A DNA stretch of 55,754 nucleotides from positions 1 through 55,754 of IMG/VR virus record IMGVR_UViG_3300020176_000019, one strand, 5' to 3'. Position 1 is the first letter of the stretch. Every line of letters starts with the position of its first letter. A program made the translations under genes and the position numbers. The notes under the pieces are model-generated. The model had not been told where the DNA came from and did not search any database. It was given only the letters and a program-made list of their open reading frames with translations. Source of the DNA: a virus. Below are positions 1 to 55,754 of this stretch, piece after piece.

Positions 1-3000
1 GCGGACAAACCCAACTTCGATGGCTCGCATCTCGTTCACCATCTTGTTGAGGGCCGCACCACCCGCACCACCCAATGGCTCGCGGTTCGCGGCGAATCGA
101 CGCATGACACCAGCGAAGTAACGCTTGAGCATAGCGAGCAGGCTGGGATTCTTCTTCCAGAAGCGGACATCCTCTTCGGTGGTAAATCCTTTAGTGACTT
201 TCTGGAGGTGCATCCGAAGCTTCTCTTCAGCGAGCTGCCTTTTAGTTGCTAAGACAACGTCGGCATCTTCAGAAGCCAACTCAGCCCTCAATGCTGCTGC
301 GACAGAATCAGGGCTGTTCTGAGTATACTCAGTAATGATCTTCTGGTAGTCGCCGTCACTCAAAGACTCGACGTAGTTATCTACTTCCTCTTGAGTCAGG
401 GCGTTGAAGCCAGCGATGTGTGCGATTTCTTCATTAACTGAAACCCCAATGATGTTCTTAGCGGAGAGGCTGTCAAAGTCACGGCTTGCCAAGATGTTGG
501 CAAGAACTCCACGATTGATGAAGATCGCTGACTCGTCCTTGCTGGCGTAGGCCAGACTCCCACCTGTATCTATTTCCGCTACCTTAATTTGAATCGAAGG
601 CGGCAACAAAGACCTAATCAAGTTAATGCCTTGGCTCACCAGACCCTTTTGATCTTCTGGAACTCCCTCTAGAATGTTTGGATCTACCGTTGCTTCCATT
701 GAAGGCGCAGAGAAGAGGATACTGCTTTTCGTCTCATCGAACCGCTGGCTCAGTGGGATGACGTTGCCGTTTGCGTCGCGAGTGACAGGTTCGGCGGATT
801 TGATCTGGTTAGGGTTAGCCACTACAACTTCTTTGAAGTCCCTCTCACCGTATGATTTGCTATGATCCACAACTATCGCAGACACAACTCGGTCAAGTAG
901 GAAGTTTGCATCATTGCGTGTGTTTTGTGATTTGAATCCCGCCCCAACGCCTGTGCCAACATCTTCCAAATCTCGCTGGATGGTTCCTCCTCTAACCTCC
1001 TCCAATGATTCCGGTCTTTTACCCCCAACTGATTTGTAGGCGGTATTCACAGCATCTTGATAAGCTAACCATTTCTTGAACTGATCCTCCAATCCGTTCT
1101 CTCTGATGTATTTATTGATCCCGTCCGTCCCATCAAGAAATATGGGGTTATCTCCGAGGTCGATAGCCAAGTCATCCACGCGACTTTCCAATGATTTATC
1201 GTCGCGTTCTGGGCCAACAAGAGGGCCAGCAAACTGTCTTACATCCTCTTTTTTCCCATCTAAGATAGCGTAAAAACCAGACCCGAGTAATCCTCTCTCA
1301 CTAGGCATAAGGGGGACACCGTCACGGTAAACCCCTGCTCTCACGCCTTTTGCTTTGTAGTTTGAATTCTGTATCGCGGCATCCACCATCCGCTGTGCTG
1401 CCTCCATGTCGCCGGACTCGACGGCAGCAAGGTATTCAGCATCTTGGGCGGTAGTGGGAGAAGAGGAGATGGGCGCACTGAACAACACCTTATCCGCAGC
1501 CGAAGATCCAAGTGCTTTAGCGTCTGGTGCTGTCTGCTTACGACCGCGCTTACCGAGATCGAGGATGTCCCTGAAAGCGGAAACATATGAACGCTTCTCA
1601 GATGGACTCACCTTCGGGAAGATCGTCACAATGGAATCAATAATACTGTCGAACGAGTTAGGCCCAACAGTCTTCTTGATGTAGTTCTGGAACTCATCCA
1701 CCAAGAAGAACTTGGCAATGAATTCATCTAGGTTCTCCACACCATCCGCCACAACGGAGTTAGGGACTTCTCCAGACGTTACCTCAGCATCGTAGTTAGC
1801 CGCGATACCATTAAAGATCTTTTCAAGATTCTTACGCGCTGCTGCTTTGTTCTTGTTTGCCGCAAGGGCAGCTTCGGTTGCTGCGACCGTATCTGAAGTA
1901 AAGGCATGAATATATTCTTCCAGTAAGGTATTGACCAAACCACGTCCACTACCGGAAGTGCGGTTGATGAATACAATATGGTTTCCGTTGATCGACTTAA
2001 TGTATTTACCAGCGATATCGATATTACCCTCTCCGATTACGAAGCGGACATTGTTCTCGATGAAGTTGGTATCTTCCAGAAGGAGCTTGGCTGCAAGCTG
2101 CTCATTCTTGTTGCCCATACCTTTGGCAATGTTCTTGAGGGCCTTAACAACACTCTGAGCATCACCGCTCTTGAGTCCCAGCTTGGTTATGGTCGCGTTG
2201 TTGCGGGCAGTGATTTCTACCCTCATCTGCTCAGTTATCTGCGATCTCGACAGTCTAGTGCGTAAAGCTCCGTCGATAGCCAGCATCGTGTTGCGTGCTT
2301 GCTCGACCGTCAGAAGCTCACCAGTGAAGTCAGCAAACAAGGATTGGAACTCCCCCACTGCGGACTTGTTAGCGATCCCCAAACCATCAGGTCGAGTTGT
2401 GAAACGAGTCGCGATGAGGGCATCCCTAAGATCGATACCCCTAAACAGGGAGCCGGATTCAAGGCTGGTTACGAACTCACTAACTGAATTACGGATACGA
2501 CCATTACTGGTCACGACCCAAGACGAAAGGAACCCGAACAAATCTTTCGGGCTAAGGCTACGGACAACCTCTTGCATCTGAGGAGACCCATCGAAGACAT
2601 TGTTGGTGACGAAGTCTTCCACAGAAACACGCAGCTTCTGGTCAGAGTTGATCGCGTCGAGGGCATTGTCGATGGACGAGACCATCATTGCCGCGACATC
2701 TTCAGGAGATGCAGCACCACCGTCTGGCTTCCGCCCAAAGTTTTCAATGAAGTCACTACGCTTTCTCGCAATCTTAGTGATGTCCTTCTTATCCAGTGGG
2801 AAGGTAAGTGTCGCGTCGGTGTTGTGGCGACGGTCCATTGCTTCTTTCTGAACCGCAAAGTTTCTTGTCGAGTTGGATAACACCGAAGCAAACGAAGGGG
2901 GAGTGTTGCCGGAGAGGTCAGGGTTGTTGACTGCATACTGGTCAACGAAGGTCTCGATGATAGCATCGTTACTAAGATCACCTGCCTTATCGATTGATAC

Positions 3001-6000
3001 CAAAGGAAGAACTCTCTTGGCTGCGGCTTCTTTCTTCAGGTTGACCCGACTAAGGAACTTACCTACCTTGTCTGTCGGATCTTGCTGGAGAGCGTCCCGT
3101 AGTTCAAACATACGGGCATTGAAGACAAACTGCTCACGGGCATCGATGAATGCCTGTAGTTGGGCCTCAGTGTCTTCAGCGTTTGAGAGAGGCTCCATAC
3201 GTGAATGAGCCTCGATGTTTCTTTCGTCGCCTGTCTTCTGCAACTCATCCAAGAAAGAGTTCAAAGAGACCTTAATCTGGGCAACAGTGGTGAAGTCACC
3301 TTCTTGATCGGCTCCATTGGTGGTGTCGAAACGCCCGACACCAGCAGGAAGCTCCACACTCTTAAATGGGACTGCTGCGAGACGGCTGGCCTTTACGTTG
3401 TTAAAGTATAACTCTCGGTTCGCTTCAGCTCCGGTAACCTTGGATTCGAGAATGTTGCCGTCGGGAGACAGAGCAACAACATCAATCACGTTGTTATCGG
3501 GGTCCACAATGATCGACGGGTTGAGGCCGGACATCGCGAAATTATTTGGGACCGATACGGGAACATTTGATCGAAGCATTTCAGCAACCACGACCGGATC
3601 GTTGTCGAACACACCCGCGCCGTTCTCATCAATGAAACCTGCTACGGTATCTTTTTTACCAGTAACGGGATTGAAACGCTTCCGGTTGGAAGGACTTTGG
3701 AAAACAGATCCTCCGTAAGGTTCCTTAACTTTTACGGTTGGATAAATGGTGTAAGTCGAAGAGGCGACATAGTCAGAGAAGGTTGCCGCGTCAGCATCGC
3801 TATAAATTGGGAGACCAAAATCCTCTTTATAGGTGATCTCTTGAGGATATCCCATGCTAGCAAGATCAATCGCTTTACGCTGAATGATCGGTAGGTTCTC
3901 TGAGGTAGTGGGAGCAGATTCAAATTGGATCTTATCTCTGGATACCCTCCGAGCATAGCTCTTGGATTCAGGGACCTCACCCACGATCCCCGCCATATTC
4001 TTCTTACGGGTAAACCGCTCAACCTGATACTTGATTTCTTCTGGAGACGCCCCTTCAAGTTCCTTCAAGAGGTCTTGAACTTTAGCAGGCCCTTCATCAG
4101 CAGGGGTTCCCTCCTCAACCTCTATAGAATTGAGGGTATCAGTGAACCCAATAATATCGTTATCTTTCTCCGCGATTAAGGTATTGAGTTCGCCAAGGCG
4201 GTTTACTTGAGCCTCGTCAGGTTCTTCGATTGATTCAAGTTGCTCCAACTCTTGTTGGAACGCCGTGCGTTCCTGTTGGGCGAGATCCAGAGAGTTCTGA
4301 ACTTCAGTTCTCTTATCAGGAGTTTCTGGTTCTGGCTCTGGCTCTGCCTCGACTACGGGTGCAGCTACAGGCATGGTCCTCTTACTCTGGTCGATAACAT
4401 TTTTTACTACTTCAGCCGAAATGGGGCTTCCACTTTCTTGGAGGTTGGCGGCTACATCTTCGTAGTATTCCTCCCGAAGTCTGGCCGCTTGCTCGACTCG
4501 ATCCATTGGCGTCACACCAACACGGCTAGCTCCAGCTTGGACTGCGGGGACACCAGCACCCAAGACCCCACCGACCATGCCAGCATGGACGACTTGCTTC
4601 CAACGATCAATAAGAGGGGTAGTCTGATCAAGGGCCACGTCCTCGATGTATGAGTTCACCAACTGATCAATGCCCTCCTCCAGACCTTCATCAATCGCCC
4701 CTTTCGCAATCTTACCACTGGTTCTAAGGAACTGGTTACTATGCTTGGCGAGGGAATTTTTAAGGGCTTTACCCATCGCGCTCTTCAGGGCGTCGTTGGT
4801 AATCCCTCCGGTGTTGGCTAAAGCTCCTAAAACATTTTTCGCTTCTCTGAAGGTCATCCCCTTTAACAAGGCGTCTTCCACACCACCGCGACCTATCGTG
4901 CTGAAGGCTGACGTAATAAGACCCGTAGCAACACCAGCGGTCATTGCGAAGCCCATCGCTCTGTCATGAAGCTCGTCATCACTCATGTCAGGGTTGCTAG
5001 CCTTGAGCTGGTTATACATACTGCCGTAACTCATGGCGGAAGATCGAGAGGCAGCAGGAACGAATGTTCCAACGGCAAGTCCCATCTTCTGAGCCACTGC
5101 GTTGTTATATGCTTTGATGGCTTCTTTAACGGCACCTCCCTCGGCGGATTCACGGATCAGGTTACGGGCTAAAGCAGTCTTGGCAACGGCCTCCATAGTG
5201 TCATCACCAGCTCTAAGGACATTGCTGGTAATCGCTTTAACAAAGCCAGCCTTCGTTAGTCTGGCACCTGACCTCGCCGTAAGGTAAGCAGCCCCACCCA
5301 CTCCGGCAGTCGCTGTAGAAAGCAGGAAGGTCGCTCCAATATCTACAATCATGGGGGCGATGGCCTCCATGACATCTTGTCCTACGCCAAAATCTGCGCC
5401 AAACATCTGGGCAATCTGCCTGCGGTTGGCCTGATCTTTCGCGATGTCTTGTAGACCTTCCTTACCCCAATCAACTCCTAAAGCAGCCGGAGCAAGGTAG
5501 ACAAGGCTGGCGATAGAATCCCATACAGAAGCAGCAATCCCGCTCGTCCTCGCACCCAATTCACTGAATACTTCTTTGTCCGCAGTGAATTCTGTTAAGA
5601 TGTCCGCGTCTTTCTTGCCAGCCTGACGACCCAGAAGAAGGGCTTCGGACCATTCGTCAGAATAGCTGGACTCGTCAAGAACCTTGCTGTAGTTCTCGAA
5701 CTGATCTTCGAGGACCATCTCACGAGAATTTATAAAGAGCTTCTTGGTTTGGTCAGACAGTTCAGGGTGGGAAGCTATGGACTTCGCAAAAAGTTCATCG
5801 TTTACAAACACAGCAGGGTTAATCTGTGCGCCTAACTTAGTTGAGATAATGTTCTCACTAATCTCTTTGCCTTCCGAACGAAGGGTGAAGACACCTTTGC
5901 TGAAACCGTTCTGAACAACGAGTGCTTCATAGGCATCACGCACATCACTCGGCTTGTAGTTAGCACCACTCTCGTTAAGCTGATCCGTAATGTATTCGAC

Positions 6001-6945
6001 AGCATCGTCGATATTACGCATGCTGGCATACCTCACGTTCTCCCTCCGCTCATCCATAGCATCATCCGCTACACCAATAGCACCCAAGAACTCAGAAACG
6101 GTGCTGCCGACAGCACGAGAAACCGACTCAGCAGTAGTGTCCTTCTCACGAGCCATCTGCAAAGAATGACCATCCACAAACTCGGAAACAAAGTCATCAC
6201 TCTTAGCAAGCTCGACGATACCTTTGGAGATCTCCATCAGTTCCTTCGTCTTGTATACAGTGACTCCGGTATCGGGGATCACCTGAAGGTTATTCTGGAT
6301 AATGGCTATGTCTTCAGGGTTAAAGGATACACCGCCAAGCTGGGAGGACTTAACAGCTTTAAGCAAAGGCATTTCAGAAGCAAAGTCGCTGACTAACAAC
6401 TCGCGTCCTCCTTTTCCGTCTTGAACGAAAGCAAACGGTAGCTGGTTCGCTTTGACAAGTTCCTCCTTCGTCTGGTCCAAGCGGAGGCCAACTACTACTT
6501 CAGCCTGCTCGCGCATTGCATCTACCTTCAGGCGGAACTCTTCTGCGGCATCAGGCTGCTCTGAGAGAACTTCCAAACCAGATTGGTAATCCAAAAGAAC
6601 CTGACGGTCAGGGTCGTTTACACCCAGAGAAGAAAATACAACATTAAGTTTAGTATCGAAGTCAACGTCTTTAGGAGCGAGAGCCTGCTCGACAGACTCC
6701 TCGGTCATACCCTCAACTAAGCTAAGTCCTTGGCGCAGACCAACTTGAATGTCCTGTTCCGCACGAGCATCGTAGGCATCTCCTAGCTCATTACGCACGA
6801 AATCCGCATAGTTCAAAAAACTCTGCGGGTCATCGCTTGGGGCTACATTTTCTTCAGACCACTCAGCGAACGGCTTAATTGTCTTCGGGGCTTCAGAATC
6901 AGTAAAGATTCTCTTCTCGGATTCGGTGAGGTTCAGATCAGACAT
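1..6945 (-). CDS. Giant polyvalent (internal virion-type) protein, C-terminus beyond window
   Basis: An open frame of 2,315 codons runs from ATG at 6945 off the left edge without a stop. Alanine/glycine-rich, membrane-like stretches lie near residues 500-560, 680-720 and 780-795, and a Pro-Glu linker near 870. Residues about 1826-2075 read like the ADP-ribosyltransferase domain of phage polyvalent proteins: a 'YLAAVESGDMEAAQRMVD' entry, 'GSGFY', then 'NPNQIKSAEPVT' (from about residue 2044) and 'IPLSQRF...ILFSAP'. Two further segments, around residues 1630-1690 and 2130-2190, resemble each other and a zincin core, but carry EExxH (EEYIH at 1676-1680, EEIAH at 2172-2176) in place of HExxH. The motif (V/I)LFSAP occurs at both borders of the transferase-like domain (1820-1825, 2076-2081). 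Such proteins are packaged and injected in many podoviruses, and that role is inferred here from length, composition and position beside other virion-like genes. Confidence 0.85.
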   Translation of the reverse strand, partial: MSDLNLTESEKRIFTDSEAPKTIKPFAEWSEENVAPSDDPQSFLNYADFVRNELGDAYDARAEQDIQVGLRQGLSLVEGMTEESVEQALAPKDVDFDTKLNVVFSSLGVNDPDRQVLLDYQSGLEVLSEQPDAAEEFRLKVDAMREQAEVVVGLRLDQTKEELVKANQLPFAFVQDGKGGRELLVSDFASEMPLLKAVKSSQLGGVSFNPEDIAIIQNNLQVIPDTGVTVYKTKELMEISKGIVELAKSDDFVSEFVDGHSLQMAREKDTTAESVSRAVGSTVSEFLGAIGVADDAMDERRENVRYASMRNIDDAVEYITDQLNESGANYKPSDVRDAYEALVVQNGFSKGVFTLRSEGKEISENIISTKLGAQINPAVFVNDELFAKSIASHPELSDQTKKLFINSREMVLEDQFENYSKVLDESSYSDEWSEALLLGRQAGKKDADILTEFTADKEVFSELGARTSGIAASVWDSIASLVYLAPAALGVDWGKEGLQDIAKDQANRRQIAQMFGADFGVGQDVMEAIAPMIVDIGATFLLSTATAGVGGAAYLTARSGARLTKAGFVKAITSNVLRAGDDTMEAVAKTALARNLIRESAEGGAVKEAIKAYNNAVAQKMGLAVGTFVPAASRSSAMSYGSMYNQLKASNPDMSDDELHDRAMGFAMTAGVATGLITSAFSTIGRGGVEDALLKGMTFREAKNVLGALANTGGITNDALKSAMGKALKNSLAKHSNQFLRTSGKIAKGAIDEGLEEGIDQLVNSYIEDVALDQTTPLIDRWKQVVHAGMVGGVLGAGVPAVQAGASRVGVTPMDRVEQAARLREEYYEDVAANLQESGSPISAEVVKNVIDQSKRTMPVAAPVVEAEPEPEPETPDKRTEVQNSLDLAQQERTAFQQELEQLESIEEPDEAQVNRLGELNTLIAEKDNDIIGFTDTLNSIEVEEGTPADEGPAKVQDLLKELEGASPEEIKYQVERFTRKKNMAGIVGEVPESKSYARRVSRDKIQFESAPTTSENLPIIQRKAIDLASMGYPQEITYKEDFGLPIYSDADAATFSDYVASSTYTIYPTVKVKEPYGGSVFQSPSNRKRFNPVTGKKDTVAGFIDENGAGVFDNDPVVVAEMLRSNVPVSVPNNFAMSGLNPSIIVDPDNNVIDVVALSPDGNILESKVTGAEANRELYFNNVKASRLAAVPFKSVELPAGVGRFDTTNGADQEGDFTTVAQIKVSLNSFLDELQKTGDERNIEAHSRMEPLSNAEDTEAQLQAFIDAREQFVFNARMFELRDALQQDPTDKVGKFLSRVNLKKEAAAKRVLPLVSIDKAGDLSNDAIIETFVDQYAVNNPDLSGNTPPSFASVLSNSTRNFAVQKEAMDRRHNTDATLTFPLDKKDITKIARKRSDFIENFGRKPDGGAASPEDVAAMMVSSIDNALDAINSDQKLRVSVEDFVTNNVFDGSPQMQEVVRSLSPKDLFGFLSSWVVTSNGRIRNSVSEFVTSLESGSLFRGIDLRDALIATRFTTRPDGLGIANKSAVGEFQSLFADFTGELLTVEQARNTMLAIDGALRTRLSRSQITEQMRVEITARNNATITKLGLKSGDAQSVVKALKNIAKGMGNKNEQLAAKLLLEDTNFIENNVRFVIGEGNIDIAGKYIKSINGNHIVFINRTSGSGRGLVNTLLEEYIHAFTSDTVAATEAALAANKNKAAARKNLEKIFNGIAANYDAEVTSGEVPNSVVADGVENLDEFIAKFFLVDEFQNYIKKTVGPNSFDSIIDSIVTIFPKVSPSEKRSYVSAFRDILDLGKRGRKQTAPDAKALGSSAADKVLFSAPISSSPTTAQDAEYLAAVESGDMEAAQRMVDAAIQNSNYKAKGVRAGVYRDGVPLMPSERGLLGSGFYAILDGKKEDVRQFAGPLVGPERDDKSLESRVDDLAIDLGDNPIFLDGTDGINKYIRENGLEDQFKKWLAYQDAVNTAYKSVGGKRPESLEEVRGGTIQRDLEDVGTGVGAGFKSQNTRNDANFLLDRVVSAIVVDHSKSYGERDFKEVVVANPNQIKSAEPVTRDANGNVIPLSQRFDETKSSILFSAPSMEATVDPNILEGVPEDQKGLVSQGINLIRSLLPPSIQIKVAEIDTGGSLAYASKDESAIFINRGVLANILASRDFDSLSAKNIIGVSVNEEIAHIAGFNALTQEEVDNYVESLSDGDYQKIITEYTQNSPDSVAAALRAELASEDADVVLATKRQLAEEKLRMHLQKVTKGFTTEEDVRFWKKNPSLLAMLKRYFAGVMRRFAANREPLGGAGGAALNKMVNEMRAIEVGFVR

Positions 6946-6989
6946 AGCTGAAAAGGTTTGGTCTGTAATTAGTAATGTAGTTTAAGTGA

Positions 6990-8024
6990 TCAAGGTTGCT
7001 TAGGTGTAAACAAACTAGAAATAATTGGAGGGCCTTCAGGCTTTTTATAAGCAGACTGCATGATGGCTCTGGTCTGCCTCAAGACTGCCCTGTAGAGATC
7101 TGCGTCAGAGAAGGACTCTTTACTGAGGGCAGAAGGATTCTTATCTAAAAAGAACTGCTTTTCAGGTGACGAATAGTCATAGTAGAGACGCTCCAACTGA
7201 AATCTTGGTGCGGCTTCAAAGGTAATGTCTTGCGTAGCCTTTGTAGCGATGGCTTCGAGTTTAGTTAAATCGACTTTTTCCCCCACTCCCTCTAAAAGAC
7301 CAGCCTCAATCTGTTCACCGATATCGACGGGAGACATTTTAATGACGTTGCCATAGTCGTCTTCAGCTCGTTTAATTAGGGCCGTAGTTCTTTGCTCCTC
7401 TTGCACCCTAGATAAATCGGCTTGGGCTTTCTGAACTTTATCGAGACCTTTTTTCTGAACAGCTTCAGAGATGTCAATCGCGATCTGCTCACGAGGAGTC
7501 ACGGTGCCGTCTCTCTCAGCTTGCGTCCTAACAGTATCAACGGGAACACCACTCACGGCAGCTTGATACAACATACCGGAAACTTCTTCCTGCTGCTTAT
7601 ACTGATTACTTAGTGAGTTGCTAGCTGACTTAAACAGATTGTTAATCAAAGGCGAGAACTGAGCAGTAGTCTGATACTGCATCTGTAGTTTGGCGAGATC
7701 CTTCTGCTGATCAAAGATATTCTGATCTTTTCGATCTATGATAGTATTGAGTTGATCCACGACTTCTGGAATACGCTCCATAGCCTCATTCTCCATACGG
7801 GCTGTTTTTCTAGCTTGGCGTAGACTAAACTTCTGTTGTTTGTAAGCGAGATCCTGCTGCCGCATACGCATTTGATGCTCCTGCATCTTCATGGTCTGCT
7901 CGCGCATAGGCATCAGGACTTCCTGACGATATTTCATCGCTTGATCAAAACCACGTTCGCCAACGAGCATCGGGAAATACTGCTGGCGGAGAGGCGCGAT
8001 GTCTTGGTTGAAGTCGATGGCCAT
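6990..8024 (-). CDS. Gln-rich coiled-coil putative internal virion protein
   Basis: 344 residues, with no family recognised. Residues about 30-115 are rich in Met, Gln, Arg and Lys in a heptad-like pattern (long coiled coil). Further helical segments follow, and the end is short and proline-rich. It lies 44 bp upstream of the giant protein and 18 bp after the previous gene, all on one strand, so it is probably co-transcribed with them. Proteins of this kind beside giant ejection proteins in short-tailed phages are often internal core components; that role is inferred from context only. The start ATG at 8024 follows an A/T-rich leader with no Shine-Dalgarno site. Confidence 0.75.
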   Translation of the reverse strand: MAIDFNQDIAPLRQQYFPMLVGERGFDQAMKYRQEVLMPMREQTMKMQEHQMRMRQQDLAYKQQKFSLRQARKTARMENEAMERIPEVVDQLNTIIDRKDQNIFDQQKDLAKLQMQYQTTAQFSPLINNLFKSASNSLSNQYKQQEEVSGMLYQAAVSGVPVDTVRTQAERDGTVTPREQIAIDISEAVQKKGLDKVQKAQADLSRVQEEQRTTALIKRAEDDYGNVIKMSPVDIGEQIEAGLLEGVGEKVDLTKLEAIATKATQDITFEAAPRFQLERLYYDYSSPEKQFFLDKNPSALSKESFSDADLYRAVLRQTRAIMQSAYKKPEGPPIISSLFTPKQP

Positions 8025-8042
8025 ACTTATTTATTCTTTACG

Positions 8043-8936
8043 TTAGCGTAAACGCCTTAGCTGTTGCATATCACGAAGACGAGCATCAGACTCTGCCGCA
8101 CGTCTCATTGTCTCACTAAATACCTTATCTTGCAGTATCGCTTCTTCTCCGGCTGCAATTTCTGCATCCCTACGTCCTTTTTCAAGTGCAGGCGTGTCAA
8201 TCGAAGCCTCACCGACTCGCGCCTCCGCAGCCTTCGCACGAAGACCACTCGCTAAAGCCGTGTCTCCTTTTCTCTTCGCTCTCCTCGCCTCTCTCTCATA
8301 AGCAGAGCTTTTTCTTCCAGAGAGGGGGCGGGACTTGAAAAGGTTTTGGGAATAAGACCCTGTTACGTAGTCCTCACTTTGCATCGCTTTTTGCATACTT
8401 AATGGTTCCGTTCCGAACTCTCTTTCATACAAAACCTTTTGAGTTGCTCTAGTCGCTGCCTCGGGTGACGGAGCGGGTTGATCAAACAAACCAGTCCCAG
8501 ACTTCTGTCTCTTAAAAGAGAACGGGGAACCCCTTTCACGGATTCGGTTTTTCTCCATGAACGACTCGAACTGCTCTCCAGTAACACCAGCTTTCTCAGC
8601 TTTCTGTCGGGCCTCTTTGAGTAAGTCGCTAGTCAAAGCACCCCGCTTCGACAAGTCTTTAAGGTCGGAGGCGATGCCTCGACGATCTGCTTGCTCTTGA
8701 GAATCCATCTGTGCAAAAGCTGCATCTAACGCAATATCAGCTTTGTCCGGCGAAAGACCTTCGCGCTTTTCACGGATAGCGGGTGCAGGGCTTACCTTGC
8801 CTTCGAGTGATCCAGCGTCTATACTAGCCTGAGAATTCGGGTCATCACTCTCTTCTACTTTAGTAGTTTCAGCGGGTTTGGCGCGCGTCTTGCGGGCCTT
8901 TTTGATTAAGTCTTTTCTTATTTGACCTTCTGCCAT
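8043..8936 (-). CDS. Charged, Ala/Arg-rich putative virion protein
   Basis: 297 residues from the ATG at 8936. A longer frame from 8963 exists but would overlap the upstream gene, whereas the ATG at 8936 comes 2 bp after that gene's stop. The protein is hydrophilic and predicted helical, with no signal peptide or membrane segment, a basic N-terminus (KKARKTRAK) and an Ala/Arg/Glu-rich C-terminal half (residues about 215-297) that looks like coiled coil. No family is recognised. Its place between a small basic protein and two putative internal virion proteins suggests a structural or assembly role. Confidence 0.7.
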   Translation of the reverse strand: MAEGQIRKDLIKKARKTRAKPAETTKVEESDDPNSQASIDAGSLEGKVSPAPAIREKREGLSPDKADIALDAAFAQMDSQEQADRRGIASDLKDLSKRGALTSDLLKEARQKAEKAGVTGEQFESFMEKNRIRERGSPFSFKRQKSGTGLFDQPAPSPEAATRATQKVLYEREFGTEPLSMQKAMQSEDYVTGSYSQNLFKSRPLSGRKSSAYEREARRAKRKGDTALASGLRAKAAEARVGEASIDTPALEKGRRDAEIAAGEEAILQDKVFSETMRRAAESDARLRDMQQLRRLR

Positions 8937-8938
8937 GG

Positions 8939-9232
8939 TTACCAGAGATGTTTGCAAGCCCAATAACGGGCCGTTGTTTTGTCCTTTGCTGTTTTGCAGT
9001 TGTGTCTGGCCCTGAAATTAGCCCGACGCTTTGGATTCTTGTGTTTCGTGAAATCGCTGTAATCACGATGCCCATACGAAACCTTCTTGATCTTGTCGCC
9101 CTCTTTCCCTAAGACCACGAACTTCTTCTTCGAGCCTTTGGGCGCACGCTTGGGTTTATTGAAACCCGCAAAAGTCTCGCCGTGGTATTGGATACGGCCA
9201 GACGGGAGCCTTTTGAAACGCTTATTCGCCAC
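8939..9232 (-). CDS. Small basic conserved phage protein (Arg/Lys-rich, RANFRARHNC motif)
   Basis: 97 residues, strongly basic. The C-terminal half contains 'KVSYGHRDYSDFTKHK', 'KRRANFRARHNC' and ends 'TTARYWACKHLW'. This block is familiar from small proteins of marine phages and large DNA viruses (I recall a DUF5754-like family, but cannot confirm it). Their function is not known to me. Two Cys and two His in the last 25 residues could bind a metal. It sits between TerL and the putative internal virion genes, downstream of the repeat element at 9280-9426, so that element may carry its promoter. Confidence 0.75.
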   Translation of the reverse strand: MANKRFKRLPSGRIQYHGETFAGFNKPKRAPKGSKKKFVVLGKEGDKIKKVSYGHRDYSDFTKHKNPKRRANFRARHNCKTAKDKTTARYWACKHLW

Positions 9233-9279
9233 GGCGTAAAATTACCAGAATACGTTGCAACTGTCAACGGAGGGCTTTC

Positions 9280-9426
9280 GTCTTTAGTATCTTATAGTTT
9301 TCCCGACCCCCACTCCGAAAACTTTCTCTCTAATATATTAGTATCTAATAGTAACTATAAGATACTAAAGGTAGTGGGGAAAAGTTTTTGAACCCCACCC
9401 CCTGAAAACTATTAGATACTAAAGAC
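9280..9426. repeat. 147 bp inverted-repeat element, copy 1 (TerL / small basic protein gap)
   Basis: Bounded by 23 bp terminal inverted repeats (9280-9302 and 9404-9426; one mismatch) starting GTCTTTAGTATCT. The core AGTATCTwATAGT occurs four times: outer left, outer right and as a central inverted pair around 9340-9368. Between them lie C-rich and AAAACTTT-like blocks. A near copy in the opposite orientation lies at 49544-49692. It fills almost the whole gap between the TerL stop and the next minus-strand gene. It could be a MITE-like element, an early promoter/operator cluster or a recombination site. Confidence 0.85.
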
Positions 9427-9428
9427 CT

Positions 9429-11216
9429 TCAGGAGAGTAGCGAAGCGTCAGGATTGTTGAGCGCACCACTGAGGCTCTTAATTGTAACCTGTTTCCTGAA
9501 TCCTGTACCACTTTCCTCTTTTGGTGGATCCACTGCAACCAGACCCATTCGCTGTCTGGCACAGTCGAGAGCCAGAAACGCAGCGTCAGCCAAGTCAGGT
9601 GATCGACCGAACCGACTCTTGAACTCCTGCTTTGATTCGATCTTCACCTTCAGGGATCCGGTTTTCACCATATCGTAGTTTCGGGCGCACATCTCTTGAG
9701 CGAGGTCTGACGAGATCCCGTAGATTTGTTTTGTCCGAATCAACTCTTTGCCGACGAACCACAGCTCGCTGACACGGTTCGTGTAAAGCTCCTCTCCAGT
9801 CAGTTGGCTGTTCATGCTAACACGCTTGTCTGAGGGCTTGCCACCAAAGGTCACCCGCATGAAGGATGACTCCCATTCGCCAGCCAGCACGTCACAGAAC
9901 GGCGCACCTGCTCCGGTGGAGTCGAGTGCTACGTTATCTGCGGTGATTCCGCGCCTCTTGCAGTGGTCGATAATCTGGTGAACAATCTGGTAGGTTCGTG
10001 GAACCGCCTTGTTCGTCGCGTCATCGTTCAGGTGAATCGCCTCGCCAAGCTTACAGACATACTGACCGTTACGGGCGTAGCCTACCTCAGCGGTGAACAT
10101 AATCGTCCTGTCACCTCCGTTGGTGAAGGCCGGATCGACGCCAGCCACCATAGTCGGCTTCTCGGCCCAATCGACTTCCCCCATTGACCCGCTCTTCGCC
10201 AGCTCCGCTTCTGAGTAGATTCCGGTGGTCTCGTCACTGTCGAAGAACACAGCGCGAACCATTCGCATGTAACCTCTGGACTCCGCCCCCAAAAGCATCC
10301 GGTCCTCCTCCAGCTTGGCGGCGGTCGGGAGCCACGGATACTTCTCTTCGCCTAAAAGGATATTGGGACTCCGCTCGCCGTCGAGTCTGAGGTAATGCCC
10401 CTTCCACTTCGTCGGCCATTCGTCTGCGGTCTGCGGGTCGATGGAATCCCACCCGTTTTTCGGCTCCGACCAGACTCCGAAAGCGTCGAATCGACTATTC
10501 GGGTTGGACATCCCGATCATCTGGAAGGATGGGTTCTTCGACAAGTTCGTAAGTCCGGCATTTAGAATAGCTTCAGAAAGTTCTGAAAGTTCATCACCAA
10601 TCAGAATAACGCGCTTCTGCTTGATACCAATGAACTTACCGATAGCCTCGCGTGTCTTGGATTTCTCTGCCGCGATAAGTGATAAGCCAGCTCTTTCGAT
10701 AAGCGTGTCGTTCTCATCGACATACGCTGCGTTTCCGATTGAATCCCGAATCTTGATTGGCGCACCATCGATCACTGAGAGGAGTGACATGACTGAACCC
10801 CAAATCCTTTTTCGTGCTTCCCGTAGCGTCGTAGAGGTCATCAGGACCAATGTGTCGCGTGGTTGGCAGAGCCACTGGACAATGCCCCATGCGGCCATTG
10901 TGTGGGATTTACCGGACGAAGCAGAACCACCAATCGCCAGATACTTGTGTTTAATCGCAGCCCGAACCATCTGTTCGGCCCAAGGATGCCGGACCATCAT
11001 TGGTTCCGGTAGGTCTTCGCGGTTCCAGAGTTCGTCGCAGATCCGCCAGAAGTAAAACTCTTTCGCCTTACCGTTTGGGTGGTGGGCGAATCCGTATAGC
11101 AGAGCAGTGAGGAGACTGGTCGGTTGGATCATCAACCCGCCGACATCCATTTTCTTGGTGGTTGGGTCGATACGCGGCTCTAGAACGCGCTTGCGCTTGT
11201 CTGCTTCTGTAGGCAT
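9429..11216 (-). CDS. terL: Terminase large subunit (packaging ATPase-nuclease)
   Basis: 595 residues. The N-terminal ATPase has Walker A GGSASSGKS (96-104) and a Walker B-like strand VILIGDE (D208, E209). The C-terminal RNase H-like nuclease has acidic residues in 'GVDPAFTNGGDR' (D361), 'ALDSTG' (D432) and 'PDLADAAFLALD' near 560. This is the motor that pumps DNA into the prohead through the portal and cuts it. The length is slightly above the usual 450-600. It is transcribed away from TerS with only 10 bp between the two start codons, an unusual arrangement. No Shine-Dalgarno site precedes ATG 11216. Confidence 0.95.
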   Translation of the reverse strand: MPTEADKRKRVLEPRIDPTTKKMDVGGLMIQPTSLLTALLYGFAHHPNGKAKEFYFWRICDELWNREDLPEPMMVRHPWAEQMVRAAIKHKYLAIGGSASSGKSHTMAAWGIVQWLCQPRDTLVLMTSTTLREARKRIWGSVMSLLSVIDGAPIKIRDSIGNAAYVDENDTLIERAGLSLIAAEKSKTREAIGKFIGIKQKRVILIGDELSELSEAILNAGLTNLSKNPSFQMIGMSNPNSRFDAFGVWSEPKNGWDSIDPQTADEWPTKWKGHYLRLDGERSPNILLGEEKYPWLPTAAKLEEDRMLLGAESRGYMRMVRAVFFDSDETTGIYSEAELAKSGSMGEVDWAEKPTMVAGVDPAFTNGGDRTIMFTAEVGYARNGQYVCKLGEAIHLNDDATNKAVPRTYQIVHQIIDHCKRRGITADNVALDSTGAGAPFCDVLAGEWESSFMRVTFGGKPSDKRVSMNSQLTGEELYTNRVSELWFVGKELIRTKQIYGISSDLAQEMCARNYDMVKTGSLKVKIESKQEFKSRFGRSPDLADAAFLALDCARQRMGLVAVDPPKEESGTGFRKQVTIKSLSGALNNPDASLLS

Positions 11217-11226
11217 AATTTAATAA

Positions 11227-11868
11227 ATGTCTGAAAAACCCATTAGAGAAGTCGAGGCCGAAGCCTTACGACTTAGCAAAGAAGGTTACAGTAATTCTGC
11301 TATCGGTCAACACATTGGAGTCCACCGCAACACTGTCCGTAACTGGCTGAGGAAGCATGGCGTTGCCCCGAAGATGAATGGGGACACAGCAGACGGGCGG
11401 GTTCTCGACAACCTGATTCACAATACCAAGATAAAAGAAGAACACCAAAAGCCTGATGCCGACACAGACCAGCTCAAAGAAGATATCGACGACCACTTTA
11501 ACGACACTATATCTTCTGCAATCGTTGAAGAAAGATTCAGGGCCTCGAAACAAGAAGACCTCGACCTCAACGAGATCGCAGAAGCCCAGAGTTCCCCCGC
11601 TGACAAATACCAGCACTACATAGCAGCAGCCGGAATTAAGTTGCTGAGGGACTCAATGAAAACGCTGCGTGGTCCGAAGACGATCCGCGAGATGTCAGAA
11701 CTCGACCAGCTCATTCGACGTAACTTAGGGCTAAACGCCAAGACTGGTGGTGGCAATAGTAAGATGCAAATCGACATCTCGATCCTGAATAACTCCAAAG
11801 CCGACAAAGGTGGGGGTGCGATCAGGCAGAAAAAAACGATTGACGGAGATACCGGAAAAGAGATTTAA
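11227..11868 (+). CDS. terS: Terminase small subunit (HTH DNA-recognition protein)
   Basis: 213 residues. Residues about 8-40 form a helix-turn-helix ('GYSNSAIGQHIGVHRNTVRNWL'), followed by an acidic linker. A helical segment 'ADKYQHYIAAAGIKLLRDSMKTL' and 'LDQLIRRNLGL' precede a C-terminal strand-forming tail 'KMQIDISILNN', the order seen in small terminase subunits of short-tailed phages. It should bind the packaging site and regulate TerL. It is the first gene of the plus-strand replication operon and lies head-to-head with terL, so packaging initiation is on the replication transcript. The alternative is an HTH regulator, but the C-terminal pattern and neighbour favour TerS. Confidence 0.75.
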   Translation: MSEKPIREVEAEALRLSKEGYSNSAIGQHIGVHRNTVRNWLRKHGVAPKMNGDTADGRVLDNLIHNTKIKEEHQKPDADTDQLKEDIDDHFNDTISSAIVEERFRASKQEDLDLNEIAEAQSSPADKYQHYIAAAGIKLLRDSMKTLRGPKTIREMSELDQLIRRNLGLNAKTGGGNSKMQIDISILNNSKADKGGGAIRQKKTIDGDTGKEI

Positions 11869-11881
11869 TCAACCGCTCAAG

Positions 11882-12112
11882 ATGTTTACGAACCGACAGC
11901 CAGAAATGAACCCTCAATTCATCACGCGAGTGGATGACGGTGCAGACTTCCGTTTTCCGGTCGATAAGGCTGACGGCCTTTGGTATCGAGTGATCCCAGA
12001 AACCGCCAAAGAAGTTTTTTACTTGCAGGCGTTGCCAAAAGGGATCAGAGTTCTTGTCCCTGCTGAGGGCGATGGCCTTCTGGTTAGGGGAGACTCAATA
12101 CCAACGAAATAA
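11882..12112 (+). CDS. Hypothetical 76-residue protein
   Basis: The start is set at ATG 11882, 13 bp after the terS stop; a longer frame from 11810 would overlap terS. The protein begins MFTNRQPEMNP and has a mostly beta pattern (FRFPVDKADGLWYRVI, IRVLVPAEGDGLLVRG). No family is recognised. It is encoded between terS and a short acidic ORF, so it is co-transcribed with the replication genes. Confidence 0.6.
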   Translation: MFTNRQPEMNPQFITRVDDGADFRFPVDKADGLWYRVIPETAKEVFYLQALPKGIRVLVPAEGDGLLVRGDSIPTK

Positions 12113-12114
12113 TA

Positions 12115-12288
12115 ATGAATACAGAATTAGATTGGCAGAAGTTAGATATTATAAGACTGTTTCTCTTGAACCAAGAAGAAGAGTTCAGTAACCACATCGA
12201 AGAATTTGGATACGATTCTCCCGAAGCCGAACAACTGCAAGAGGAGATACTCCAGATCCTGTGGGATAAGATGGAAGAAGTATTATGA
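12115..12288 (+). CDS. Small acidic helical protein, 57 residues
   Basis: Reads MNTELDWQKLDIIRLF... ending WDKMEEVL, rich in Glu, with an amphipathic helix. It starts 2 bp after the previous stop, and its TGA overlaps the next gene's ATG (ATGA at 12285), which supports it as a translated gene in the operon. Function unknown. Confidence 0.6.
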   Translation: MNTELDWQKLDIIRLFLLNQEEEFSNHIEEFGYDSPEAEQLQEEILQILWDKMEEVL

Positions 12289-12683
12289 AACCCGAAACCC
12301 TATTCCGTTTACACGAAGAGACGTGTAAGAAAACGCTCGAAATTATGCGGGCGAAGAACAGCGATTACTGCGGCGGCGAAAACACCGTCGATGCACTCGC
12401 GAACTTCAAGACCGCTCAATCTTTAGGTCTTCATCCGGTCACCGGATTACTGTTGCGGATGCAGGATAAGCTCATGCGGATTAAGTCATTCGTCAACGAC
12501 GGCGAGTTGAAGGTTGCTGGCGAGTCCGTCAATGATGCCTGTGAGGATCTCGTCAACTATGCGATTCTTGCGAAAGCCCTCTTCCTTGAAGAACGAGAAG
12601 ATCTTTGCGAACACTGCGGAGGTGACGTAGAGATTGAAGATAAATGCCAAAACATTCTCTGCCCGAGGTTAGGGTCTGAGTAG
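12285..12683 (+). CDS. MazG-like / nucleotide-pyrophosphohydrolase-type protein with C-terminal zinc ribbon
   Basis: 132 residues. The N-terminal all-helical part has 'KNSDYCGGENTVDALANFK', 'LLLRMQDKLMRIKSF' and 'ESVNDACEDLVNYAILAKAL', where E and D residues spaced along two helices resemble the metal site of the all-alpha NTP pyrophosphatase (MazG/DUF1599-like) superfamily. The C-terminus has a four-Cys ribbon (CEHCG...C...C, residues about 108-127), not usual for that family. It would act on nucleotides or alarmones during infection. The fold assignment rests on motif resemblance only. It overlaps the upstream ORF by ATGA. Confidence 0.6.
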   Translation: MKPETLFRLHEETCKKTLEIMRAKNSDYCGGENTVDALANFKTAQSLGLHPVTGLLLRMQDKLMRIKSFVNDGELKVAGESVNDACEDLVNYAILAKALFLEEREDLCEHCGGDVEIEDKCQNILCPRLGSE

Positions 12684-12684
12684 T

Positions 12685-12758
12685 TATATAGGGAATAGAG
12701 TCGGAGGAGATCTCCGGACGATGGCTTCTGTTTCTCCATTCATTGAACACCCTATATG
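12685..12758 (+). promoter_or_regulatory. Leader hairpin before the RuvC-like gene
   Basis: The 72 bp gap folds: ATATAGGG (12686-12693) pairs with CCCTATAT (12750-12757), enclosing an inner hairpin GTC-GGAG / CTCC-GGAC near 12700-12719. The last two paired bases are the first two of the start codon at 12756, so the start lies at the base of the stem. It may control translation. No Shine-Dalgarno site is visible. Confidence 0.45.
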
Positions 12759-13250
12759 ACAGATCTAATCATCGGAATTGACAACGGACTCGATGGCGGA
12801 CTTTGTGCAATATCTACATTTGACGGTGTTGTTATTGCGAAGACTCGCATGCCGACCATCCAGCTATCCAAGAAAAAGGAGGTGGATATCCGTAAGGTCA
12901 ATCAGTGGATATTAGATCTACACTCCTCCTTTGAATTAGCGATTGAAGAACCGCTCGCACACGCAAAAAGCAGCCAAGCCGTCCGGTCGATGGCGATCTC
13001 ATTTGGCAAACTTTTAGGTATGGCTGAAAGCCACCGTTATCTGGTCAAGCGTGTAAGCGTCCATAAGTGGCAGAAGCATATGCTTGGCCGGATTCCCAAA
13101 GGAAAGACCAAAGAAGCCGCCCTAGAACTGGCGGAACAACTCGCGCCTGAAGAGAACTGGCTCGCGAACAAACGGTGCCGGAAGCCCCATGACGGCATGA
13201 TCGATGCCTACCTAATTGCCACCTACATCTGGTCTGGAAAAAAAAGTTGA
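12756..13250 (+). CDS. RuvC-like Holliday-junction resolvase
   Basis: 164 residues with an RNase H-like layout: strand 1 'LIIGIDNGLDGG' (D9), 'LAIEEPLAHA' (E64 or E65), and C-terminal 'HDGMIDAYLIATY' (D145, D149). These match the four acidic residues of RuvC-type resolvases. Phage versions cut branched replication intermediates before packaging, which fits a place between the nucleotide-handling gene and the helicase. It begins in a hairpin leader. It lacks any extra domain and is near the family's usual 150-175 residues. Confidence 0.8.
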   Translation: MTDLIIGIDNGLDGGLCAISTFDGVVIAKTRMPTIQLSKKKEVDIRKVNQWILDLHSSFELAIEEPLAHAKSSQAVRSMAISFGKLLGMAESHRYLVKRVSVHKWQKHMLGRIPKGKTKEAALELAEQLAPEENWLANKRCRKPHDGMIDAYLIATYIWSGKKS

Positions 13251-13277
13251 GAATTTTCTGGACGGATTATTGATCGT

Positions 13278-13308
13278 CATTTATTTGTCTGTGCATAGAC
13301 AATAAATG
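13278..13308 (+). promoter_or_regulatory. Start-codon hairpin before the helicase gene
   Basis: CATTTATTTGTCT (13278-13290), a 6 nt loop, then AGACAATAAATG (13297-13308) form a 12 bp inverted repeat with one bulged T. The final ATG is the helicase start codon, so the start would be fully paired in the mRNA. This suggests translational control or a protein-binding operator. Confidence 0.5.
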
Positions 13309-14598
13309 AAGACACTATACGAAAAGCAACAAGAAGCCTTCGACTTCTTTATCGCTAAACAAAGAGCTGGCTCGAACACCCTAGACACGAGCCACGTCGG
13401 AACTGGTAAGACCATCGTCGCTTGCCACCTTGCGAAAGTATTAAACAGGCCAGTTGCGGTTATTTGTCCGAAAGCGGTGATCCCATCATGGCAACGCGAA
13501 CTCGCCGAGTGCGGCATCGAACCGTTGTTCGTCCTGAACTACGAGAAGATCAGGACTGGCCGGACAGACTTTATGTCTAAGCGCGGCAAGAAGATCATGA
13601 GGTGGGACTTGCCGGAAAACACACTTATGCTCGTGGATGAGGTCCACAAATGCAAAGGGCCATATACCCAGAATGCTCAACTGCTGGTTTCGCTCGTAGC
13701 TCAAGGCTACTCCGTCCACGCAATGTCCGCGACTGCCGCCGAAGACCCGACAGAGATGCGGCCAATCGGGTTCGCGTTGGGTCTTCACAACCTGAACAAG
13801 TCTGAAGACGGCCTCAAGAGTTGGTATGGCTGGATGATGCAGTATGGTTGTAGCCAGAATGAATGGGGCGCGTGGGAGATACTCCGTAAGTCAAAGCTCA
13901 GTGACCTCAATAAGGTCATGTATAGCAAGAACGTCAAACGCCTGACGGTCGATGACTTCCCTGATTCCTTTAAAGCGAATCGTGTATTCGTGGAGCCTGT
14001 AGCCTTTACCTCTGCGTCAAAAATCGCGAAGGCGTATGAGAAACTCGGCATCACGCCGGAGATCATCGAGGATTACCTACTCACCGGATCGGTGGACGAC
14101 AGCGAGTGGGTCCTTGTAAATCTGCTACGTGCAAGACAGCTCGCTGAATCGCTGAAAGCGAAAGACATGGCGGACATGGCTAAGGACTATATCGAACAAG
14201 GCAACAGCGTCGTCATGTTCGTGAACTTCTCCGATACCGCTGAGGTCTTATCGGGTCTGCTCGATTGCCCTGCTATTGTCGGTGGACAGACGGCAGAGGA
14301 GCGTCAGCAGATCATTGACGATTTTCAGGCAGACAAGCAGAACGTCATTGTCGTCAACATCGCGGCTGGCGGAACCGGAATCTCGCTGCATGACATCAAC
14401 GGTAACCGCCAACGGATCTCGTTGATCTCACCGACCTTTAACGTGAAAGATCATTTACAGGCGTTAGGCCGTATCCACCGTAACGGTGCGAAGAGCGACG
14501 CTATCCAGAAGATCTTAGTCGCTGACGGCTCTATCGAAGAGCATGTCATGCGCGTAATCGAAGAGAAAACTTCAAACCTCAACACCTTACACCAATGA
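13306..14598 (+). CDS. SNF2/DExH-type superfamily 2 helicase
   Basis: 430 residues. Motif I is 'VGTGKT' (31-36, in a 'DTSHVGTGKT' context), motif II DEVH (111-114), motif III SAT (141-143) and motif VI 'ALGRIHRNG' (about R389-R392), followed by a short tail. The motif set, the Q/His-type GRIHR and the absence of a strand-separation insert match compact phage SNF2-like translocases used in recombination or fork remodelling. It follows RuvC-like and shares its last 4 bp (ATGA) with the DnaA-like gene. Confidence 0.9.
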   Translation: MKTLYEKQQEAFDFFIAKQRAGSNTLDTSHVGTGKTIVACHLAKVLNRPVAVICPKAVIPSWQRELAECGIEPLFVLNYEKIRTGRTDFMSKRGKKIMRWDLPENTLMLVDEVHKCKGPYTQNAQLLVSLVAQGYSVHAMSATAAEDPTEMRPIGFALGLHNLNKSEDGLKSWYGWMMQYGCSQNEWGAWEILRKSKLSDLNKVMYSKNVKRLTVDDFPDSFKANRVFVEPVAFTSASKIAKAYEKLGITPEIIEDYLLTGSVDDSEWVLVNLLRARQLAESLKAKDMADMAKDYIEQGNSVVMFVNFSDTAEVLSGLLDCPAIVGGQTAEERQQIIDDFQADKQNVIVVNIAAGGTGISLHDINGNRQRISLISPTFNVKDHLQALGRIHRNGAKSDAIQKILVADGSIEEHVMRVIEEKTSNLNTLHQ

Positions 14599-14927
14599 AC
14601 AAAATAGCCGGACTAACTAATTATAAGCAGACCATTATTGATAAAGTAGTCTCACTCGTGGCGGGAGAATTTTCCGTTGAAGAGGGAGACCTATTTAAGA
14701 AGTCTAGGGCATCACGATATTCAATTCCGAGATCGATAGCGGTCGGTATCCTTAGAAAATTCTACGGGATACAGCAACAGATCCTAGCTGACTACTTCGG
14801 ATACGTATCCCACAGCAGCGTAGCTCACGCAGTTCAATCAGTTGAGAAAAAGATCAACATTGAGCCAGAGATAAAGAAGATTGTTGAGAACATCCTCTAC
14901 AATATTAAGCAGCTAGAAATCAAATAA
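14595..14927 (+). CDS. Stand-alone DnaA domain IV-like DNA-binding protein
   Basis: 110 residues. Residues about 30-85 follow the DnaA C-terminal domain: 'LFKKSRASRYSIPRSIAVGILRKFYG', 'QQQILADYFG' and 'SHSSVAHAVQSVEKK', compared with the DnaA pattern of SKSR..R...PR.iAmyL, IG..FGGRDHSTV.HA. No AAA+ domain is present. It could bind DnaA-box-like sites at the phage origin or compete with host DnaA for chromosomal sites; both are inference. It starts inside the helicase stop (ATGA overlap) and is followed 2 bp later by another HTH protein of similar length. Confidence 0.75.
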   Translation: MNKIAGLTNYKQTIIDKVVSLVAGEFSVEEGDLFKKSRASRYSIPRSIAVGILRKFYGIQQQILADYFGYVSHSSVAHAVQSVEKKINIEPEIKKIVENILYNIKQLEIK

Positions 14928-14929
14928 TC

Positions 14930-15253
14930 ATGGAAAACATAGAGATAAAAGAGAACTCGAAAATGATGCAGGAAGCGATTGTCATTGATGCGACAAGGCT
15001 TATCAAAAAATATTCAGAGCAGTATGGCCTACCACCTAAATGGATAATGAGCCGTTTTGATGAGGGCGGCCCAAAAGGTAGGACCATCCAAACCAGAATG
15101 CAATCCTCTCACATTAGGCATCGTGTAATCACTGAGCTAGCCGATTTGGGATATTCGAGAGATTTGATAGCGCGTTCGTTCAACCTTGGCCGTGACGCGA
15201 TAAACAGCATTATTAGTAAATTCAGAAAACAACAAAATGAACACCAACACTAA
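14930..15253 (+). CDS. HTH protein, possible divergent relative of the DnaA-like neighbour
   Basis: 107 residues. The C-terminal half 'RVITELADLGYSRDLIARSFNLGRDAINSIISKFRK' is a clear helix-turn-helix. The N-terminal pattern (VIDATRLIKKYSEQYGLP..WIMSR) can be laid over the preceding gene with similar spacing, so the two may be diverged duplicates. The match is weak and by eye. It is likely a DNA-binding factor in replication control. Confidence 0.55.
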   Translation: MENIEIKENSKMMQEAIVIDATRLIKKYSEQYGLPPKWIMSRFDEGGPKGRTIQTRMQSSHIRHRVITELADLGYSRDLIARSFNLGRDAINSIISKFRKQQNEHQH

Positions 15254-15410
15254 ATACTTATCAGAGGCAGAGAAGGTCAGACTCAAGCTACTTGAGGATG
15301 AGATCTTCATGTTGAACAACAAAGTTGAGCGCACACTCAAGAAACGCGACCGCCTCCAACGTGAGGTGAAGCGGATAAACGGAATGACCGCCAAATCCAA
15401 TGGCTCTTAA
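15237..15410 (+). CDS. Small coiled-coil basic protein, 57 residues
   Basis: Reads MNTNTKYLSEAEKVRLKLL... with a heptad helix to about residue 48 (LEDEIFMLNNKVERTLKKRDRL). It overlaps the upstream gene by 17 bp and the downstream gene by 11 bp, both in other frames, in keeping with the tightly packed operon. Function unknown; the overlaps and coding-like composition are the only support. Confidence 0.55.
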   Translation: MNTNTKYLSEAEKVRLKLLEDEIFMLNNKVERTLKKRDRLQREVKRINGMTAKSNGS

Positions 15411-15939
15411 ATATAAACCAGTTATAGGTCCGGCTCTAAAAATAGTATTAGAGCCGGACGAGATAACCGTCTGCGAAACATTAGGGAGATTACGGTCCTT
15501 GATCGCTAGAAGTTCTCGTGTAAAAGACGCGAAAATAGGAAACCAAGATGGTGCAGACGCTGACGTGATGGGCATGAAAGCTGAGTATGCCTTTGCGAAA
15601 GCATTCAATACCTTTCCAGATTTAGGTCTGAAGCCGAGAAGCGGTAGCGCAGACGGTAACTTCAACGGATTAAATTACGATGTTAAATCGACGCGACACT
15701 CAGACGGCATGCTGCTATCTACTCGCAAAGTCAACCCAGACATCGATGTCTATGTTCTCGCTATTGTCAAAAACCGTTGCGTGAAATTTGTCGGCTGGGC
15801 ATACAAAGAAGAATTGATTAAGGAAGAGAACCTTATTGATTTAGGTTACGGCAAAGGATACGGACTTGATCAAGACCAACTAAACGACTTACATCCTGAA
15901 TTAGCTTTTGAAAATAATGAACGAACAACCCAACCATAG
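15400..15939 (+). CDS. PD-(D/E)XK nuclease-like protein
   Basis: 179 residues. 'GMKAEYAFAKAF' (a conserved Glu in the first helix), 'FNGLNYDVKSTR' (D and K of the D-x-K core) and a following strand fit a restriction-endonuclease-like fold. The protein at 22086-22604 has the same arrangement (GEVAFEKTY / LDGLTVDVKAKR). Proteins like this in phages may act as resolvases or as nucleases that attack host or rival DNA. The specific role is unknown. It overlaps the next gene's ATG (15917) by 23 bp. Confidence 0.65.
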   Translation: MALKYKPVIGPALKIVLEPDEITVCETLGRLRSLIARSSRVKDAKIGNQDGADADVMGMKAEYAFAKAFNTFPDLGLKPRSGSADGNFNGLNYDVKSTRHSDGMLLSTRKVNPDIDVYVLAIVKNRCVKFVGWAYKEELIKEENLIDLGYGKGYGLDQDQLNDLHPELAFENNERTTQP

Positions 15940-17014
15940 CGATAGAGGCCACGCGGAGTTTTCTCCATCTAGCCTAAAGTATGTAGCCGCTTGCGCTGCT
16001 TATCAGGGCCGTGATGGAACATCCGCAGCAGCCGAAATGGGGACTCGAATCCACGAGGCTCTTGAAGTCTTCGATCCTTCTGCCCTCCATACTGAGGAGG
16101 AGCATGAGATCTACGAGCAGATCGTTAAGATGGAGCAGGACTTCATGACGAACTTCGACGAGATCGAGGAAGAGCTTAACGAGATCCAAGTTGAGGTCGC
16201 TTTAGATGGCACTGAGACATGGGGAACCTGTGACCGATTCCTGATTCTCAAAGGCGGAGATCGCGCCGTCATGGCCGATTACAAAACAGGCATCTCGATC
16301 ATTGATCCGCCGGAGAAGAACTGGCAGGCCAAAGCTTACACGACCGGAGCATTCCAGAAGTATCCTGACATCGAAGAGATCGTCTTTGCGTTCTACGTGC
16401 CGCAGCACAACGCGACCCTATCTCACGTTTTCAAACGCGAAGACCTGCCGACGCTTGTCGAAGACCTCAGTCGAGTGATCAAAGCTGGTGAAGAGATCCG
16501 CCCGAAATGGCAGGACGGCACACCCGAACTTAATGAATGCACCCCGACTCAGTATTGCCGATTCTGCAAACACGAAGAGGTGTGTCCTGCGTTGGGTGGT
16601 CTCGTTATCAACGTAGCCAAGAAACTGGATACTACGTTACCGGACATCGATCCTACCGACGTTGACGATCCGGCCCGACTCTCGGAGCTTTTCAACATCG
16701 CGAAGATCGTTGAGAACTGGGCAGCGTCGATCAAACGTAAAACGCTTGATGCCCTGAAGGATGGGGAGAAGCTTGACGGCCTGAAGTTACGGTCGATGGG
16801 GCGGACCCGAAAGATCTCCGATAACGCGGCTTTTGTAAAAATCGCAGAAAATTACGGAATTGATCTGGACACTTTGCTGGATCAAGTTAATTTCCCCCTC
16901 GCCAAGGTCTCCAAAAAGGTAGACCGGAGCAAACAACAAGACTTCTATGACGACTGCGAGAACGCGGGAATCATCGAAACATCAGACGAGCGGCACAGTG
17001 TCGCGAGTCAGTAA
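15917..17014 (+). CDS. Cas4/RecB-like PD-(D/E)XK nuclease (DUF2800-type)
   Basis: 365 residues from ATG 15917; an upstream TTG start is less likely. Conserved positions include H46 in 'GTRIHEALE', D106 in 'TWGTCDRF' and D121/K123 in 'VMADYKTG', the RecB-family core with a QxxxY-like helix 'WQAKAYTTGAF'. C26 near the N-terminus plus C208, C214, C217 and C223 give the four cysteines typical of iron-sulfur Cas4/AddB-like nucleases. Phage DUF2800 proteins commonly sit beside the polymerase and recombination genes, as here. They are thought to process DNA ends for recombination. Confidence 0.85.
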   Translation: MNEQPNHSDRGHAEFSPSSLKYVAACAAYQGRDGTSAAAEMGTRIHEALEVFDPSALHTEEEHEIYEQIVKMEQDFMTNFDEIEEELNEIQVEVALDGTETWGTCDRFLILKGGDRAVMADYKTGISIIDPPEKNWQAKAYTTGAFQKYPDIEEIVFAFYVPQHNATLSHVFKREDLPTLVEDLSRVIKAGEEIRPKWQDGTPELNECTPTQYCRFCKHEEVCPALGGLVINVAKKLDTTLPDIDPTDVDDPARLSELFNIAKIVENWAASIKRKTLDALKDGEKLDGLKLRSMGRTRKISDNAAFVKIAENYGIDLDTLLDQVNFPLAKVSKKVDRSKQQDFYDDCENAGIIETSDERHSVASQ

Positions 17015-17035
17015 ACCAAAAACAGAATAGAAAAT

Positions 17036-17686
17036 ATGGCTAATACCAAAACCGAAATCGCAGAGACCGAAGCTAACACTGGTCTCTCCACTAACGTAAC
17101 TGGAATCGAACTTGATATCGAAGATATTGAGATTCCACGAATCAACATCTGTCAGAAGATGTCTGAGTCGGAAGCCCCCGTTGGGTCTATCTTGTTCGAT
17201 AAGACCTACGAACTCGCCCCACCGAACCAACCCCTTAAGGTGATTCCTGTCGTAGCTCAAAAGGGCTGGCGGGAGAACATCCCCTTCGATGAGGAGGACA
17301 TCCCACGCATCGCTTGGTCTAAAGAGCAAGCTAACGCAATCGGAGAGGAATCTGATTGGGAGATGACCGAGTTCGCTGAGTTGACCTTGTTGATCCAGCA
17401 GCCCGAAGAGTCATCTGATGTTGACGCATACCAGTTGCCTATTGGTGACCACACCTATGCGTTGGGTAAGATCAATGTAGGGAAGAACGCCTATCGTTCG
17501 ACCTACAAGCGTTTGGCAACGAATGCTGCTCTTACCGGACAGGCGATCCACAACAAGATCTGGAACTTTACTTCGGAGGAACTGACCAAAGGTAAATACA
17601 CTTGGTTTAACCCAACTCTGACCGCTACCGTAGAAACGGTGGATGACAGTGTTGCCTCTTTTGTAAACAACTTTCTGAGCGCGTAG
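17036..17686 (+). CDS. Hypothetical replication-module protein, possible ssDNA-binding role
   Basis: 216 residues with 'IEIPRINICQKMSES' near the N-terminus, a beta-rich middle (KVIPVVAQKGW, ELTLLIQQ, PIGDHTYALGKINVG) and 'AYRSTYKRLATNAAL'. Proteins with the same 'PR..l.Q.mS' opening occur between RecB/Cas4-like nucleases and DNA polymerases in many phages, and DUF2815-type ssDNA-binding proteins take this slot in others. Those two facts suggest, but do not show, binding to single-stranded DNA. There is no acidic C-terminal tail. Confidence 0.6.
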   Translation: MANTKTEIAETEANTGLSTNVTGIELDIEDIEIPRINICQKMSESEAPVGSILFDKTYELAPPNQPLKVIPVVAQKGWRENIPFDEEDIPRIAWSKEQANAIGEESDWEMTEFAELTLLIQQPEESSDVDAYQLPIGDHTYALGKINVGKNAYRSTYKRLATNAALTGQAIHNKIWNFTSEELTKGKYTWFNPTLTATVETVDDSVASFVNNFLSA

Positions 17687-17688
17687 TC

Positions 17689-17880
17689 ATGTCTGAAGAA
17701 TTGAAGATTGACGCTCTGAAAGACGAAGTTGAAATGCTCGACAATATGGTTGCCGACGTTGAAGGGCAGTTCGACCAAATTAGCCAAAACCTCGAAAAGC
17801 TTCGGGCTGTCAGGGCAGCCCTAAAGCACGTAATCGATACTCACGATCCGCTTGAGTTCGATTTCGGCGAAGAGGAATAA
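17689..17880 (+). CDS. Small acidic coiled-coil protein, 63 residues
   Basis: It starts 2 bp after the previous stop. Residues 5-50 form a heptad coiled coil, and the last residues (LEFDFGEEE) are acidic and aromatic, like the tails by which ssDNA-binding proteins contact partners. It could complement the preceding tail-less protein; this is speculation. A terminator follows at once. Confidence 0.6.
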   Translation: MSEELKIDALKDEVEMLDNMVADVEGQFDQISQNLEKLRAVRAALKHVIDTHDPLEFDFGEEE

Positions 17881-17890
17881 GCATAGCACA

Positions 17891-17934
17891 GGCCCACTCC
17901 GGTTTATGTCTCTGCCGGAGTGGGTCTTTCTTTG
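17891..17934 (+). terminator. Rho-independent terminator before the polymerase gene
   Basis: CCCACTCCGG (17893-17902) pairs perfectly with CCGGAGTGGG (17915-17924) around a 12 nt loop, followed by TCTTTCTTT. It separates the recombination genes from the polymerase-primase pair, so either read-through or a promoter in the few bases downstream is needed for the latter. Confidence 0.85.
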
Positions 17935-17951
17935 CCTAGAGACCAAATAAT

Positions 17952-19709
17952 ATGATAATATACGCATTAGATTTTGAGACCTACTATGACCGCGATTGCA
18001 GCATCAAGAAGTTAGGTCCGTTGGGATACTTCTCCCACCACTCCTTCGACGCATACATGGTTAGCGTTGTAGGGGACGACGGTTTAGAGTGGGTCGGCCA
18101 CCCTAAAGATTTTGACTGGCAACTACTGGAAGGGCAAACGGTCCTGAGCCATAACGCCAGTTTTGACGAAACGCTTTATCTTTACGGCGTGACTAAAGGC
18201 TGGTGGCCGAAGGTAGAGCCTGCCGAGTGGCACTGCACCGCCGACATGGCGGCTGCTTGCGGGTTGCCTAGATCATTGAAGAACTCCACTGCGGTAGCCT
18301 TCGATCTGGAGATCTCCAAATCCACTCGTGACAACATGTCCGGCAAGACGTGGGACGGTATGAGCGAAGATTTTAAAAGAGAGGTAGAAGAGTATGCCAT
18401 CAAGGACTCCGTTCTCTGTCTTCGTCTTTGGAAAGCCTACGAGTCCAAGTGGTCCCAGTTCGAGCGGGACATCAGTGTCCTGAATCGCCGTATTGTGCAA
18501 CGGGGAATCCCGATTGATACTGACGCTCTCCGCAAGAGTAAGGAGACCATCAACGCCCTCCTTTTCGAGACGGAGAAAGCGATTCCGTGGGGAGACGAAA
18601 AGCCTCTCCTAAGTCGAAAGGCTTTCGACGAGGAGTGTATCAAGATGGGGATTGAGCCACCTGCCTCGCTGGCTAAGACTGATGTAGATGCCCAGCGGTG
18701 GATCAAGGCCAATGGGCATAAATACAAATGGATTGAGTCAGTCACAAACTGGCGTCGCGTGAATGCGATTAAGAAGAAGCTCGATAGCTTCGAGTATGCG
18801 ACGATGCCGGACAACCGATACTATGGTGGTATCATGTATTTCGGAGGACACACCGGACGCTTTAGCGGTAGTGGTGGCAACCTGAACCTCCAGAACTTGC
18901 CCAGAGACGAGATGTTCGGCGTGAACATGCGTAACCTGATTACTGCCCCCAAAGGCAGGAAACTGGTTGTAGTCGATCTCTCGCAGATTGAGGTCCGCAC
19001 CCTTTGCTGGCTGTCGAAAGACAGGGCAACAATGGACGCGATCCAAGCGTCTGACGATATCTACGAAGCGTTTGCAATCCAGTTTGGCTTGTGGACAAAG
19101 GAACAAGGAGTTCTGAAAAAGGAGGACGCGAAGCTCCGGCACAAAGTCAAGGCCCTCGTTCTTGGCTGCGGATACGGTGCGGGTGCGAAGCGTTTTGCTG
19201 AGTTGTATGGCATGCCTCTCGAAGAGGCGGAAGAAGCCGTCGATCTGTATCGTGAGCGTCTCCATAAAGTTCCTAGATTCTGGAATAACTTGGATCATAG
19301 GGTCAAAGGGGCGATGGACAAAAGAGTTCTCAAACTCAAACTCCCCTCTGGCCGGACCCTGACCTACTCGAAACTTGAAAAGATACTGAACAGGGGCCGC
19401 TCTAACTACCTATGCCGAATCAATAGAAACGGACAACTGAGGAAAATGAATCTTTGGGGTGGCGTTTTAGCGGAGAATATGTCACAAGCTCTGGCCCGTG
19501 ACATCTTTAGCCACATGATGCTAGAGATCGACAAGGCAGGCATAGATATTATCTTCCACGTTCACGATGAAGTCATCTGCGAATGTGATGAGGATAAAGC
19601 CGAAGAAATCCTTCAAAAAATAATCAAAATCATGTCTACTCCGCCGGAGTGGATTCCCGACATTCCTCTGGATGCAGAGGGTGAAATCTTAACCAAATAC
19701 CAAAAATAA
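17952..19709 (+). CDS. Family A DNA polymerase with 3'-5' exonuclease
   Basis: 585 residues. Exonuclease motifs are DFE (D7, E9), SHNASFDE (N68, D72) and YAIKD (Y148, D152). Polymerase motif A is 'VVDLSQIEVR' (D342, E347), motif B 'RHKVKALVLGCGYG' (K400, Y408) and motif C 'HVHDEV' (D539, E540). All catalytic residues are present; no 5'-nuclease domain is present. At the position equivalent to E. coli Phe762 this enzyme has Leu404. It replicates the phage genome with the primase-helicase encoded next, whose ATG overlaps this stop by one base. Confidence 0.97.
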   Translation: MIIYALDFETYYDRDCSIKKLGPLGYFSHHSFDAYMVSVVGDDGLEWVGHPKDFDWQLLEGQTVLSHNASFDETLYLYGVTKGWWPKVEPAEWHCTADMAAACGLPRSLKNSTAVAFDLEISKSTRDNMSGKTWDGMSEDFKREVEEYAIKDSVLCLRLWKAYESKWSQFERDISVLNRRIVQRGIPIDTDALRKSKETINALLFETEKAIPWGDEKPLLSRKAFDEECIKMGIEPPASLAKTDVDAQRWIKANGHKYKWIESVTNWRRVNAIKKKLDSFEYATMPDNRYYGGIMYFGGHTGRFSGSGGNLNLQNLPRDEMFGVNMRNLITAPKGRKLVVVDLSQIEVRTLCWLSKDRATMDAIQASDDIYEAFAIQFGLWTKEQGVLKKEDAKLRHKVKALVLGCGYGAGAKRFAELYGMPLEEAEEAVDLYRERLHKVPRFWNNLDHRVKGAMDKRVLKLKLPSGRTLTYSKLEKILNRGRSNYLCRINRNGQLRKMNLWGGVLAENMSQALARDIFSHMMLEIDKAGIDIIFHVHDEVICECDEDKAEEILQKIIKIMSTPPEWIPDIPLDAEGEILTKYQK

Positions 19710-21904
19710 TGACCTACAGATATTTGCGTAACCTGCGCGATACTAAGACGACGAAGACAGAAGACCTGAGTAAGCTCCCTACAAAGAAACCCTCATTTAA
19801 ATCGAAAGCGGACTACAGGGAATGGTGTAGTAACCCAAACACCAATCACGTCTTCTATTCCACCTTTGAGGGCCGTGCGCCGTCGAAGAGAATCAGCAAC
19901 GACAACCCTGTCCATAAGGTCTACGGAGTTGTCGCAGACTACGATGCCCCTATAGATTGGGGTTCATTCGACAATGATCTTGAGGTAAGTTGCAAGGCTA
20001 CCATAAAACCAACATGGGCCTCTAAGACCTACAGCGGTTATTTACGGTTGGTTTGGGAGTTTGATGAGGCAGTCCCAATCGACCCTTCGATGTTTGACTC
20101 GTTTATCCATAACCTCAACCGGACACTTAGGATAGACAAGTTGTTCGCCGGATTCGATTCGACTTCACTGAGACCCAATCAGTATTTTGAGTTGGGTGAA
20201 GAATGGCAGCAAACTAACGGCAAAGTTTCAACGGACATTGTCCATACTGCTCTGACAAAGGCTGTTACCTCCAAACCACCTGAATCTTCTGAGGTCAACA
20301 TCCCTATCGATGTCATTGCATCTGAAGTTGAATCCCGATTCCCTAATCGCTGGTTCGGTGATTTTGAAGTCGGGGCCAGAGGACCATTGTTCTGGATTGA
20401 CGACGGCATCGACCGTGATGGTTGTCAGGTCGTAGAGGACGGTATTGTCTGTTACAGTGATCGAGCTGGTAAAGGGTTCATGAGCTGGTCGGACATCTTC
20501 GGGAGTTCCTTCGTCAAGGACTACGAAACAAAGAAGCTCTCCGGCCTACTCGATGAATACTGGTTCAATGGTAGAAGCTTCTTCAAACTTCAGCACGATA
20601 AAGCGGTTTCGATCCCGAAGGATCAACTTCTTCTGGAGCTTAGGCAGGCAGGCTTCTCGACCAGAGTCAAAAAGGGTAAAGGGATTAGCGAAGTAGAGTC
20701 CGCAGTTCTCGTGATTAGTAACAACAACCGGATTGACGAGATCGCGCCTGTTGTGTTCTCACCGGATCGTATCGTCACCTACAACTCTACCCGTATCCTC
20801 AACTGCGCTACACTAGAGGCAGTCGAGCCGGATTCTGATGGAGACCCGTCTAAGTGGCCTTTCCTACATAAATGGTTGAATCAGTTGTTCGTAAATAGCT
20901 CTGAGTATTCAGCCTTAGACTACTTTTATGCATGGATGCAGAGGTTCTACTCTGCGGTCTTGAATAAAGTCCCATTGCAGGGACAAGCTTTGCTGCTGGT
21001 CGGGCCGACAGGTCGCGGCAAGTCGTTGTTGAGTAATAAAGTCATTAGCGACCTTGTAGGGGGTTTTGCTGATGCGTCTGACTACTTGTCTGGTCAGACC
21101 AAGTTCAACAAAGACTTAGGTAAGGTAGCGTCTTGGGTCATTGACGATACTACCTCAGCAGCTAGCTTTCAGGATCAGAGACGCGCCACCGAACTACTCA
21201 AGAGAGCGGTAGCTAATCCGCGAGTCGAGTATATGGCCAAATACGCTGACGCTTTGTCGATCCCTTGGACGGGTCGAGTCACGATGTCATTGAACATGGA
21301 CGCGAACTCTTTGTCAGTCATCCCTTCGCTCGATACCAGCAACCGTGATAAGCTCATGGCCCTGCTCATCAGCGAGAAGTCTACCAAGAAGTTCCCACCA
21401 AACGCAGAGGTAGAGGCTATCCTCCGAGACGAGCTTCCGTTCTTTGGTCGGTTCCTGTTGGATTGGCAAATGCCGGAAGGCGTGCGTGATGTCGGTCGAT
21501 TCGGTGTAGCTTCTTACATCGATCCCACCATTGCGGATGCAGCCTACGACAACAGTAGCCGTAGTTCGATTGCCGAACTGGTTGAGTTCTTCTCCAAGCG
21601 GTGCCGTGAAGTCTATCCTGAAATGGAGATGTGGAGCGGAACACTGACTGAGTTTCAGGTTATGATTCACGACCTTAACAACGGTCGTGATGTTGGGTCA
21701 TCACGTAATCTGGAGTTCTGCCGACGTGGCATGGTCACGCTGGAGGAAGCGAGTCGGGTCAATAAGAAGATCCGCCCGATCACCTCAGAAGGTCAAGGTG
21801 GTGGTAAGTTATGGAGCATTGACCTCGGCGAGAAATACGATATAGGTTACAGACCGGATGACCAACCAAGATCTGAAGATCAGGAGACAGGAACTCTGCG
21901 GTGA
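19709..21904 (+). CDS. Primase-SF3-like helicase fusion
   Basis: 731 residues. The N-terminal 200 residues resemble an archaeo-eukaryotic-type primase domain ('VYGVVADYDAP' as the acidic motif, 'SGYLRLVWEFDE', 'FDSTSLRPNQYFELG'). The C-terminal ATPase has Walker A 'GPTGRGKS' (432-439), Walker B-like 'SWVIDDTTSA' and 'TMSLNMDANSL' (sensor Asn), as in D5/SF3-type helicases. It should prime and unwind for the polymerase encoded just upstream. The primase assignment is weaker than the helicase one. Confidence 0.85.
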   Translation: MTYRYLRNLRDTKTTKTEDLSKLPTKKPSFKSKADYREWCSNPNTNHVFYSTFEGRAPSKRISNDNPVHKVYGVVADYDAPIDWGSFDNDLEVSCKATIKPTWASKTYSGYLRLVWEFDEAVPIDPSMFDSFIHNLNRTLRIDKLFAGFDSTSLRPNQYFELGEEWQQTNGKVSTDIVHTALTKAVTSKPPESSEVNIPIDVIASEVESRFPNRWFGDFEVGARGPLFWIDDGIDRDGCQVVEDGIVCYSDRAGKGFMSWSDIFGSSFVKDYETKKLSGLLDEYWFNGRSFFKLQHDKAVSIPKDQLLLELRQAGFSTRVKKGKGISEVESAVLVISNNNRIDEIAPVVFSPDRIVTYNSTRILNCATLEAVEPDSDGDPSKWPFLHKWLNQLFVNSSEYSALDYFYAWMQRFYSAVLNKVPLQGQALLLVGPTGRGKSLLSNKVISDLVGGFADASDYLSGQTKFNKDLGKVASWVIDDTTSAASFQDQRRATELLKRAVANPRVEYMAKYADALSIPWTGRVTMSLNMDANSLSVIPSLDTSNRDKLMALLISEKSTKKFPPNAEVEAILRDELPFFGRFLLDWQMPEGVRDVGRFGVASYIDPTIADAAYDNSSRSSIAELVEFFSKRCREVYPEMEMWSGTLTEFQVMIHDLNNGRDVGSSRNLEFCRRGMVTLEEASRVNKKIRPITSEGQGGGKLWSIDLGEKYDIGYRPDDQPRSEDQETGTLR

Positions 21905-22115
21905 GTTCTGGATAGCTCTCCGCGAAGCTATTGAGAGCATTGGGGGTGATCCGTCCATTATAGACATATACATGGACGCACCCCTGTGCGAATTCGTGGA
22001 GCTAGTTGCTCCTAACGGGATAAGGCCAGTCTTCGATAAGACTGGTCATATCCATTACTTCAAGCCGCAGAAACCGGATGAAGAGCTACCGCCTGACAAC
22101 GAACGGTTGAAATGA
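21858..22115 (+). CDS. Hypothetical 85-residue protein closing the replication operon
   Basis: It overlaps the primase-helicase end by 47 bp in another frame and the convergent gene at 22086 by 30 bp. Composition is acidic (FWIALREAIESIGGDPS, MDAPLCEFVELVAPNGI), with a Pro/Glu-rich tail. No family is recognised. The double overlap leaves no room for a terminator between the convergent operons. Confidence 0.5.
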   Translation: MTNQDLKIRRQELCGEFWIALREAIESIGGDPSIIDIYMDAPLCEFVELVAPNGIRPVFDKTGHIHYFKPQKPDEELPPDNERLK

Positions 22116-22604
22116 ATCTGGCCGACGGGTCTTCTTAATCTCGATGTTGTATCCATCAGCCTTGAACCGGAATCCGTCAGCATCTACGTCGCCCTTCTTC
22201 GCGAATCTATTCTTGTGGATGATGGTCTTCTTGGGACACCAACCGCAGAGCCAAACCTTTTGCAAGTTCTCGTGGACGCGCATGAAGAAGTAAACGTCAG
22301 CCTGAAACTTGCTGAACTTTGTTTCGACGACCGAAGCATTATAATTCAACATCGGTCTCGATGTGCAACGCTTCGCTTTGACGTCAACCGTCAGACCGTC
22401 GAGTTCGTAGTCGTGAGTAAATGAATTACCGCCTACATAATCAAACTGAGGGTAAGTTTTCTCGAATGCGACCTCACCTAAGAAGCCCGTCATGTTACCT
22501 CTACCTTTAGTAAATGAGGTAGTAAGACGCCCGAGTTTTTCAGATCTTCGGTATGCTTCGGCGACGTCTTCCGGCGTTGGTTTGTAAAGTATGAATCGAC
22601 TCAT
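22086..22604 (-). CDS. PD-(D/E)XK nuclease-like protein
   Basis: 172 residues. 'MTGFLGEVAFEKTYP' (Glu) and 'YELDGLTVDVKAKRC' (D-x-K) give the core of a restriction-endonuclease-like fold. The arrangement is close to that of the 15400-15939 protein, suggesting two diverged members in one genome. It is the last gene of the long minus-strand operon and overlaps the preceding gene's end by 4 bp (ATGA). Confidence 0.6.
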   Translation of the reverse strand: MSRFILYKPTPEDVAEAYRRSEKLGRLTTSFTKGRGNMTGFLGEVAFEKTYPQFDYVGGNSFTHDYELDGLTVDVKAKRCTSRPMLNYNASVVETKFSKFQADVYFFMRVHENLQKVWLCGWCPKKTIIHKNRFAKKGDVDADGFRFKADGYNIEIKKTRRPDSFQPFVVRR

Positions 22605-23065
22605 GATTTGCGCTTACGCGCTGATTTTAGAAGACGCTTCTTAGACCGATACTTAGCGGTCTTCTCTGCAATCTTCTTTGGCTGCTTGACGAATTGTTTG
22701 CCAGCACGCATGCCTTTGCGCTTCTTGCGGCTGGTGCGTGCGTATTCTTCGTCAGTCAAAGCTTCACGCGCAGCCTTCGGCAAATACCGCTCGCCTGTCT
22801 TCAAAGACGGCTTACCGGACTTGGTCCCCCACTTTTCGCGAGTCCATTTATTGAGGGATCTCTGTGGGGCTTTCTTACCCCTCCTATACCCTCCTCCAGC
22901 TTTCTTGTAGCGTGCCGCAAGTAGCTGCGCCTTGCGTGCTGACCATTGGCCAGCTCTACCACCTTTGGTTCCAGCCTTGATCTCTTTGAACAAACGCTTA
23001 CGAAGAGCTGGCTTCGTGTAGGTTCCAGCTTCGTTGACGCGAGACTTAGACTTTTTCTTTGGCAT
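22601..23065 (-). CDS. Highly basic conserved phage protein (DUF5872-like)
   Basis: 154 residues, about one third Lys plus Arg. 'KPALRKRLFKEIKAGTKGG', 'GQWSARKAQLLAARYKKAGGGY' and 'SLNKWTREKWG' match the block I associate with DUF5872 in phages and large DNA viruses. The charge suggests nucleic-acid binding, perhaps DNA condensation in the virion; no function is established that I know of. The start ATG overlaps the stop of the next small gene upstream (TAATG). Confidence 0.75.
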   Translation of the reverse strand: MPKKKSKSRVNEAGTYTKPALRKRLFKEIKAGTKGGRAGQWSARKAQLLAARYKKAGGGYRRGKKAPQRSLNKWTREKWGTKSGKPSLKTGERYLPKAAREALTDEEYARTSRKKRKGMRAGKQFVKQPKKIAEKTAKYRSKKRLLKSARKRKS

Positions 23066-23229
23066 TAATATTTAGATTTTTTGCGGGTAATCTTATTAAC
23101 CCGCTTATTGGTTGTTGGCTTCATATGGCTGTAGCCTTTCTTTTTCATGGCAAGATGCTGCTCGTAGGTGTTAGCCTTGTAGCCTTTACCTGTCTTGTCA
23201 TACATTGTGTGTGGTTTAAAATCTTTCAT
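23065..23229 (-). CDS. Small basic protein, 54 residues
   Basis: Reads MKDFKPHTMYDKTGKGYK... ending NKITRKKSKY. Rich in Lys, Tyr, His and Met, with no hydrophobic core, so probably a nucleic-acid-binding or virion-packaged peptide. It is translationally coupled to both neighbours (ATGA with the upstream gene, TAATG with the downstream one), which is the main support. Confidence 0.65.
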   Translation of the reverse strand: MKDFKPHTMYDKTGKGYKANTYEQHLAMKKKGYSHMKPTTNKRVNKITRKKSKY

Positions 23230-23513
23230 TTTAAGCGTTTAAGGATCCGTTCGTAGGCTGGAAAGAAGACTTCATCAATGCAACGAACACACGCTTCTTC
23301 CTCGAAGTTCTCGCAGAAAGATATTCCGGCGATGTGGAAGGAGGCGTGCAGCATTTCATGTCTGAGTGTGGGCAGTATTTCTTTTTCCGGTAGGTTTATG
23401 TTTAGGTAAATAGTCCGTCTGTCGTGAACGTATTGTCCGTAAGAATCATCAAGTTCAGTCGTTTTAATTTTGATTCGCTGACCAGCGACCATGACCGACT
23501 TTAGTGCTTTCAC
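23226..23513 (-). CDS. Small zinc metallopeptidase-like protein (HEMLH)
   Basis: 95 residues. 'TIYLNINLPEKEILPTLRHEMLHASFHIAG' has an edge strand followed by an HExxH helix, and a downstream helix 'ENFEEEACVRCIDE' offers the third, glutamate ligand, as in ImmA/SprT-like gluzincins. Short stand-alone versions are common in phages with unknown targets. Its neighbours are HNH and lysis genes. It overlaps both by ATGA. Confidence 0.75.
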   Translation of the reverse strand: MKALKSVMVAGQRIKIKTTELDDSYGQYVHDRRTIYLNINLPEKEILPTLRHEMLHASFHIAGISFCENFEEEACVRCIDEVFFPAYERILKRLK

Positions 23514-23728
23514 TTCTTCGATCTGTTTGCTCTCTTGCTTAGGACTCGTAGGTTTTTTCTGGAGTTGTTCTTTGGGTTACCGTCCTTGTGGTCAATGTCT
23601 TTGCCATCGATGGCCTTCTTACCTAAGATCTTCCGCATGCGGCGACGCGCACCATTCCGACTAGCCCGATTCTTTTTCTGCTCCGGCTTCTTGTGGTAGT
23701 CGTCGTATTCTTTGCGGTAGTTTCTCAT
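23510..23728 (-). CDS. Small HNH endonuclease
   Basis: 72 residues. 'GKDIDHKDGNPKNNSRKNLRVLSKRANRSKK' contains the HNH core (DH, N-N, N-L), preceded by a basic helix 'RNGARRRMRKILG'. HNH proteins help TerL nick DNA in some phages and are homing nucleases in others. At this size and in an operon with coupled starts the first is more plausible, but not shown. Its ATG overlaps the amidase stop. Confidence 0.8.
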   Translation of the reverse strand: MRNYRKEYDDYHKKPEQKKNRASRNGARRRMRKILGKKAIDGKDIDHKDGNPKNNSRKNLRVLSKRANRSKK

Positions 23729-24369
23729 TATTTAAAGTAATTGAAGATTCCAGTCGCGTAGATATCCGCGACAACTGCGGGTTTCTGACCGAGCAATACC
23801 CACTCTTTCGGGCTGCTGCCGAAGAAAGGTTCGCAGATAACAGCGGGTGGTTTTACCATAGTCACAAAATGTCCGCCGCGATCTTTACGCTCAATTGGTT
23901 TCACCCCGCGATCTTTCTGAGCAACGGACTTAGATTGGTGCGCCTTATGGATGCAAAGGGCCAGTCTCTTACCTTCCGCGCTGTGTGCGTAGTAAAGGTA
24001 TTCGTAGCCTTCCGCCGAAGACGATGAGAAACTGTTAAAGTGTAGCTCGATGGCTACGTCTGCGTTGATTTTGTCAACCTCTTTGGACAACCAGCTCATC
24101 GCGCCGCTGTAGGACTCACATGGATAGTCGTCGATAATGGCGGAAGCAATGCCACGTTGCTTGAGCTGTTTCGCAAGTAGAGTAGCGACCTCTGAGTTGT
24201 AGATCCACTCGCTGATACCACCAACAGACCGTGCGCCTTTGTCACCGATACGGCTGTGTCCAATGCAGATAGCGACCTTCCCGATCTTCTTCGGTTTACG
24301 TTTTGCGGCCTTTCGCGATGCTTTGAAGGTAGCGATTAGCTCAAGTATCTTATCTAGTAATCTACTCAT
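23728..24369 (-). CDS. Endolysin: N-acetylmuramoyl-L-alanine amidase (Amidase_3)
   Basis: 213 residues. After about 25 basic residues, the zinc amidase fold follows: 'VAICIGHSR' (first His), 'ESYSGAMSWLSKEVDKINADVAIELHFNS' (second His) and 'PPAVICEPFFGSS' (catalytic Glu). There is no signal peptide, so it needs the holin-like proteins encoded upstream to reach the wall. It cleaves the stem peptide from muramic acid in peptidoglycan. It is coupled to the lipoprotein gene by ATGA. Confidence 0.9.
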   Translation of the reverse strand: MSRLLDKILELIATFKASRKAAKRKPKKIGKVAICIGHSRIGDKGARSVGGISEWIYNSEVATLLAKQLKQRGIASAIIDDYPCESYSGAMSWLSKEVDKINADVAIELHFNSFSSSSAEGYEYLYYAHSAEGKRLALCIHKAHQSKSVAQKDRGVKPIERKDRGGHFVTMVKPPAVICEPFFGSSPKEWVLLGQKPAVVADIYATGIFNYFK

Positions 24370-24602
24370 TTCCCTATGATGATTGCGCGACGGTAGCTGT
24401 AGTCACTGTGGAATTTCTGGCCTCTGCCTCCCAACTGGCCTTCCTTAAAATGGTAGACCTGCCCGTCAACCAGAGTTATTGTCGGAGGATCGTAGAGCGA
24501 GCTTCTGTTCAAATCGGAGTCGTTTTGAAAGACGCTCGATCCGCAGCTTGGCAGTAGGAGAACCGTCAGCAGCGAGATCGTCGATTTGGTCTTCCAGTTC
24601 AT
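24366..24602 (-). CDS. Putative outer-membrane spanin lipoprotein (Rz1-like)
   Basis: 78 residues from ATG 24602; a longer frame exists but lacks the signal at its start. 'MNWKTKSTISLLTVLLLPSCGSS' is a lipoprotein signal, with Cys about residue 20 after LLPS. The mature part is short, with Asp-Pro-Pro and no membrane segment. More than half of its length lies in another frame inside the 24466-24675 gene, the classical overlapping arrangement of Rz1 with Rz. It would link to an inner-membrane partner and fuse membranes in the last step of lysis. Confidence 0.65.
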   Translation of the reverse strand: MNWKTKSTISLLTVLLLPSCGSSVFQNDSDLNRSSLYDPPTITLVDGQVYHFKEGQLGGRGQKFHSDYSYRRAIIIGK

Positions 24603-24675
24603 AAATGTAGCGTCTTCTTTTCCAGTTAAGCATAGCAACGTATGCTTTGATCAGCTCGGTGAGCAGCTTGATCAC
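24466..24675 (-). CDS. Lysis-cassette coiled-coil protein (i-spanin-like position)
   Basis: 69 residues from a GTG at 24675 that overlaps the stop of the upstream gene (GTGA), which decides the start. A short hydrophobic N-terminus (MIKLLTELIKAYVAML) is followed by a charged coiled coil (YELEDQIDDL, KLRIERLSKRLRFEQKLAL). The membrane segment is short for an inner-membrane spanin. Small proteins with this outline are regular members of phage lysis cassettes. Confidence 0.6.
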   Translation of the reverse strand: MIKLLTELIKAYVAMLNWKRRRYIYELEDQIDDLAADGSPTAKLRIERLSKRLRFEQKLALRSSDNNSG

Positions 24676-24848
24676 TTCTTCGCGTTGAACACGTTGAGAG
24701 CGAGCCAGTCGATCACCTTATAAGCCTTACCGATAATGGTATCATCCTTCGGTGTGGGGGTAAGGGCGGCAATAGCTGACGCGGCTGCAATGATGGCGGT
24801 GACAACTCCGAAAAGTTCTTCTTTGTTTTCTAGGATGTAGTTAATCAT
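24672..24848 (-). CDS. Small membrane protein, holin-like
   Basis: 58 residues. After a charged start (MINYILENKEELFG) there is one hydrophobic helix (VVTAIIAAASAIAALTPTP) and an amphipathic C-terminal part (IIGKAYKVIDWLALNVFNAKK) with a Lys tail. Size, basic tail and place just upstream of the spanin-like genes and endolysin suggest a holin or antiholin. It is coupled to its neighbours by ATGA and GTGA. Confidence 0.6.
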   Translation of the reverse strand: MINYILENKEELFGVVTAIIAAASAIAALTPTPKDDTIIGKAYKVIDWLALNVFNAKK

Positions 24849-25024
24849 TTCTTTCGATTACGGAAGTTTTCAATAGCGGTAATAGCAGACAGGACGGCAA
24901 TAATCAAGCCGAGAAAAGTCGAGATGAGTTTGATGCCCATGTCGAGATCCTCTGGCAAAGTTGACATGAACGCGATTGCGGATCCAACGATACCGGATAC
25001 AGGGTGCGTGAGGTGTTGAAACAT
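24845..25024 (-). CDS. Small membrane protein, holin-like
   Basis: 59 residues. A weakly hydrophobic segment (VSGIVGSAIAFMSTLP) and a strong one (GIKLISTFLGLIIAVLSAITAI) precede a basic tail NFRNRKK. With its neighbour it makes a pair of small membrane proteins, as in many holin/antiholin sets. Which one forms the lethal hole cannot be told from sequence. The start overlaps the preceding stop (TAATG). Confidence 0.6.
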   Translation of the reverse strand: MFQHLTHPVSGIVGSAIAFMSTLPEDLDMGIKLISTFLGLIIAVLSAITAIENFRNRKK

Positions 25025-25365
25025 TACAGTTCTTCGGTAGGTTGAGGTTTTATAGATAAGAAGGTCTGATGAGTGAGTTCTTCAACTGATCCAGCATTAA
25101 TCGGGCCTTCCAGCATCTGGTCATCGGATTCAGTGAACCGCCAGCAATCAATCGCGATGAGCTTACCGGAACCGTCGGTAGCGTCAGCGAGCTGCTCAAC
25201 CGGAGGCAATCCGGTTAAAGTCGTGCCTTGCTTGTTTGGGTAACCACGAGTCTGGTCCACTCCAGCTACGAGAGCGGTATAGATGTCCGGTTGCACGACA
25301 TAATACCGAAAGCCGGTATCGGCTCTCGACTGCTCTATTTCTGTGAGTGGTTGTTCTTCGTCCAT
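25024..25365 (-). CDS. Hypothetical acidic protein, 113 residues
   Basis: No family recognised. Acidic, soluble, with a beta-type pattern (GFRYYVVQPDIYTALVAG, GKLIAIDCWRF). It is one of three similar-sized unknown proteins between the lysis cassette and the long fibre gene, probably virion-associated or fibre-assembly factors by position. Confidence 0.55.
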   Translation of the reverse strand: MDEEQPLTEIEQSRADTGFRYYVVQPDIYTALVAGVDQTRGYPNKQGTTLTGLPPVEQLADATDGSGKLIAIDCWRFTESDDQMLEGPINAGSVEELTHQTFLSIKPQPTEEL

Positions 25366-25367
25366 TA

Positions 25368-25709
25368 TTAAGGTTCTACAAATTCAAGTATGCCATCAAG
25401 TTCGTCGGACATCTCAAGGTCTTCTTCGACAGGTGGCTCCCAGTGTAACCGCTCAAGGTAACTCTCAAGGGTCAGCTCTTCGATGCCATCGCGGTCAAAG
25501 TCGTCAGTGTCGAGAATCAACGAACGCTTGATGCAGTAGAGTTTGTCCGTTGATGTCTCTGGGTCCAAGAAAAGGTCAGACCACAAGGCCAACCACCGTG
25601 TCGTCCCGTTGTCGTCTGGGAGTGACCGCGCAGTGTTACCAGCAGTCGTTAGTTGGTCATACGATTGCTCGTTGCTAAACCGGAAGAAGCGATGGGTTTC
25701 GTCTGTCAT
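25368..25709 (-). CDS. Hypothetical acidic protein, 113 residues
   Basis: No family recognised. Very acidic in its C-terminal half (DTDDFDRDGIEELTLESYLERL), with aromatic residues in the first half (RFFRFSNEQSYDQL). It starts one base into the stop of the upstream gene. A role as fibre chaperone or virion component is possible from its place only. Confidence 0.55.
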   Translation of the reverse strand: MTDETHRFFRFSNEQSYDQLTTAGNTARSLPDDNGTTRWLALWSDLFLDPETSTDKLYCIKRSLILDTDDFDRDGIEELTLESYLERLHWEPPVEEDLEMSDELDGILEFVEP

Positions 25710-25963
25710 TAGTTGAGTGATTCAAGTGGTGGAAAGAAGTCAGCGATAGAGTCAACGGTAGGGGCATCAAGTGGCTCGTCGTTGTCGTCGAAGCCTTCGA
25801 TAAGTGCATAGGATGGATGTTTAATCATAGCAAACTGGCCGCCTTCGTGGTGTTCAATAACATCAGCCCAGCGAACAGTCGTGGTTCCGTCGTAGTTTTC
25901 ACCAGCGACTACTTTATCGTTGTAAGCGTCGAGTGTGTCTCGGTCTGTAGATGTGTAATACAT
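25709..25963 (-). CDS. Hypothetical acidic protein, 84 residues
   Basis: Starts MYYTSTDRDTLDAYNDKVV and includes 'NYDGTTTVRWADVIEH', similar in flavour to short proteins that follow tail-fibre genes and may cap or chaperone them. The start overlaps the stop of the 1,340-residue fibre gene by one base. Function unknown. Confidence 0.55.
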   Translation of the reverse strand: MYYTSTDRDTLDAYNDKVVAGENYDGTTTVRWADVIEHHEGGQFAMIKHPSYALIEGFDDNDEPLDAPTVDSIADFFPPLESLN

Positions 25964-28900
25964 TAGTAGATGGTGTAGGTGTCGTTGATGTTATTCTCGA
26001 TGCCTGTGCGGTTAGCAACTTGGTTATCTCCAAATACGACAACTTCCATTAAAGGGCCGTCTGAGAAAGCTGAACCACCTTGCATTACATGAAACATATT
26101 TTGACCAATATCAACCTGAGTTTCAGTTGCTGTGCCTAAACTTGTTCCGTTGGAAAAAACTTCTTGTGTATTGCCTGACACTTGAGCGGATAAAACTTTT
26201 CTTCCGGTCTGGTTAGTGTAGTCCACAGTGCCTAAAGTGTTGTATGAAAACCCTCCATTTTGAATATAAAGCCTAGGGATAGCGCCTTCAATACCCATAG
26301 CCAAATCATCTTCATAAGCAGCAGTAACCAAAAAGTCCGAACTGTCTAGCTCATTAGTCAGCGTTGGGTGGAACAAAGTGTCATCGACTCCGTCACCAAT
26401 GATTGCTGGGTTGTTCGCTGAGTCAGTCACCAACGTGCCACCATCGACGATTTTTGGTTGTGCGCTTGCGGTTGACTGTGAGCTATCCCGTCCGTTTGAA
26501 CTCTGGTCATACCATGTGGTGACGTGGCCGTCGAATCCTTGACCGCTGAAGAGTGCTGGTGTGCCGTAGACTGTAGCATCGTTAGAGCCAACTTGGTCAG
26601 TCCAATCTGCGTTTGTGTTGCCGTAGCCTTGGTAGGAGGCTTGTCCATTGAAGTTAATGTCTGAAATTACCCCATTAAAGAAATCACTTGAACCAGCACG
26701 GCTACCTATTGACTCCAACGAAAAGTCTGCTGTTGAAACAGAATTGATCGTTTCGGATTGCACAGAAAAACCATCATCTAGCTCTAATGTTAAGTCGCTT
26801 CCAGAGCGAGTTAGCGTGGTAGTATAAATTGTATTTTGGTTATAAGTAAGCCCAGTGAATTCATATAATACCGACGCAATTCTTACACTCGGCATTCCAG
26901 CCGCAATAAATAAGCGATTTGTGCCAGCATTTCCATATACTGTATTTTGTCCAGCTAACCCTGTCGATAAGACTTCGGCTGTTATTGCAAAATCACCAGA
27001 AATAGTCAGAGTGCTTGCGAGATCAATGTGGTCATCCACCCCATCAAAATACATACGTTGACCATCAAGTGCTAGCGTGTCACCTAACGTCCAGTCACGA
27101 AGAGTCCCATCGCTAACCTCGGATGCCGTGAAGTCGCTTGTCGCACCATCGCTTGAGCGTCTCACATTGACCACATTCGGGTCAGCGTCAGCGTCGAACG
27201 AGCGGAGACTGTAAGCGGCTGCGGGTTCTAACGTCAGGATGTTCGGGATAATCTGCTCACCGTTGATGTAAACCTGCCAGCCTTTGCCGGAGAGACTGTC
27301 GATTGCAGCAGTCGTAGCAGCACTGAGTGAACCAGTGGCTACATTGTAGTCGATGTCGATTCCAGCGTCAGCCAAAGCAGAACCACCAGATGCTCCGGTA
27401 GCCGTTGCGTATTTGCCGGATGCGTCGATGGAGACAAGGATGTTCTCTACGCTCTGTGATGTGAGTGACGTGCAGCCGTCCCATGCTATGTTAAACACTC
27501 CGCTTAAGATGCTTGATGGATTCCAGTTAGCGAAGACATCTGCGGAGAAGTCGGTGAGTGAAGTGCATTGATACCAAGCGAAACGCGTGCTAGTCGCTAA
27601 AGGAAGCTCTGTGCTAAAACTTTCAAGTGAAGCGCATCGATACCAAGCGGCATAAGCGTTAATCACTAAGGGAAGCTCTTCGCTAAAACTTTCAAGTGAC
27701 GAGCAGTCTTGCCATGCGTTACTCAAATCAGTCACGGAAGGAAGCGCGGAGCTAAAACTTTCAAGTGATGAGCAGCCACGCCATGCGTTACTCACGGAGG
27801 TCGCTAAGGGAAGCTCTGCGCTAAAACTTGTAAGTGATGAGCAGTCTCTCCATGCGTTACTCGCGGTAGTCGCTGTAGGAAGCGGAGTGCTAAACGAAGT
27901 GAGTCCACTGTCTCTCCATGCGCTCGTAAAGTCCACGTTACTCGCCTCCGTGCCTAGCTTTGCGTCCGCCGGAAATGACGTAAGTGACGAGCAGTTTTGC
28001 CATGATTCAACAAAGCTAGAGCTGTTAGTAGCTTGAATAGCCGAAAACGATACAAGATTACTATTGCCTTTCCAGCTTCTGTATAAATTATTGGCTCCTT
28101 GAAACTCAGTTTGCTTAAACTCAACAATATCAGTTCTATTTAACCACGCGGAGCCGAATCCACCAGTATAAGCAGCATCAGACGCACCTCGGTCGATAAG
28201 CAACTTACGGGCTTCCTCGATGTCACGACCAGTTGCGCTCTCTGGTAACAAAATGATTCCATACAAATCCCCGAATGCCCGATAAGTCCCAGCGTTGCCA
28301 AGCATTGTTAGTTCAGTGACCGCAGTATTGTTCACCTTGTAGGCAAACGTGCCTTTTGAGGTTCCGCAGATTTGCCAGCCAGCCTGAGTTGTCGATGGGA
28401 TGTCTAGGTGGTCGCTGGTGTCCGCAAAGGTAACAACATATCCATCACCCACTGGTTGGTCGTTGGCGGTGGCCTGTGTCGCATACTTGTCGGTGTCCCC
28501 ATTGTCTGAGCCTACGATTCTTCCGTTCCACGATGCGCTGCCTGATGAGATGTTACCGACTGGTGCTTTCTGGGCGTCGTAGAAGTAGTAGCCATCAGTG
28601 TCATGGCGCAAGAACACGGTGTTCCTGTTGTTAATGAAGTTCCGCACAGCGTCCGCTTGGGCATCGGTGATGCTTGATGCGTCGAACAGGGCGAGATACT
28701 CTAGGTCGATTGGCATATTGAAATCACCCGCTTTCCGTGCGGCTAAAACAAAATCATCGACTCCAACAGTTCCGCTTAAAGTTTTATTCTCTTCGTCAGC
28801 GTTGTTAATAAAACTGTTCTGCTCACCGTTTGTTATTTTTACATCAAGCAGCATGTCCCCACGCGCGGAATCATACATTCCATCGTGTATAATCGAACCA

Positions 28901-29985
28901 GCACTGTCATATCGGACTCTAAAAGCATCTTCAGTAGAGTTGCGTCTAATCATCATCGAACCAGACGCGTCATCTCCCCCTGTTGGATTAGTGCTGAACA
29001 ATCGTTGCCAACTTCCTCCTCCATCCCCAAGAACACTAAATGCAGCAAATAGATGGCCGCTTGATAAAGTCTGTCCAAACACTCCGTCCATGAAGTCGTT
29101 AACACCATCGAACCGAAGCACAGGCTTCTTGATGACCGTCGCCACATCGTTAGATGAGCTAGAGTCTTGGTTGATTGTCACCGTCTGACCAGTCGCGCAT
29201 TTGAACTTGGTGTCGTTATGTCTGACATTGGTGGACGTGAAGTCGCAGTTGAATCTGAGTGAGCTTGAAGATGGCGTTACGCTGTCGTAAAACTTGACGC
29301 TGTGAATCGCGGCGTTTGGTAGTAATTCACCAGTTTGGCTATACGAACCCACATAAACGTCAGCGGTTCCTCCGTAAATAGCAAACTTACCTGTTGACCT
29401 ATCTGGGCCTAACTGTGTCCACGTTGCACCCTTATCAATCGATGTGAAAAACTGAGCGATGCCAGTTGAGCTATCAAAAGACACTCGAACCTGTCCCCGT
29501 TGTCCGTCTGCAAATGGAAGCTCGGTTGAAAAAGCAGTTCCAGTTAGCCCTGCGCCTGTTCCATCATCACTAAACTGCAACTGAACCCTTTTATCAGGTC
29601 GCAGTAAAAATCTAAAACTCCGTTGGTCACCATTTGGTTGGTATTTCCCACAAAACGAAGAGTTAGATGTTGGCGTCCAGCTCTTCATGGTGACATCGAC
29701 ATCAATCACTAGGTCACCTGTTATGTCTAGCGATGAGTCATCAGGAGTATTTGCGTTATTACCGTTGATTCCAGAGCAATACAAATACCCATCACCATCA
29801 ATCAACGGTAACGCCTTGGGCTGATTTAACGCGACATCTTGTTCCGCATCGCCGCCTTTGTTGCTCCCTCTGGCGAGATTGCGAAGCACAGGACAGCTCT
29901 CCAAGAAATCGGCTGTCGTCAGGGCTTCGGCGAGAACATCACCAGATGTCGCTGGGCTGGTCAGGGTGGATAGATTGAGTGCCAT
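25963..29985 (-). CDS. Long tail-fibre/adhesin with LamG-like domains and 23-residue leucine-rich-type repeats
   Basis: 1,340 residues. Beta-sandwich (LamG/concanavalin-like) domains are suggested near residues 60-240, 300-450 and 1000-1150 ('FRFLLRPDKRVQLQF', 'LRFDGVNDFMDGVF', 'MYFDGVDDHIDLAS'). A middle part carries at least five 23-residue repeats of the form SFSxELPLATSxSNAWxxCSSLx, plus two degenerate ones, of BspA-like leucine-rich style. Such combinations occur in phage receptor-binding proteins and cell-surface adhesins. No processing chaperone or enzymatic motif is seen. The gene starts 3 bp after the next fibre gene's stop. Confidence 0.8.
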   Translation of the reverse strand: MALNLSTLTSPATSGDVLAEALTTADFLESCPVLRNLARGSNKGGDAEQDVALNQPKALPLIDGDGYLYCSGINGNNANTPDDSSLDITGDLVIDVDVTMKSWTPTSNSSFCGKYQPNGDQRSFRFLLRPDKRVQLQFSDDGTGAGLTGTAFSTELPFADGQRGQVRVSFDSSTGIAQFFTSIDKGATWTQLGPDRSTGKFAIYGGTADVYVGSYSQTGELLPNAAIHSVKFYDSVTPSSSSLRFNCDFTSTNVRHNDTKFKCATGQTVTINQDSSSSNDVATVIKKPVLRFDGVNDFMDGVFGQTLSSGHLFAAFSVLGDGGGSWQRLFSTNPTGGDDASGSMMIRRNSTEDAFRVRYDSAGSIIHDGMYDSARGDMLLDVKITNGEQNSFINNADEENKTLSGTVGVDDFVLAARKAGDFNMPIDLEYLALFDASSITDAQADAVRNFINNRNTVFLRHDTDGYYFYDAQKAPVGNISSGSASWNGRIVGSDNGDTDKYATQATANDQPVGDGYVVTFADTSDHLDIPSTTQAGWQICGTSKGTFAYKVNNTAVTELTMLGNAGTYRAFGDLYGIILLPESATGRDIEEARKLLIDRGASDAAYTGGFGSAWLNRTDIVEFKQTEFQGANNLYRSWKGNSNLVSFSAIQATNSSSFVESWQNCSSLTSFPADAKLGTEASNVDFTSAWRDSGLTSFSTPLPTATTASNAWRDCSSLTSFSAELPLATSVSNAWRGCSSLESFSSALPSVTDLSNAWQDCSSLESFSEELPLVINAYAAWYRCASLESFSTELPLATSTRFAWYQCTSLTDFSADVFANWNPSSILSGVFNIAWDGCTSLTSQSVENILVSIDASGKYATATGASGGSALADAGIDIDYNVATGSLSAATTAAIDSLSGKGWQVYINGEQIIPNILTLEPAAAYSLRSFDADADPNVVNVRRSSDGATSDFTASEVSDGTLRDWTLGDTLALDGQRMYFDGVDDHIDLASTLTISGDFAITAEVLSTGLAGQNTVYGNAGTNRLFIAAGMPSVRIASVLYEFTGLTYNQNTIYTTTLTRSGSDLTLELDDGFSVQSETINSVSTADFSLESIGSRAGSSDFFNGVISDINFNGQASYQGYGNTNADWTDQVGSNDATVYGTPALFSGQGFDGHVTTWYDQSSNGRDSSQSTASAQPKIVDGGTLVTDSANNPAIIGDGVDDTLFHPTLTNELDSSDFLVTAAYEDDLAMGIEGAIPRLYIQNGGFSYNTLGTVDYTNQTGRKVLSAQVSGNTQEVFSNGTSLGTATETQVDIGQNMFHVMQGGSAFSDGPLMEVVVFGDNQVANRTGIENNINDTYTIY
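27545..28050 (-). repeat. Intragenic 69 bp tandem repeats (23-residue units)
   Basis: Five clear 69 bp units within the fibre gene encode SFS..LP..T....AW..C.SL, with diverged units upstream. The Trp, Cys and Leu positions are kept while the exposed positions differ, as expected for a binding surface that can change by unequal recombination. Confidence 0.8.
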
Positions 29986-29988
29986 TGG

Positions 29989-32295
29989 TTATAGAGAGTC
30001 TGAGTGATAAGGCCAGTAGATGACGCGTTTGATGTGACCGTTGAGTTGATTTCCGCCAGTTTGGGCCGCCCCAATGTAAAGCCTATCAATACCGACAGGC
30101 ATGTTGCCTGAAGTGTCAGGTGTTGCCGAAATGCCGTCGCGGGATGAAAGGAAATTATTAGCCTTAAATGAATGAGCTGAACGTGATAGGACATTGTTTG
30201 CCACAACTGTTAAACCACCCATAGATGCGGAAGTAGACCCCCCACTAAAAACAGCCAATCCACCAGAATTGCTAGTTGACCGAGCATAGATTCGATTTGA
30301 TGCTGAATTGTCTGAAAATGCAAAGGTGGTATTAAAATCAAAATATCCGCGACCAGTTGATTCAGTATAAATCGTCCCCTCGCTCTGGTTGTAGAAGTCA
30401 CTAAACGTGGTCCGCGATGCCGCTGCGCCTGATGTTGGGATGAGGCTTGTTGCATCTCCTGCTTCTAGTTGCGCACCCCACACTAAGACGCTTGATGTGT
30501 CTGTTCCATAAGAGCTATTTCTTTCTACATCAACCTCAAAGTCTGAATTTGTCCCGTCTGCAATAAACGAGAATCCAATGCGATACCAGCCGTTTCCGAC
30601 TTCTTGCACAAAACGGTCACTGGTTGTTCCATTGTTATTGAAAACTGTATTTGCAGACCAATTAATTTGAATCCTAAATAAAGTCCCACCCGTTACCCTT
30701 ACACCTAAAGTTGTTTGGCCTTGGACATCAATATTTTTAAGGTAAACGCTGGCTGAGTATTCCGTCCCATTAACCAAAGCAATGTCATTAAATTTTGTTC
30801 TATCGTTTCCATCGTTTCCCACTTTAGTTATCTTCGTGGCGGTCTGACTACCATCTGGTGAAATCGCAAAGTCTTCAATTCTGGTTACCCCATTCAAAGG
30901 CCAATTTGTGTCTGGTGTGCTGTATTCCACCAAGTTCGTCGAGTCCCGCTCAATTTGTAGGTCATCCGCTTGTCTCGTCACGGTGCTTCCGCTGGTCGGG
31001 ATGTAGGACGTGGCGACACTTCCGGTCTCGATTTGTGCGCCCCACACGTCAATAACATCGGCTGTATCGCTCGTGCTATTATTATTGGTTACAAAAATCT
31101 TGACCCCTGTGTTGTCAGCCAAGGTAGTAAGGGTGAGGTCTTTCACCCGTTGCCATTCTCCAGTGAGAAGAACTTGCACGAACTGAGAACCCACGTAAGT
31201 TCCGCCCTGCCGTTTAGCGTAAACACTGATTGTCTCGCCAGCGGTTCCGCGAACATACAGGCTTCCAGTATATTCGGTAGAAGGAGATATACTTGCGGTT
31301 TGGGAAGCGGCTCTATCTCCTGCCGCTAGTTGAATACCTGACACCCGATATGCATTATTACTTCCATCGGGGGCATCAATTCCCGAAACGACTGAAGCCG
31401 TTCCTTGAGAAAAGAACACAGTTGAAGGTATGAGATTCGTCGCTGACGGCTCCACCAGTATCATCGGCACACGCGGCCCGTAGGTTGCACCCGTGATGAA
31501 CTTCGGGCTGCCCGTTGTGTTGGACACGAAGTCGCTCGCGGTTGTGCCTTCTTCGAGCTGTGGTCCGTAAATGTAAATACCACCACTGTCAGTAACGACT
31601 GAAGAGTTGTCAGTGTCGCCTACGTAAATCGCTTTTACTGTGCCTGATGATGCTGTGAATGTGACTGAACATCTAAACCAACCGTTGCCAGCGTCTTCTA
31701 TGTTAGCCGTGTTTCCTGCTGCTATTGTCCCGACTGTTCCAGTATCCAGATTAAAATAAGTCCGACCAGTGTTCGTGTCATAAAGAACAACAAAGTCTTT
31801 CTCTTTTTTCTTCGCGTAAACACTAAAAGTGAAGACTCCTGTAATGCTTGAATCAAACCTGTATATTGAACCCGCATTGGTTTGTCCTGAGTTTTGCTCC
31901 AAGTAAGTAGCGTTATTCTCTCCGTCAGGACTTATTGCAGCGTTGGCCGTATCTGATGTCCGAGCATGAAGCCAATTGCTGAAATCAGTGTTTTCAATCC
32001 GCTGAAACTTCGTCGGGGTCAGCTCTTCGCCTTGCGTGTAGTCCACCCGCACCGTGTCGGCACTAGCCGATTGGATCAGACCATCCGCATCAGTATACGT
32101 AGCAACACCTGATCGCGTTGCCGTAATCACGTCCAACGTATCAGGGTCAGAGGGATCAAGGTCCAGCGTAGGGTTCTCAAATGTCCCGATCATGGATGAA
32201 CGGGTATCGAACAAGAGATACGGGTCCAAGGATAAGGGGTTGAAGGGGACTCCCCCACCTCTGGTGAGACCTAAGCCGAGACCGAGCTGAGACAT
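29989..32295 (-). CDS. Tail fibre/spike with three repeated carbohydrate-binding-like domains
   Basis: 768 residues. Three ~150-180 residue modules each contain an ISPDG or similar opening, a 'FSVYAK / SLYVRG / SVYLKN' strand, a 'GWFRCSVTF / GEWQRVKDL / GWYRIGFSF' strand and a 'YGPQLEEG / WGAQIETG / WGAQLEAG' end. This is a common carbohydrate-binding-like jelly-roll in phage tail fibres. The N-terminus (MSQLGLGLGLTRGGGVPFNP) would attach to the virion, and the last 150 residues form the tip. It probably binds host-surface glycans. The start ATG follows 6 bp after the previous small gene. Confidence 0.8.
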   Translation of the reverse strand: MSQLGLGLGLTRGGGVPFNPLSLDPYLLFDTRSSMIGTFENPTLDLDPSDPDTLDVITATRSGVATYTDADGLIQSASADTVRVDYTQGEELTPTKFQRIENTDFSNWLHARTSDTANAAISPDGENNATYLEQNSGQTNAGSIYRFDSSITGVFTFSVYAKKKEKDFVVLYDTNTGRTYFNLDTGTVGTIAAGNTANIEDAGNGWFRCSVTFTASSGTVKAIYVGDTDNSSVVTDSGGIYIYGPQLEEGTTASDFVSNTTGSPKFITGATYGPRVPMILVEPSATNLIPSTVFFSQGTASVVSGIDAPDGSNNAYRVSGIQLAAGDRAASQTASISPSTEYTGSLYVRGTAGETISVYAKRQGGTYVGSQFVQVLLTGEWQRVKDLTLTTLADNTGVKIFVTNNNSTSDTADVIDVWGAQIETGSVATSYIPTSGSTVTRQADDLQIERDSTNLVEYSTPDTNWPLNGVTRIEDFAISPDGSQTATKITKVGNDGNDRTKFNDIALVNGTEYSASVYLKNIDVQGQTTLGVRVTGGTLFRIQINWSANTVFNNNGTTSDRFVQEVGNGWYRIGFSFIADGTNSDFEVDVERNSSYGTDTSSVLVWGAQLEAGDATSLIPTSGAAASRTTFSDFYNQSEGTIYTESTGRGYFDFNTTFAFSDNSASNRIYARSTSNSGGLAVFSGGSTSASMGGLTVVANNVLSRSAHSFKANNFLSSRDGISATPDTSGNMPVGIDRLYIGAAQTGGNQLNGHIKRVIYWPYHSDSL

Positions 32296-32301
32296 AGCTG
32301 A

Positions 32302-32550
32302 TTAAACTTGTTTGTATGCAAGAACAGACCCGAAATCTACCGTGAAGGCAGTGATCTGACCGTAGATCACAGTTCCAGCAGCGATGGTCACCGTAGGGAA
32401 TGTTCCAGTCAACTCAGGCCACGTCACAGAAGTAAACGCCGTGTCAGTAAGACACTGCAAAGCGCAGAAGTCACCAGTAGCAGATCCGCTGTCGGTGACG
32501 TAGGTCGCGCCCTTCTGTCCGAAGGTTTGTTTGTCGATGTTGTTAGTCAT
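32302..32550 (-). CDS. Small virion-type beta protein, 82 residues
   Basis: 'FPTVTIAAGTVIYGQITAFTVDFGSVLAYKQV' is a C-terminal pattern often found in small phage structural proteins near fibre genes. Few charges and many Thr/Gly. It could be a fibre-tip or head-decoration protein; no function is known to me. It starts directly after the preceding stop. Confidence 0.6.
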   Translation of the reverse strand: MTNNIDKQTFGQKGATYVTDSGSATGDFCALQCLTDTAFTSVTWPELTGTFPTVTIAAGTVIYGQITAFTVDFGSVLAYKQV

Positions 32551-33507
32551 TTAGATAATGTTTGGGATGTTAATTTGATTGCCAACTGGCTTGAGAATCG
32601 GTTTGGGCTTGGCGGCTCCTCTGGCTGCGTCGAGTTCTTCATCCAAGAGCTGGCGGCAGATCGTCCAGTGGTATTGGGCGCGTTCGAGGTCCGCGTTGTC
32701 CTCAGCGAGCATACCCAAAAGGCCGTGCTTAATTGCGTTCAGGTTTCCTAAGTAAATGATGTCGTCCTGCGTCAGGACTGTCTGCCACGCCCGTTTGAGC
32801 AGCAATTTGACGTTCTTGGTCTGTCCGCTGCTGTTCGCGAACCGGAATCTACGGTATCGGGCTACGCCGTCGCCCCTGACGACTGCCATAAGAGTCATCT
32901 CATCGAGCGTGCCTGTCCCGTAATACACCCCCACTTCTTCAGGGACATCACTAAAGCTGATGGACTTGATGTCCATGATGTCGCTATGGGGCGATGTAGA
33001 TGTAGCCCCTCCGGCTAAATCGAACGTGTATTCAGAAATTGTGTCTTCACCCAGACTAGAATCCGTATTCCTCCCATAAACGACGGTAATCGATCCTTCT
33101 GACGGTAATGTAGTGTTCGGTAGAACAGGAAGAATCGTTATGGCGTCAACATCACTAGGCTCTTTGTGGACAATTTCCTCCTTAGCCTCGTGGAAACCGT
33201 CATCGATCACACCGAAAATAGGTGCTGGTCCTTCGCTGGCGTAGCCGGAAATCCGGTAATCGTGCCACTGAGACTGCATTTCGACCGGAGAATTCTCCAG
33301 CATCGCCCCGATCAGGCTCTCAGAATGCTCCGGTAGCGCGAAATAGTCGTTCGCGGTCTCAATGGACCAGTCATACAGCAAATCACGCCACATCCCCATC
33401 GCATACAGGCGGGGCATGACCATATTTAACTTCGCCACGATATCCTCATCAGGGCGAACGTAGTCAGAAAGGGCTTTAGTTACCGCCTTGACAGTCAACG
33501 CTGGCAT
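32551..33507 (-). CDS. Putative head-tail adaptor / tail-tube-type structural protein
   Basis: 318 residues. The N-terminal helical part (DEDIVAKLNMVMPRLYAMGMWRDLLYDW) and the C-terminal helices (GLLGMLAEDNADLERAQYHWTICRQLLDEEL) flank a beta-rich middle. Similar outlines occur in connector or tail-tubular-A-like proteins of short-tailed phages. The assignment is by outline only. It ends PKPILKPVGNQINIPNII, a Pro/Asn-rich arm. Confidence 0.5.
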   Translation of the reverse strand: MPALTVKAVTKALSDYVRPDEDIVAKLNMVMPRLYAMGMWRDLLYDWSIETANDYFALPEHSESLIGAMLENSPVEMQSQWHDYRISGYASEGPAPIFGVIDDGFHEAKEEIVHKEPSDVDAITILPVLPNTTLPSEGSITVVYGRNTDSSLGEDTISEYTFDLAGGATSTSPHSDIMDIKSISFSDVPEEVGVYYGTGTLDEMTLMAVVRGDGVARYRRFRFANSSGQTKNVKLLLKRAWQTVLTQDDIIYLGNLNAIKHGLLGMLAEDNADLERAQYHWTICRQLLDEELDAARGAAKPKPILKPVGNQINIPNII

Positions 33508-33558
33508 AGGCCGAATATAATAGGATTAGGTAGCCAAGTCAATCACTGAGAGTTCGGG

Positions 33559-33687
33559 CTATTTCTTACGAATCTTAGCCTTTTTGCCGCGAAGCTCGCG
33601 GAGGAATTTGGCCTTTTGGGCCTCCGTCAAGGGGCTGCCTTTCGACAATAAATAAGCTGTTTGCTTCTTTGTAGGGTTTTTGGGCAT
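33559..33687 (-). CDS. Small basic protein, 42 residues (LLSKGSPLTEAQK)
   Basis: Reads MPKNPTKKQTAYLLSKGS and ends RGKKAKIRKK. The 'K..AYLLSKGSPLT..QK.K...EL' pattern recurs in small proteins of marine phages, which supports a real gene despite its size. It lies alone between two structural-region genes with 51 and 19 bp gaps. Function unknown, probably DNA- or virion-associated given its charge. Confidence 0.65.
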   Translation of the reverse strand: MPKNPTKKQTAYLLSKGSPLTEAQKAKFLRELRGKKAKIRKK

Positions 33688-33706
33688 TTAATTAGCGGTT
33701 ATTACC

Positions 33707-34999
33707 TTATACGTAGGCGATCCAACTTGATCTTGATATAGGTCTCCAGTTAAGGTTGCTTCTTTCTAAAGCTCTGCGGACTCCTGCATGCCTCCTATGG
33801 TCAAGGTCATGGCCAGCTAGAATACCTCCTTTTGATATTTTGGGGATCCAAGCTTCAATATCTGCGGTGACTTGCTCTTCTACATGCCCTCCATCTATAA
33901 AACAAAAGAAAACTGATGAATCCTCGTGGTTCTGTGCAGCCTCTACAGAATTGGATCTTACGATTTCTGGACGGTTGTGGGGGCATAATTCTTCAAGATC
34001 CCGCCGTAGTCGATCCAACCACCCCTCTACGGTGGATACATCTTTATAAGGTGTCCCTAGATAATAGGTCGGATCAATCTGATCATATCCGACAATATTG
34101 AGGCTCTTACCAATCGCAGTCGCATACGAACTCATGTAACCGATTGATCTACCCGCCCAAACACCAATTTCCACCATTGTAGCCCCTTCTGGAGCTTCTT
34201 CCACGACTTTTCGGTAAACGTCGCTATAGTCAAACCAGCCCGCCAACACGTTAGTTTGGGGCCTTAGTTTTTCCCTGAACAACTTCTGGAAACGGCCAGA
34301 TTTCCTACTGATTTCCCTATCTCTACGTTCTTGATGCCTCCTAATCCCTGAAGAGTGTTGTTTTCCTCTAACTACTCGTCTTTCATCTAAGTCATACGTC
34401 CAACGGTAATGCTCCAGTAGCATCCCCTTTTTATCTTTTCTCCACCCCTTCTTATGGTCGTGTAAATGGATATGGGGTTTTCTAGTTAAATAGCATTTTA
34501 AGTCTGGAGTCTGGAATGACCTTATGATTTGAGTCTGGACAGGAGCTGCTCGTCGAAACTCTTGAAGAGATTTATAGTGAGACTCATACAGGTCCCCTCC
34601 TACAGCAAATCGATCAATCATACGGCCTTCCGCAAAATCAGATTCTCCATTCTCTATCCTACCGACAATACCGGATATAGCACTGAGATCAGATACAAAC
34701 TCGTCTTTGTCGAGGTGCATAATCCATTGGCATTCTGGTTCGCTCCCCATTTCACTTTCTAATTTTTTTATGGTTCTGCCATTGTGGAAAATATCCTCTG
34801 GGAAGTCAACAAGTCGAACACGGCCATTGAATTTATCCACAATATCTTTCACGGTATCGGGAGATTCTTCATGTCTGCGGCATAACAAAACCACACCGCG
34901 TTCGCATATTTGCATATGCCAAGACAAGAAGGCTTCTAAAAATTCGGCCTTCGCGTTACTTCTAGTTGCAAGGAACAACCCTTTAATTGTATCTCTCAT
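33707..34999 (-). CDS. Glycosyltransferase-methyltransferase fusion
   Basis: 430 residues. The N-terminal ~240 resemble a GT2-like sugar transferase ('GLFLATRSNAKAEFLEAFLSWH', 'WIMHLDKDEF' with a DxD-like motif), and a basic linker (RRHQERRDREISRKSGRF) follows. Residues about 275-430 are a class I SAM methyltransferase (Methyltransf_24-like: 'MVEIGVWAGRS', 'FFCFIDGGHVEEQVTADIEAW', 'GGILAGHDLDH'). Together with the GT25 gene just upstream, it could build and methylate a glycan on a virion protein or on the host surface. The serine-rich protein encoded next to them is a candidate acceptor. Confidence 0.75.
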   Translation of the reverse strand: MRDTIKGLFLATRSNAKAEFLEAFLSWHMQICERGVVLLCRRHEESPDTVKDIVDKFNGRVRLVDFPEDIFHNGRTIKKLESEMGSEPECQWIMHLDKDEFVSDLSAISGIVGRIENGESDFAEGRMIDRFAVGGDLYESHYKSLQEFRRAAPVQTQIIRSFQTPDLKCYLTRKPHIHLHDHKKGWRKDKKGMLLEHYRWTYDLDERRVVRGKQHSSGIRRHQERRDREISRKSGRFQKLFREKLRPQTNVLAGWFDYSDVYRKVVEEAPEGATMVEIGVWAGRSIGYMSSYATAIGKSLNIVGYDQIDPTYYLGTPYKDVSTVEGWLDRLRRDLEELCPHNRPEIVRSNSVEAAQNHEDSSVFFCFIDGGHVEEQVTADIEAWIPKISKGGILAGHDLDHRRHAGVRRALERSNLNWRPISRSSWIAYV

Positions 35000-35005
35000 A
35001 AATCT

Positions 35006-35677
35006 CTACCAAAATTTTGTTTCGTTAGTCTTGCCGCTGATATTCGATGAACCAGCTCTCTGGCCGACAATCCACTCTTTTGGGCAGTAAACTGGCCAAT
35101 CTTTACGGCGGTGAGCGAGTTCTAGCTGGTGGTCAATATGCTTGGCCGAACCTCTGTAGTCCGTCGCATATGAGATGTGGCGGTAGAGAGCGGTAAGAGT
35201 TGGTTGGTTGACAGCATAAGCGTGCGTCCGGTTGATGGAGCCGCCAATAACCACATTAGGGTCTTCGGTTACCTTCGTAGGTCTGCGGTGCTGACCCCCT
35301 AAGTAAATTTGACCCCAGTCTTCTGGAACGGCCTCCATGAAGTTATTTAACCTTTCCAAAGGATTATCTTTGAAAATAATGTCATCCTCCATGATCAGGA
35401 CGTTATTGCAGTTCATGCGCCCACGCTCGTCGCGGTCGTGGATTACATCTTCTAAGATGCGTTGGTGCGAACGTAGGCAACCCCACGCCCCTCTACCGGA
35501 ACCCCAATCAGCCGGACAGGTCGTCCAGTCGCCAATAATAGCCGGATAATAGATGACCCAGTCGTTATTTGCCATGCCTGTTTCCTCCAGATGCCTCTTC
35601 GTTTCCTCTAGTCTGTCTGGCCTGTGCGCGCAGTTGATCACGTAAACGCGGTCAAACCAGTCGGTTAGGTTCTTCAT
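35006..35677 (-). CDS. Glycosyltransferase family 25 (LPS-type)
   Basis: 223 residues. 'VYVINCAHRPDRLEETKRHLEETG' opens the family-25 fold. 'GAWGCLRSHQRILED' and 'NVLIMEDDIIF' (acidic E-D-D) are the family's conserved blocks, and 'GQIYLGG' and 'THAYAVNQPTLTALY' match its later part. It transfers a hexose from a nucleotide sugar, usually to lipopolysaccharide or to Ser/Hyl on protein. Its ATG overlaps the stop of the serine-rich protein gene (ATGA), implying coupled expression. Confidence 0.9.
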   Translation of the reverse strand: MKNLTDWFDRVYVINCAHRPDRLEETKRHLEETGMANNDWVIYYPAIIGDWTTCPADWGSGRGAWGCLRSHQRILEDVIHDRDERGRMNCNNVLIMEDDIIFKDNPLERLNNFMEAVPEDWGQIYLGGQHRRPTKVTEDPNVVIGGSINRTHAYAVNQPTLTALYRHISYATDYRGSAKHIDHQLELAHRRKDWPVYCPKEWIVGQRAGSSNISGKTNETKFW

Positions 35678-37329
35678 GGTTGTGATTGAGATTCTGATAC
35701 TGATGAGTAACTTTTAGCTGATCCACTAGAATCTGATGAAGAGTCCGAAGCAGAAGACGAAGCAGAAGACGAAGCAGAAGACGGATAGACCACACCCCCA
35801 CCAGAATCTGAAGAAGAATCTGATGAATGTGAAGCAGAATCTGAAGCAGAATCTGAAGAAGAATCTGGATAAGATTCAGCAGGAAAACTTATTTTGAATG
35901 TGTAGTTGGCTTTCTGGGGAGCCATGTAAATGGCGTCACCATACGTAATACCGTAAGAATACCATGAGTCATTAGCAGAGTTAGTGGTGGAGCCTGAACC
36001 TGCAAGTTCAGTCGATATGTCCTGATAACCAATTTCGTCTGTTGCTGGGTCTATCCAGAATAGATAAGGTATTTCATACGGAACTGAGTAGATAAAACCA
36101 TCTGGGCCTAACACAGATGAATAAGACTTATTCTTATAAGTGTCTACCTCACTGCTAGTCCCACTGTTATGCGTCGTTTCAAACACCCGCAAAGCAGACG
36201 GTAGAGAGATTTCAGTAGCCGAGTCATCCGAGGTATCGATCTTTAGGATCGCATTGCCATGCCTCGGGAAACAGTAAATGCACCCGTTCGACGGGACGTA
36301 AGTTCCTCCAGAATACTTATTCCAATAGGCGTGGTTCAAAACCACATTGAAACTCCACGTCCCACTGTAAAGAGGTTCGTTACCTGTGAGCTGGTCCGAA
36401 CCTAAAGTGATGCTGTCATCTGACGGGTCTACGATAGCAATACGGTCAGCCCCGTAAGGAGTCAAATACACCTTCCCGTTACCTGCTGTAGTCGCTCCGA
36501 AGTAAGCATCATACATCCATGTGAATGCCGTGCTTTCTGTATTCCAGTTAGGTCGGACTGAGTATATCCCCCCAGTCCGTGCTGGTGTGAACGATATTAA
36601 CGACTGAGTAAAATCAGACAGATTAAACTTAGATACGACAGGGTTAGAGAGCGTGGATGTATTACGGTAGTAGATACTCCCGTAAATTTTGCCGGACGCC
36701 AACGCGCCTCCACGAATGCTGTTCTTCGTAAGACCAGATTTGTAATTGATGTCGGGGTCGTCAGTCCCTGCCGGATCTACTTGAAGGTAAGACGTATTAC
36801 CACTTGGGTTGGCGTATATTTTACCATCACTAGCCGTTAAAGAATCAACATATTTCTGAGTGGAGCTACCAGCCACCGTCCCCGATCCCGTTTTACGGGT
36901 TGTGTCATTTGACGGATCGATGATTAGAACTTCATCTTCTTGGTAGGGGGTGCAGTATAATTTGCCGCCGCTTTCTGCGATACCGCGCCATTTAAGATTA
37001 GTTGCCTCTCCTAAGTCGCTTCCAATCAGCTCGAAAGTAAGGTTAGGGCCTCCACTACCACTAGACCCACTGCCCGAAGAACTGGAAAAACTTTCAGATA
37101 CGCTACTTGAGGACCTCGTAGAAGCACTACCAGAGGCGGAAGCACTTGCAGAGGCGGAAGCACTTTCAGAGGCGGAAGCACTTGCAGAGGCGGAAGCACT
37201 TGCAGAGGCGGAAGCACTTTCAGAGGCGGAAGCACTTGCAGAGGCGGAAGCACTTGCAGAGGCGGAAGCACTTTCAGAGGCGGAAGCACTTTCAGAGGCT
37301 AGAGACTCGGACGAACTCGATTCTGACAT
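35674..37329 (-). CDS. Serine-rich-repeat virion/adhesin protein with beta-propeller-like core
   Basis: 551 residues. Residues 1-70 are almost only Ser and Ala with regular Glu (SESASASASA...). The core (about 95-480) has repeated strands 'GKLYCTPYQEDEVLIIDPSNDT', 'GKVYLTPYGADRIAIVDPSDDS', 'GCIYCFPRHGNAILKIDTSDDS' and 'GFIYSVPYEIPYLFWIDPATDE', a propeller of at least five blades. The last ~60 residues are again Ser/Asp/Gly-rich. Low-complexity Ser arms flanking a globular core, next to two glycosyltransferases, resemble the layout of glycosylated serine-rich adhesins; glycosylation is inferred. The protein probably sits on the virion surface. Confidence 0.75.
   Translation of the reverse strand: MSESSSSESLASESASASESASASASASASASASASESASASASASASASASASESASASASASASGSASTRSSSSVSESFSSSSGSGSSGSGGPNLTFELIGSDLGEATNLKWRGIAESGGKLYCTPYQEDEVLIIDPSNDTTRKTGSGTVAGSSTQKYVDSLTASDGKIYANPSGNTSYLQVDPAGTDDPDINYKSGLTKNSIRGGALASGKIYGSIYYRNTSTLSNPVVSKFNLSDFTQSLISFTPARTGGIYSVRPNWNTESTAFTWMYDAYFGATTAGNGKVYLTPYGADRIAIVDPSDDSITLGSDQLTGNEPLYSGTWSFNVVLNHAYWNKYSGGTYVPSNGCIYCFPRHGNAILKIDTSDDSATEISLPSALRVFETTHNSGTSSEVDTYKNKSYSSVLGPDGFIYSVPYEIPYLFWIDPATDEIGYQDISTELAGSGSTTNSANDSWYSYGITYGDAIYMAPQKANYTFKISFPAESYPDSSSDSASDSASHSSDSSSDSGGGVVYPSSASSSASSSASDSSSDSSGSAKSYSSVSESQSQP
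37131..37300 (-). repeat. 18 bp tandem repeats encoding Ser-Ala arms
   Basis: Nine full copies of an 18 bp unit (plus strand CAGAGGCGGAAGCACTTG, with T for G at some ends) plus a partial one, coding for SASASA/SESASA on the minus strand. The near-perfect DNA identity indicates recent expansion and likely length variation. Confidence 0.9.
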
Positions 37330-38363
37330 TACGACCTCGGATATGCTGAGTTAATGAACTTCTCGTTAGCGATGAACTGCTCTTTGCTACGCTCCGGCAT
37401 ATCCAAATGTTTAAAGCCTTTACGTATTCCAGTCAGTTTCAAAGTAACCTTTGTCGGCCTCAAGAATGGTATAGGCCACGCCGAAAGGACGACGTTATTT
37501 TTCTCGACCACCGCGCCGACTGGTCCAGCTCTGTCGCCGGAGATACCTGTAATAGTCATCGAGTCAGGCTCACATACGGCTAGAAACCTGTCGTCGATTC
37601 TAGCCACTGTCTTAGCTCCTTCCAACGGAACGTCCCTCATCACGAACTCAAAAAGAACCTCGTTGGATTCCATCGTGAATAACGCACCGTATCCTTTTTC
37701 GTGCCAGTCCATAGGCACAATAGCAGTAGATTTGTCTGAGCCGGAGTCAGAAACTGACGATGATGAGTCTGAAACACTACTTTCTTCCTGAATGCCGAAA
37801 GCCGTGAGCCAGTAAACATCGGACGAGATGTTCTGGTCTAAGCTAGAAATCGGGGTCCCACCATCTGGAACATTACCGATCTTCAGGTAGAACTGACCGC
37901 CCAGATCATTTGGGAGACCGCGAGAAGGTGGCACGCCATCCTTTCCCGTAATCTCGCATTGTGTTACGTTGCCAGCGGAGTCCGTCGTCCAAGCTAGATA
38001 AACATCTCCCCTCCAATCAAGATCATAGAAATCATAGCGGTTTTCACTAACCGCCATCGGTGAAGGGATTATACTTTGAGGATTACCTACACCAGTCTGA
38101 GTCACCAGACCGTCTTTGTTGAAGGTCATCCGGTTGATCTGGTGGACCAGAACACCGAAATAGATCTGCATCCCGTCTTCGCCGTCTATCGTCGTAGGGC
38201 GTAGCGCAAACGGAAACGGCTTATAGGCCGGATCTTCGGGGCTGACGTCGCCCGTTGCGGTATCGTAATCGTCAGTGTAGGCAGTTGTGTAATCCCGCAT
38301 CCCCTCGGGTGGGGAATCTAACGGGATAGGTAACGGGATGTCAGAATTATACTTCGGATTCAT
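37329..38363 (-). CDS. Putative virion protein with internal Ser-rich patch
   Basis: 344 residues from ATG 38363, chosen because it overlaps the upstream stop (ATGA); a longer frame begins at 38399. Beta-rich (MQIYFGVLVHQINRMTF, GDVYLAWTTDSAGNVTQCEITG). A Ser/Asp patch (EESSVSDSSSSVSDSG, about 195-210) echoes the arms of the next gene's product. No family recognised. It is likely a partner of its neighbours in one surface structure. Confidence 0.65.
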   Translation of the reverse strand: MNPKYNSDIPLPIPLDSPPEGMRDYTTAYTDDYDTATGDVSPEDPAYKPFPFALRPTTIDGEDGMQIYFGVLVHQINRMTFNKDGLVTQTGVGNPQSIIPSPMAVSENRYDFYDLDWRGDVYLAWTTDSAGNVTQCEITGKDGVPPSRGLPNDLGGQFYLKIGNVPDGGTPISSLDQNISSDVYWLTAFGIQEESSVSDSSSSVSDSGSDKSTAIVPMDWHEKGYGALFTMESNEVLFEFVMRDVPLEGAKTVARIDDRFLAVCEPDSMTITGISGDRAGPVGAVVEKNNVVLSAWPIPFLRPTKVTLKLTGIRKGFKHLDMPERSKEQFIANEKFINSAYPRS

Positions 38364-40576
38364 GACGGTGGGTAAACAGTAACCGTTTCCATGAGCCACC
38401 CGCCCCTAAAGGGCCTAACCTCCGAAGAAGTAACGTGGGGCTTCCACGATACCACGTTGGTAGCGTTCTTAGTATACACAGCTCCCGTATCCTCCCAAGT
38501 TTCGTCGCCATTCACACTGACTCTAAAGTTTACTGCGCCATGTAACGTCGGTGGGATACTTAAATCAAACAACGGGTTCTTAATCTGAATCACCTCCGGC
38601 TCTGGCTTCTCTCCGGCGGGAATACCAACTGGTTGCTCTGTGGACCAGCTAATATCGACAACAGCTCTGCACGGTCCACTGAACGCCCCTTTTGTGTATA
38701 TGACTCTCGGATAGGTTTTAGACGCTCCGGTGCGTTGGTTCCAAACATCGAACTCTACTCCACTCAAAATAGGTGGGAATGCGTAGGTCACTACAGTCTC
38801 ATAGCGAAGTCTGGCGCATGCGTTCGGGACAAAAGTTTCTCCCACCCCTTCTTCAGGTCGGTAGCTATTGTAACCCATACTCAGATCGATAGGCTTCAGT
38901 TGGTAGCCTACACTGGTGTAATCTGTAAGGGTGGATTGCGCCGCTGTAAGGGCAGCGTATTCTACATCTACTGATGTTATTAAATCATTGAGAGCTTTGA
39001 AGTTATTCGGTGCGCCGAAGAAGGCTCCTTTAGGTTCTGATGGAGTTGCGTAATTAGATAATAGGCCAAGTAAGACGCATTCCCCGTCTACGACCATGCA
39101 CGCAAGGCTTCCAGAATCTCCTCCAACAACATTTTCTTGCCAAGCAGTGTAACCAGTCGCGGGGCTAAGGGTAAACTGACGGTAACTCGAATCAGCATCA
39201 GGGTTGTCGTAATCGAAATTACCGAACTGTAAGTTTTTGATCTTACGGATGTGCGCGTTCTCGTCTTGGTCGGTCGTTAAAACCAATACTTCCTCTGCCG
39301 CCGTAGTAGGAGTAGACCATTCTTCATTGGTATTAAACTCGTCTGTTTGGAAATACTGGTAGCCATCCTTCGGCAGAACTTTTACTACTTCAATGGCAGG
39401 TGGTAAGTCATAGTCAAGTAACGCAACAGAGTAATCCCAATTTGATCCTGCTGCGTTGGGGTGCGATTGGGCGCATACAATACGGCGAGAGTAGACTTCT
39501 CCAGTCCTAGAACAGAAATAAACCGTATCTCCTGTCTCGAAGTCGGGCGGGATGTCGTCCCATTGAAGACGCCCATCGTAATACTGCGCGTGGCTAGTGT
39601 ATAAGATATGGCGCGGTGTGATCGCAACGCCGCCTATTTGTTTCTGTTGGCCTTGCGTAACTCGGCTGTTCCACGCAACGAATCCAGTAATCCCTTTTAT
39701 GTTATGCGCCCAGCAGTCCGTATTACGAACTAGGTTAGGGGTAACCCCAGAACCCGCTTGATAAGTGCTGAACAAGTTTAAGTCTGAGGTTGTCTTCCCC
39801 TCTATAGAATCAAGTATGGATTTCCGAGCCTCTCCTTGCAGGTCATCTCCAAATTCGCTGGATTCGCATTTAACGACCTCCTGCTCAGTAACGGCGAACC
39901 AGTTATCTGACAACTGCTGGACAGTCCGAACTGTCCCAGAGTCCATGCCCCAGTAATCATCGTCAGAATCTAAGCCCTCAATCGCACTTGATGCGCCATC
40001 GGGAACCTCACCGCGATAGTAAAGAATCTGCTTCGTTTCGTTCGTGGTCCTAAAGTACTCATCAAAGTCGAAACGAGTTAACGGAACCTTCTTTACGTAG
40101 GTCCGCTGCTCGATGACATAGAGGCCGTTCAGAATCTTGTCGTTGATCGGGATCTGCTTACGTTCTGCCAGAACGTGCGTGCCTGTGAACTTGCCGGATG
40201 GAACGTCAGGCATATCCGCCCCCATCTCTGGTGTCTCTGGATTAAATTCACTACGGCGGATTACGTAATCGCGAGCCACGGCGTCGAACTTCGTGCCGCC
40301 AATGTCCGCTTCCGTATAAGACCAGTTGTCGTCGTCTTGCTCGATCTGATCCGCAACGTAGTAGTAACGGTAATAGCGGTTCTGGTCATCCGCAGCCTCG
40401 ACATGGACCAGTCGGTGGTCTGGCCACTTTTTGTAGTCGGGGTGCTTCGTGCCGTATTCTGGCACTTCCGTTCCGATCCTGTCCGCGTCTACGGTCTCAA
40501 AGAATAAGATGTCGTTGATGTTCGGCGTAGGGAACGTAACGACTGCTTGTCTCTGTGGAGAAGGATTCAGGGCCAT
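38360..40576 (-). CDS. Virion-region protein with an embedded trypsin-like serine protease
   Basis: 738 residues. Residues about 295-540 contain the trypsin-like order: 'GGVAITPRHILYTSHA' (His329), 'WDYSVALLDYD' (Asp381) and 'NVVGGDSGSLACMVV' (Ser488 in GDSGS). Spacings of 52 and 107 residues are close to those of chymotrypsin-fold enzymes. The N-terminal ~290 residues and the C-terminal ~200 (with 'GVEFDVWNQRTGASKTYPRVIY' and a repeat-like 'AVNFRVSVNGDETWEDTGAVY') are of unknown, beta-rich type. A full catalytic triad inside a structural-operon protein is unusual. It could process the virion or host surface proteins. Confidence 0.75.
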   Translation of the reverse strand: MALNPSPQRQAVVTFPTPNINDILFFETVDADRIGTEVPEYGTKHPDYKKWPDHRLVHVEAADDQNRYYRYYYVADQIEQDDDNWSYTEADIGGTKFDAVARDYVIRRSEFNPETPEMGADMPDVPSGKFTGTHVLAERKQIPINDKILNGLYVIEQRTYVKKVPLTRFDFDEYFRTTNETKQILYYRGEVPDGASSAIEGLDSDDDYWGMDSGTVRTVQQLSDNWFAVTEQEVVKCESSEFGDDLQGEARKSILDSIEGKTTSDLNLFSTYQAGSGVTPNLVRNTDCWAHNIKGITGFVAWNSRVTQGQQKQIGGVAITPRHILYTSHAQYYDGRLQWDDIPPDFETGDTVYFCSRTGEVYSRRIVCAQSHPNAAGSNWDYSVALLDYDLPPAIEVVKVLPKDGYQYFQTDEFNTNEEWSTPTTAAEEVLVLTTDQDENAHIRKIKNLQFGNFDYDNPDADSSYRQFTLSPATGYTAWQENVVGGDSGSLACMVVDGECVLLGLLSNYATPSEPKGAFFGAPNNFKALNDLITSVDVEYAALTAAQSTLTDYTSVGYQLKPIDLSMGYNSYRPEEGVGETFVPNACARLRYETVVTYAFPPILSGVEFDVWNQRTGASKTYPRVIYTKGAFSGPCRAVVDISWSTEQPVGIPAGEKPEPEVIQIKNPLFDLSIPPTLHGAVNFRVSVNGDETWEDTGAVYTKNATNVVSWKPHVTSSEVRPFRGGWLMETVTVYPPS

Positions 40577-40578
40577 GG

Positions 40579-41385
40579 TTAGAAGAGATTATTCCAAGAA
40601 GTGCCGTCGTAACAGCGTAACTTACTCAAGGTGCTGTCGAAGTAAACTTGTCCGGTGACTGCTGGTGAAGGTGCTGAAGCTTGAGGTAAGAACCTCGCGG
40701 CTCCTGTTACCGATAAGGAATCGGAAGAAGTTAATACACTATCTGACCCTACCTGCAACGCACCTCCTCCGGCAGACAAGTCGCTGGTTACTGTTACGTT
40801 GCTGAAGCTGACCGTAGAGTTTGTATTGAGGTCTTGGTTAGGGGCAACTTCTTTAGCGGTTATGACAAACGAGCCGTTATTCTGCTGGTCCCTATCGCAG
40901 ATACCAACCTGTTGCGGGTTGGTTGATGGTTTAGTAGCGGTGAACCCACCAGTTGGTCCGACGTAAATCGGGTTGTTGATGCCAAAGCCTTGAGTATCAA
41001 TGTCCTCAATAATACCGGAAATAATGCAGTTTGCGCCCTGATGTCCGGCAGTGTAAGTGGCGTCAATCACCCCAATAGCTGGCATCTTCGCATTGTCATT
41101 CGCCTGTGCGCGCCTTACCTTCGGCTCACTCGTGCCGCTGTTGTAGCCAGAAACGTAAACCGGATCTCCTTTCGTCAAGTTCTCTTGGGCCTCGACATGG
41201 ATATACAACTGACCAGCAATGTTGCCGTGGATGTGGTTCGCAGTAAGTAAGTTACTGACCGTTAAGTTACTGAAGGTCGCGCTCTCCGGTAAGTCAACGA
41301 CACCAGTTGTCGATAGCTTCAGTTGCCAGTTCTGCTCTGATACCGTCAGCGTGTGCCGAGGCGTTTCTGTGATCTCTACAGCCAT
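40579..41385 (-). CDS. Fibre-like structural protein with C-terminal trimer-tip motif
   Basis: 268 residues. The middle 'LTKGDPVYVSGYNSGTSEPKV', 'MPAIGVIDATYTAGHQGANCIISG' and 'GINNPIYVGPTGGFTA' form a domain common in phage fibre and head-decoration proteins. The end 'VTGQVYFDSTLSKLRCYDGTSWNNLF' is the usual closing segment of trimeric fibres. Probably a short fibre or appendage. It starts one base into the stop of the upstream gene. Confidence 0.7.
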   Translation of the reverse strand: MAVEITETPRHTLTVSEQNWQLKLSTTGVVDLPESATFSNLTVSNLLTANHIHGNIAGQLYIHVEAQENLTKGDPVYVSGYNSGTSEPKVRRAQANDNAKMPAIGVIDATYTAGHQGANCIISGIIEDIDTQGFGINNPIYVGPTGGFTATKPSTNPQQVGICDRDQQNNGSFVITAKEVAPNQDLNTNSTVSFSNVTVTSDLSAGGGALQVGSDSVLTSSDSLSVTGAARFLPQASAPSPAVTGQVYFDSTLSKLRCYDGTSWNNLF

Positions 41386-41729
41386 TAGATGTCAGTAATG
41401 TTGTTATCGACCTTTACGTCACCGTAAATCAAACGGGTCGTCGTGCTTTCAGTATTCTCGAAACGGAACATATCCCACTTGTAGTTGACGTTCCCGTCAA
41501 GTTTCAAGGTCTCCGACTTACTCAAATCAGCGGTCAGGATACCATTTCCAGCATCCGTAATAGCGCAACTAAAAGACGCGACAAGAGGTTTCCCTCCGTC
41601 GCGCCTGATCTCAGCCGTAAAGGTGTCTCCAGCAATGTCTACTGGACCGCCTCCGCTATCTTGAACAGTCAATGTGAACGAGAAATCCTCGCCACGGCTT
41701 ACAATAATATTATGTTTTGCTGCTGCCAT
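41385..41729 (-). CDS. Small beta-sandwich structural protein (BppU N-terminal-like)
   Basis: 114 residues. 'GEDFSFTLTVQDSGGGPVDIAGDTFTAEIRR', 'ADLSKSETLKL' and 'YKWDMFRFENTESTTTRLIYGDVKV' follow the pattern of small immunoglobulin-like domains at the base of receptor-binding complexes. It probably links fibres to the virion. The start overlaps the upstream gene by 20 bp. Confidence 0.6.
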   Translation of the reverse strand: MAAAKHNIIVSRGEDFSFTLTVQDSGGGPVDIAGDTFTAEIRRDGGKPLVASFSCAITDAGNGILTADLSKSETLKLDGNVNYKWDMFRFENTESTTTRLIYGDVKVDNNITDI

Positions 41730-42030
41730 CAGTCATAGCCTTCTCCACGGCAATGACGAAGCCTACATTATCTGACTTGTCTTGTCCAGCGTCCTGTTTC
41801 ATGGGACCGCCGTTTACAACGTAGGAATGAACCGTGTCCAGATAATCGTTGGCCAACGTGACTTTGGACTGAACCCAAGCCTCGCTCATGCGCGGAGAAC
41901 CACAACCACATTGCTGTAGGAGCTGCTCAACATTAGCTTGCACGTTGGAAAGCTGCTGCTGGATCATCTCCAGATCCTTCTCAGCATTTTCATGCTGAGG
42001 AGAATCATCAGATTGGTAAACGTCGTTCAT
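41710..42030 (-). CDS. Conserved small virion-region protein (WVQSKVTLANDYLDTV)
   Basis: 106 residues. A helical N-terminal half with a Gln-rich coiled coil and 'CGCG', then 'AWVQSKVTLANDYLDTVHSYV', a block I know from small proteins in the structural regions of marine phages. Function unknown to me. It lies between the Lys-rich protein and the fibre-base protein and overlaps both. Confidence 0.65.
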   Translation of the reverse strand: MNDVYQSDDSPQHENAEKDLEMIQQQLSNVQANVEQLLQQCGCGSPRMSEAWVQSKVTLANDYLDTVHSYVVNGGPMKQDAGQDKSDNVGFVIAVEKAMTDGSSKT

Positions 42031-43526
42031 TAGGAATTACGGTAGACTTGAAGGGCGAATTGATTAGCGGACATTTCACCTAAGCCGCCTTGTTTCGCAA
42101 GCATACCCTTCATTTTCTCAAGCTTTTCCCTGTCCATTTTAGAATTAGGGTCAAACTCGGTTCCATGGGTATTCTTGAACAACCCGACGGCTTCGTTGGT
42201 GTAATCGACTTCTGGTTCATCAGTAGCTTCTTCGACAGCCCCTAACGCTGCCTCAGTGGCTGCGGTTGCGGCGGGACTCATCGCCTCAGCTTTAGGTGCG
42301 GCTGGTGCGGCTGGTGCGGCTGGTGCGGCTGGTGCGGCTGGTGCGGCTGGTGCGGCTGGTTCTTCGGCATCAACATCAGCTAACCTTTGATCGACAACGT
42401 CGTCTACGGTGGGTTCTGGCTCACTAAAAGCGGAATCATATAACGCTCTAGCTTGCTCAGGGCTTTGGATTGCTCCGTATTCTTTTAGAAGTTGGGGGTT
42501 ACGGACGGCAGCTTTCTCAAGAGCCTCCATTTCCACACCAGATAAAGCACCTTCTAAAGCAGCCTCTCGTGCCTCACCTTTAGCTTGGTTCGCCGCACGT
42601 TGAGGCGCGAGACGTTCCCTCATTTCTCCTGCTTCATATAAGGCTTGTTGCCCCGCGTCCATACTAGATAGGGCGGAACCTGCACCATATATGTAGTTCA
42701 CTGGATTCATGACGGCTTCCGCCGCACCTTCAAAGGCTTGTGCTGCGGTACTATTGCCGCCCATTTGCTTGAAATTAGTTTGAACTCTTTTTCTTTCTTC
42801 TTCATCGGTAGCGAGGTCAAAAACGTCTTTTGCTGCTAATGCGACCTCTAGAGGCAAGGCTGCTTTACCAAGAACTTTACCAACCGTTTCGCCAACTACT
42901 TTCCCCACCCCCTTAGTCTTGCCAGCCTTTTCGGCTACATCGATAGCGGCCTCTTTTGCTTCTTTCTTTACCTGTTTCGCAGTCTTATCTACTGTATCCT
43001 TTGCTTTTTTCGTAGCCCTATCTACGGCTTCTTGTGCTTTCTTTTCTGATTTACTAGATGCCTCCTCAAAAGTCTGTTTAATCCCAGCCTTGGATTTAGG
43101 CTTGGTCGCTTTCTTCTTAGCTGGTTCCTTCTTAGCTGGTTCCTCTGCGGTTGCTTTGGACTTCGTTTCCTTAGAAATTTTTTCTGTCTCTTCTTTGAAA
43201 GTTTTATCAGTCCAAGACTTCCTTTCAGCGTCGGTCATTTTATCCCATTCCCCCGAATCGATGAGGTCCATCATCTTGTTATAAGTCCTCGTATTCGCTC
43301 TTGAATTAGGGGCGACTTTGATTGGCCTCTGTCCATCCGCTCTTACCTCAACCCTCGATAAAAAATCTTCAGGTTCGGCGGATAACAGTTTGTTTACCAC
43401 TTCGCGATTTTTTTGAAGTAACTCTTGCTGTCCGCGAGTCAACGGGCGTCCCTCTAAAGCTAATTCAAGGGCGGTTTTTAAAGGTGAGTTTGAAGCTAAC
43501 TCGGCTGCGGTATATAATTTTGCCAT
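42030..43526 (-). CDS. Lys/Ala-rich, histone H1-like virion-region protein with Ala-Pro arm
   Basis: 498 residues. After a helical start, residues about 115-215 are Lys/Ala-rich (EPAKKEPAKKKATKPKSK, then KKAQEAVDRATKKAKDTVDK), like histone H1 tails. Residues about 205-260 are Gly/Ala-rich and membrane-friendly, and 388-411 form an Ala-Pro-Ala arm. It may be an internal or DNA-associated virion protein; that is inferred from composition. It follows the terminator at 43541-43587, so it needs its own promoter or read-through. Confidence 0.65.
   Translation of the reverse strand: MAKLYTAAELASNSPLKTALELALEGRPLTRGQQELLQKNREVVNKLLSAEPEDFLSRVEVRADGQRPIKVAPNSRANTRTYNKMMDLIDSGEWDKMTDAERKSWTDKTFKEETEKISKETKSKATAEEPAKKEPAKKKATKPKSKAGIKQTFEEASSKSEKKAQEAVDRATKKAKDTVDKTAKQVKKEAKEAAIDVAEKAGKTKGVGKVVGETVGKVLGKAALPLEVALAAKDVFDLATDEEERKRVQTNFKQMGGNSTAAQAFEGAAEAVMNPVNYIYGAGSALSSMDAGQQALYEAGEMRERLAPQRAANQAKGEAREAALEGALSGVEMEALEKAAVRNPQLLKEYGAIQSPEQARALYDSAFSEPEPTVDDVVDQRLADVDAEEPAAPAAPAAPAAPAAPAAPAAPKAEAMSPAATAATEAALGAVEEATDEPEVDYTNEAVGLFKNTHGTEFDPNSKMDREKLEKMKGMLAKQGGLGEMSANQFALQVYRNS
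42295..42360 (-). repeat. 9 bp tandem repeats coding for Ala-Pro-Ala
   Basis: Seven perfect copies of GGTGCGGCT on the plus strand (minus strand AGCCGCACC), giving an (Ala-Ala-Pro)n linker. Perfect identity points to recent slippage. Confidence 0.9.
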
Positions 43527-43540
43527 GGTAATTTTTTCTG

Positions 43541-43587
43541 TAAAAAAGAACCCCGCTACCCGTTTTGGAGACAGGTAACGGGGTTCA
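43541..43587 (-). terminator. Rho-independent terminator, minus strand, after the small post-capsid gene
   Basis: On the minus strand AACCCCGTTACCTG (43585-43572) pairs with CGGGTAGCGGGGTT (43562-43549), followed by a T-run from the A-stretch at 43542-43547. It ends the capsid transcript. Confidence 0.85.
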
Positions 43588-43609
43588 TGTTAAGTGATAC
43601 GTGATTAGC

Positions 43610-43807
43610 TTAAGAAGCTAAAGGACTCATTCCCAAGGCTTGCGCTAACTCATCGACGGTAATGGTCTTAGCTTTTTGCTCGGAGATATCGTAAACCTGA
43701 AGAACATCATCTTTATTAAGCTGATCTTTTGCAGCAGAATTGACAGCGGTCAGATCAGTAGTCCCCAGCAGCTTCGCGATAGTCGGTGCGTCATCTAGTG
43801 TTGGCAT
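43610..43807 (-). CDS. Small post-capsid protein, 65 residues
   Basis: Acidic: 'TIAKLLGTTDLTAVNSAAKDQLNKDDVLQVYDI' then 'KTITVDELAQALGMSPLAS'. It lies between two strong hairpins (43830-43863 and the terminator after it), giving it a transcript segment shared with the capsid gene. Small decoration or head-completion proteins often follow the major capsid gene; the role is inferred. Confidence 0.65.
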   Translation of the reverse strand: MPTLDDAPTIAKLLGTTDLTAVNSAAKDQLNKDDVLQVYDISEQKAKTITVDELAQALGMSPLAS

Positions 43808-43829
43808 AATTCTATAAAAGTTACGCTAA

Positions 43830-43863
43830 GTAATGTTCCCGAAACAGATTTCAGGAACATTAC
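43830..43863 (-). promoter_or_regulatory. Hairpin between capsid gene and small post-capsid gene
   Basis: TAATGTTCCCGAAA (43831-43844) and TTTCAGGAACATTA (43849-43862) pair with a 4 nt loop and one A-C mismatch. It has no T-run on the minus strand, so an RNA-processing or stability stem (or a partial terminator) is more likely than a full terminator. Confidence 0.6.
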
Positions 43864-43876
43864 CTAACTAGATTAA

Positions 43877-45154
43877 TTAAGCAGCAGGAGTGCTGGAGTC
43901 ACGCTTGAAGAGGAGAACATAACCAAACTCAGTCTTGATGGGCTTGGTTGCGCTGGCAAGAACACCACGGAAGAATCCGATGGTTCCGTCAGGGTTGGTA
44001 ATCTCATTAGCGATGTTCTTCCAGTCAAACTTACCACGGTAGTTGACAGGATCGAAGCTGATTCCGTTACCGCCAGTCATGGGGTTCGGGATGAGGGCTT
44101 CGCAAACTTCAGGGTGGAGAACGTAAGCTGCTTCAAACGGAGCTGCCTCGTATGCGGGGTTAGGAGTAGCAATTCCTCCAGCGGATACACTGTAAGGCTC
44201 AACAAGTGAGTAGTTAGCTGCGTAGCGTGGAGCAAGATCGTCAACGAGGTGGTAGAATCCTCGGAAGGACTTCTCGATGCCGAGAGGGGCGATGAGATCA
44301 CTGACCTTAGCGTTGTTGTAACGAACGTCATCGCGGAAGCCTGCTTCAGTCTGGAGCTGGTAGGAAGCCTCAGAGGAGAGGACGAGCGAGAACACTGGGC
44401 GACCGTTTTCACGACCGTAAGCGTTAGAGCCTGCGCCAGCACGGATGAGGCTGTAGTAGATCTTGTCGAGAACAGCGTTAGATACGTTAGCAGTAACGGC
44501 TGCCGTTGGCACTTTAGCAAGAGACTCCTGCGCGGTAGTAATTACAGTTCCAGAAGTTGCACAAAGAACTTTGTTGTCAGCGATGGAGTGGAACTCATCA
44601 CGGTAGCGGTTCTCCCAAGTGTTGCGGGTGACCTGAGTCATGATGTCCATGATGGCGCGAAGCTGCTCTTGACGGTGTGCAGCGAAGCGGAGGTCTTCCA
44701 AAGAAATCTTTGGGGACTCAATCACAGCACGCTGCAAAGAGTAAGGCTTGAGCTTCTTGTTGAACTGGACATACGAGCGTCGGTCGGTTCCGGCGGGGTT
44801 GTTGTCAGAGGGATCTTGCCCGTCACCGCGTCCGCCTTGGACATCCTGAGCAGCGTCGTCGATCTGACCAATAGTAAGGTCGGTCGAGGTGAACTGACCG
44901 CCTACGTTAGACCATGCGCCAGATCCAGCAACAGTGGTTCCGGCAGCGTCAGAAGTTGCAACAGCACGATCATAAACGAGCGTGGTCTGCTGGTATCCCA
45001 TCCCATCAGGGAATGCGGACTGCTTAGTGAGGTCCAACCAAGGAGAGGTGTGGAGCGTGCGTGAGTAGATGTCGCTGCCGATGCGGTTAGCTTCTTCAGC
45101 GAGAATGGTGTTAATTGAAGCGAGGCCAGTAGACCCCAAATTAAAGGTAGACAT
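43877..45154 (-). CDS. Major capsid protein
   Basis: 425 residues from ATG 45154; an upstream TTG at 45190 is less likely. Contains 'INTILAEEANRIGSDIYSRTLHTSPWLDL', a long helix (QEQLRAIMDIMTQVTRNTWENRYRDE) and 'DWKNIANEITNPDGTIGFFRGVLASATKPI', in keeping with an HK97-fold shell protein of short-tailed phages. It lies right after the scaffold and portal genes and has its own long leader with repeated promoter-like motifs, as expected for the most abundant protein. No prohead protease was recognised near it. Confidence 0.8.
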   Translation of the reverse strand: MSTFNLGSTGLASINTILAEEANRIGSDIYSRTLHTSPWLDLTKQSAFPDGMGYQQTTLVYDRAVATSDAAGTTVAGSGAWSNVGGQFTSTDLTIGQIDDAAQDVQGGRGDGQDPSDNNPAGTDRRSYVQFNKKLKPYSLQRAVIESPKISLEDLRFAAHRQEQLRAIMDIMTQVTRNTWENRYRDEFHSIADNKVLCATSGTVITTAQESLAKVPTAAVTANVSNAVLDKIYYSLIRAGAGSNAYGRENGRPVFSLVLSSEASYQLQTEAGFRDDVRYNNAKVSDLIAPLGIEKSFRGFYHLVDDLAPRYAANYSLVEPYSVSAGGIATPNPAYEAAPFEAAYVLHPEVCEALIPNPMTGGNGISFDPVNYRGKFDWKNIANEITNPDGTIGFFRGVLASATKPIKTEFGYVLLFKRDSSTPAA

Positions 45155-45228
45155 TGTTCTAAATAAATAAGGGTTTGCGCTTCCGGCCAACGTGGTCGGA
45201 AACTAAAAAGTTTAGGGCGAACCTCAAT

Positions 45229-45311
45229 TAGAACTATTTACTGGCTAGAGCAACCACGAGTTTCTATGTGCTTTACCAGTTGTAATAGAACTAATTTAGG
45301 CTAGAGCAACC
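45229..45311 (-). promoter_or_regulatory. Tandem direct repeats upstream of the capsid gene (promoter-like)
   Basis: GGCTAGAGCAACC occurs at 45243-45255 and 45299-45311, each preceded by TAGAACTA (45229-45236, 45286-45293). On the minus strand each reads GGTTGCTCTAGCC, then AT-rich sequence to TAGTTCTA. TTGCTC with TATTAC or TAATTG 16-17 bp later would make two sigma70-like promoters. The remaining leader to the capsid start also holds a stem TTTCCGACCA/TGGCCGGAA near 45180-45202. Confidence 0.55.
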
Positions 45312-45358
45312 CAACTGATACGCGCATATTACCACCGACTAGAAATCTGTCAATGGGG

Positions 45359-46558
45359 TCACACAGCCCCCAGAGCCGCGTTCACACGCTGCTCGAATGA
45401 CATATCGTCGCTTAGGCCGGAGCCTGTTACCGAAGAAGCTTTCGTCTGACCAGACATCGCTGGCTCTGCGTCCTCATACTCCGCAAGGCGGTCAGTCAAT
45501 GACTCAACCTCTTTTCTCATCTCAAGATACTGTCGAACAACCGTCGGGAAGACTTGGGCTGAGACCGCATTGTAGGCGTGGTCAACAGGATGGAGAACAG
45601 ATGGGTCGGTTTCAGCGGCCTTCTGCTGGATGGCTTGCATATCAAGTCCTTCGATTCCTTTGAGGAAGGGCAACTTCTGCTGGACTCTTTCGACGACGTT
45701 TTTGGTGACATTCTGCCTAAGTTGGGCTTGTTCTGCTGCATTTGCGGCTAGTTGCTGCTCTTCGAGTTGTTTTGCTTCAGCAAGGGCTTCATCAGCGTTC
45801 TGGTAAAGCTGCTCACGACGCTGGATGATCGGGTCAACTTCTTCCATGATACGGAAGATCCGAGCCTTATCTCGGTCACTAGCATTTGGCAAAAGCTCTG
45901 CTAACTGCTCCTCCTGCTCTTGCGGGTCGTCCAACGAGATAATATCGACCAAAGCGTCTGGATCGACTTCATACTTGTCAGCAATCTGGTCAGCCTGCTC
46001 TACCAAAGCCGCTAGTGGCTCCGATACCGCTGTTTGATACGCTTGAGTCTGCTCAAGGTTCGAGAGTGCTTGCTGCTGCTCATATTCCGCCAGTTTCGAC
46101 TGTAGCTGCTCGACGTCTTTGTTTTCGACAAGTCCGGTGAGTTCCTGTATTTTCGACTCATATTCCTTTGACTGCTGACGCAACTGCTCCAACTCTGAAC
46201 GGTTTGTCTTCAATTCCGTCTTGAGTTCCTTAAAGCGATGAGCCGCTTTAGGTGTCCAGTCGTCGCCAATGTCCTCCGACAAGTCTTCGATTGGATCTGA
46301 TTCCTGATCCCCTGTATCCTGTTCCACTGATTCCTCAGCCACTGGTTCGGGTTCAGGCTCTGCGGCTGGTTCAGGTTCCGGTTCAGGCTCTGCGGCTGGT
46401 TCAGGCTCAGGCTCTGCGGGTGCTTGGTCAAGGCTGGCAAACGCTGCTTCCAACGAGGCTTCAAAGGAAGAGGGTTCGGTGGCGTCCGGCAGGGCATCCA
46501 CATTAGTTGGTGCTTCTACGGCTTCAGCGGCTTCTACAGCTTCTACAGGTGCGTCCAT
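45359..46558 (-). CDS. Scaffolding protein
   Basis: 399 residues, strongly acidic. An N-terminal Glu-Pro arm (PEPEPAAEPEPEP, about 47-80) is followed by a long coiled coil (about 110-300; ELEQLRQQSKEYESKI, QSKLAEYEQQQ) and a C-terminal part ending 'DDMSFEQRVNAALGAV', the short helical end that contacts the shell in scaffolds. Place between portal and capsid genes agrees. It overlaps the upstream gene by 16 bp. Confidence 0.85.
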   Translation of the reverse strand: MDAPVEAVEAAEAVEAPTNVDALPDATEPSSFEASLEAAFASLDQAPAEPEPEPAAEPEPEPEPAAEPEPEPVAEESVEQDTGDQESDPIEDLSEDIGDDWTPKAAHRFKELKTELKTNRSELEQLRQQSKEYESKIQELTGLVENKDVEQLQSKLAEYEQQQALSNLEQTQAYQTAVSEPLAALVEQADQIADKYEVDPDALVDIISLDDPQEQEEQLAELLPNASDRDKARIFRIMEEVDPIIQRREQLYQNADEALAEAKQLEEQQLAANAAEQAQLRQNVTKNVVERVQQKLPFLKGIEGLDMQAIQQKAAETDPSVLHPVDHAYNAVSAQVFPTVVRQYLEMRKEVESLTDRLAEYEDAEPAMSGQTKASSVTGSGLSDDMSFEQRVNAALGAV

Positions 46559-46860
46559 TCGTCAGGTTGGTTTGGTTTGTGGGTGGAGGGCCGATGTGTC
46601 AGCTTCTCCAAATCATTGAAAGCGTCTCGGTAGCCAGCATACCACGCCAGCTTGTGGCTGTTGGCCTGCGGGTCAGGATCTAAAGCAGTAACGGTAGGGC
46701 CAGAGGCTTCCTTCAGGATGGCCACAGCCTGCTGGAATACCGGATCTTCGATGAGATCATGTAGGTGGGTCACAGCCTTAACGTCATTAAACCACCGCTC
46801 CAGTTTAATTGGAACGGCGATCTTCTTCGCTGCTTTCTTTGCGGCCTTTTTAGCTGGCAT
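46543..46860 (-). CDS. Small portal-scaffold interval protein, 105 residues
   Basis: The N-terminal Lys/Ala run (MPAKKAAKKAAKK) suggests DNA contact. 'PVFQQAVAILKEA' and 'KLAWYAGYRDAFNDLEKLT' are a block I know from phages at the same position. Function unknown, perhaps head assembly. The ATG overlaps the portal stop by one base. Confidence 0.7.
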   Translation of the reverse strand: MPAKKAAKKAAKKIAVPIKLERWFNDVKAVTHLHDLIEDPVFQQAVAILKEASGPTVTALDPDPQANSHKLAWYAGYRDAFNDLEKLTHRPSTHKPNQPDEWTHL

Positions 46861-49082
46861 TATTCTTGTTCACGAAACCTTAAGGCGGCTTCGGCATCAC
46901 GGATCGCTTGCTCTTGGTCGAACTTTCTTTGCTTGATAGCCATGTCCAGTTCTGCCTTTTGCTGCGCGATCTGCATATCGACTTGCGCCTTCTGTAGTTT
47001 CATATCTATCTCAGACGCTTGGGGTTGTCCAGCCCCTTCTTGCATATTTTCTGCCTGCTCGCGTTGGATCTTTTCCAACGCCTTCATCGTGTTGTTGATG
47101 GCCTCCTCGGCATACTGGAGGACTTGCTTCGTCTGAGCCACTGTAGCCTGCAACGCTGGATCGCCCGCAGCAAATTGGGCGGTCTCGCTGATGTGCTGGT
47201 AGAGGGCCTGCAAAGCCGGAAGGACTCTCTGTGGATCTGCCTGACCGCCGTCGATGGCTTCGATGATCTGCTGGAGCAACGGAACGTGCAACTGCAAGTG
47301 CTGGCCGTGTAACTCGCTCGATACAACCGGAACTGGCTGTCCTTGCTGCAACTGCTGGTTCTCCAGATAGGCAATCTTGGTATCTACCGTCGGCCTCTCC
47401 GAGTCTTGCGCCGGAACGTAGCGATCCGCGAGGTCGTGACCGACACGAGTGCTAACGATGTCACGAGTAAGGTTGCGGCGGCCCACGTCATCGAACTGTC
47501 CGCTGATTCCTTGCAGCTCCCGCAGTGCGACGAGTCGATTAGCGTGTGAGCCGTTTCCGATAGAGCGGACTGCTTTGGTTTGTTCGACATCAAGTTTCTT
47601 AATAAAGTCTGCGTCTACGCCGCGCTTCTCGCACCGTGCGAAGAAGTCTTTAATGGCAGCGTCAGGACGTTTGGTCTGGACTACTCGGCGAACCATCTCG
47701 CGCATCAGGCGGGTCCAGCTCGCGTAGAACAAGTTAAGGGTAGAACCAGAAATACGGGTAGCGACATCCATGTCGGCTACCACCTGCATCTGATTCTTGT
47801 ATGGTGAACCCTGATTCGGTCCATAGGTGGATATCGTATCGGTATTCAGTGCGAGCTGCTGCGATAAGTCCTGCAACGCTGGTTGGACCGCTGTGCCTAA
47901 GTTGGGGATCGCCTTCTCGACAATCCGCACGTTGGGCGACATCACGGCATACGCGCCGTAGAAAGTGAACTGTAGCTCGTCCAGCGAGCGTTGGTTCTCC
48001 GGTTGAATCATCACGGCAGAGCCGAGCATCGCGCCGTCAATCTGCTGGCAACGTAAACGGTTACTCGTCTGGACATGCGAGAAGATCCGCTGGCCCAAGC
48101 CCCGAACAGAATGGTAGGTGCCGTTGCTGCCAACGCCATACGAGAAGAAGATATACGCCTGCTCCGGTGAAGCATAGCGACTAACCTTCTTGTAGAGGAA
48201 GTCCTTCGGGCTGGTTTCAGCCGATATATAGTGGCTTACGCTCCCATCCATCTCGCGGACCCAGTAATGAAGCACGTCTACAGTTGGGTTTTGAATTCCG
48301 GTGTAGAGGTCGTTGTTCTTAATCTCCGCTTGAAGAGCTTCATAGTCGGAGTAAGTCGTGCCAGATTGATAGGAGCGACCCGAAGTTTTCACGTTGTCAA
48401 GCATCACCCGCTTGACCTCATCGACGTTCCAACCAACTGATTTAGCGGCCTTCTCGTTCTTGATGAAATGATATAGCTCGTGCAGATGGTATTGGCGTCG
48501 GCCAATAGCGATGTCGATCCCGTTCTCAGAGGCAGGTGATTGTCTCGGAATCAGGATATCTGCAAAACCGCCGACTCGAAACTTCCAGTCGTCGGGCGAG
48601 TCGAAGTAGGCAATACCTACGCCGTGCTTAATGAATTGAGTGCAAAGTCGAAGGTAGCTGGAGTGAAACTCTGGCCAACGGCGGAACAAGTTTGTCAGCT
48701 CTTCCGCTACAACGTCCTCTTTTGGCCCCTGCTCGCTTTTCTCGCCCGTTGTGGATTTCACCTCCACAAGACGCTCCAAAGAGCTGTAGAGGTCAACGTA
48801 GGCCGAAAGAGAGATATCCAGCAAACGCTGCGCTTCTCCAAAGTTCAAGTTGGTCTTGAGTCCCTGACCACTAGCCGCCAACTGCGATTGGCTGTAAGGC
48901 GCAGCACCGTCAAACATACTGTCGATCCGCGCACGGTTGACAGCGGACTTCTCATCAGCCTTGAGCAAGGTAGCAAATAGGCCGACAGCAGACTTCACGT
49001 CCTTCAGGCGTGTCTCGACTGGTTTCCCTTTTTCATCGAGACTCCCCAAGTCGAGTCCGTCCAAGTCAATTAGGTTTGACAT
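46860..49082 (-). CDS. Portal (head-tail connector) protein
   Basis: 740 residues from ATG 49082. Portal-like features include an early helical region (RARIDSMFDGAAPYSQSQL, ISLSAYVDLYSSLERLVEV), a long middle with 'LRLCTQFIKHGVGIAYFD' and 'SVRGLGQRIFSHVQTSNRLRCQQIDGAM', and a C-terminal barrel-type Gln-rich coiled coil (about 650-750; MQIAQQKAELDMAIKQRKFDQEQAI). The length and Gln-rich end match the large portals of short-tailed phages. It forms the ring for DNA entry with TerL, whose gene lies 38 kb away on the left. Confidence 0.85.
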   Translation of the reverse strand: MSNLIDLDGLDLGSLDEKGKPVETRLKDVKSAVGLFATLLKADEKSAVNRARIDSMFDGAAPYSQSQLAASGQGLKTNLNFGEAQRLLDISLSAYVDLYSSLERLVEVKSTTGEKSEQGPKEDVVAEELTNLFRRWPEFHSSYLRLCTQFIKHGVGIAYFDSPDDWKFRVGGFADILIPRQSPASENGIDIAIGRRQYHLHELYHFIKNEKAAKSVGWNVDEVKRVMLDNVKTSGRSYQSGTTYSDYEALQAEIKNNDLYTGIQNPTVDVLHYWVREMDGSVSHYISAETSPKDFLYKKVSRYASPEQAYIFFSYGVGSNGTYHSVRGLGQRIFSHVQTSNRLRCQQIDGAMLGSAVMIQPENQRSLDELQFTFYGAYAVMSPNVRIVEKAIPNLGTAVQPALQDLSQQLALNTDTISTYGPNQGSPYKNQMQVVADMDVATRISGSTLNLFYASWTRLMREMVRRVVQTKRPDAAIKDFFARCEKRGVDADFIKKLDVEQTKAVRSIGNGSHANRLVALRELQGISGQFDDVGRRNLTRDIVSTRVGHDLADRYVPAQDSERPTVDTKIAYLENQQLQQGQPVPVVSSELHGQHLQLHVPLLQQIIEAIDGGQADPQRVLPALQALYQHISETAQFAAGDPALQATVAQTKQVLQYAEEAINNTMKALEKIQREQAENMQEGAGQPQASEIDMKLQKAQVDMQIAQQKAELDMAIKQRKFDQEQAIRDAEAALRFREQE

Positions 49083-49114
49083 ACTTTGCGAGTATATGGA
49101 TTTCGTCGTCAATG

Positions 49115-49546
49115 TCAATGTTCAGGGTAGGCGTCCTCCACGATCTTCTCCATGCGGACCCAATGGGCGCGACCGTCTTCTGTCTTGAGGCGGACATACT
49201 CTTTCTCTCCGATGTCCTTAGTATGGACTAGAAACGGGTTACCTCGATACTTCCTACCAGTATTCCGGAATTTCCAGACAGCTCCGTAAGGTGTGACCTT
49301 GTAATCAGGATAATCATCGACGACTCGCATCTCTACGTTTGGTAGCGTGTGTTGATGCACACTCAAGTCGTCATGGTAAACTCTCCGTTGCGTTCCCTCG
49401 ACGTCTACGACGTAAGAGTATGACCGTGTATTAAGCTTATAGCGTTTTACCCTTTTCGCGAGCTTCATGTTATACACATGGTCGTTAGGCGACAGCGCGT
49501 ATTGTGGCGCGCCTTTGATTTCTTTCCAGTTTTCAGGTATTCTCAT
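49115..49546 (-). CDS. Tandem NUMOD4-like domains without nuclease
   Basis: 143 residues. Two related halves: 'NWKEIKGAPQYALSPNDHVYNMKLAKRVKRY' and 'DDYPDYKVTPYGAVWKFRNTGRKYRGN' follow the W..I.g...Y.vS..G.v....g layout of NUMOD4 modules, which precede HNH domains in homing endonucleases. No HNH or GIY-YIG follows, so this could be a remnant or a DNA-binding protein. The start codon is the terminal ATG of the inverted-repeat element at 49544-49692. Confidence 0.6.
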   Translation of the reverse strand: MRIPENWKEIKGAPQYALSPNDHVYNMKLAKRVKRYKLNTRSYSYVVDVEGTQRRVYHDDLSVHQHTLPNVEMRVVDDYPDYKVTPYGAVWKFRNTGRKYRGNPFLVHTKDIGEKEYVRLKTEDGRAHWVRMEKIVEDAYPEH

Positions 49547-49692
49547 CTTTAGTATCTTATAGTTTTCAGGACCCCCACTTCAAAAACTTTTCCCCACTAC
49601 CCTTAGTATCTTATAGTTACTATTAGATACTAATATATTAGAGAGAAAGTTTTTGAGGTGGGGGGGTAGAAAACTATAAGATACTAAAGATG
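49544..49692. repeat. 149 bp inverted-repeat element, copy 2 (opposite orientation)
   Basis: Perfect 24 bp terminal inverted repeats (49544-49567 and 49669-49692), beginning CATCTTTAGTATC and ending GATACTAAAGATG. Read on the minus strand it matches copy 1 (9280-9426) over nearly its whole length, including TCTCTAATATATTAGTATCT and the central inverted pair. On the minus strand the last three bases are the start codon of the 49546 gene, and the right arm holds the stop of the 49944 gene, so both genes run into the element. Confidence 0.85.
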
Positions 49693-49944
49693 TCCAGAAA
49701 AAAGTTTCCGCGCCCTTCTTTTCGCCAGAATCTTGTCCTTATTTTTCTTGTAATAAGCTTTGTTGTAGTCACTTAGCTTCTTTTTGGCCTCTTCTAGTTT
49801 TTCCGGTTCGAGCAGCTCTTGGATCTCTTTCCGCCTCTCGAAGCGCGGTTTCGATTCTCGGTAATACTGGTTTTGATACGCCAAACGCTCCTTCCGGTTC
49901 GCCAAATAGTATTCCCGTTTCTTTTTTGGGTCGTATTCCGCCAT
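49684..49944 (-). CDS. Basic YYxxNKxK-repeat protein, 86 residues
   Basis: Start at ATG 49944 (MAEYDPKKKREYYLANRKERL); an upstream start is possible. 'KKREYYLANRKERLAYQNQYYRESKP' and 'DYNKAYYKKNKDKILAKRRARK' are Lys/Tyr-rich helical repeats like those in front of HNH nucleases in phages. No nuclease domain is present. With the NUMOD4-like gene it suggests the remains of a homing-type element at the block edge. Confidence 0.6.
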   Translation of the reverse strand: MAEYDPKKKREYYLANRKERLAYQNQYYRESKPRFERRKEIQELLEPEKLEEAKKKLSDYNKAYYKKNKDKILAKRRARKLFSGHL

Positions 49945-50098
49945 GCCCCTCAATACCAAAAACCAGCATATTGGTCAATTTTTTTCTAAATAGGGATATG
50001 TATATACACGGCTCCGCAGAAAAAGCCGACCCCCCACCCGTGGCGTGTTGCGCGATCGCGCCTCAAAAGGTCTATCACTCGCTCGCGTCCGATACACG
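49945..50098. other. Start of the 1.2 kb non-coding region between divergent blocks
   Basis: AT-rich just left of the minus-strand starts (TTTTTTCTAAATAGGG near 49980), then a GC-rich stretch with the palindrome GCGCGATCGCGC near 50050. No gene of credible coding quality on either strand. Early promoters for both blocks would be expected between here and 50640; none is clear by eye. Confidence 0.5.
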
Positions 50099-50318
50099 AA
50101 TTCTGTTTCATGTATCCCGATTCATGCATCCTGAATCGTGCGTCCTGTTTCGTGCGTCCTGTTTCGTGCAACAGGAATCAGGAAACAAGATGCAGGAATC
50201 AGGAGACAGGAAACAGGAGACAGGAAACAAGAGACAGGAAACAGGAGACAGGAATCAGGAGACAGGAAACAAGAGTCAGGAAACAAGAGACAGGAATCGG
50301 GATTCAGGAATCATGATA
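50099..50318. repeat. Inverted heptanucleotide repeat array
   Basis: From 50172 to 50318 there are 21 consecutive 7 bp units without a single gap, most CAGGAAA, CAGGAGA, CAGGAAT or CAAGAGA. From 50099 to 50168 there are ten units of the opposite polarity (TTTCGTG, CGTCCTG, CATCCTG and similar), also in strict 7 bp phase. A 3 bp centre separates the arms. Short further units (TCC at 7-8 bp steps) lie at 50391-50415. Consensus CAnGAnn. The array is too short-period for CRISPR and too regular for coding sequence. Confidence 0.95.
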
Positions 50319-50645
50319 CGTTGATGCATTGCCCGTTCACTCTCCGGAAGAATGGCGAGGAATGGCGATGGTCATCGACATCAGCTTGAATCCCTGAATC
50401 CCTTATCCCTTTTCCTGAATAATTGTCTTGTGGAATCGCAGAATGTCTGAAACTCGCGTAATGGCCCCAGAATGCGTTCTGATGCGCTTTTGTCATTTTA
50501 TGGACATGGTATCGAAAGAATCCTGAAACGCGATCCTGCGCGATTCGCTGTTAGTCTGAACAGTAGAATAGGTGTTCGTTGGTCGTGCGTATATAGTGCA
50601 GCCATTTTATTGTCATTTTATTCAAAAAACTACTTGTCAGGATAA
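50319..50645. other. Non-coding stretch with paired TTGTCATTTTAT motifs
   Basis: No credible gene. The motif TTGTCATTTTAT occurs at about 50490-50501 and again at 50610-50621, 120 bp apart. Each starts with a TTGTCA that could be a -35 box, but no good -10 box is seen at 16-18 bp. The stretch leads directly into the folded-RNA region. Confidence 0.4.
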
Positions 50646-51084
50646 AGGGCGCGTGATTGTCTTGCGTTGTCGCCGCGAGGTGACGCCCGATCGGTCTCAA
50701 GCCCAGTTTGCAGTGGCCATCGGATGAGGAGGGGCAAGTGATCATGGATCGCCCCGTCACCTCCTCTCTCCACCTTCACCGAGTGAGACCGAGCCGCTAC
50801 CAAGCCGCCATGATTAAGGGTCAACCGGAAAGGACGAGAGAGGAGTCACCGAACGTAAAGAGGGCCGGACCCATAACGCGAGAGCGATGGGCCACCCTAC
50901 TACGGCCAGCGGCGCGGATGCCCCGTTGGGAACCATACAGCCGGAGCAGCTCTTGAGAGGGTCCGGTCGAGATCACAAGTGAGGGTCCGCCATTACCCTG
51001 AAACTATTCCCGCCGCTCCTTCCGGCAGGTTGAGTAGTCCGCCCCGAATCGGGCAGGTGAGCGGTTACCACCATGCGACTCACA
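50646..51084 (+). ncRNA. Putative large structured RNA (~440 nt)
   Basis: No coding frame of quality, but dense complementary pairs on the plus strand: GGGCG/CGCCC (50647/50684) over a hairpin GTCGCC-GCGA-GGTGAC; CGGTCTCA/TGAGACCG (50692-50699/50784-50791) enclosing GAGGA+GGGGC / GCCCC+TCCTC; GGCCGGACCC/GGGTCCGGTC (50863-50872/50959-50968) enclosing CGC-GAGA-GCG and CCAGCGG/CCGTTGG; then GCCG/CGGC, CCCGA/TCGGG and GTGAG/CTCAC near the end. Two loops are GNRA tetraloops. This density of long-range and local helices is typical of large ornate phage RNAs. The class cannot be named by eye; both ends are uncertain. Confidence 0.6.
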
Positions 51085-51148
51085 AGCTAGCCGCCTTCGG
51101 GCGGCCATAGCTCACAGCCTCCGGCCATGTCGGAAGTTGTGAGCTATG
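51085..51148 (+). promoter_or_regulatory. Leader A: two-state hairpin that can bury a start codon
   Basis: Three segments: AGCTA (51085-51089), CATAGCT (51106-51112) and AGCTATG (51142-51148). First with second closes a hairpin GCCGCC-TTCG-GGCGGC (51090-51105). Second with third closes an 11 bp stem CATAGCTCACA/TGTGAGCTATG that includes the start codon at 51146. The two closings compete. No Shine-Dalgarno site. The same design recurs in leader B. Confidence 0.65.
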
Positions 51149-51361
51149 AAAGCAAAAAAAGAAAAACACATTGTCTGGTGTCAAGTAGGCGGATCGGGAG
51201 AAATCGTGAAACTTTTTGAGAGTGATGATCTCGGCAAGGCGATCAAATTCGCAGATAAATGCGAAAAAAACCCGCGCCGATATTTATCAATCCATTCCCG
51301 TGATTACCTCCGAGGCTGGGGCATCGGAGTCGATGGCCCCTTCATAAAAAGTGAATCCTAA
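51146..51361 (+). CDS. Hypothetical 71-residue protein
   Basis: Reads MKAKKEKHIVWCQVGGSGE; basic start, then 'KLFESDDLGKAIKFADKCEKNPRRYLSIHSRDYLRGWG', a mixed alpha/beta pattern. No family recognised. It is the first gene of the right-hand plus-strand block and directly follows leader A. Its stop is 1 bp from leader B, so both leaders bracket it. Confidence 0.6.
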   Translation: MKAKKEKHIVWCQVGGSGEIVKLFESDDLGKAIKFADKCEKNPRRYLSIHSRDYLRGWGIGVDGPFIKSES

Positions 51362-51362
51362 C

Positions 51363-51455
51363 AGCTACTCCCGCTCCGGCGGGACATAGCTATCAGTCAC
51401 CAGCTCGAAAATGACCCGCCCTCTTGCGGCGATGAGCTGGTGATTGATAGCTATG
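51363..51455 (+). promoter_or_regulatory. Leader B: second copy of the two-state start-codon hairpin
   Basis: AGCTA (51363-51367), hairpin TCCCGC-TCCG-GCGGGA (51369-51384), CATAGCTATCA (51385-51395) pairing with TGATAGCTATG (51445-51455), extended by CACCAGCTC/GAGCTGGTG (51398-51406/51434-51442). The start codon at 51453 is in the stem. Relative to leader A, the CA/TG pair step is replaced by AT/AT, keeping pairing: a compensatory change. Confidence 0.65.
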
Positions 51456-52559
51456 AATGCAAAAACCAATACACCGACAGCCTCGACTGTCGATCAGATA
51501 GAAGCGGTTGCCAAGGCCGCCCTTTTCGCAGACAACTACCTCCGGATTCTTGGCCGATCCGGAGGCGGAAAAACTACGCTGGCCGCCAAGCTGGCCAAAT
51601 CAATCGGCATTGACTCCGAGCGGGTCAAGCTGGTCAACTTCTCCGGCAGCTTGCCGAGCCAAGTAATCGGCCAGCTCATGCCTGATGCCGCCAGCCGTGA
51701 AAGCTGGAGGACCAAGCCCATCGACTTGCCGTTGAGGGATAAGGTCGGCGACGACCCCTACCTCATCATCCTCGACGAGTTTGAGTCATGGGAGCAAAGC
51801 ATTCAGTGCCTGTTCCACGGCCTCAAATCTCCGGACGGCGTGCCGCGAGTCGGCAGCCATGAATTGCCGAAAGGCACGTTCGTTGTCCTGACGGGCAACC
51901 GGAGAGAGGATGCCGCCGCCAGTAATACTGGCAAGGCTCCGATCGTCGGTCGGTCCTCCTCAATCGAATGGCTCCCGACTGTCAAAAGCTGGGCCGCTCA
52001 CGAGGGTGAACGTGCCGCCGCAAGTCCAATCGCCGCCTTTTTAGGCTACGCGGCTAAGGCCGGATCGGAGGTCGCCGACTTCTTTTGTCCGGCCCCGCCG
52101 AAGCCATGGCGCGGCGAGCCTTACCCTCAACCGCGAGAATGGTCCGCCGCTCTTGCGGTGGAGGCTAGTCCGGCATGGCCCGCCGATCCGGCATTGCAGA
52201 ATCTAATTCTGGCAAGTAAGGTCGGACAGACTGCCGCCGATGCTTGCTGCGCCTTCCTTTCACTGGCCCGCAAGATCTTGCCATTGATGGAGTCAATCCT
52301 GAAAGGCGAGGCCCCGCTTCCGAACGGCCCGCAAGATCGCTACGCCATCGCCCACTGCGCAATCAGGAGAGCGATTGACCTTGCCGGAAAGGATCCGGAG
52401 GCCGCTGTCGCGGGCGGCAAGCTCGATCCAATCATCGATCGGATCTTGCTCCCATTAGACCCCGAAATGAGGGTCTGGTCCTTCAATGCCGCCAAGGCAG
52501 CGGGCATCCCTCTCGAACTGCATAGAGCGCAAGCCCAGCTGCAAAACCTCAACCTCTAA
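51453..52559 (+). CDS. MoxR/CobS-like AAA+ ATPase
   Basis: 368 residues from ATG 51453; a TTG start 9 bp upstream would lie in the stem. Walker A 'GRSGGGKT' (34-41), Walker B 'LIILDEFES' (about 99-107) and sensor 1 'VVLTGNR' (about 137-143) are present, with the short ATPase core and helical C-terminal extension of the MoxR/CobS group. These ATPases work with VWA proteins to remodel targets or insert metals. The VWA partner is two genes downstream. Codon choice is GC-rich compared with the left of the window. Confidence 0.85.
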   Translation: MNAKTNTPTASTVDQIEAVAKAALFADNYLRILGRSGGGKTTLAAKLAKSIGIDSERVKLVNFSGSLPSQVIGQLMPDAASRESWRTKPIDLPLRDKVGDDPYLIILDEFESWEQSIQCLFHGLKSPDGVPRVGSHELPKGTFVVLTGNRREDAAASNTGKAPIVGRSSSIEWLPTVKSWAAHEGERAAASPIAAFLGYAAKAGSEVADFFCPAPPKPWRGEPYPQPREWSAALAVEASPAWPADPALQNLILASKVGQTAADACCAFLSLARKILPLMESILKGEAPLPNGPQDRYAIAHCAIRRAIDLAGKDPEAAVAGGKLDPIIDRILLPLDPEMRVWSFNAAKAAGIPLELHRAQAQLQNLNL

Positions 52560-52591
52560 CCCTTAACCCCAAACCTAGAAAAACCAATACC

Positions 52592-53479
52592 ATGAAAGAA
52601 CTGAATAGTATCTTAATAGCAAAGGTTTCCACCGCGAAACCATCACTGACTCGAAGCTTGCCCAAGCAACTCACCGACCTCTGCCGCCGTGCCGGAGTCG
52701 ATGAGAAGGAGGTGAATGCCCCTTCTGTCAAAGTTGTCAAATCAGATCTGGTGAAGGAGGCATTCAAGTTGATCAATGGCATGACGCCATTCTTGCGGAA
52801 AGGAAAGGAAGGCGTGACCGGAGAGAAGCTGAAAAAAGGTCTGGCCGTCGATGAGATCGCCGGAGCGACCTATATCAAAGCCGCTGACGTAGAATCAATT
52901 CAAAAGGAATTCGACGCCCGCCGCAGCCAACTCGATCGCCTTCTCGATCAGATCGGGAATCAATACGACAGCCTGATTCGAGAGCGGCTGGCGGAGATCG
53001 GCAACCTCGCCTTCGAGGTTGAGGTCCCCACTCGATCGGAATTCCTCGCCGACTTTGGGTTCGACTTGGAATTCCGGTCAGTCGATTCCGGCGTCAGCAA
53101 CGCCGTCCTCGATCAAGTGAGCGGCGAGGTTGCCGCTCGCCTCCGCGCTAACAACGCGAAGGTGCAAAACGAGTTTAAGACGGCCCATGCCCAGCCGATC
53201 CGAACTTGCATCGCGGAGCTGACCGAAACCATCGACCAGCTTGTCGATGGCAAGCGGCTTCGACAGGAGCGGCTCGACAAGGTCGTGGCCGTGGCCGCCG
53301 ACATGCGCGAGCAGAACTGGCTCGGATTGCCGGACCTCTCCAGTCTGGCGACCAAACTGGAAGGGCTTGCAGCAAAGAAGGAAGCATTACCGGACGCCGC
53401 CGCTCGCGAGTCGCACGCCGCGAAGGCCGAGGCCGTGAAGGCGGAGGCCGAAAGCCTGCTTGCCGGATTTGGAATCTAA
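52592..53479 (+). CDS. Coiled-coil middle protein of the AAA+/VWA set (DUF3150-like)
   Basis: 295 residues. Two long helical segments (about 100-150 'FDARRSQLDRLLDQIGNQYDSLIRERLAEIG' and 175-240) and an Ala/Glu-rich C-terminus. The early part 'ILIAKVSTAKPSLTRSLPKQL' and the 'FDARRSQLDRLL' helix recall DUF3150 proteins, which in phages and plasmids often lie between MoxR-like and CobT-like genes. This is context plus weak resemblance. The leader ends AAAAACCAATACC-ATG. Confidence 0.6.
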   Translation: MKELNSILIAKVSTAKPSLTRSLPKQLTDLCRRAGVDEKEVNAPSVKVVKSDLVKEAFKLINGMTPFLRKGKEGVTGEKLKKGLAVDEIAGATYIKAADVESIQKEFDARRSQLDRLLDQIGNQYDSLIRERLAEIGNLAFEVEVPTRSEFLADFGFDLEFRSVDSGVSNAVLDQVSGEVAARLRANNAKVQNEFKTAHAQPIRTCIAELTETIDQLVDGKRLRQERLDKVVAVAADMREQNWLGLPDLSSLATKLEGLAAKKEALPDAAARESHAAKAEAVKAEAESLLAGFGI

Positions 53480-53496
53480 AACGTAGAACTGATAAA

Positions 53497-54819
53497 ATGA
53501 ATAAAGAACTCCTTGAGAAAGCCGCACGCCGCCTCCGGCAATATGGCGGCCTCGGCTACCAATCCTATCTCTCGATGCCAATCGAGGAGACGAGCGAAAC
53601 GCCCTACGGCGCGACTGATGGTCGTTCCCTCTACTTGAATCGGGAAGGGATCGACAAGCTAGCCCGCTCCGCCGATCCGGTCGGCTTCACGGCCTTCCTG
53701 TTCCTGCATGAAGCATTGCACGCAATGCTCCGCCATCCGATCCGATGCCGCGACATGGCCGACCGTGAGACTGCCAACATCGCCGTCGATTATCTGGTCA
53801 ACGGCCTGATCGATCAGATCAATCAGGAGACGGTCGGCCTTGTGCCGTTCCCGATCATTGAAGGGGCCTATCTTGACCGCGCTTTGAGCGATGGCCATGA
53901 TGCACTCTCGCTATACAACCTCCTTCTGGCCGACAAGCCGGAGGAGAGCGATGAGTCCGGCGATGAGTCTGGCGAGTCCGGCGAGTCCGGCGATGAGTCT
54001 GGCGAGTCCGGCGATGAGTCTGGCGATGAGTCCGGCGATGAGTCTGGCAATGAGTCTGGCAGCGGCAGCAAGCCATCCGATCCCGACGATCTCTCCGACA
54101 TTCACTCCGGCGATTTCTTCGAGCCGTCTCTCGAAGACGGTGAGACGGTCGAGGACTTCGACCGATCGGTCAATGAGACGATCGAGCAAAACGCCGCGCA
54201 AAACGAGATGGATAAGATTGCCGGAATCGGCGGCAGTGATGCCCTCTCGAAAGCTGTGGCCGATGCTCGCAATCAGTTCCAGAAGGTAGACTGGCGAGAT
54301 CACCTCTCGCAATGGCTTTCGTCTTCGATCGCCGGAGGCGAGTACGATGGCATCGATGCCTCATTCTACTCCGGAACCGGACTAGTGGAGGATGAGAGAT
54401 CCTGCCGCAATGTCGGCGAGCTTGTCGTGATCATCGACACGTCCGGATCGGTTGTAAATGACAACCCTTTCGTCACCTCCGCTCTCGACCAGATCGAGAC
54501 GTTGTCATCCGATGTCGCGCCGAAAACGATTCACGTTGTCCATGTCGATTACATCGTCCGGCACCATGAGGAGTTAAATGCTGGCGACCCCGTTGGCCGT
54601 GAGCTTCACGGCGGATGGGGAACGAAGTTCAAACCGGCCTTCGACTGGGTTGAGGAAAACGCGCCCGAGGCCAAGGGAATCGTTTACATCACCGATGGAC
54701 TAGCGAGCGACTGGTCAGAGGTAGACGAACCGCCGCTTCCTGTCTTGTGGCTTGACTACGGCTACCATACCCGCATCTACAAATTTGGCGAAGTCGCTTC
54801 GATCTATCGGGAGAGCTAA
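53497..54819 (+). CDS. CobT-like protein: HExxH metallopeptidase domain plus VWA domain
   Basis: 440 residues from ATG 53497; a longer open frame from 53206 overlaps the upstream gene and is not used. The N-terminal domain has HEALH (71-75) and 'NIAVDYLVN' (93-101), the pattern of VWA-linked metallopeptidases (DUF2201-like). An acidic Ser-Gly-Asp-Glu linker (150-190) follows. The C-terminal VWA has MIDAS DTSGS (314-318), 'GGWGTKFKPAF' and 'YITDGLASDW'. The partner ATPase is two genes upstream. Such sets act as metal-dependent chaperone-like machines, but the target in a phage is unknown. Confidence 0.85.
   Translation: MNKELLEKAARRLRQYGGLGYQSYLSMPIEETSETPYGATDGRSLYLNREGIDKLARSADPVGFTAFLFLHEALHAMLRHPIRCRDMADRETANIAVDYLVNGLIDQINQETVGLVPFPIIEGAYLDRALSDGHDALSLYNLLLADKPEESDESGDESGESGESGDESGESGDESGDESGDESGNESGSGSKPSDPDDLSDIHSGDFFEPSLEDGETVEDFDRSVNETIEQNAAQNEMDKIAGIGGSDALSKAVADARNQFQKVDWRDHLSQWLSSSIAGGEYDGIDASFYSGTGLVEDERSCRNVGELVVIIDTSGSVVNDNPFVTSALDQIETLSSDVAPKTIHVVHVDYIVRHHEELNAGDPVGRELHGGWGTKFKPAFDWVEENAPEAKGIVYITDGLASDWSEVDEPPLPVLWLDYGYHTRIYKFGEVASIYRES
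53950..54063 (+). repeat. Tandem 9/12 bp repeats encoding an acidic Ser-Gly linker
   Basis: Repeated GATGAGTCTGGC / GAGTCCGGC units inside the CobT-like gene code for (D/N)ESG and ESG, the linker between metallopeptidase and VWA parts. Likely length-variable. Confidence 0.85.
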
Positions 54820-54835
54820 TCGTTTCACCGTTGCT

Positions 54836-54879
54836 CCCGCCTTCGGGCGGGGGTATAGGTGGATTGATCAGATCAATCC
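54836..54879 (+). promoter_or_regulatory. Double hairpin after the CobT-like gene
   Basis: CCCGCC-TTCG-GGCGGG (54836-54851) is nearly the same as the first hairpin of leaders A and B. It is followed by GGATTGATC-A-GATCAATCC (54861-54879). No T-run, so not a standard terminator. It lacks a start codon in the stem. Confidence 0.6.
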
Positions 54880-54912
54880 TGCTTAACAATAAAACCAAGA
54901 AACCAATTAAAA

Positions 54913-55038
54913 ATGATTCCACGCAAACATTTAATAATCGTGTCGGTCCTTTACATTCCGGCTCTCGCGCTCATCTCATGGATCGGGCTAGATACTATCA
55001 CTCGTAAGATCCTTGAAATCCTCTTCTTCACATTCTAA
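54913..55038 (+). CDS. Small single-span membrane protein, 41 residues
   Basis: MIPRKHLIIVSVLYIPALAL... has one clear hydrophobic helix (about 7-25), then a short basic stretch (TRKI) and a hydrophobic end. The leader ends CCAATTAAAA-ATG, like its neighbours. Too short for a family call. It may anchor a partner or act on the host membrane. Confidence 0.55.
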   Translation: MIPRKHLIIVSVLYIPALALISWIGLDTITRKILEILFFTF

Positions 55039-55055
55039 ACCAAAAACCAAAAACC

Positions 55056-55310
55056 ATGAAAATAATAATTGAATCAATCGATTACGCAGATCCCGACATC
55101 TCGACCGATGTCGTGGATCAGGTCCACCTCTCGAACGGGACGACATTGCTCTTAGATTCGGGTAAACCAACCTACAACGTCTATGATCAATCGCTCGGCC
55201 CCGTCGAAGTCGGCGCGGAGTTAGTGCAGACAATAGTAGAAGGCGGAGAAGGAGACTACCGAACCCACATTTTCAAAAATGAATCTGTCTCGATAGATAT
55301 CCTTCACTGA
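55056..55310 (+). CDS. Hypothetical acidic 84-residue protein
   Basis: Reads MKIIIESIDYADPDISTDVV..., beta-type with acidic residues. The leader ACCAAAAACC-ATG is of the same type as the preceding genes. No family recognised. It lies in the run of small genes at the right edge. Confidence 0.6.
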   Translation: MKIIIESIDYADPDISTDVVDQVHLSNGTTLLLDSGKPTYNVYDQSLGPVEVGAELVQTIVEGGEGDYRTHIFKNESVSIDILH

Positions 55311-55320
55311 ACCCTGACCC

Positions 55321-55350
55321 CCGCACCTTGATTCCTGTATCAGGGTGCGG
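55321..55350 (+). promoter_or_regulatory. Strong intergenic hairpin
   Basis: CCGCACC (55321-55327) pairs with GGTGCGG (55344-55350), extended inward by TGAT/ATCA around a TCCTGT loop. Without a T-run it is more likely a regulatory or stability stem than a terminator. CAATCAGGAATCAGCC just after it resembles units of the heptamer array. Confidence 0.6.
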
Positions 55351-55397
55351 CAATCAGGAATCAGCCTGAGCTAAATAAACTAATAAGAGAAAAACCA

Positions 55398-55679
55398 ATG
55401 AAAGTATTAAGTAATAGCAAGATGGATATCACCATCGAAGTAACTCCATCCCCACCGTTTGAGGGGATAATCCGCTACACGGCAACCGCATGGGTGGGTG
55501 ATCAGTATACCTCGCATCTCTACCTACAGCGGGAGAGCTTTTGCCAAGAGTGGTCTGCGAATGAAGCGGCAAAAGAACTTAGCTCTTTTATGTCGAAGCA
55601 GTATCCGAAAGCTACGTTTAAAACTAAGCTGACCGAAAAGGTCGAGACTAAGTTCTCATCAATGAAATCAGTGATATGA
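55398..55679 (+). CDS. Hypothetical 93-residue protein
   Basis: Begins MKVLSNSKMDITIEVTPSPPFEG; a beta-rich first half (IIRYTATAWVGDQYTSHLYLQ) and a helical second half (WSANEAAKELSSFMSKQYP). The leader is AGAAAAACCA-ATG. No family recognised. Its stop overlaps the next start (ATGA). Confidence 0.6.
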   Translation: MKVLSNSKMDITIEVTPSPPFEGIIRYTATAWVGDQYTSHLYLQRESFCQEWSANEAAKELSSFMSKQYPKATFKTKLTEKVETKFSSMKSVI

Positions 55680-55754
55680 AATACGAAAAACAACCCAATA
55701 AGCCGGATTGGTATCGTTCCAACGATACTAAACTTTATTCCTCAGCCACGTCAG
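55676..55754 (+). CDS. Partial CDS running off the right edge
   Basis: ATG at 55676 overlapping the previous stop (ATGA). 26 codons are visible: MKYEKQPNKPDWYRSNDTK and on, polar. The coupled start makes it likely real. Product unknown. Confidence 0.45.
   Translation, partial: MKYEKQPNKPDWYRSNDTKLYSSATS

Follow-up and report, generated by a model that had tools for sequence, protein, structure and literature searches.

Two structured leaders in the window

The window is the whole stretch of DNA analyzed, that is 55,754 nucleotides of the IMG/VR virus record IMGVR_UViG_3300020176_000019. Two leaders, A and B, were located in it (Table 1), the first preceding a 71-residue protein without a family and the second an AAA ATPase; both ORFs are as described in the original prediction. 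The position of the leaders and the order of their segments were likewise borne out, namely strand a (AGCTA), a GC hairpin (P2), strand b (CATAGCTnnCA), a loop region and strand a' (TGnnAGCTATG), the ATG of which is the start codon. The nn positions, which had been claimed to stay complementary within each copy, do so in leader A and in leader B. The pattern CATAGCT-N28-58-AGCTATG is present twice in the window and in 0 of 100 dinucleotide shuffles, so that leaders with this long inverted repeat are not a product of chance. Both also fold far better than shuffled sequences (z of -7.7 for leader A and -9.4 for leader B).

A third GC hairpin had been placed at 54836 and does exist (54836-54851). 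The element represents P1 and P2 followed by a separate hairpin, and is common to the window and one relative. Since it has neither the CATAGCT/AGCTATG stem nor an enclosed start codon, it was rejected as a third copy of the leader.

Table 1. Positions of the leaders, their parts and associated features in the window
Feature	Position	Strand	Remarks
Leader A, whole	51,085-51,148	+	Order a, P2, b, loop region, a'
Leader A, strand a (AGCTA)	51085..51089	+	Partner TAGCT at 51108-51112 (helix P1, start-free state)
Leader A, hairpin P2 (GCCGCC-TTCG-GGCGGC)	51090..51105	+	Sequence, fold, covariation
Leader A, hairpin P3 (CATAGCTCACA...TGTGAGCTATG)	51106..51148	+	Final 3 bases are the start codon
ORF behind leader A, 71 aa, without family	51146..51361	+	Stop codon 51359-51361
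Leader B, whole	51,363-51,455	+	Order a, P2, b, loop region, a'
Leader B, strand a (AGCTA)	51363..51367	+	1 nt past the stop codon of the 71-aa ORF
Leader B, hairpin P2 (TCCCGC-TCCG-GCGGGA)	51369..51384	+	Sequence, fold, covariation
Leader B, hairpin P3 (CATAGCTATCA...TGATAGCTATG)	51385..51455	+	22-bp arms with one mismatch; ends in ATG 51453-51455
AAA ATPase behind leader B, 368 aa	51453..52559	+	phrog_1297 ATPase, E 4e-25
Third GC hairpin with flanking stem CACC/GGTG, then GGATTGATCAGATCAATCC hairpin	54826..54879	+	Same layout, no start codon
Intergenic element E2, a-P2-b-P3-a' layout (CCTGA-hairpin-TCAGG-aatcag-CCTGA)	55313..55369	+	Two states 1.5 kcal/mol apart

Distribution of the leader

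To search other phages for the leader, viral-contig DNA was scanned with a pattern and again in a relaxed second scan, prokaryote genomes were scanned as well, and whole records were searched with a covariance model. The two copies originally noted proved to be an undercount: 21 copies, each before an ORF, were found in nine related phage records (two in the window, two in L003, one in L012, five in L013, three in L015, one in L019, two in L021, two in L022 and three in L033). Every copy has a GC hairpin P2 directly abutting a long hairpin P3, the final bases of which are the ATG of the ORF. The close relative L003, in which both leaders are present, was found by protein search, while copy L033_1, with a quite different P3, was found by the covariance model alone. 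Because CRTAGCY and RGCTATG were fixed in the discovery patterns, these could miss diverged families, and the constancy of the lower stem (the foot of P3) is in part a product of the search. A further scan with a looser pattern revealed no additional phage.

Sixty relatives were fetched by their portal protein, the motif playing no part in the selection. Among these the leader is confined to a subclade, copies being restricted to records whose portal identity is 87% or more. At approximately 89-90% identity, five other records were without a match in the stretches covered, portal relatives at 82% or less gave no convincing leader match, and no diverged start-burying hairpin in more distant relatives was convincing above background. 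Pattern matches in L004-L008, L010, L011, L014, L016-L018 and L020, as well as most of those in prokaryote-genome contigs, scored weakly with the model and lacked a GC hairpin combined with an ORF at the ATG, and were taken as chance. A weak model match in L134 was discarded as a repeat within an apparent coding repeat. The portal protein itself had no match in 50,697 named phage records. The closest relative (97% portal identity) is located in a contig of an Opitutae MAG; this is only a hint as to the host, because no other genome among 286 of the class carries the leader RNA.

RNA structure and covariation

In an alignment of 20 copies, 98.1% of the cells of P2 and P3 are paired, compared with 35-42% in slid controls. 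Changes on both sides of a pair were observed in 12 pairs and 40 cells versus 4.9 and 11.0 in shuffles, and 0 of 500 shuffles matched the alignment. Selection on the start-buried stem, originally argued from two copies, is thus upheld by strong covariation of P2 and P3, the latter overlapping the start codon in every copy. Across the copies the nn positions form one column with four pair types and another with two, plus a non-standard pair in six copies. On the sense strand 33 of 480 cells are G.U and 6 are A.C, which indicates that the paired strand is the transcript and favours, from the composition of the pairs, an RNA read in the direction of the ORFs over a DNA cruciform. The aligned copies show P2 and P3 as two abutting hairpins which, on this comparative evidence, are formed by the mRNA with the start codon at the foot of P3. 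P3 is kept in all copies, including those in which the alternative helix P1 is weak.

As originally stated, no named RNA motif of this form was found. Rfam gave no matches at gathering score for the window and six relatives, and nothing at E values up to 10, the best over leader A being psRNA14 with 24.3 bits against a gathering score of 60.

P3 is a nearly perfect duplex of 18-22 bp which recurs between genes, and as such it might be a site for RNase III or a similar enzyme, the polycistronic mRNA being cut in P3 and the 3' strand with the AUG being freed. Processing of the RNase III type is known in T7 early mRNA. After a cut near the tip, however, the AUG foot would stay paired, and the constant start codon at the foot of P3 would be left unexplained; we consider this explanation unlikely.

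Burial of the start codon and the ORFs behind it

Based on ViennaRNA energies, the start-buried fold is preferred in all 21 copies, and in each of them the first two bases of the AUG have an unpaired probability below 0.1. The value for the AUG is 0.003 in leader A and 0.001-0.01 in leader B, for which the full 71-nt stem must be included in the fold, whereas the AUGs of the other genes of the window are mostly open (median unpaired probability 0.45). Most of these other genes start in open A-rich leaders, and a Shine-Dalgarno-like site was found in 1 of 26 versus a background of 14%. Since the phage does not use Shine-Dalgarno sequences, GGAAG/GGTGG in P3 was rejected as one. In these phages, which lack such sites, burial of the AUG should silence translation. 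Among bacteria lacking Shine-Dalgarno sites, structure of the start region is one of the factors tuning initiation in Flavobacterium johnsoniae (PMC6847099).

Fourteen of the 21 ORFs behind the leader have no relative in the set, and the only recurring ones are the ATPase (three phages) and one small protein (four phages). Those which could be tested are under purifying selection with dN/dS values of 0.09-0.15, the ATPase behind leader B giving 0.09-0.13 against its relatives; the ORF behind L015_2 has just 11 codons. The two copies in L003 have the same leader with unrelated ORFs behind it, and the 71-aa ORF of leader A is replaced in L003 by an unrelated 68-aa ORF. That the ORFs are mostly unrelated, and that the L003 leaders are alike, marks the leader as a reusable start-site module, independent of the gene behind it.

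In close relatives the flanks are approximately 92-100% identical while the cassettes between the leaders, with their unrelated ORFs, differ, and leaders within one phage can be identical. These features agree with a DNA boundary sequence which promotes the exchange of gene cassettes by homologous recombination. A simple boundary sequence is weakened, however, by the covariation with sense-strand G.U pairs, which shows that RNA structure is under selection, and P3 does not maintain its sequence identity as such. We regard this role as quite improbable, and recombination at the leaders is likely a by-product.

The alternative helix P1

The leaders were originally described as bistable, with strand b pairing either with strand a (start free) or with strand a' (start buried). 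The first pairing, helix P1, does exceed chance: its summed helix score is 239.5 compared with 148 ± 13.5 for shuffled a strands (0 of 2,000), and Fisher's p is approximately 3e-5 over 13 distinct a types, neither being a clean probability because the copies are related and not independent. The balance of two states implied by the term did not hold, as the start-free state is less stable by 4.1-13.7 kcal/mol in all 21 copies. P1 can form in most copies; it is down to about 3-4 bp in L003A, L003B and L033_1, and L015_1 and L022_1 likewise have a weak P1.

When growing 3' ends were folded at equilibrium, P1 was predicted until about the transcription of the AUG and P3 afterwards. In the full-length RNA the share of P1 is 3% or less, that is, the two states are not both populated, in calculations in silico which ignore ribosomes, proteins and kinetics. 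The energy deficit of P1, together with its loss as the AUG appears, supports in these models a closed gate with a transient competitor over a balanced two-state switch.

A true switch, in which P1 and P3 would both be populated and selected and the balance shifted by the occupancy of an upstream ribosome or by a ligand, is possible but doubtful. Apart from the P1 potential above that of shuffled strands, it is favoured by the alternatives GCTAT/ATAGC and GCTAC/GTAGC in L021, L015 and L033, where P3 tolerates both letters, and by two intergenic families of the same layout, E2 and E3, with states within about 1.5 and 3.2 kcal/mol, respectively. The start-free state is nevertheless the poorer one in every copy, P1 is weak in the five copies named above, and the exchange of a strands among copies was no worse (1041 of 5000), so that copy-specific coevolution of P1 is unsupported.

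The upstream stop codon and translational coupling

The stop codon of the upstream gene lies 0-7 nt before the motif in 13 of the 14 internal copies and 25 nt before it in the other; as read from the printed sequences, it is mostly about 7-15 nt before P2. No close upstream ORF precedes the seven copies which are first in their row. Two very short ATG frames, which may be chance, were observed at such positions, the TAG stop lying within or bordering strand a in both cases: one of five codons at leader A of the window (51073-51090, MRLTS), and one in L012 (9545-9559, MDES), of four residues plus the stop.

A ribosome terminating at the upstream stop codon would cover strand a, so that P1 could depend on upstream translation. 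Melting of P3 directly by this ribosome was rejected on geometry, P3 being out of its reach.

Coupling depends on a short distance between stop and start, and can involve structured downstream starts (PMC12548453). The leader might serve as an element for coupling or reinitiation, in which the hairpins fold out 55-90 nt and a ribosome ending upstream lands near the next AUG. The position of the stop codon fits this, but it also follows from compact gene spacing alone. P3 is, moreover, beyond the footprint of the terminating ribosome, which makes simple unfolding by upstream translation unlikely, and structure immediately 3' of the stop is reported to reduce coupling (PMC12548453). Since the seven first-in-row copies have no close upstream ORF, coupling cannot explain everything, and we consider it conceivable rather than probable. 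The leader resembles described coupling elements (PMC12548453) in that an upstream stop and a structured downstream start are close together. It differs in that the stop precedes both hairpins, and elongating ribosomes therefore do not enter the inhibitory stem.

A putative gate on translation

The leader is probably a cis-acting RNA gate on translation, that is, a module placed before many ORFs and closed by default. With its AUG buried in 13 or more base pairs, the ORF would by default be kept silent or expressed at a very low level. During RNA synthesis strand a could pair with the left foot of P3 (strand b) to give P1, which would be displaced when the AUG strand appears; P1 would then be at most a transient or assisted open state. 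Because a terminating ribosome would cover strand a in internal copies, translation of the preceding gene may influence whether the gate is open or closed. Candidates for opening P3 are an RNA-binding protein or helicase of phage or host, RNase cleavage, and reinitiation across the folded hairpins. The stability of P3 counts against the gate, in that it is hard to see how the ORFs behind it get translated at all.

It is a more speculative suggestion that the leader belongs to an undescribed modular class of cis-RNA control. A common three-strand layout (a, hairpin, b, loop, a') would recur with varied sequences between many genes within one group of phages; the version with the start codon would be closed by default and opened by upstream ribosomes or by a phage factor which shifts the pairing. 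As the covariation shows, one and the same selected RNA stem encloses the start codons of numerous accessory genes in a phage group. With this clean system one can ask how translation is set gene by gene where a genome has no Shine-Dalgarno sites, and how new gene cassettes come under control on arrival.

Comparison with known systems

Cluster K mycobacteriophages and cluster EF Microbacterium phages possess SAS/ESAS repeats (PMC3203893, PMC7302621, PMC12699233), which are likewise multi-copy and phage-specific, stand right at the start codons of numerous unrelated non-structural genes and are suspected to act in translation. The SAS sequence resembles an RBS and is 13 bp long; ESAS has inverted repeats, for which covariation shows no RNA pairing (PMC3203893). 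In contrast, the inverted repeat of the leader covaries strongly as RNA and holds the AUG itself, a second hairpin stands in front of it, and there is no Shine-Dalgarno sequence. A 13-bp GGGATAGGAGCCC-like sequence of the SAS type, 3-7 nt before the start, is absent from the leaders. The role of start-associated phage repeats has been an open question since the SAS/ESAS report of 2011, and the leader provides a structural lead on it.

Hairpins which sequester the RBS are found in T4 e, soc, I-TevI and segB and in Aeh1 mobE, the site being freed by a late promoter inside the hairpin (PMC2988022). The leader shares with them a stable mRNA hairpin burying the start region, as predicted for all 21 copies; it differs in enclosing the AUG itself and in recurring as one module in front of many genes. 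Timing of the T4 lysozyme type, with a promoter inside the hairpin yielding late transcripts without the 5' arm and a start which is free only late, has a precedent in the start-burying hairpins of T4 e, soc and homing endonuclease genes (PMC2988022). Apart from leader B, however, nearly all copies have short P3 loops, and no conserved promoter-like sequence was seen by eye between the P3 arms of the aligned copies; timing of this type is highly unlikely.

Three segments with mutually exclusive pairings around the start site are characteristic of erm/cat leaders and start-sequestering riboswitches. Compared with these attenuators and riboswitches, the leader has no leader-peptide rule, aptamer or Rfam match, and its start-free state is far less stable. 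The closest precedents are SAS/ESAS and the T4-type hairpins, and the leader has all the defining features of neither. It would work like a start-sequestering leader; its repeated, covarying form with the AUG in the stem, before many unrelated genes, is new to Rfam.

Other repeats and structured stretches

The intergenic elements E2 and E3 do not cover a start codon. E2 (CTTGAT...ATCAGG...CCTGA) has states within 1.5 kcal/mol in five sequences and was located in the window, in L015 (2855), in L021 (7558 and 7801) and in L092, L121, L133 and L118. E3 (CCTGAA...TTCAGG...CTGAA; CCTGAA-hairpin-TTCAGGGGTC...GACCCACTGAA) is intergenic, upstream of the following gene, with states within 3.2 kcal/mol in the three sequences computed; it is present in L021 (6412), L015 (1711), L022 (reverse complement, 9874) and L013 (2073). 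Since E2 and E3 share the layout of the leader, the layout itself looks selected, and this is the best reason to keep the idea of a switch.

A conserved, mosaic and apparently non-coding stretch of approximately 350-450 nt with several compensated pairs lies just upstream of the first leader (window 50660-51080; L003 5190-5652; L012 9180-9552; L013 95-435; L019 7170-7535). It has no Rfam match, folds somewhat better than shuffles (z of -2.1) and is possibly a large structured RNA. Lineage-specific tandem repeats were observed in the long non-coding stretch upstream of the leaders (window 50100-50340; L003 4700-4870; L021 4620-4860).

Further repeats were noted in other phages. The sister phages L081, L084 and L085 (reverse strand, about 9600-14000) have ACTAGTGNNCACTAGT palindromes between many genes, often over the stop codon and once within a coding region. 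In L109 (reverse complement, about 13950, 15450 and 17350) a CCCCCTAAAGGGGGAGGCTGGACTACGGTAGTTCAGTCTCCCCC repeat follows stop codons, and its GGGGGAG can pair upstream or downstream. In the sister lineage of L111 and L113 (reverse strand), CCTGTAACCTGTAAAATGA repeats are located immediately before start codons.
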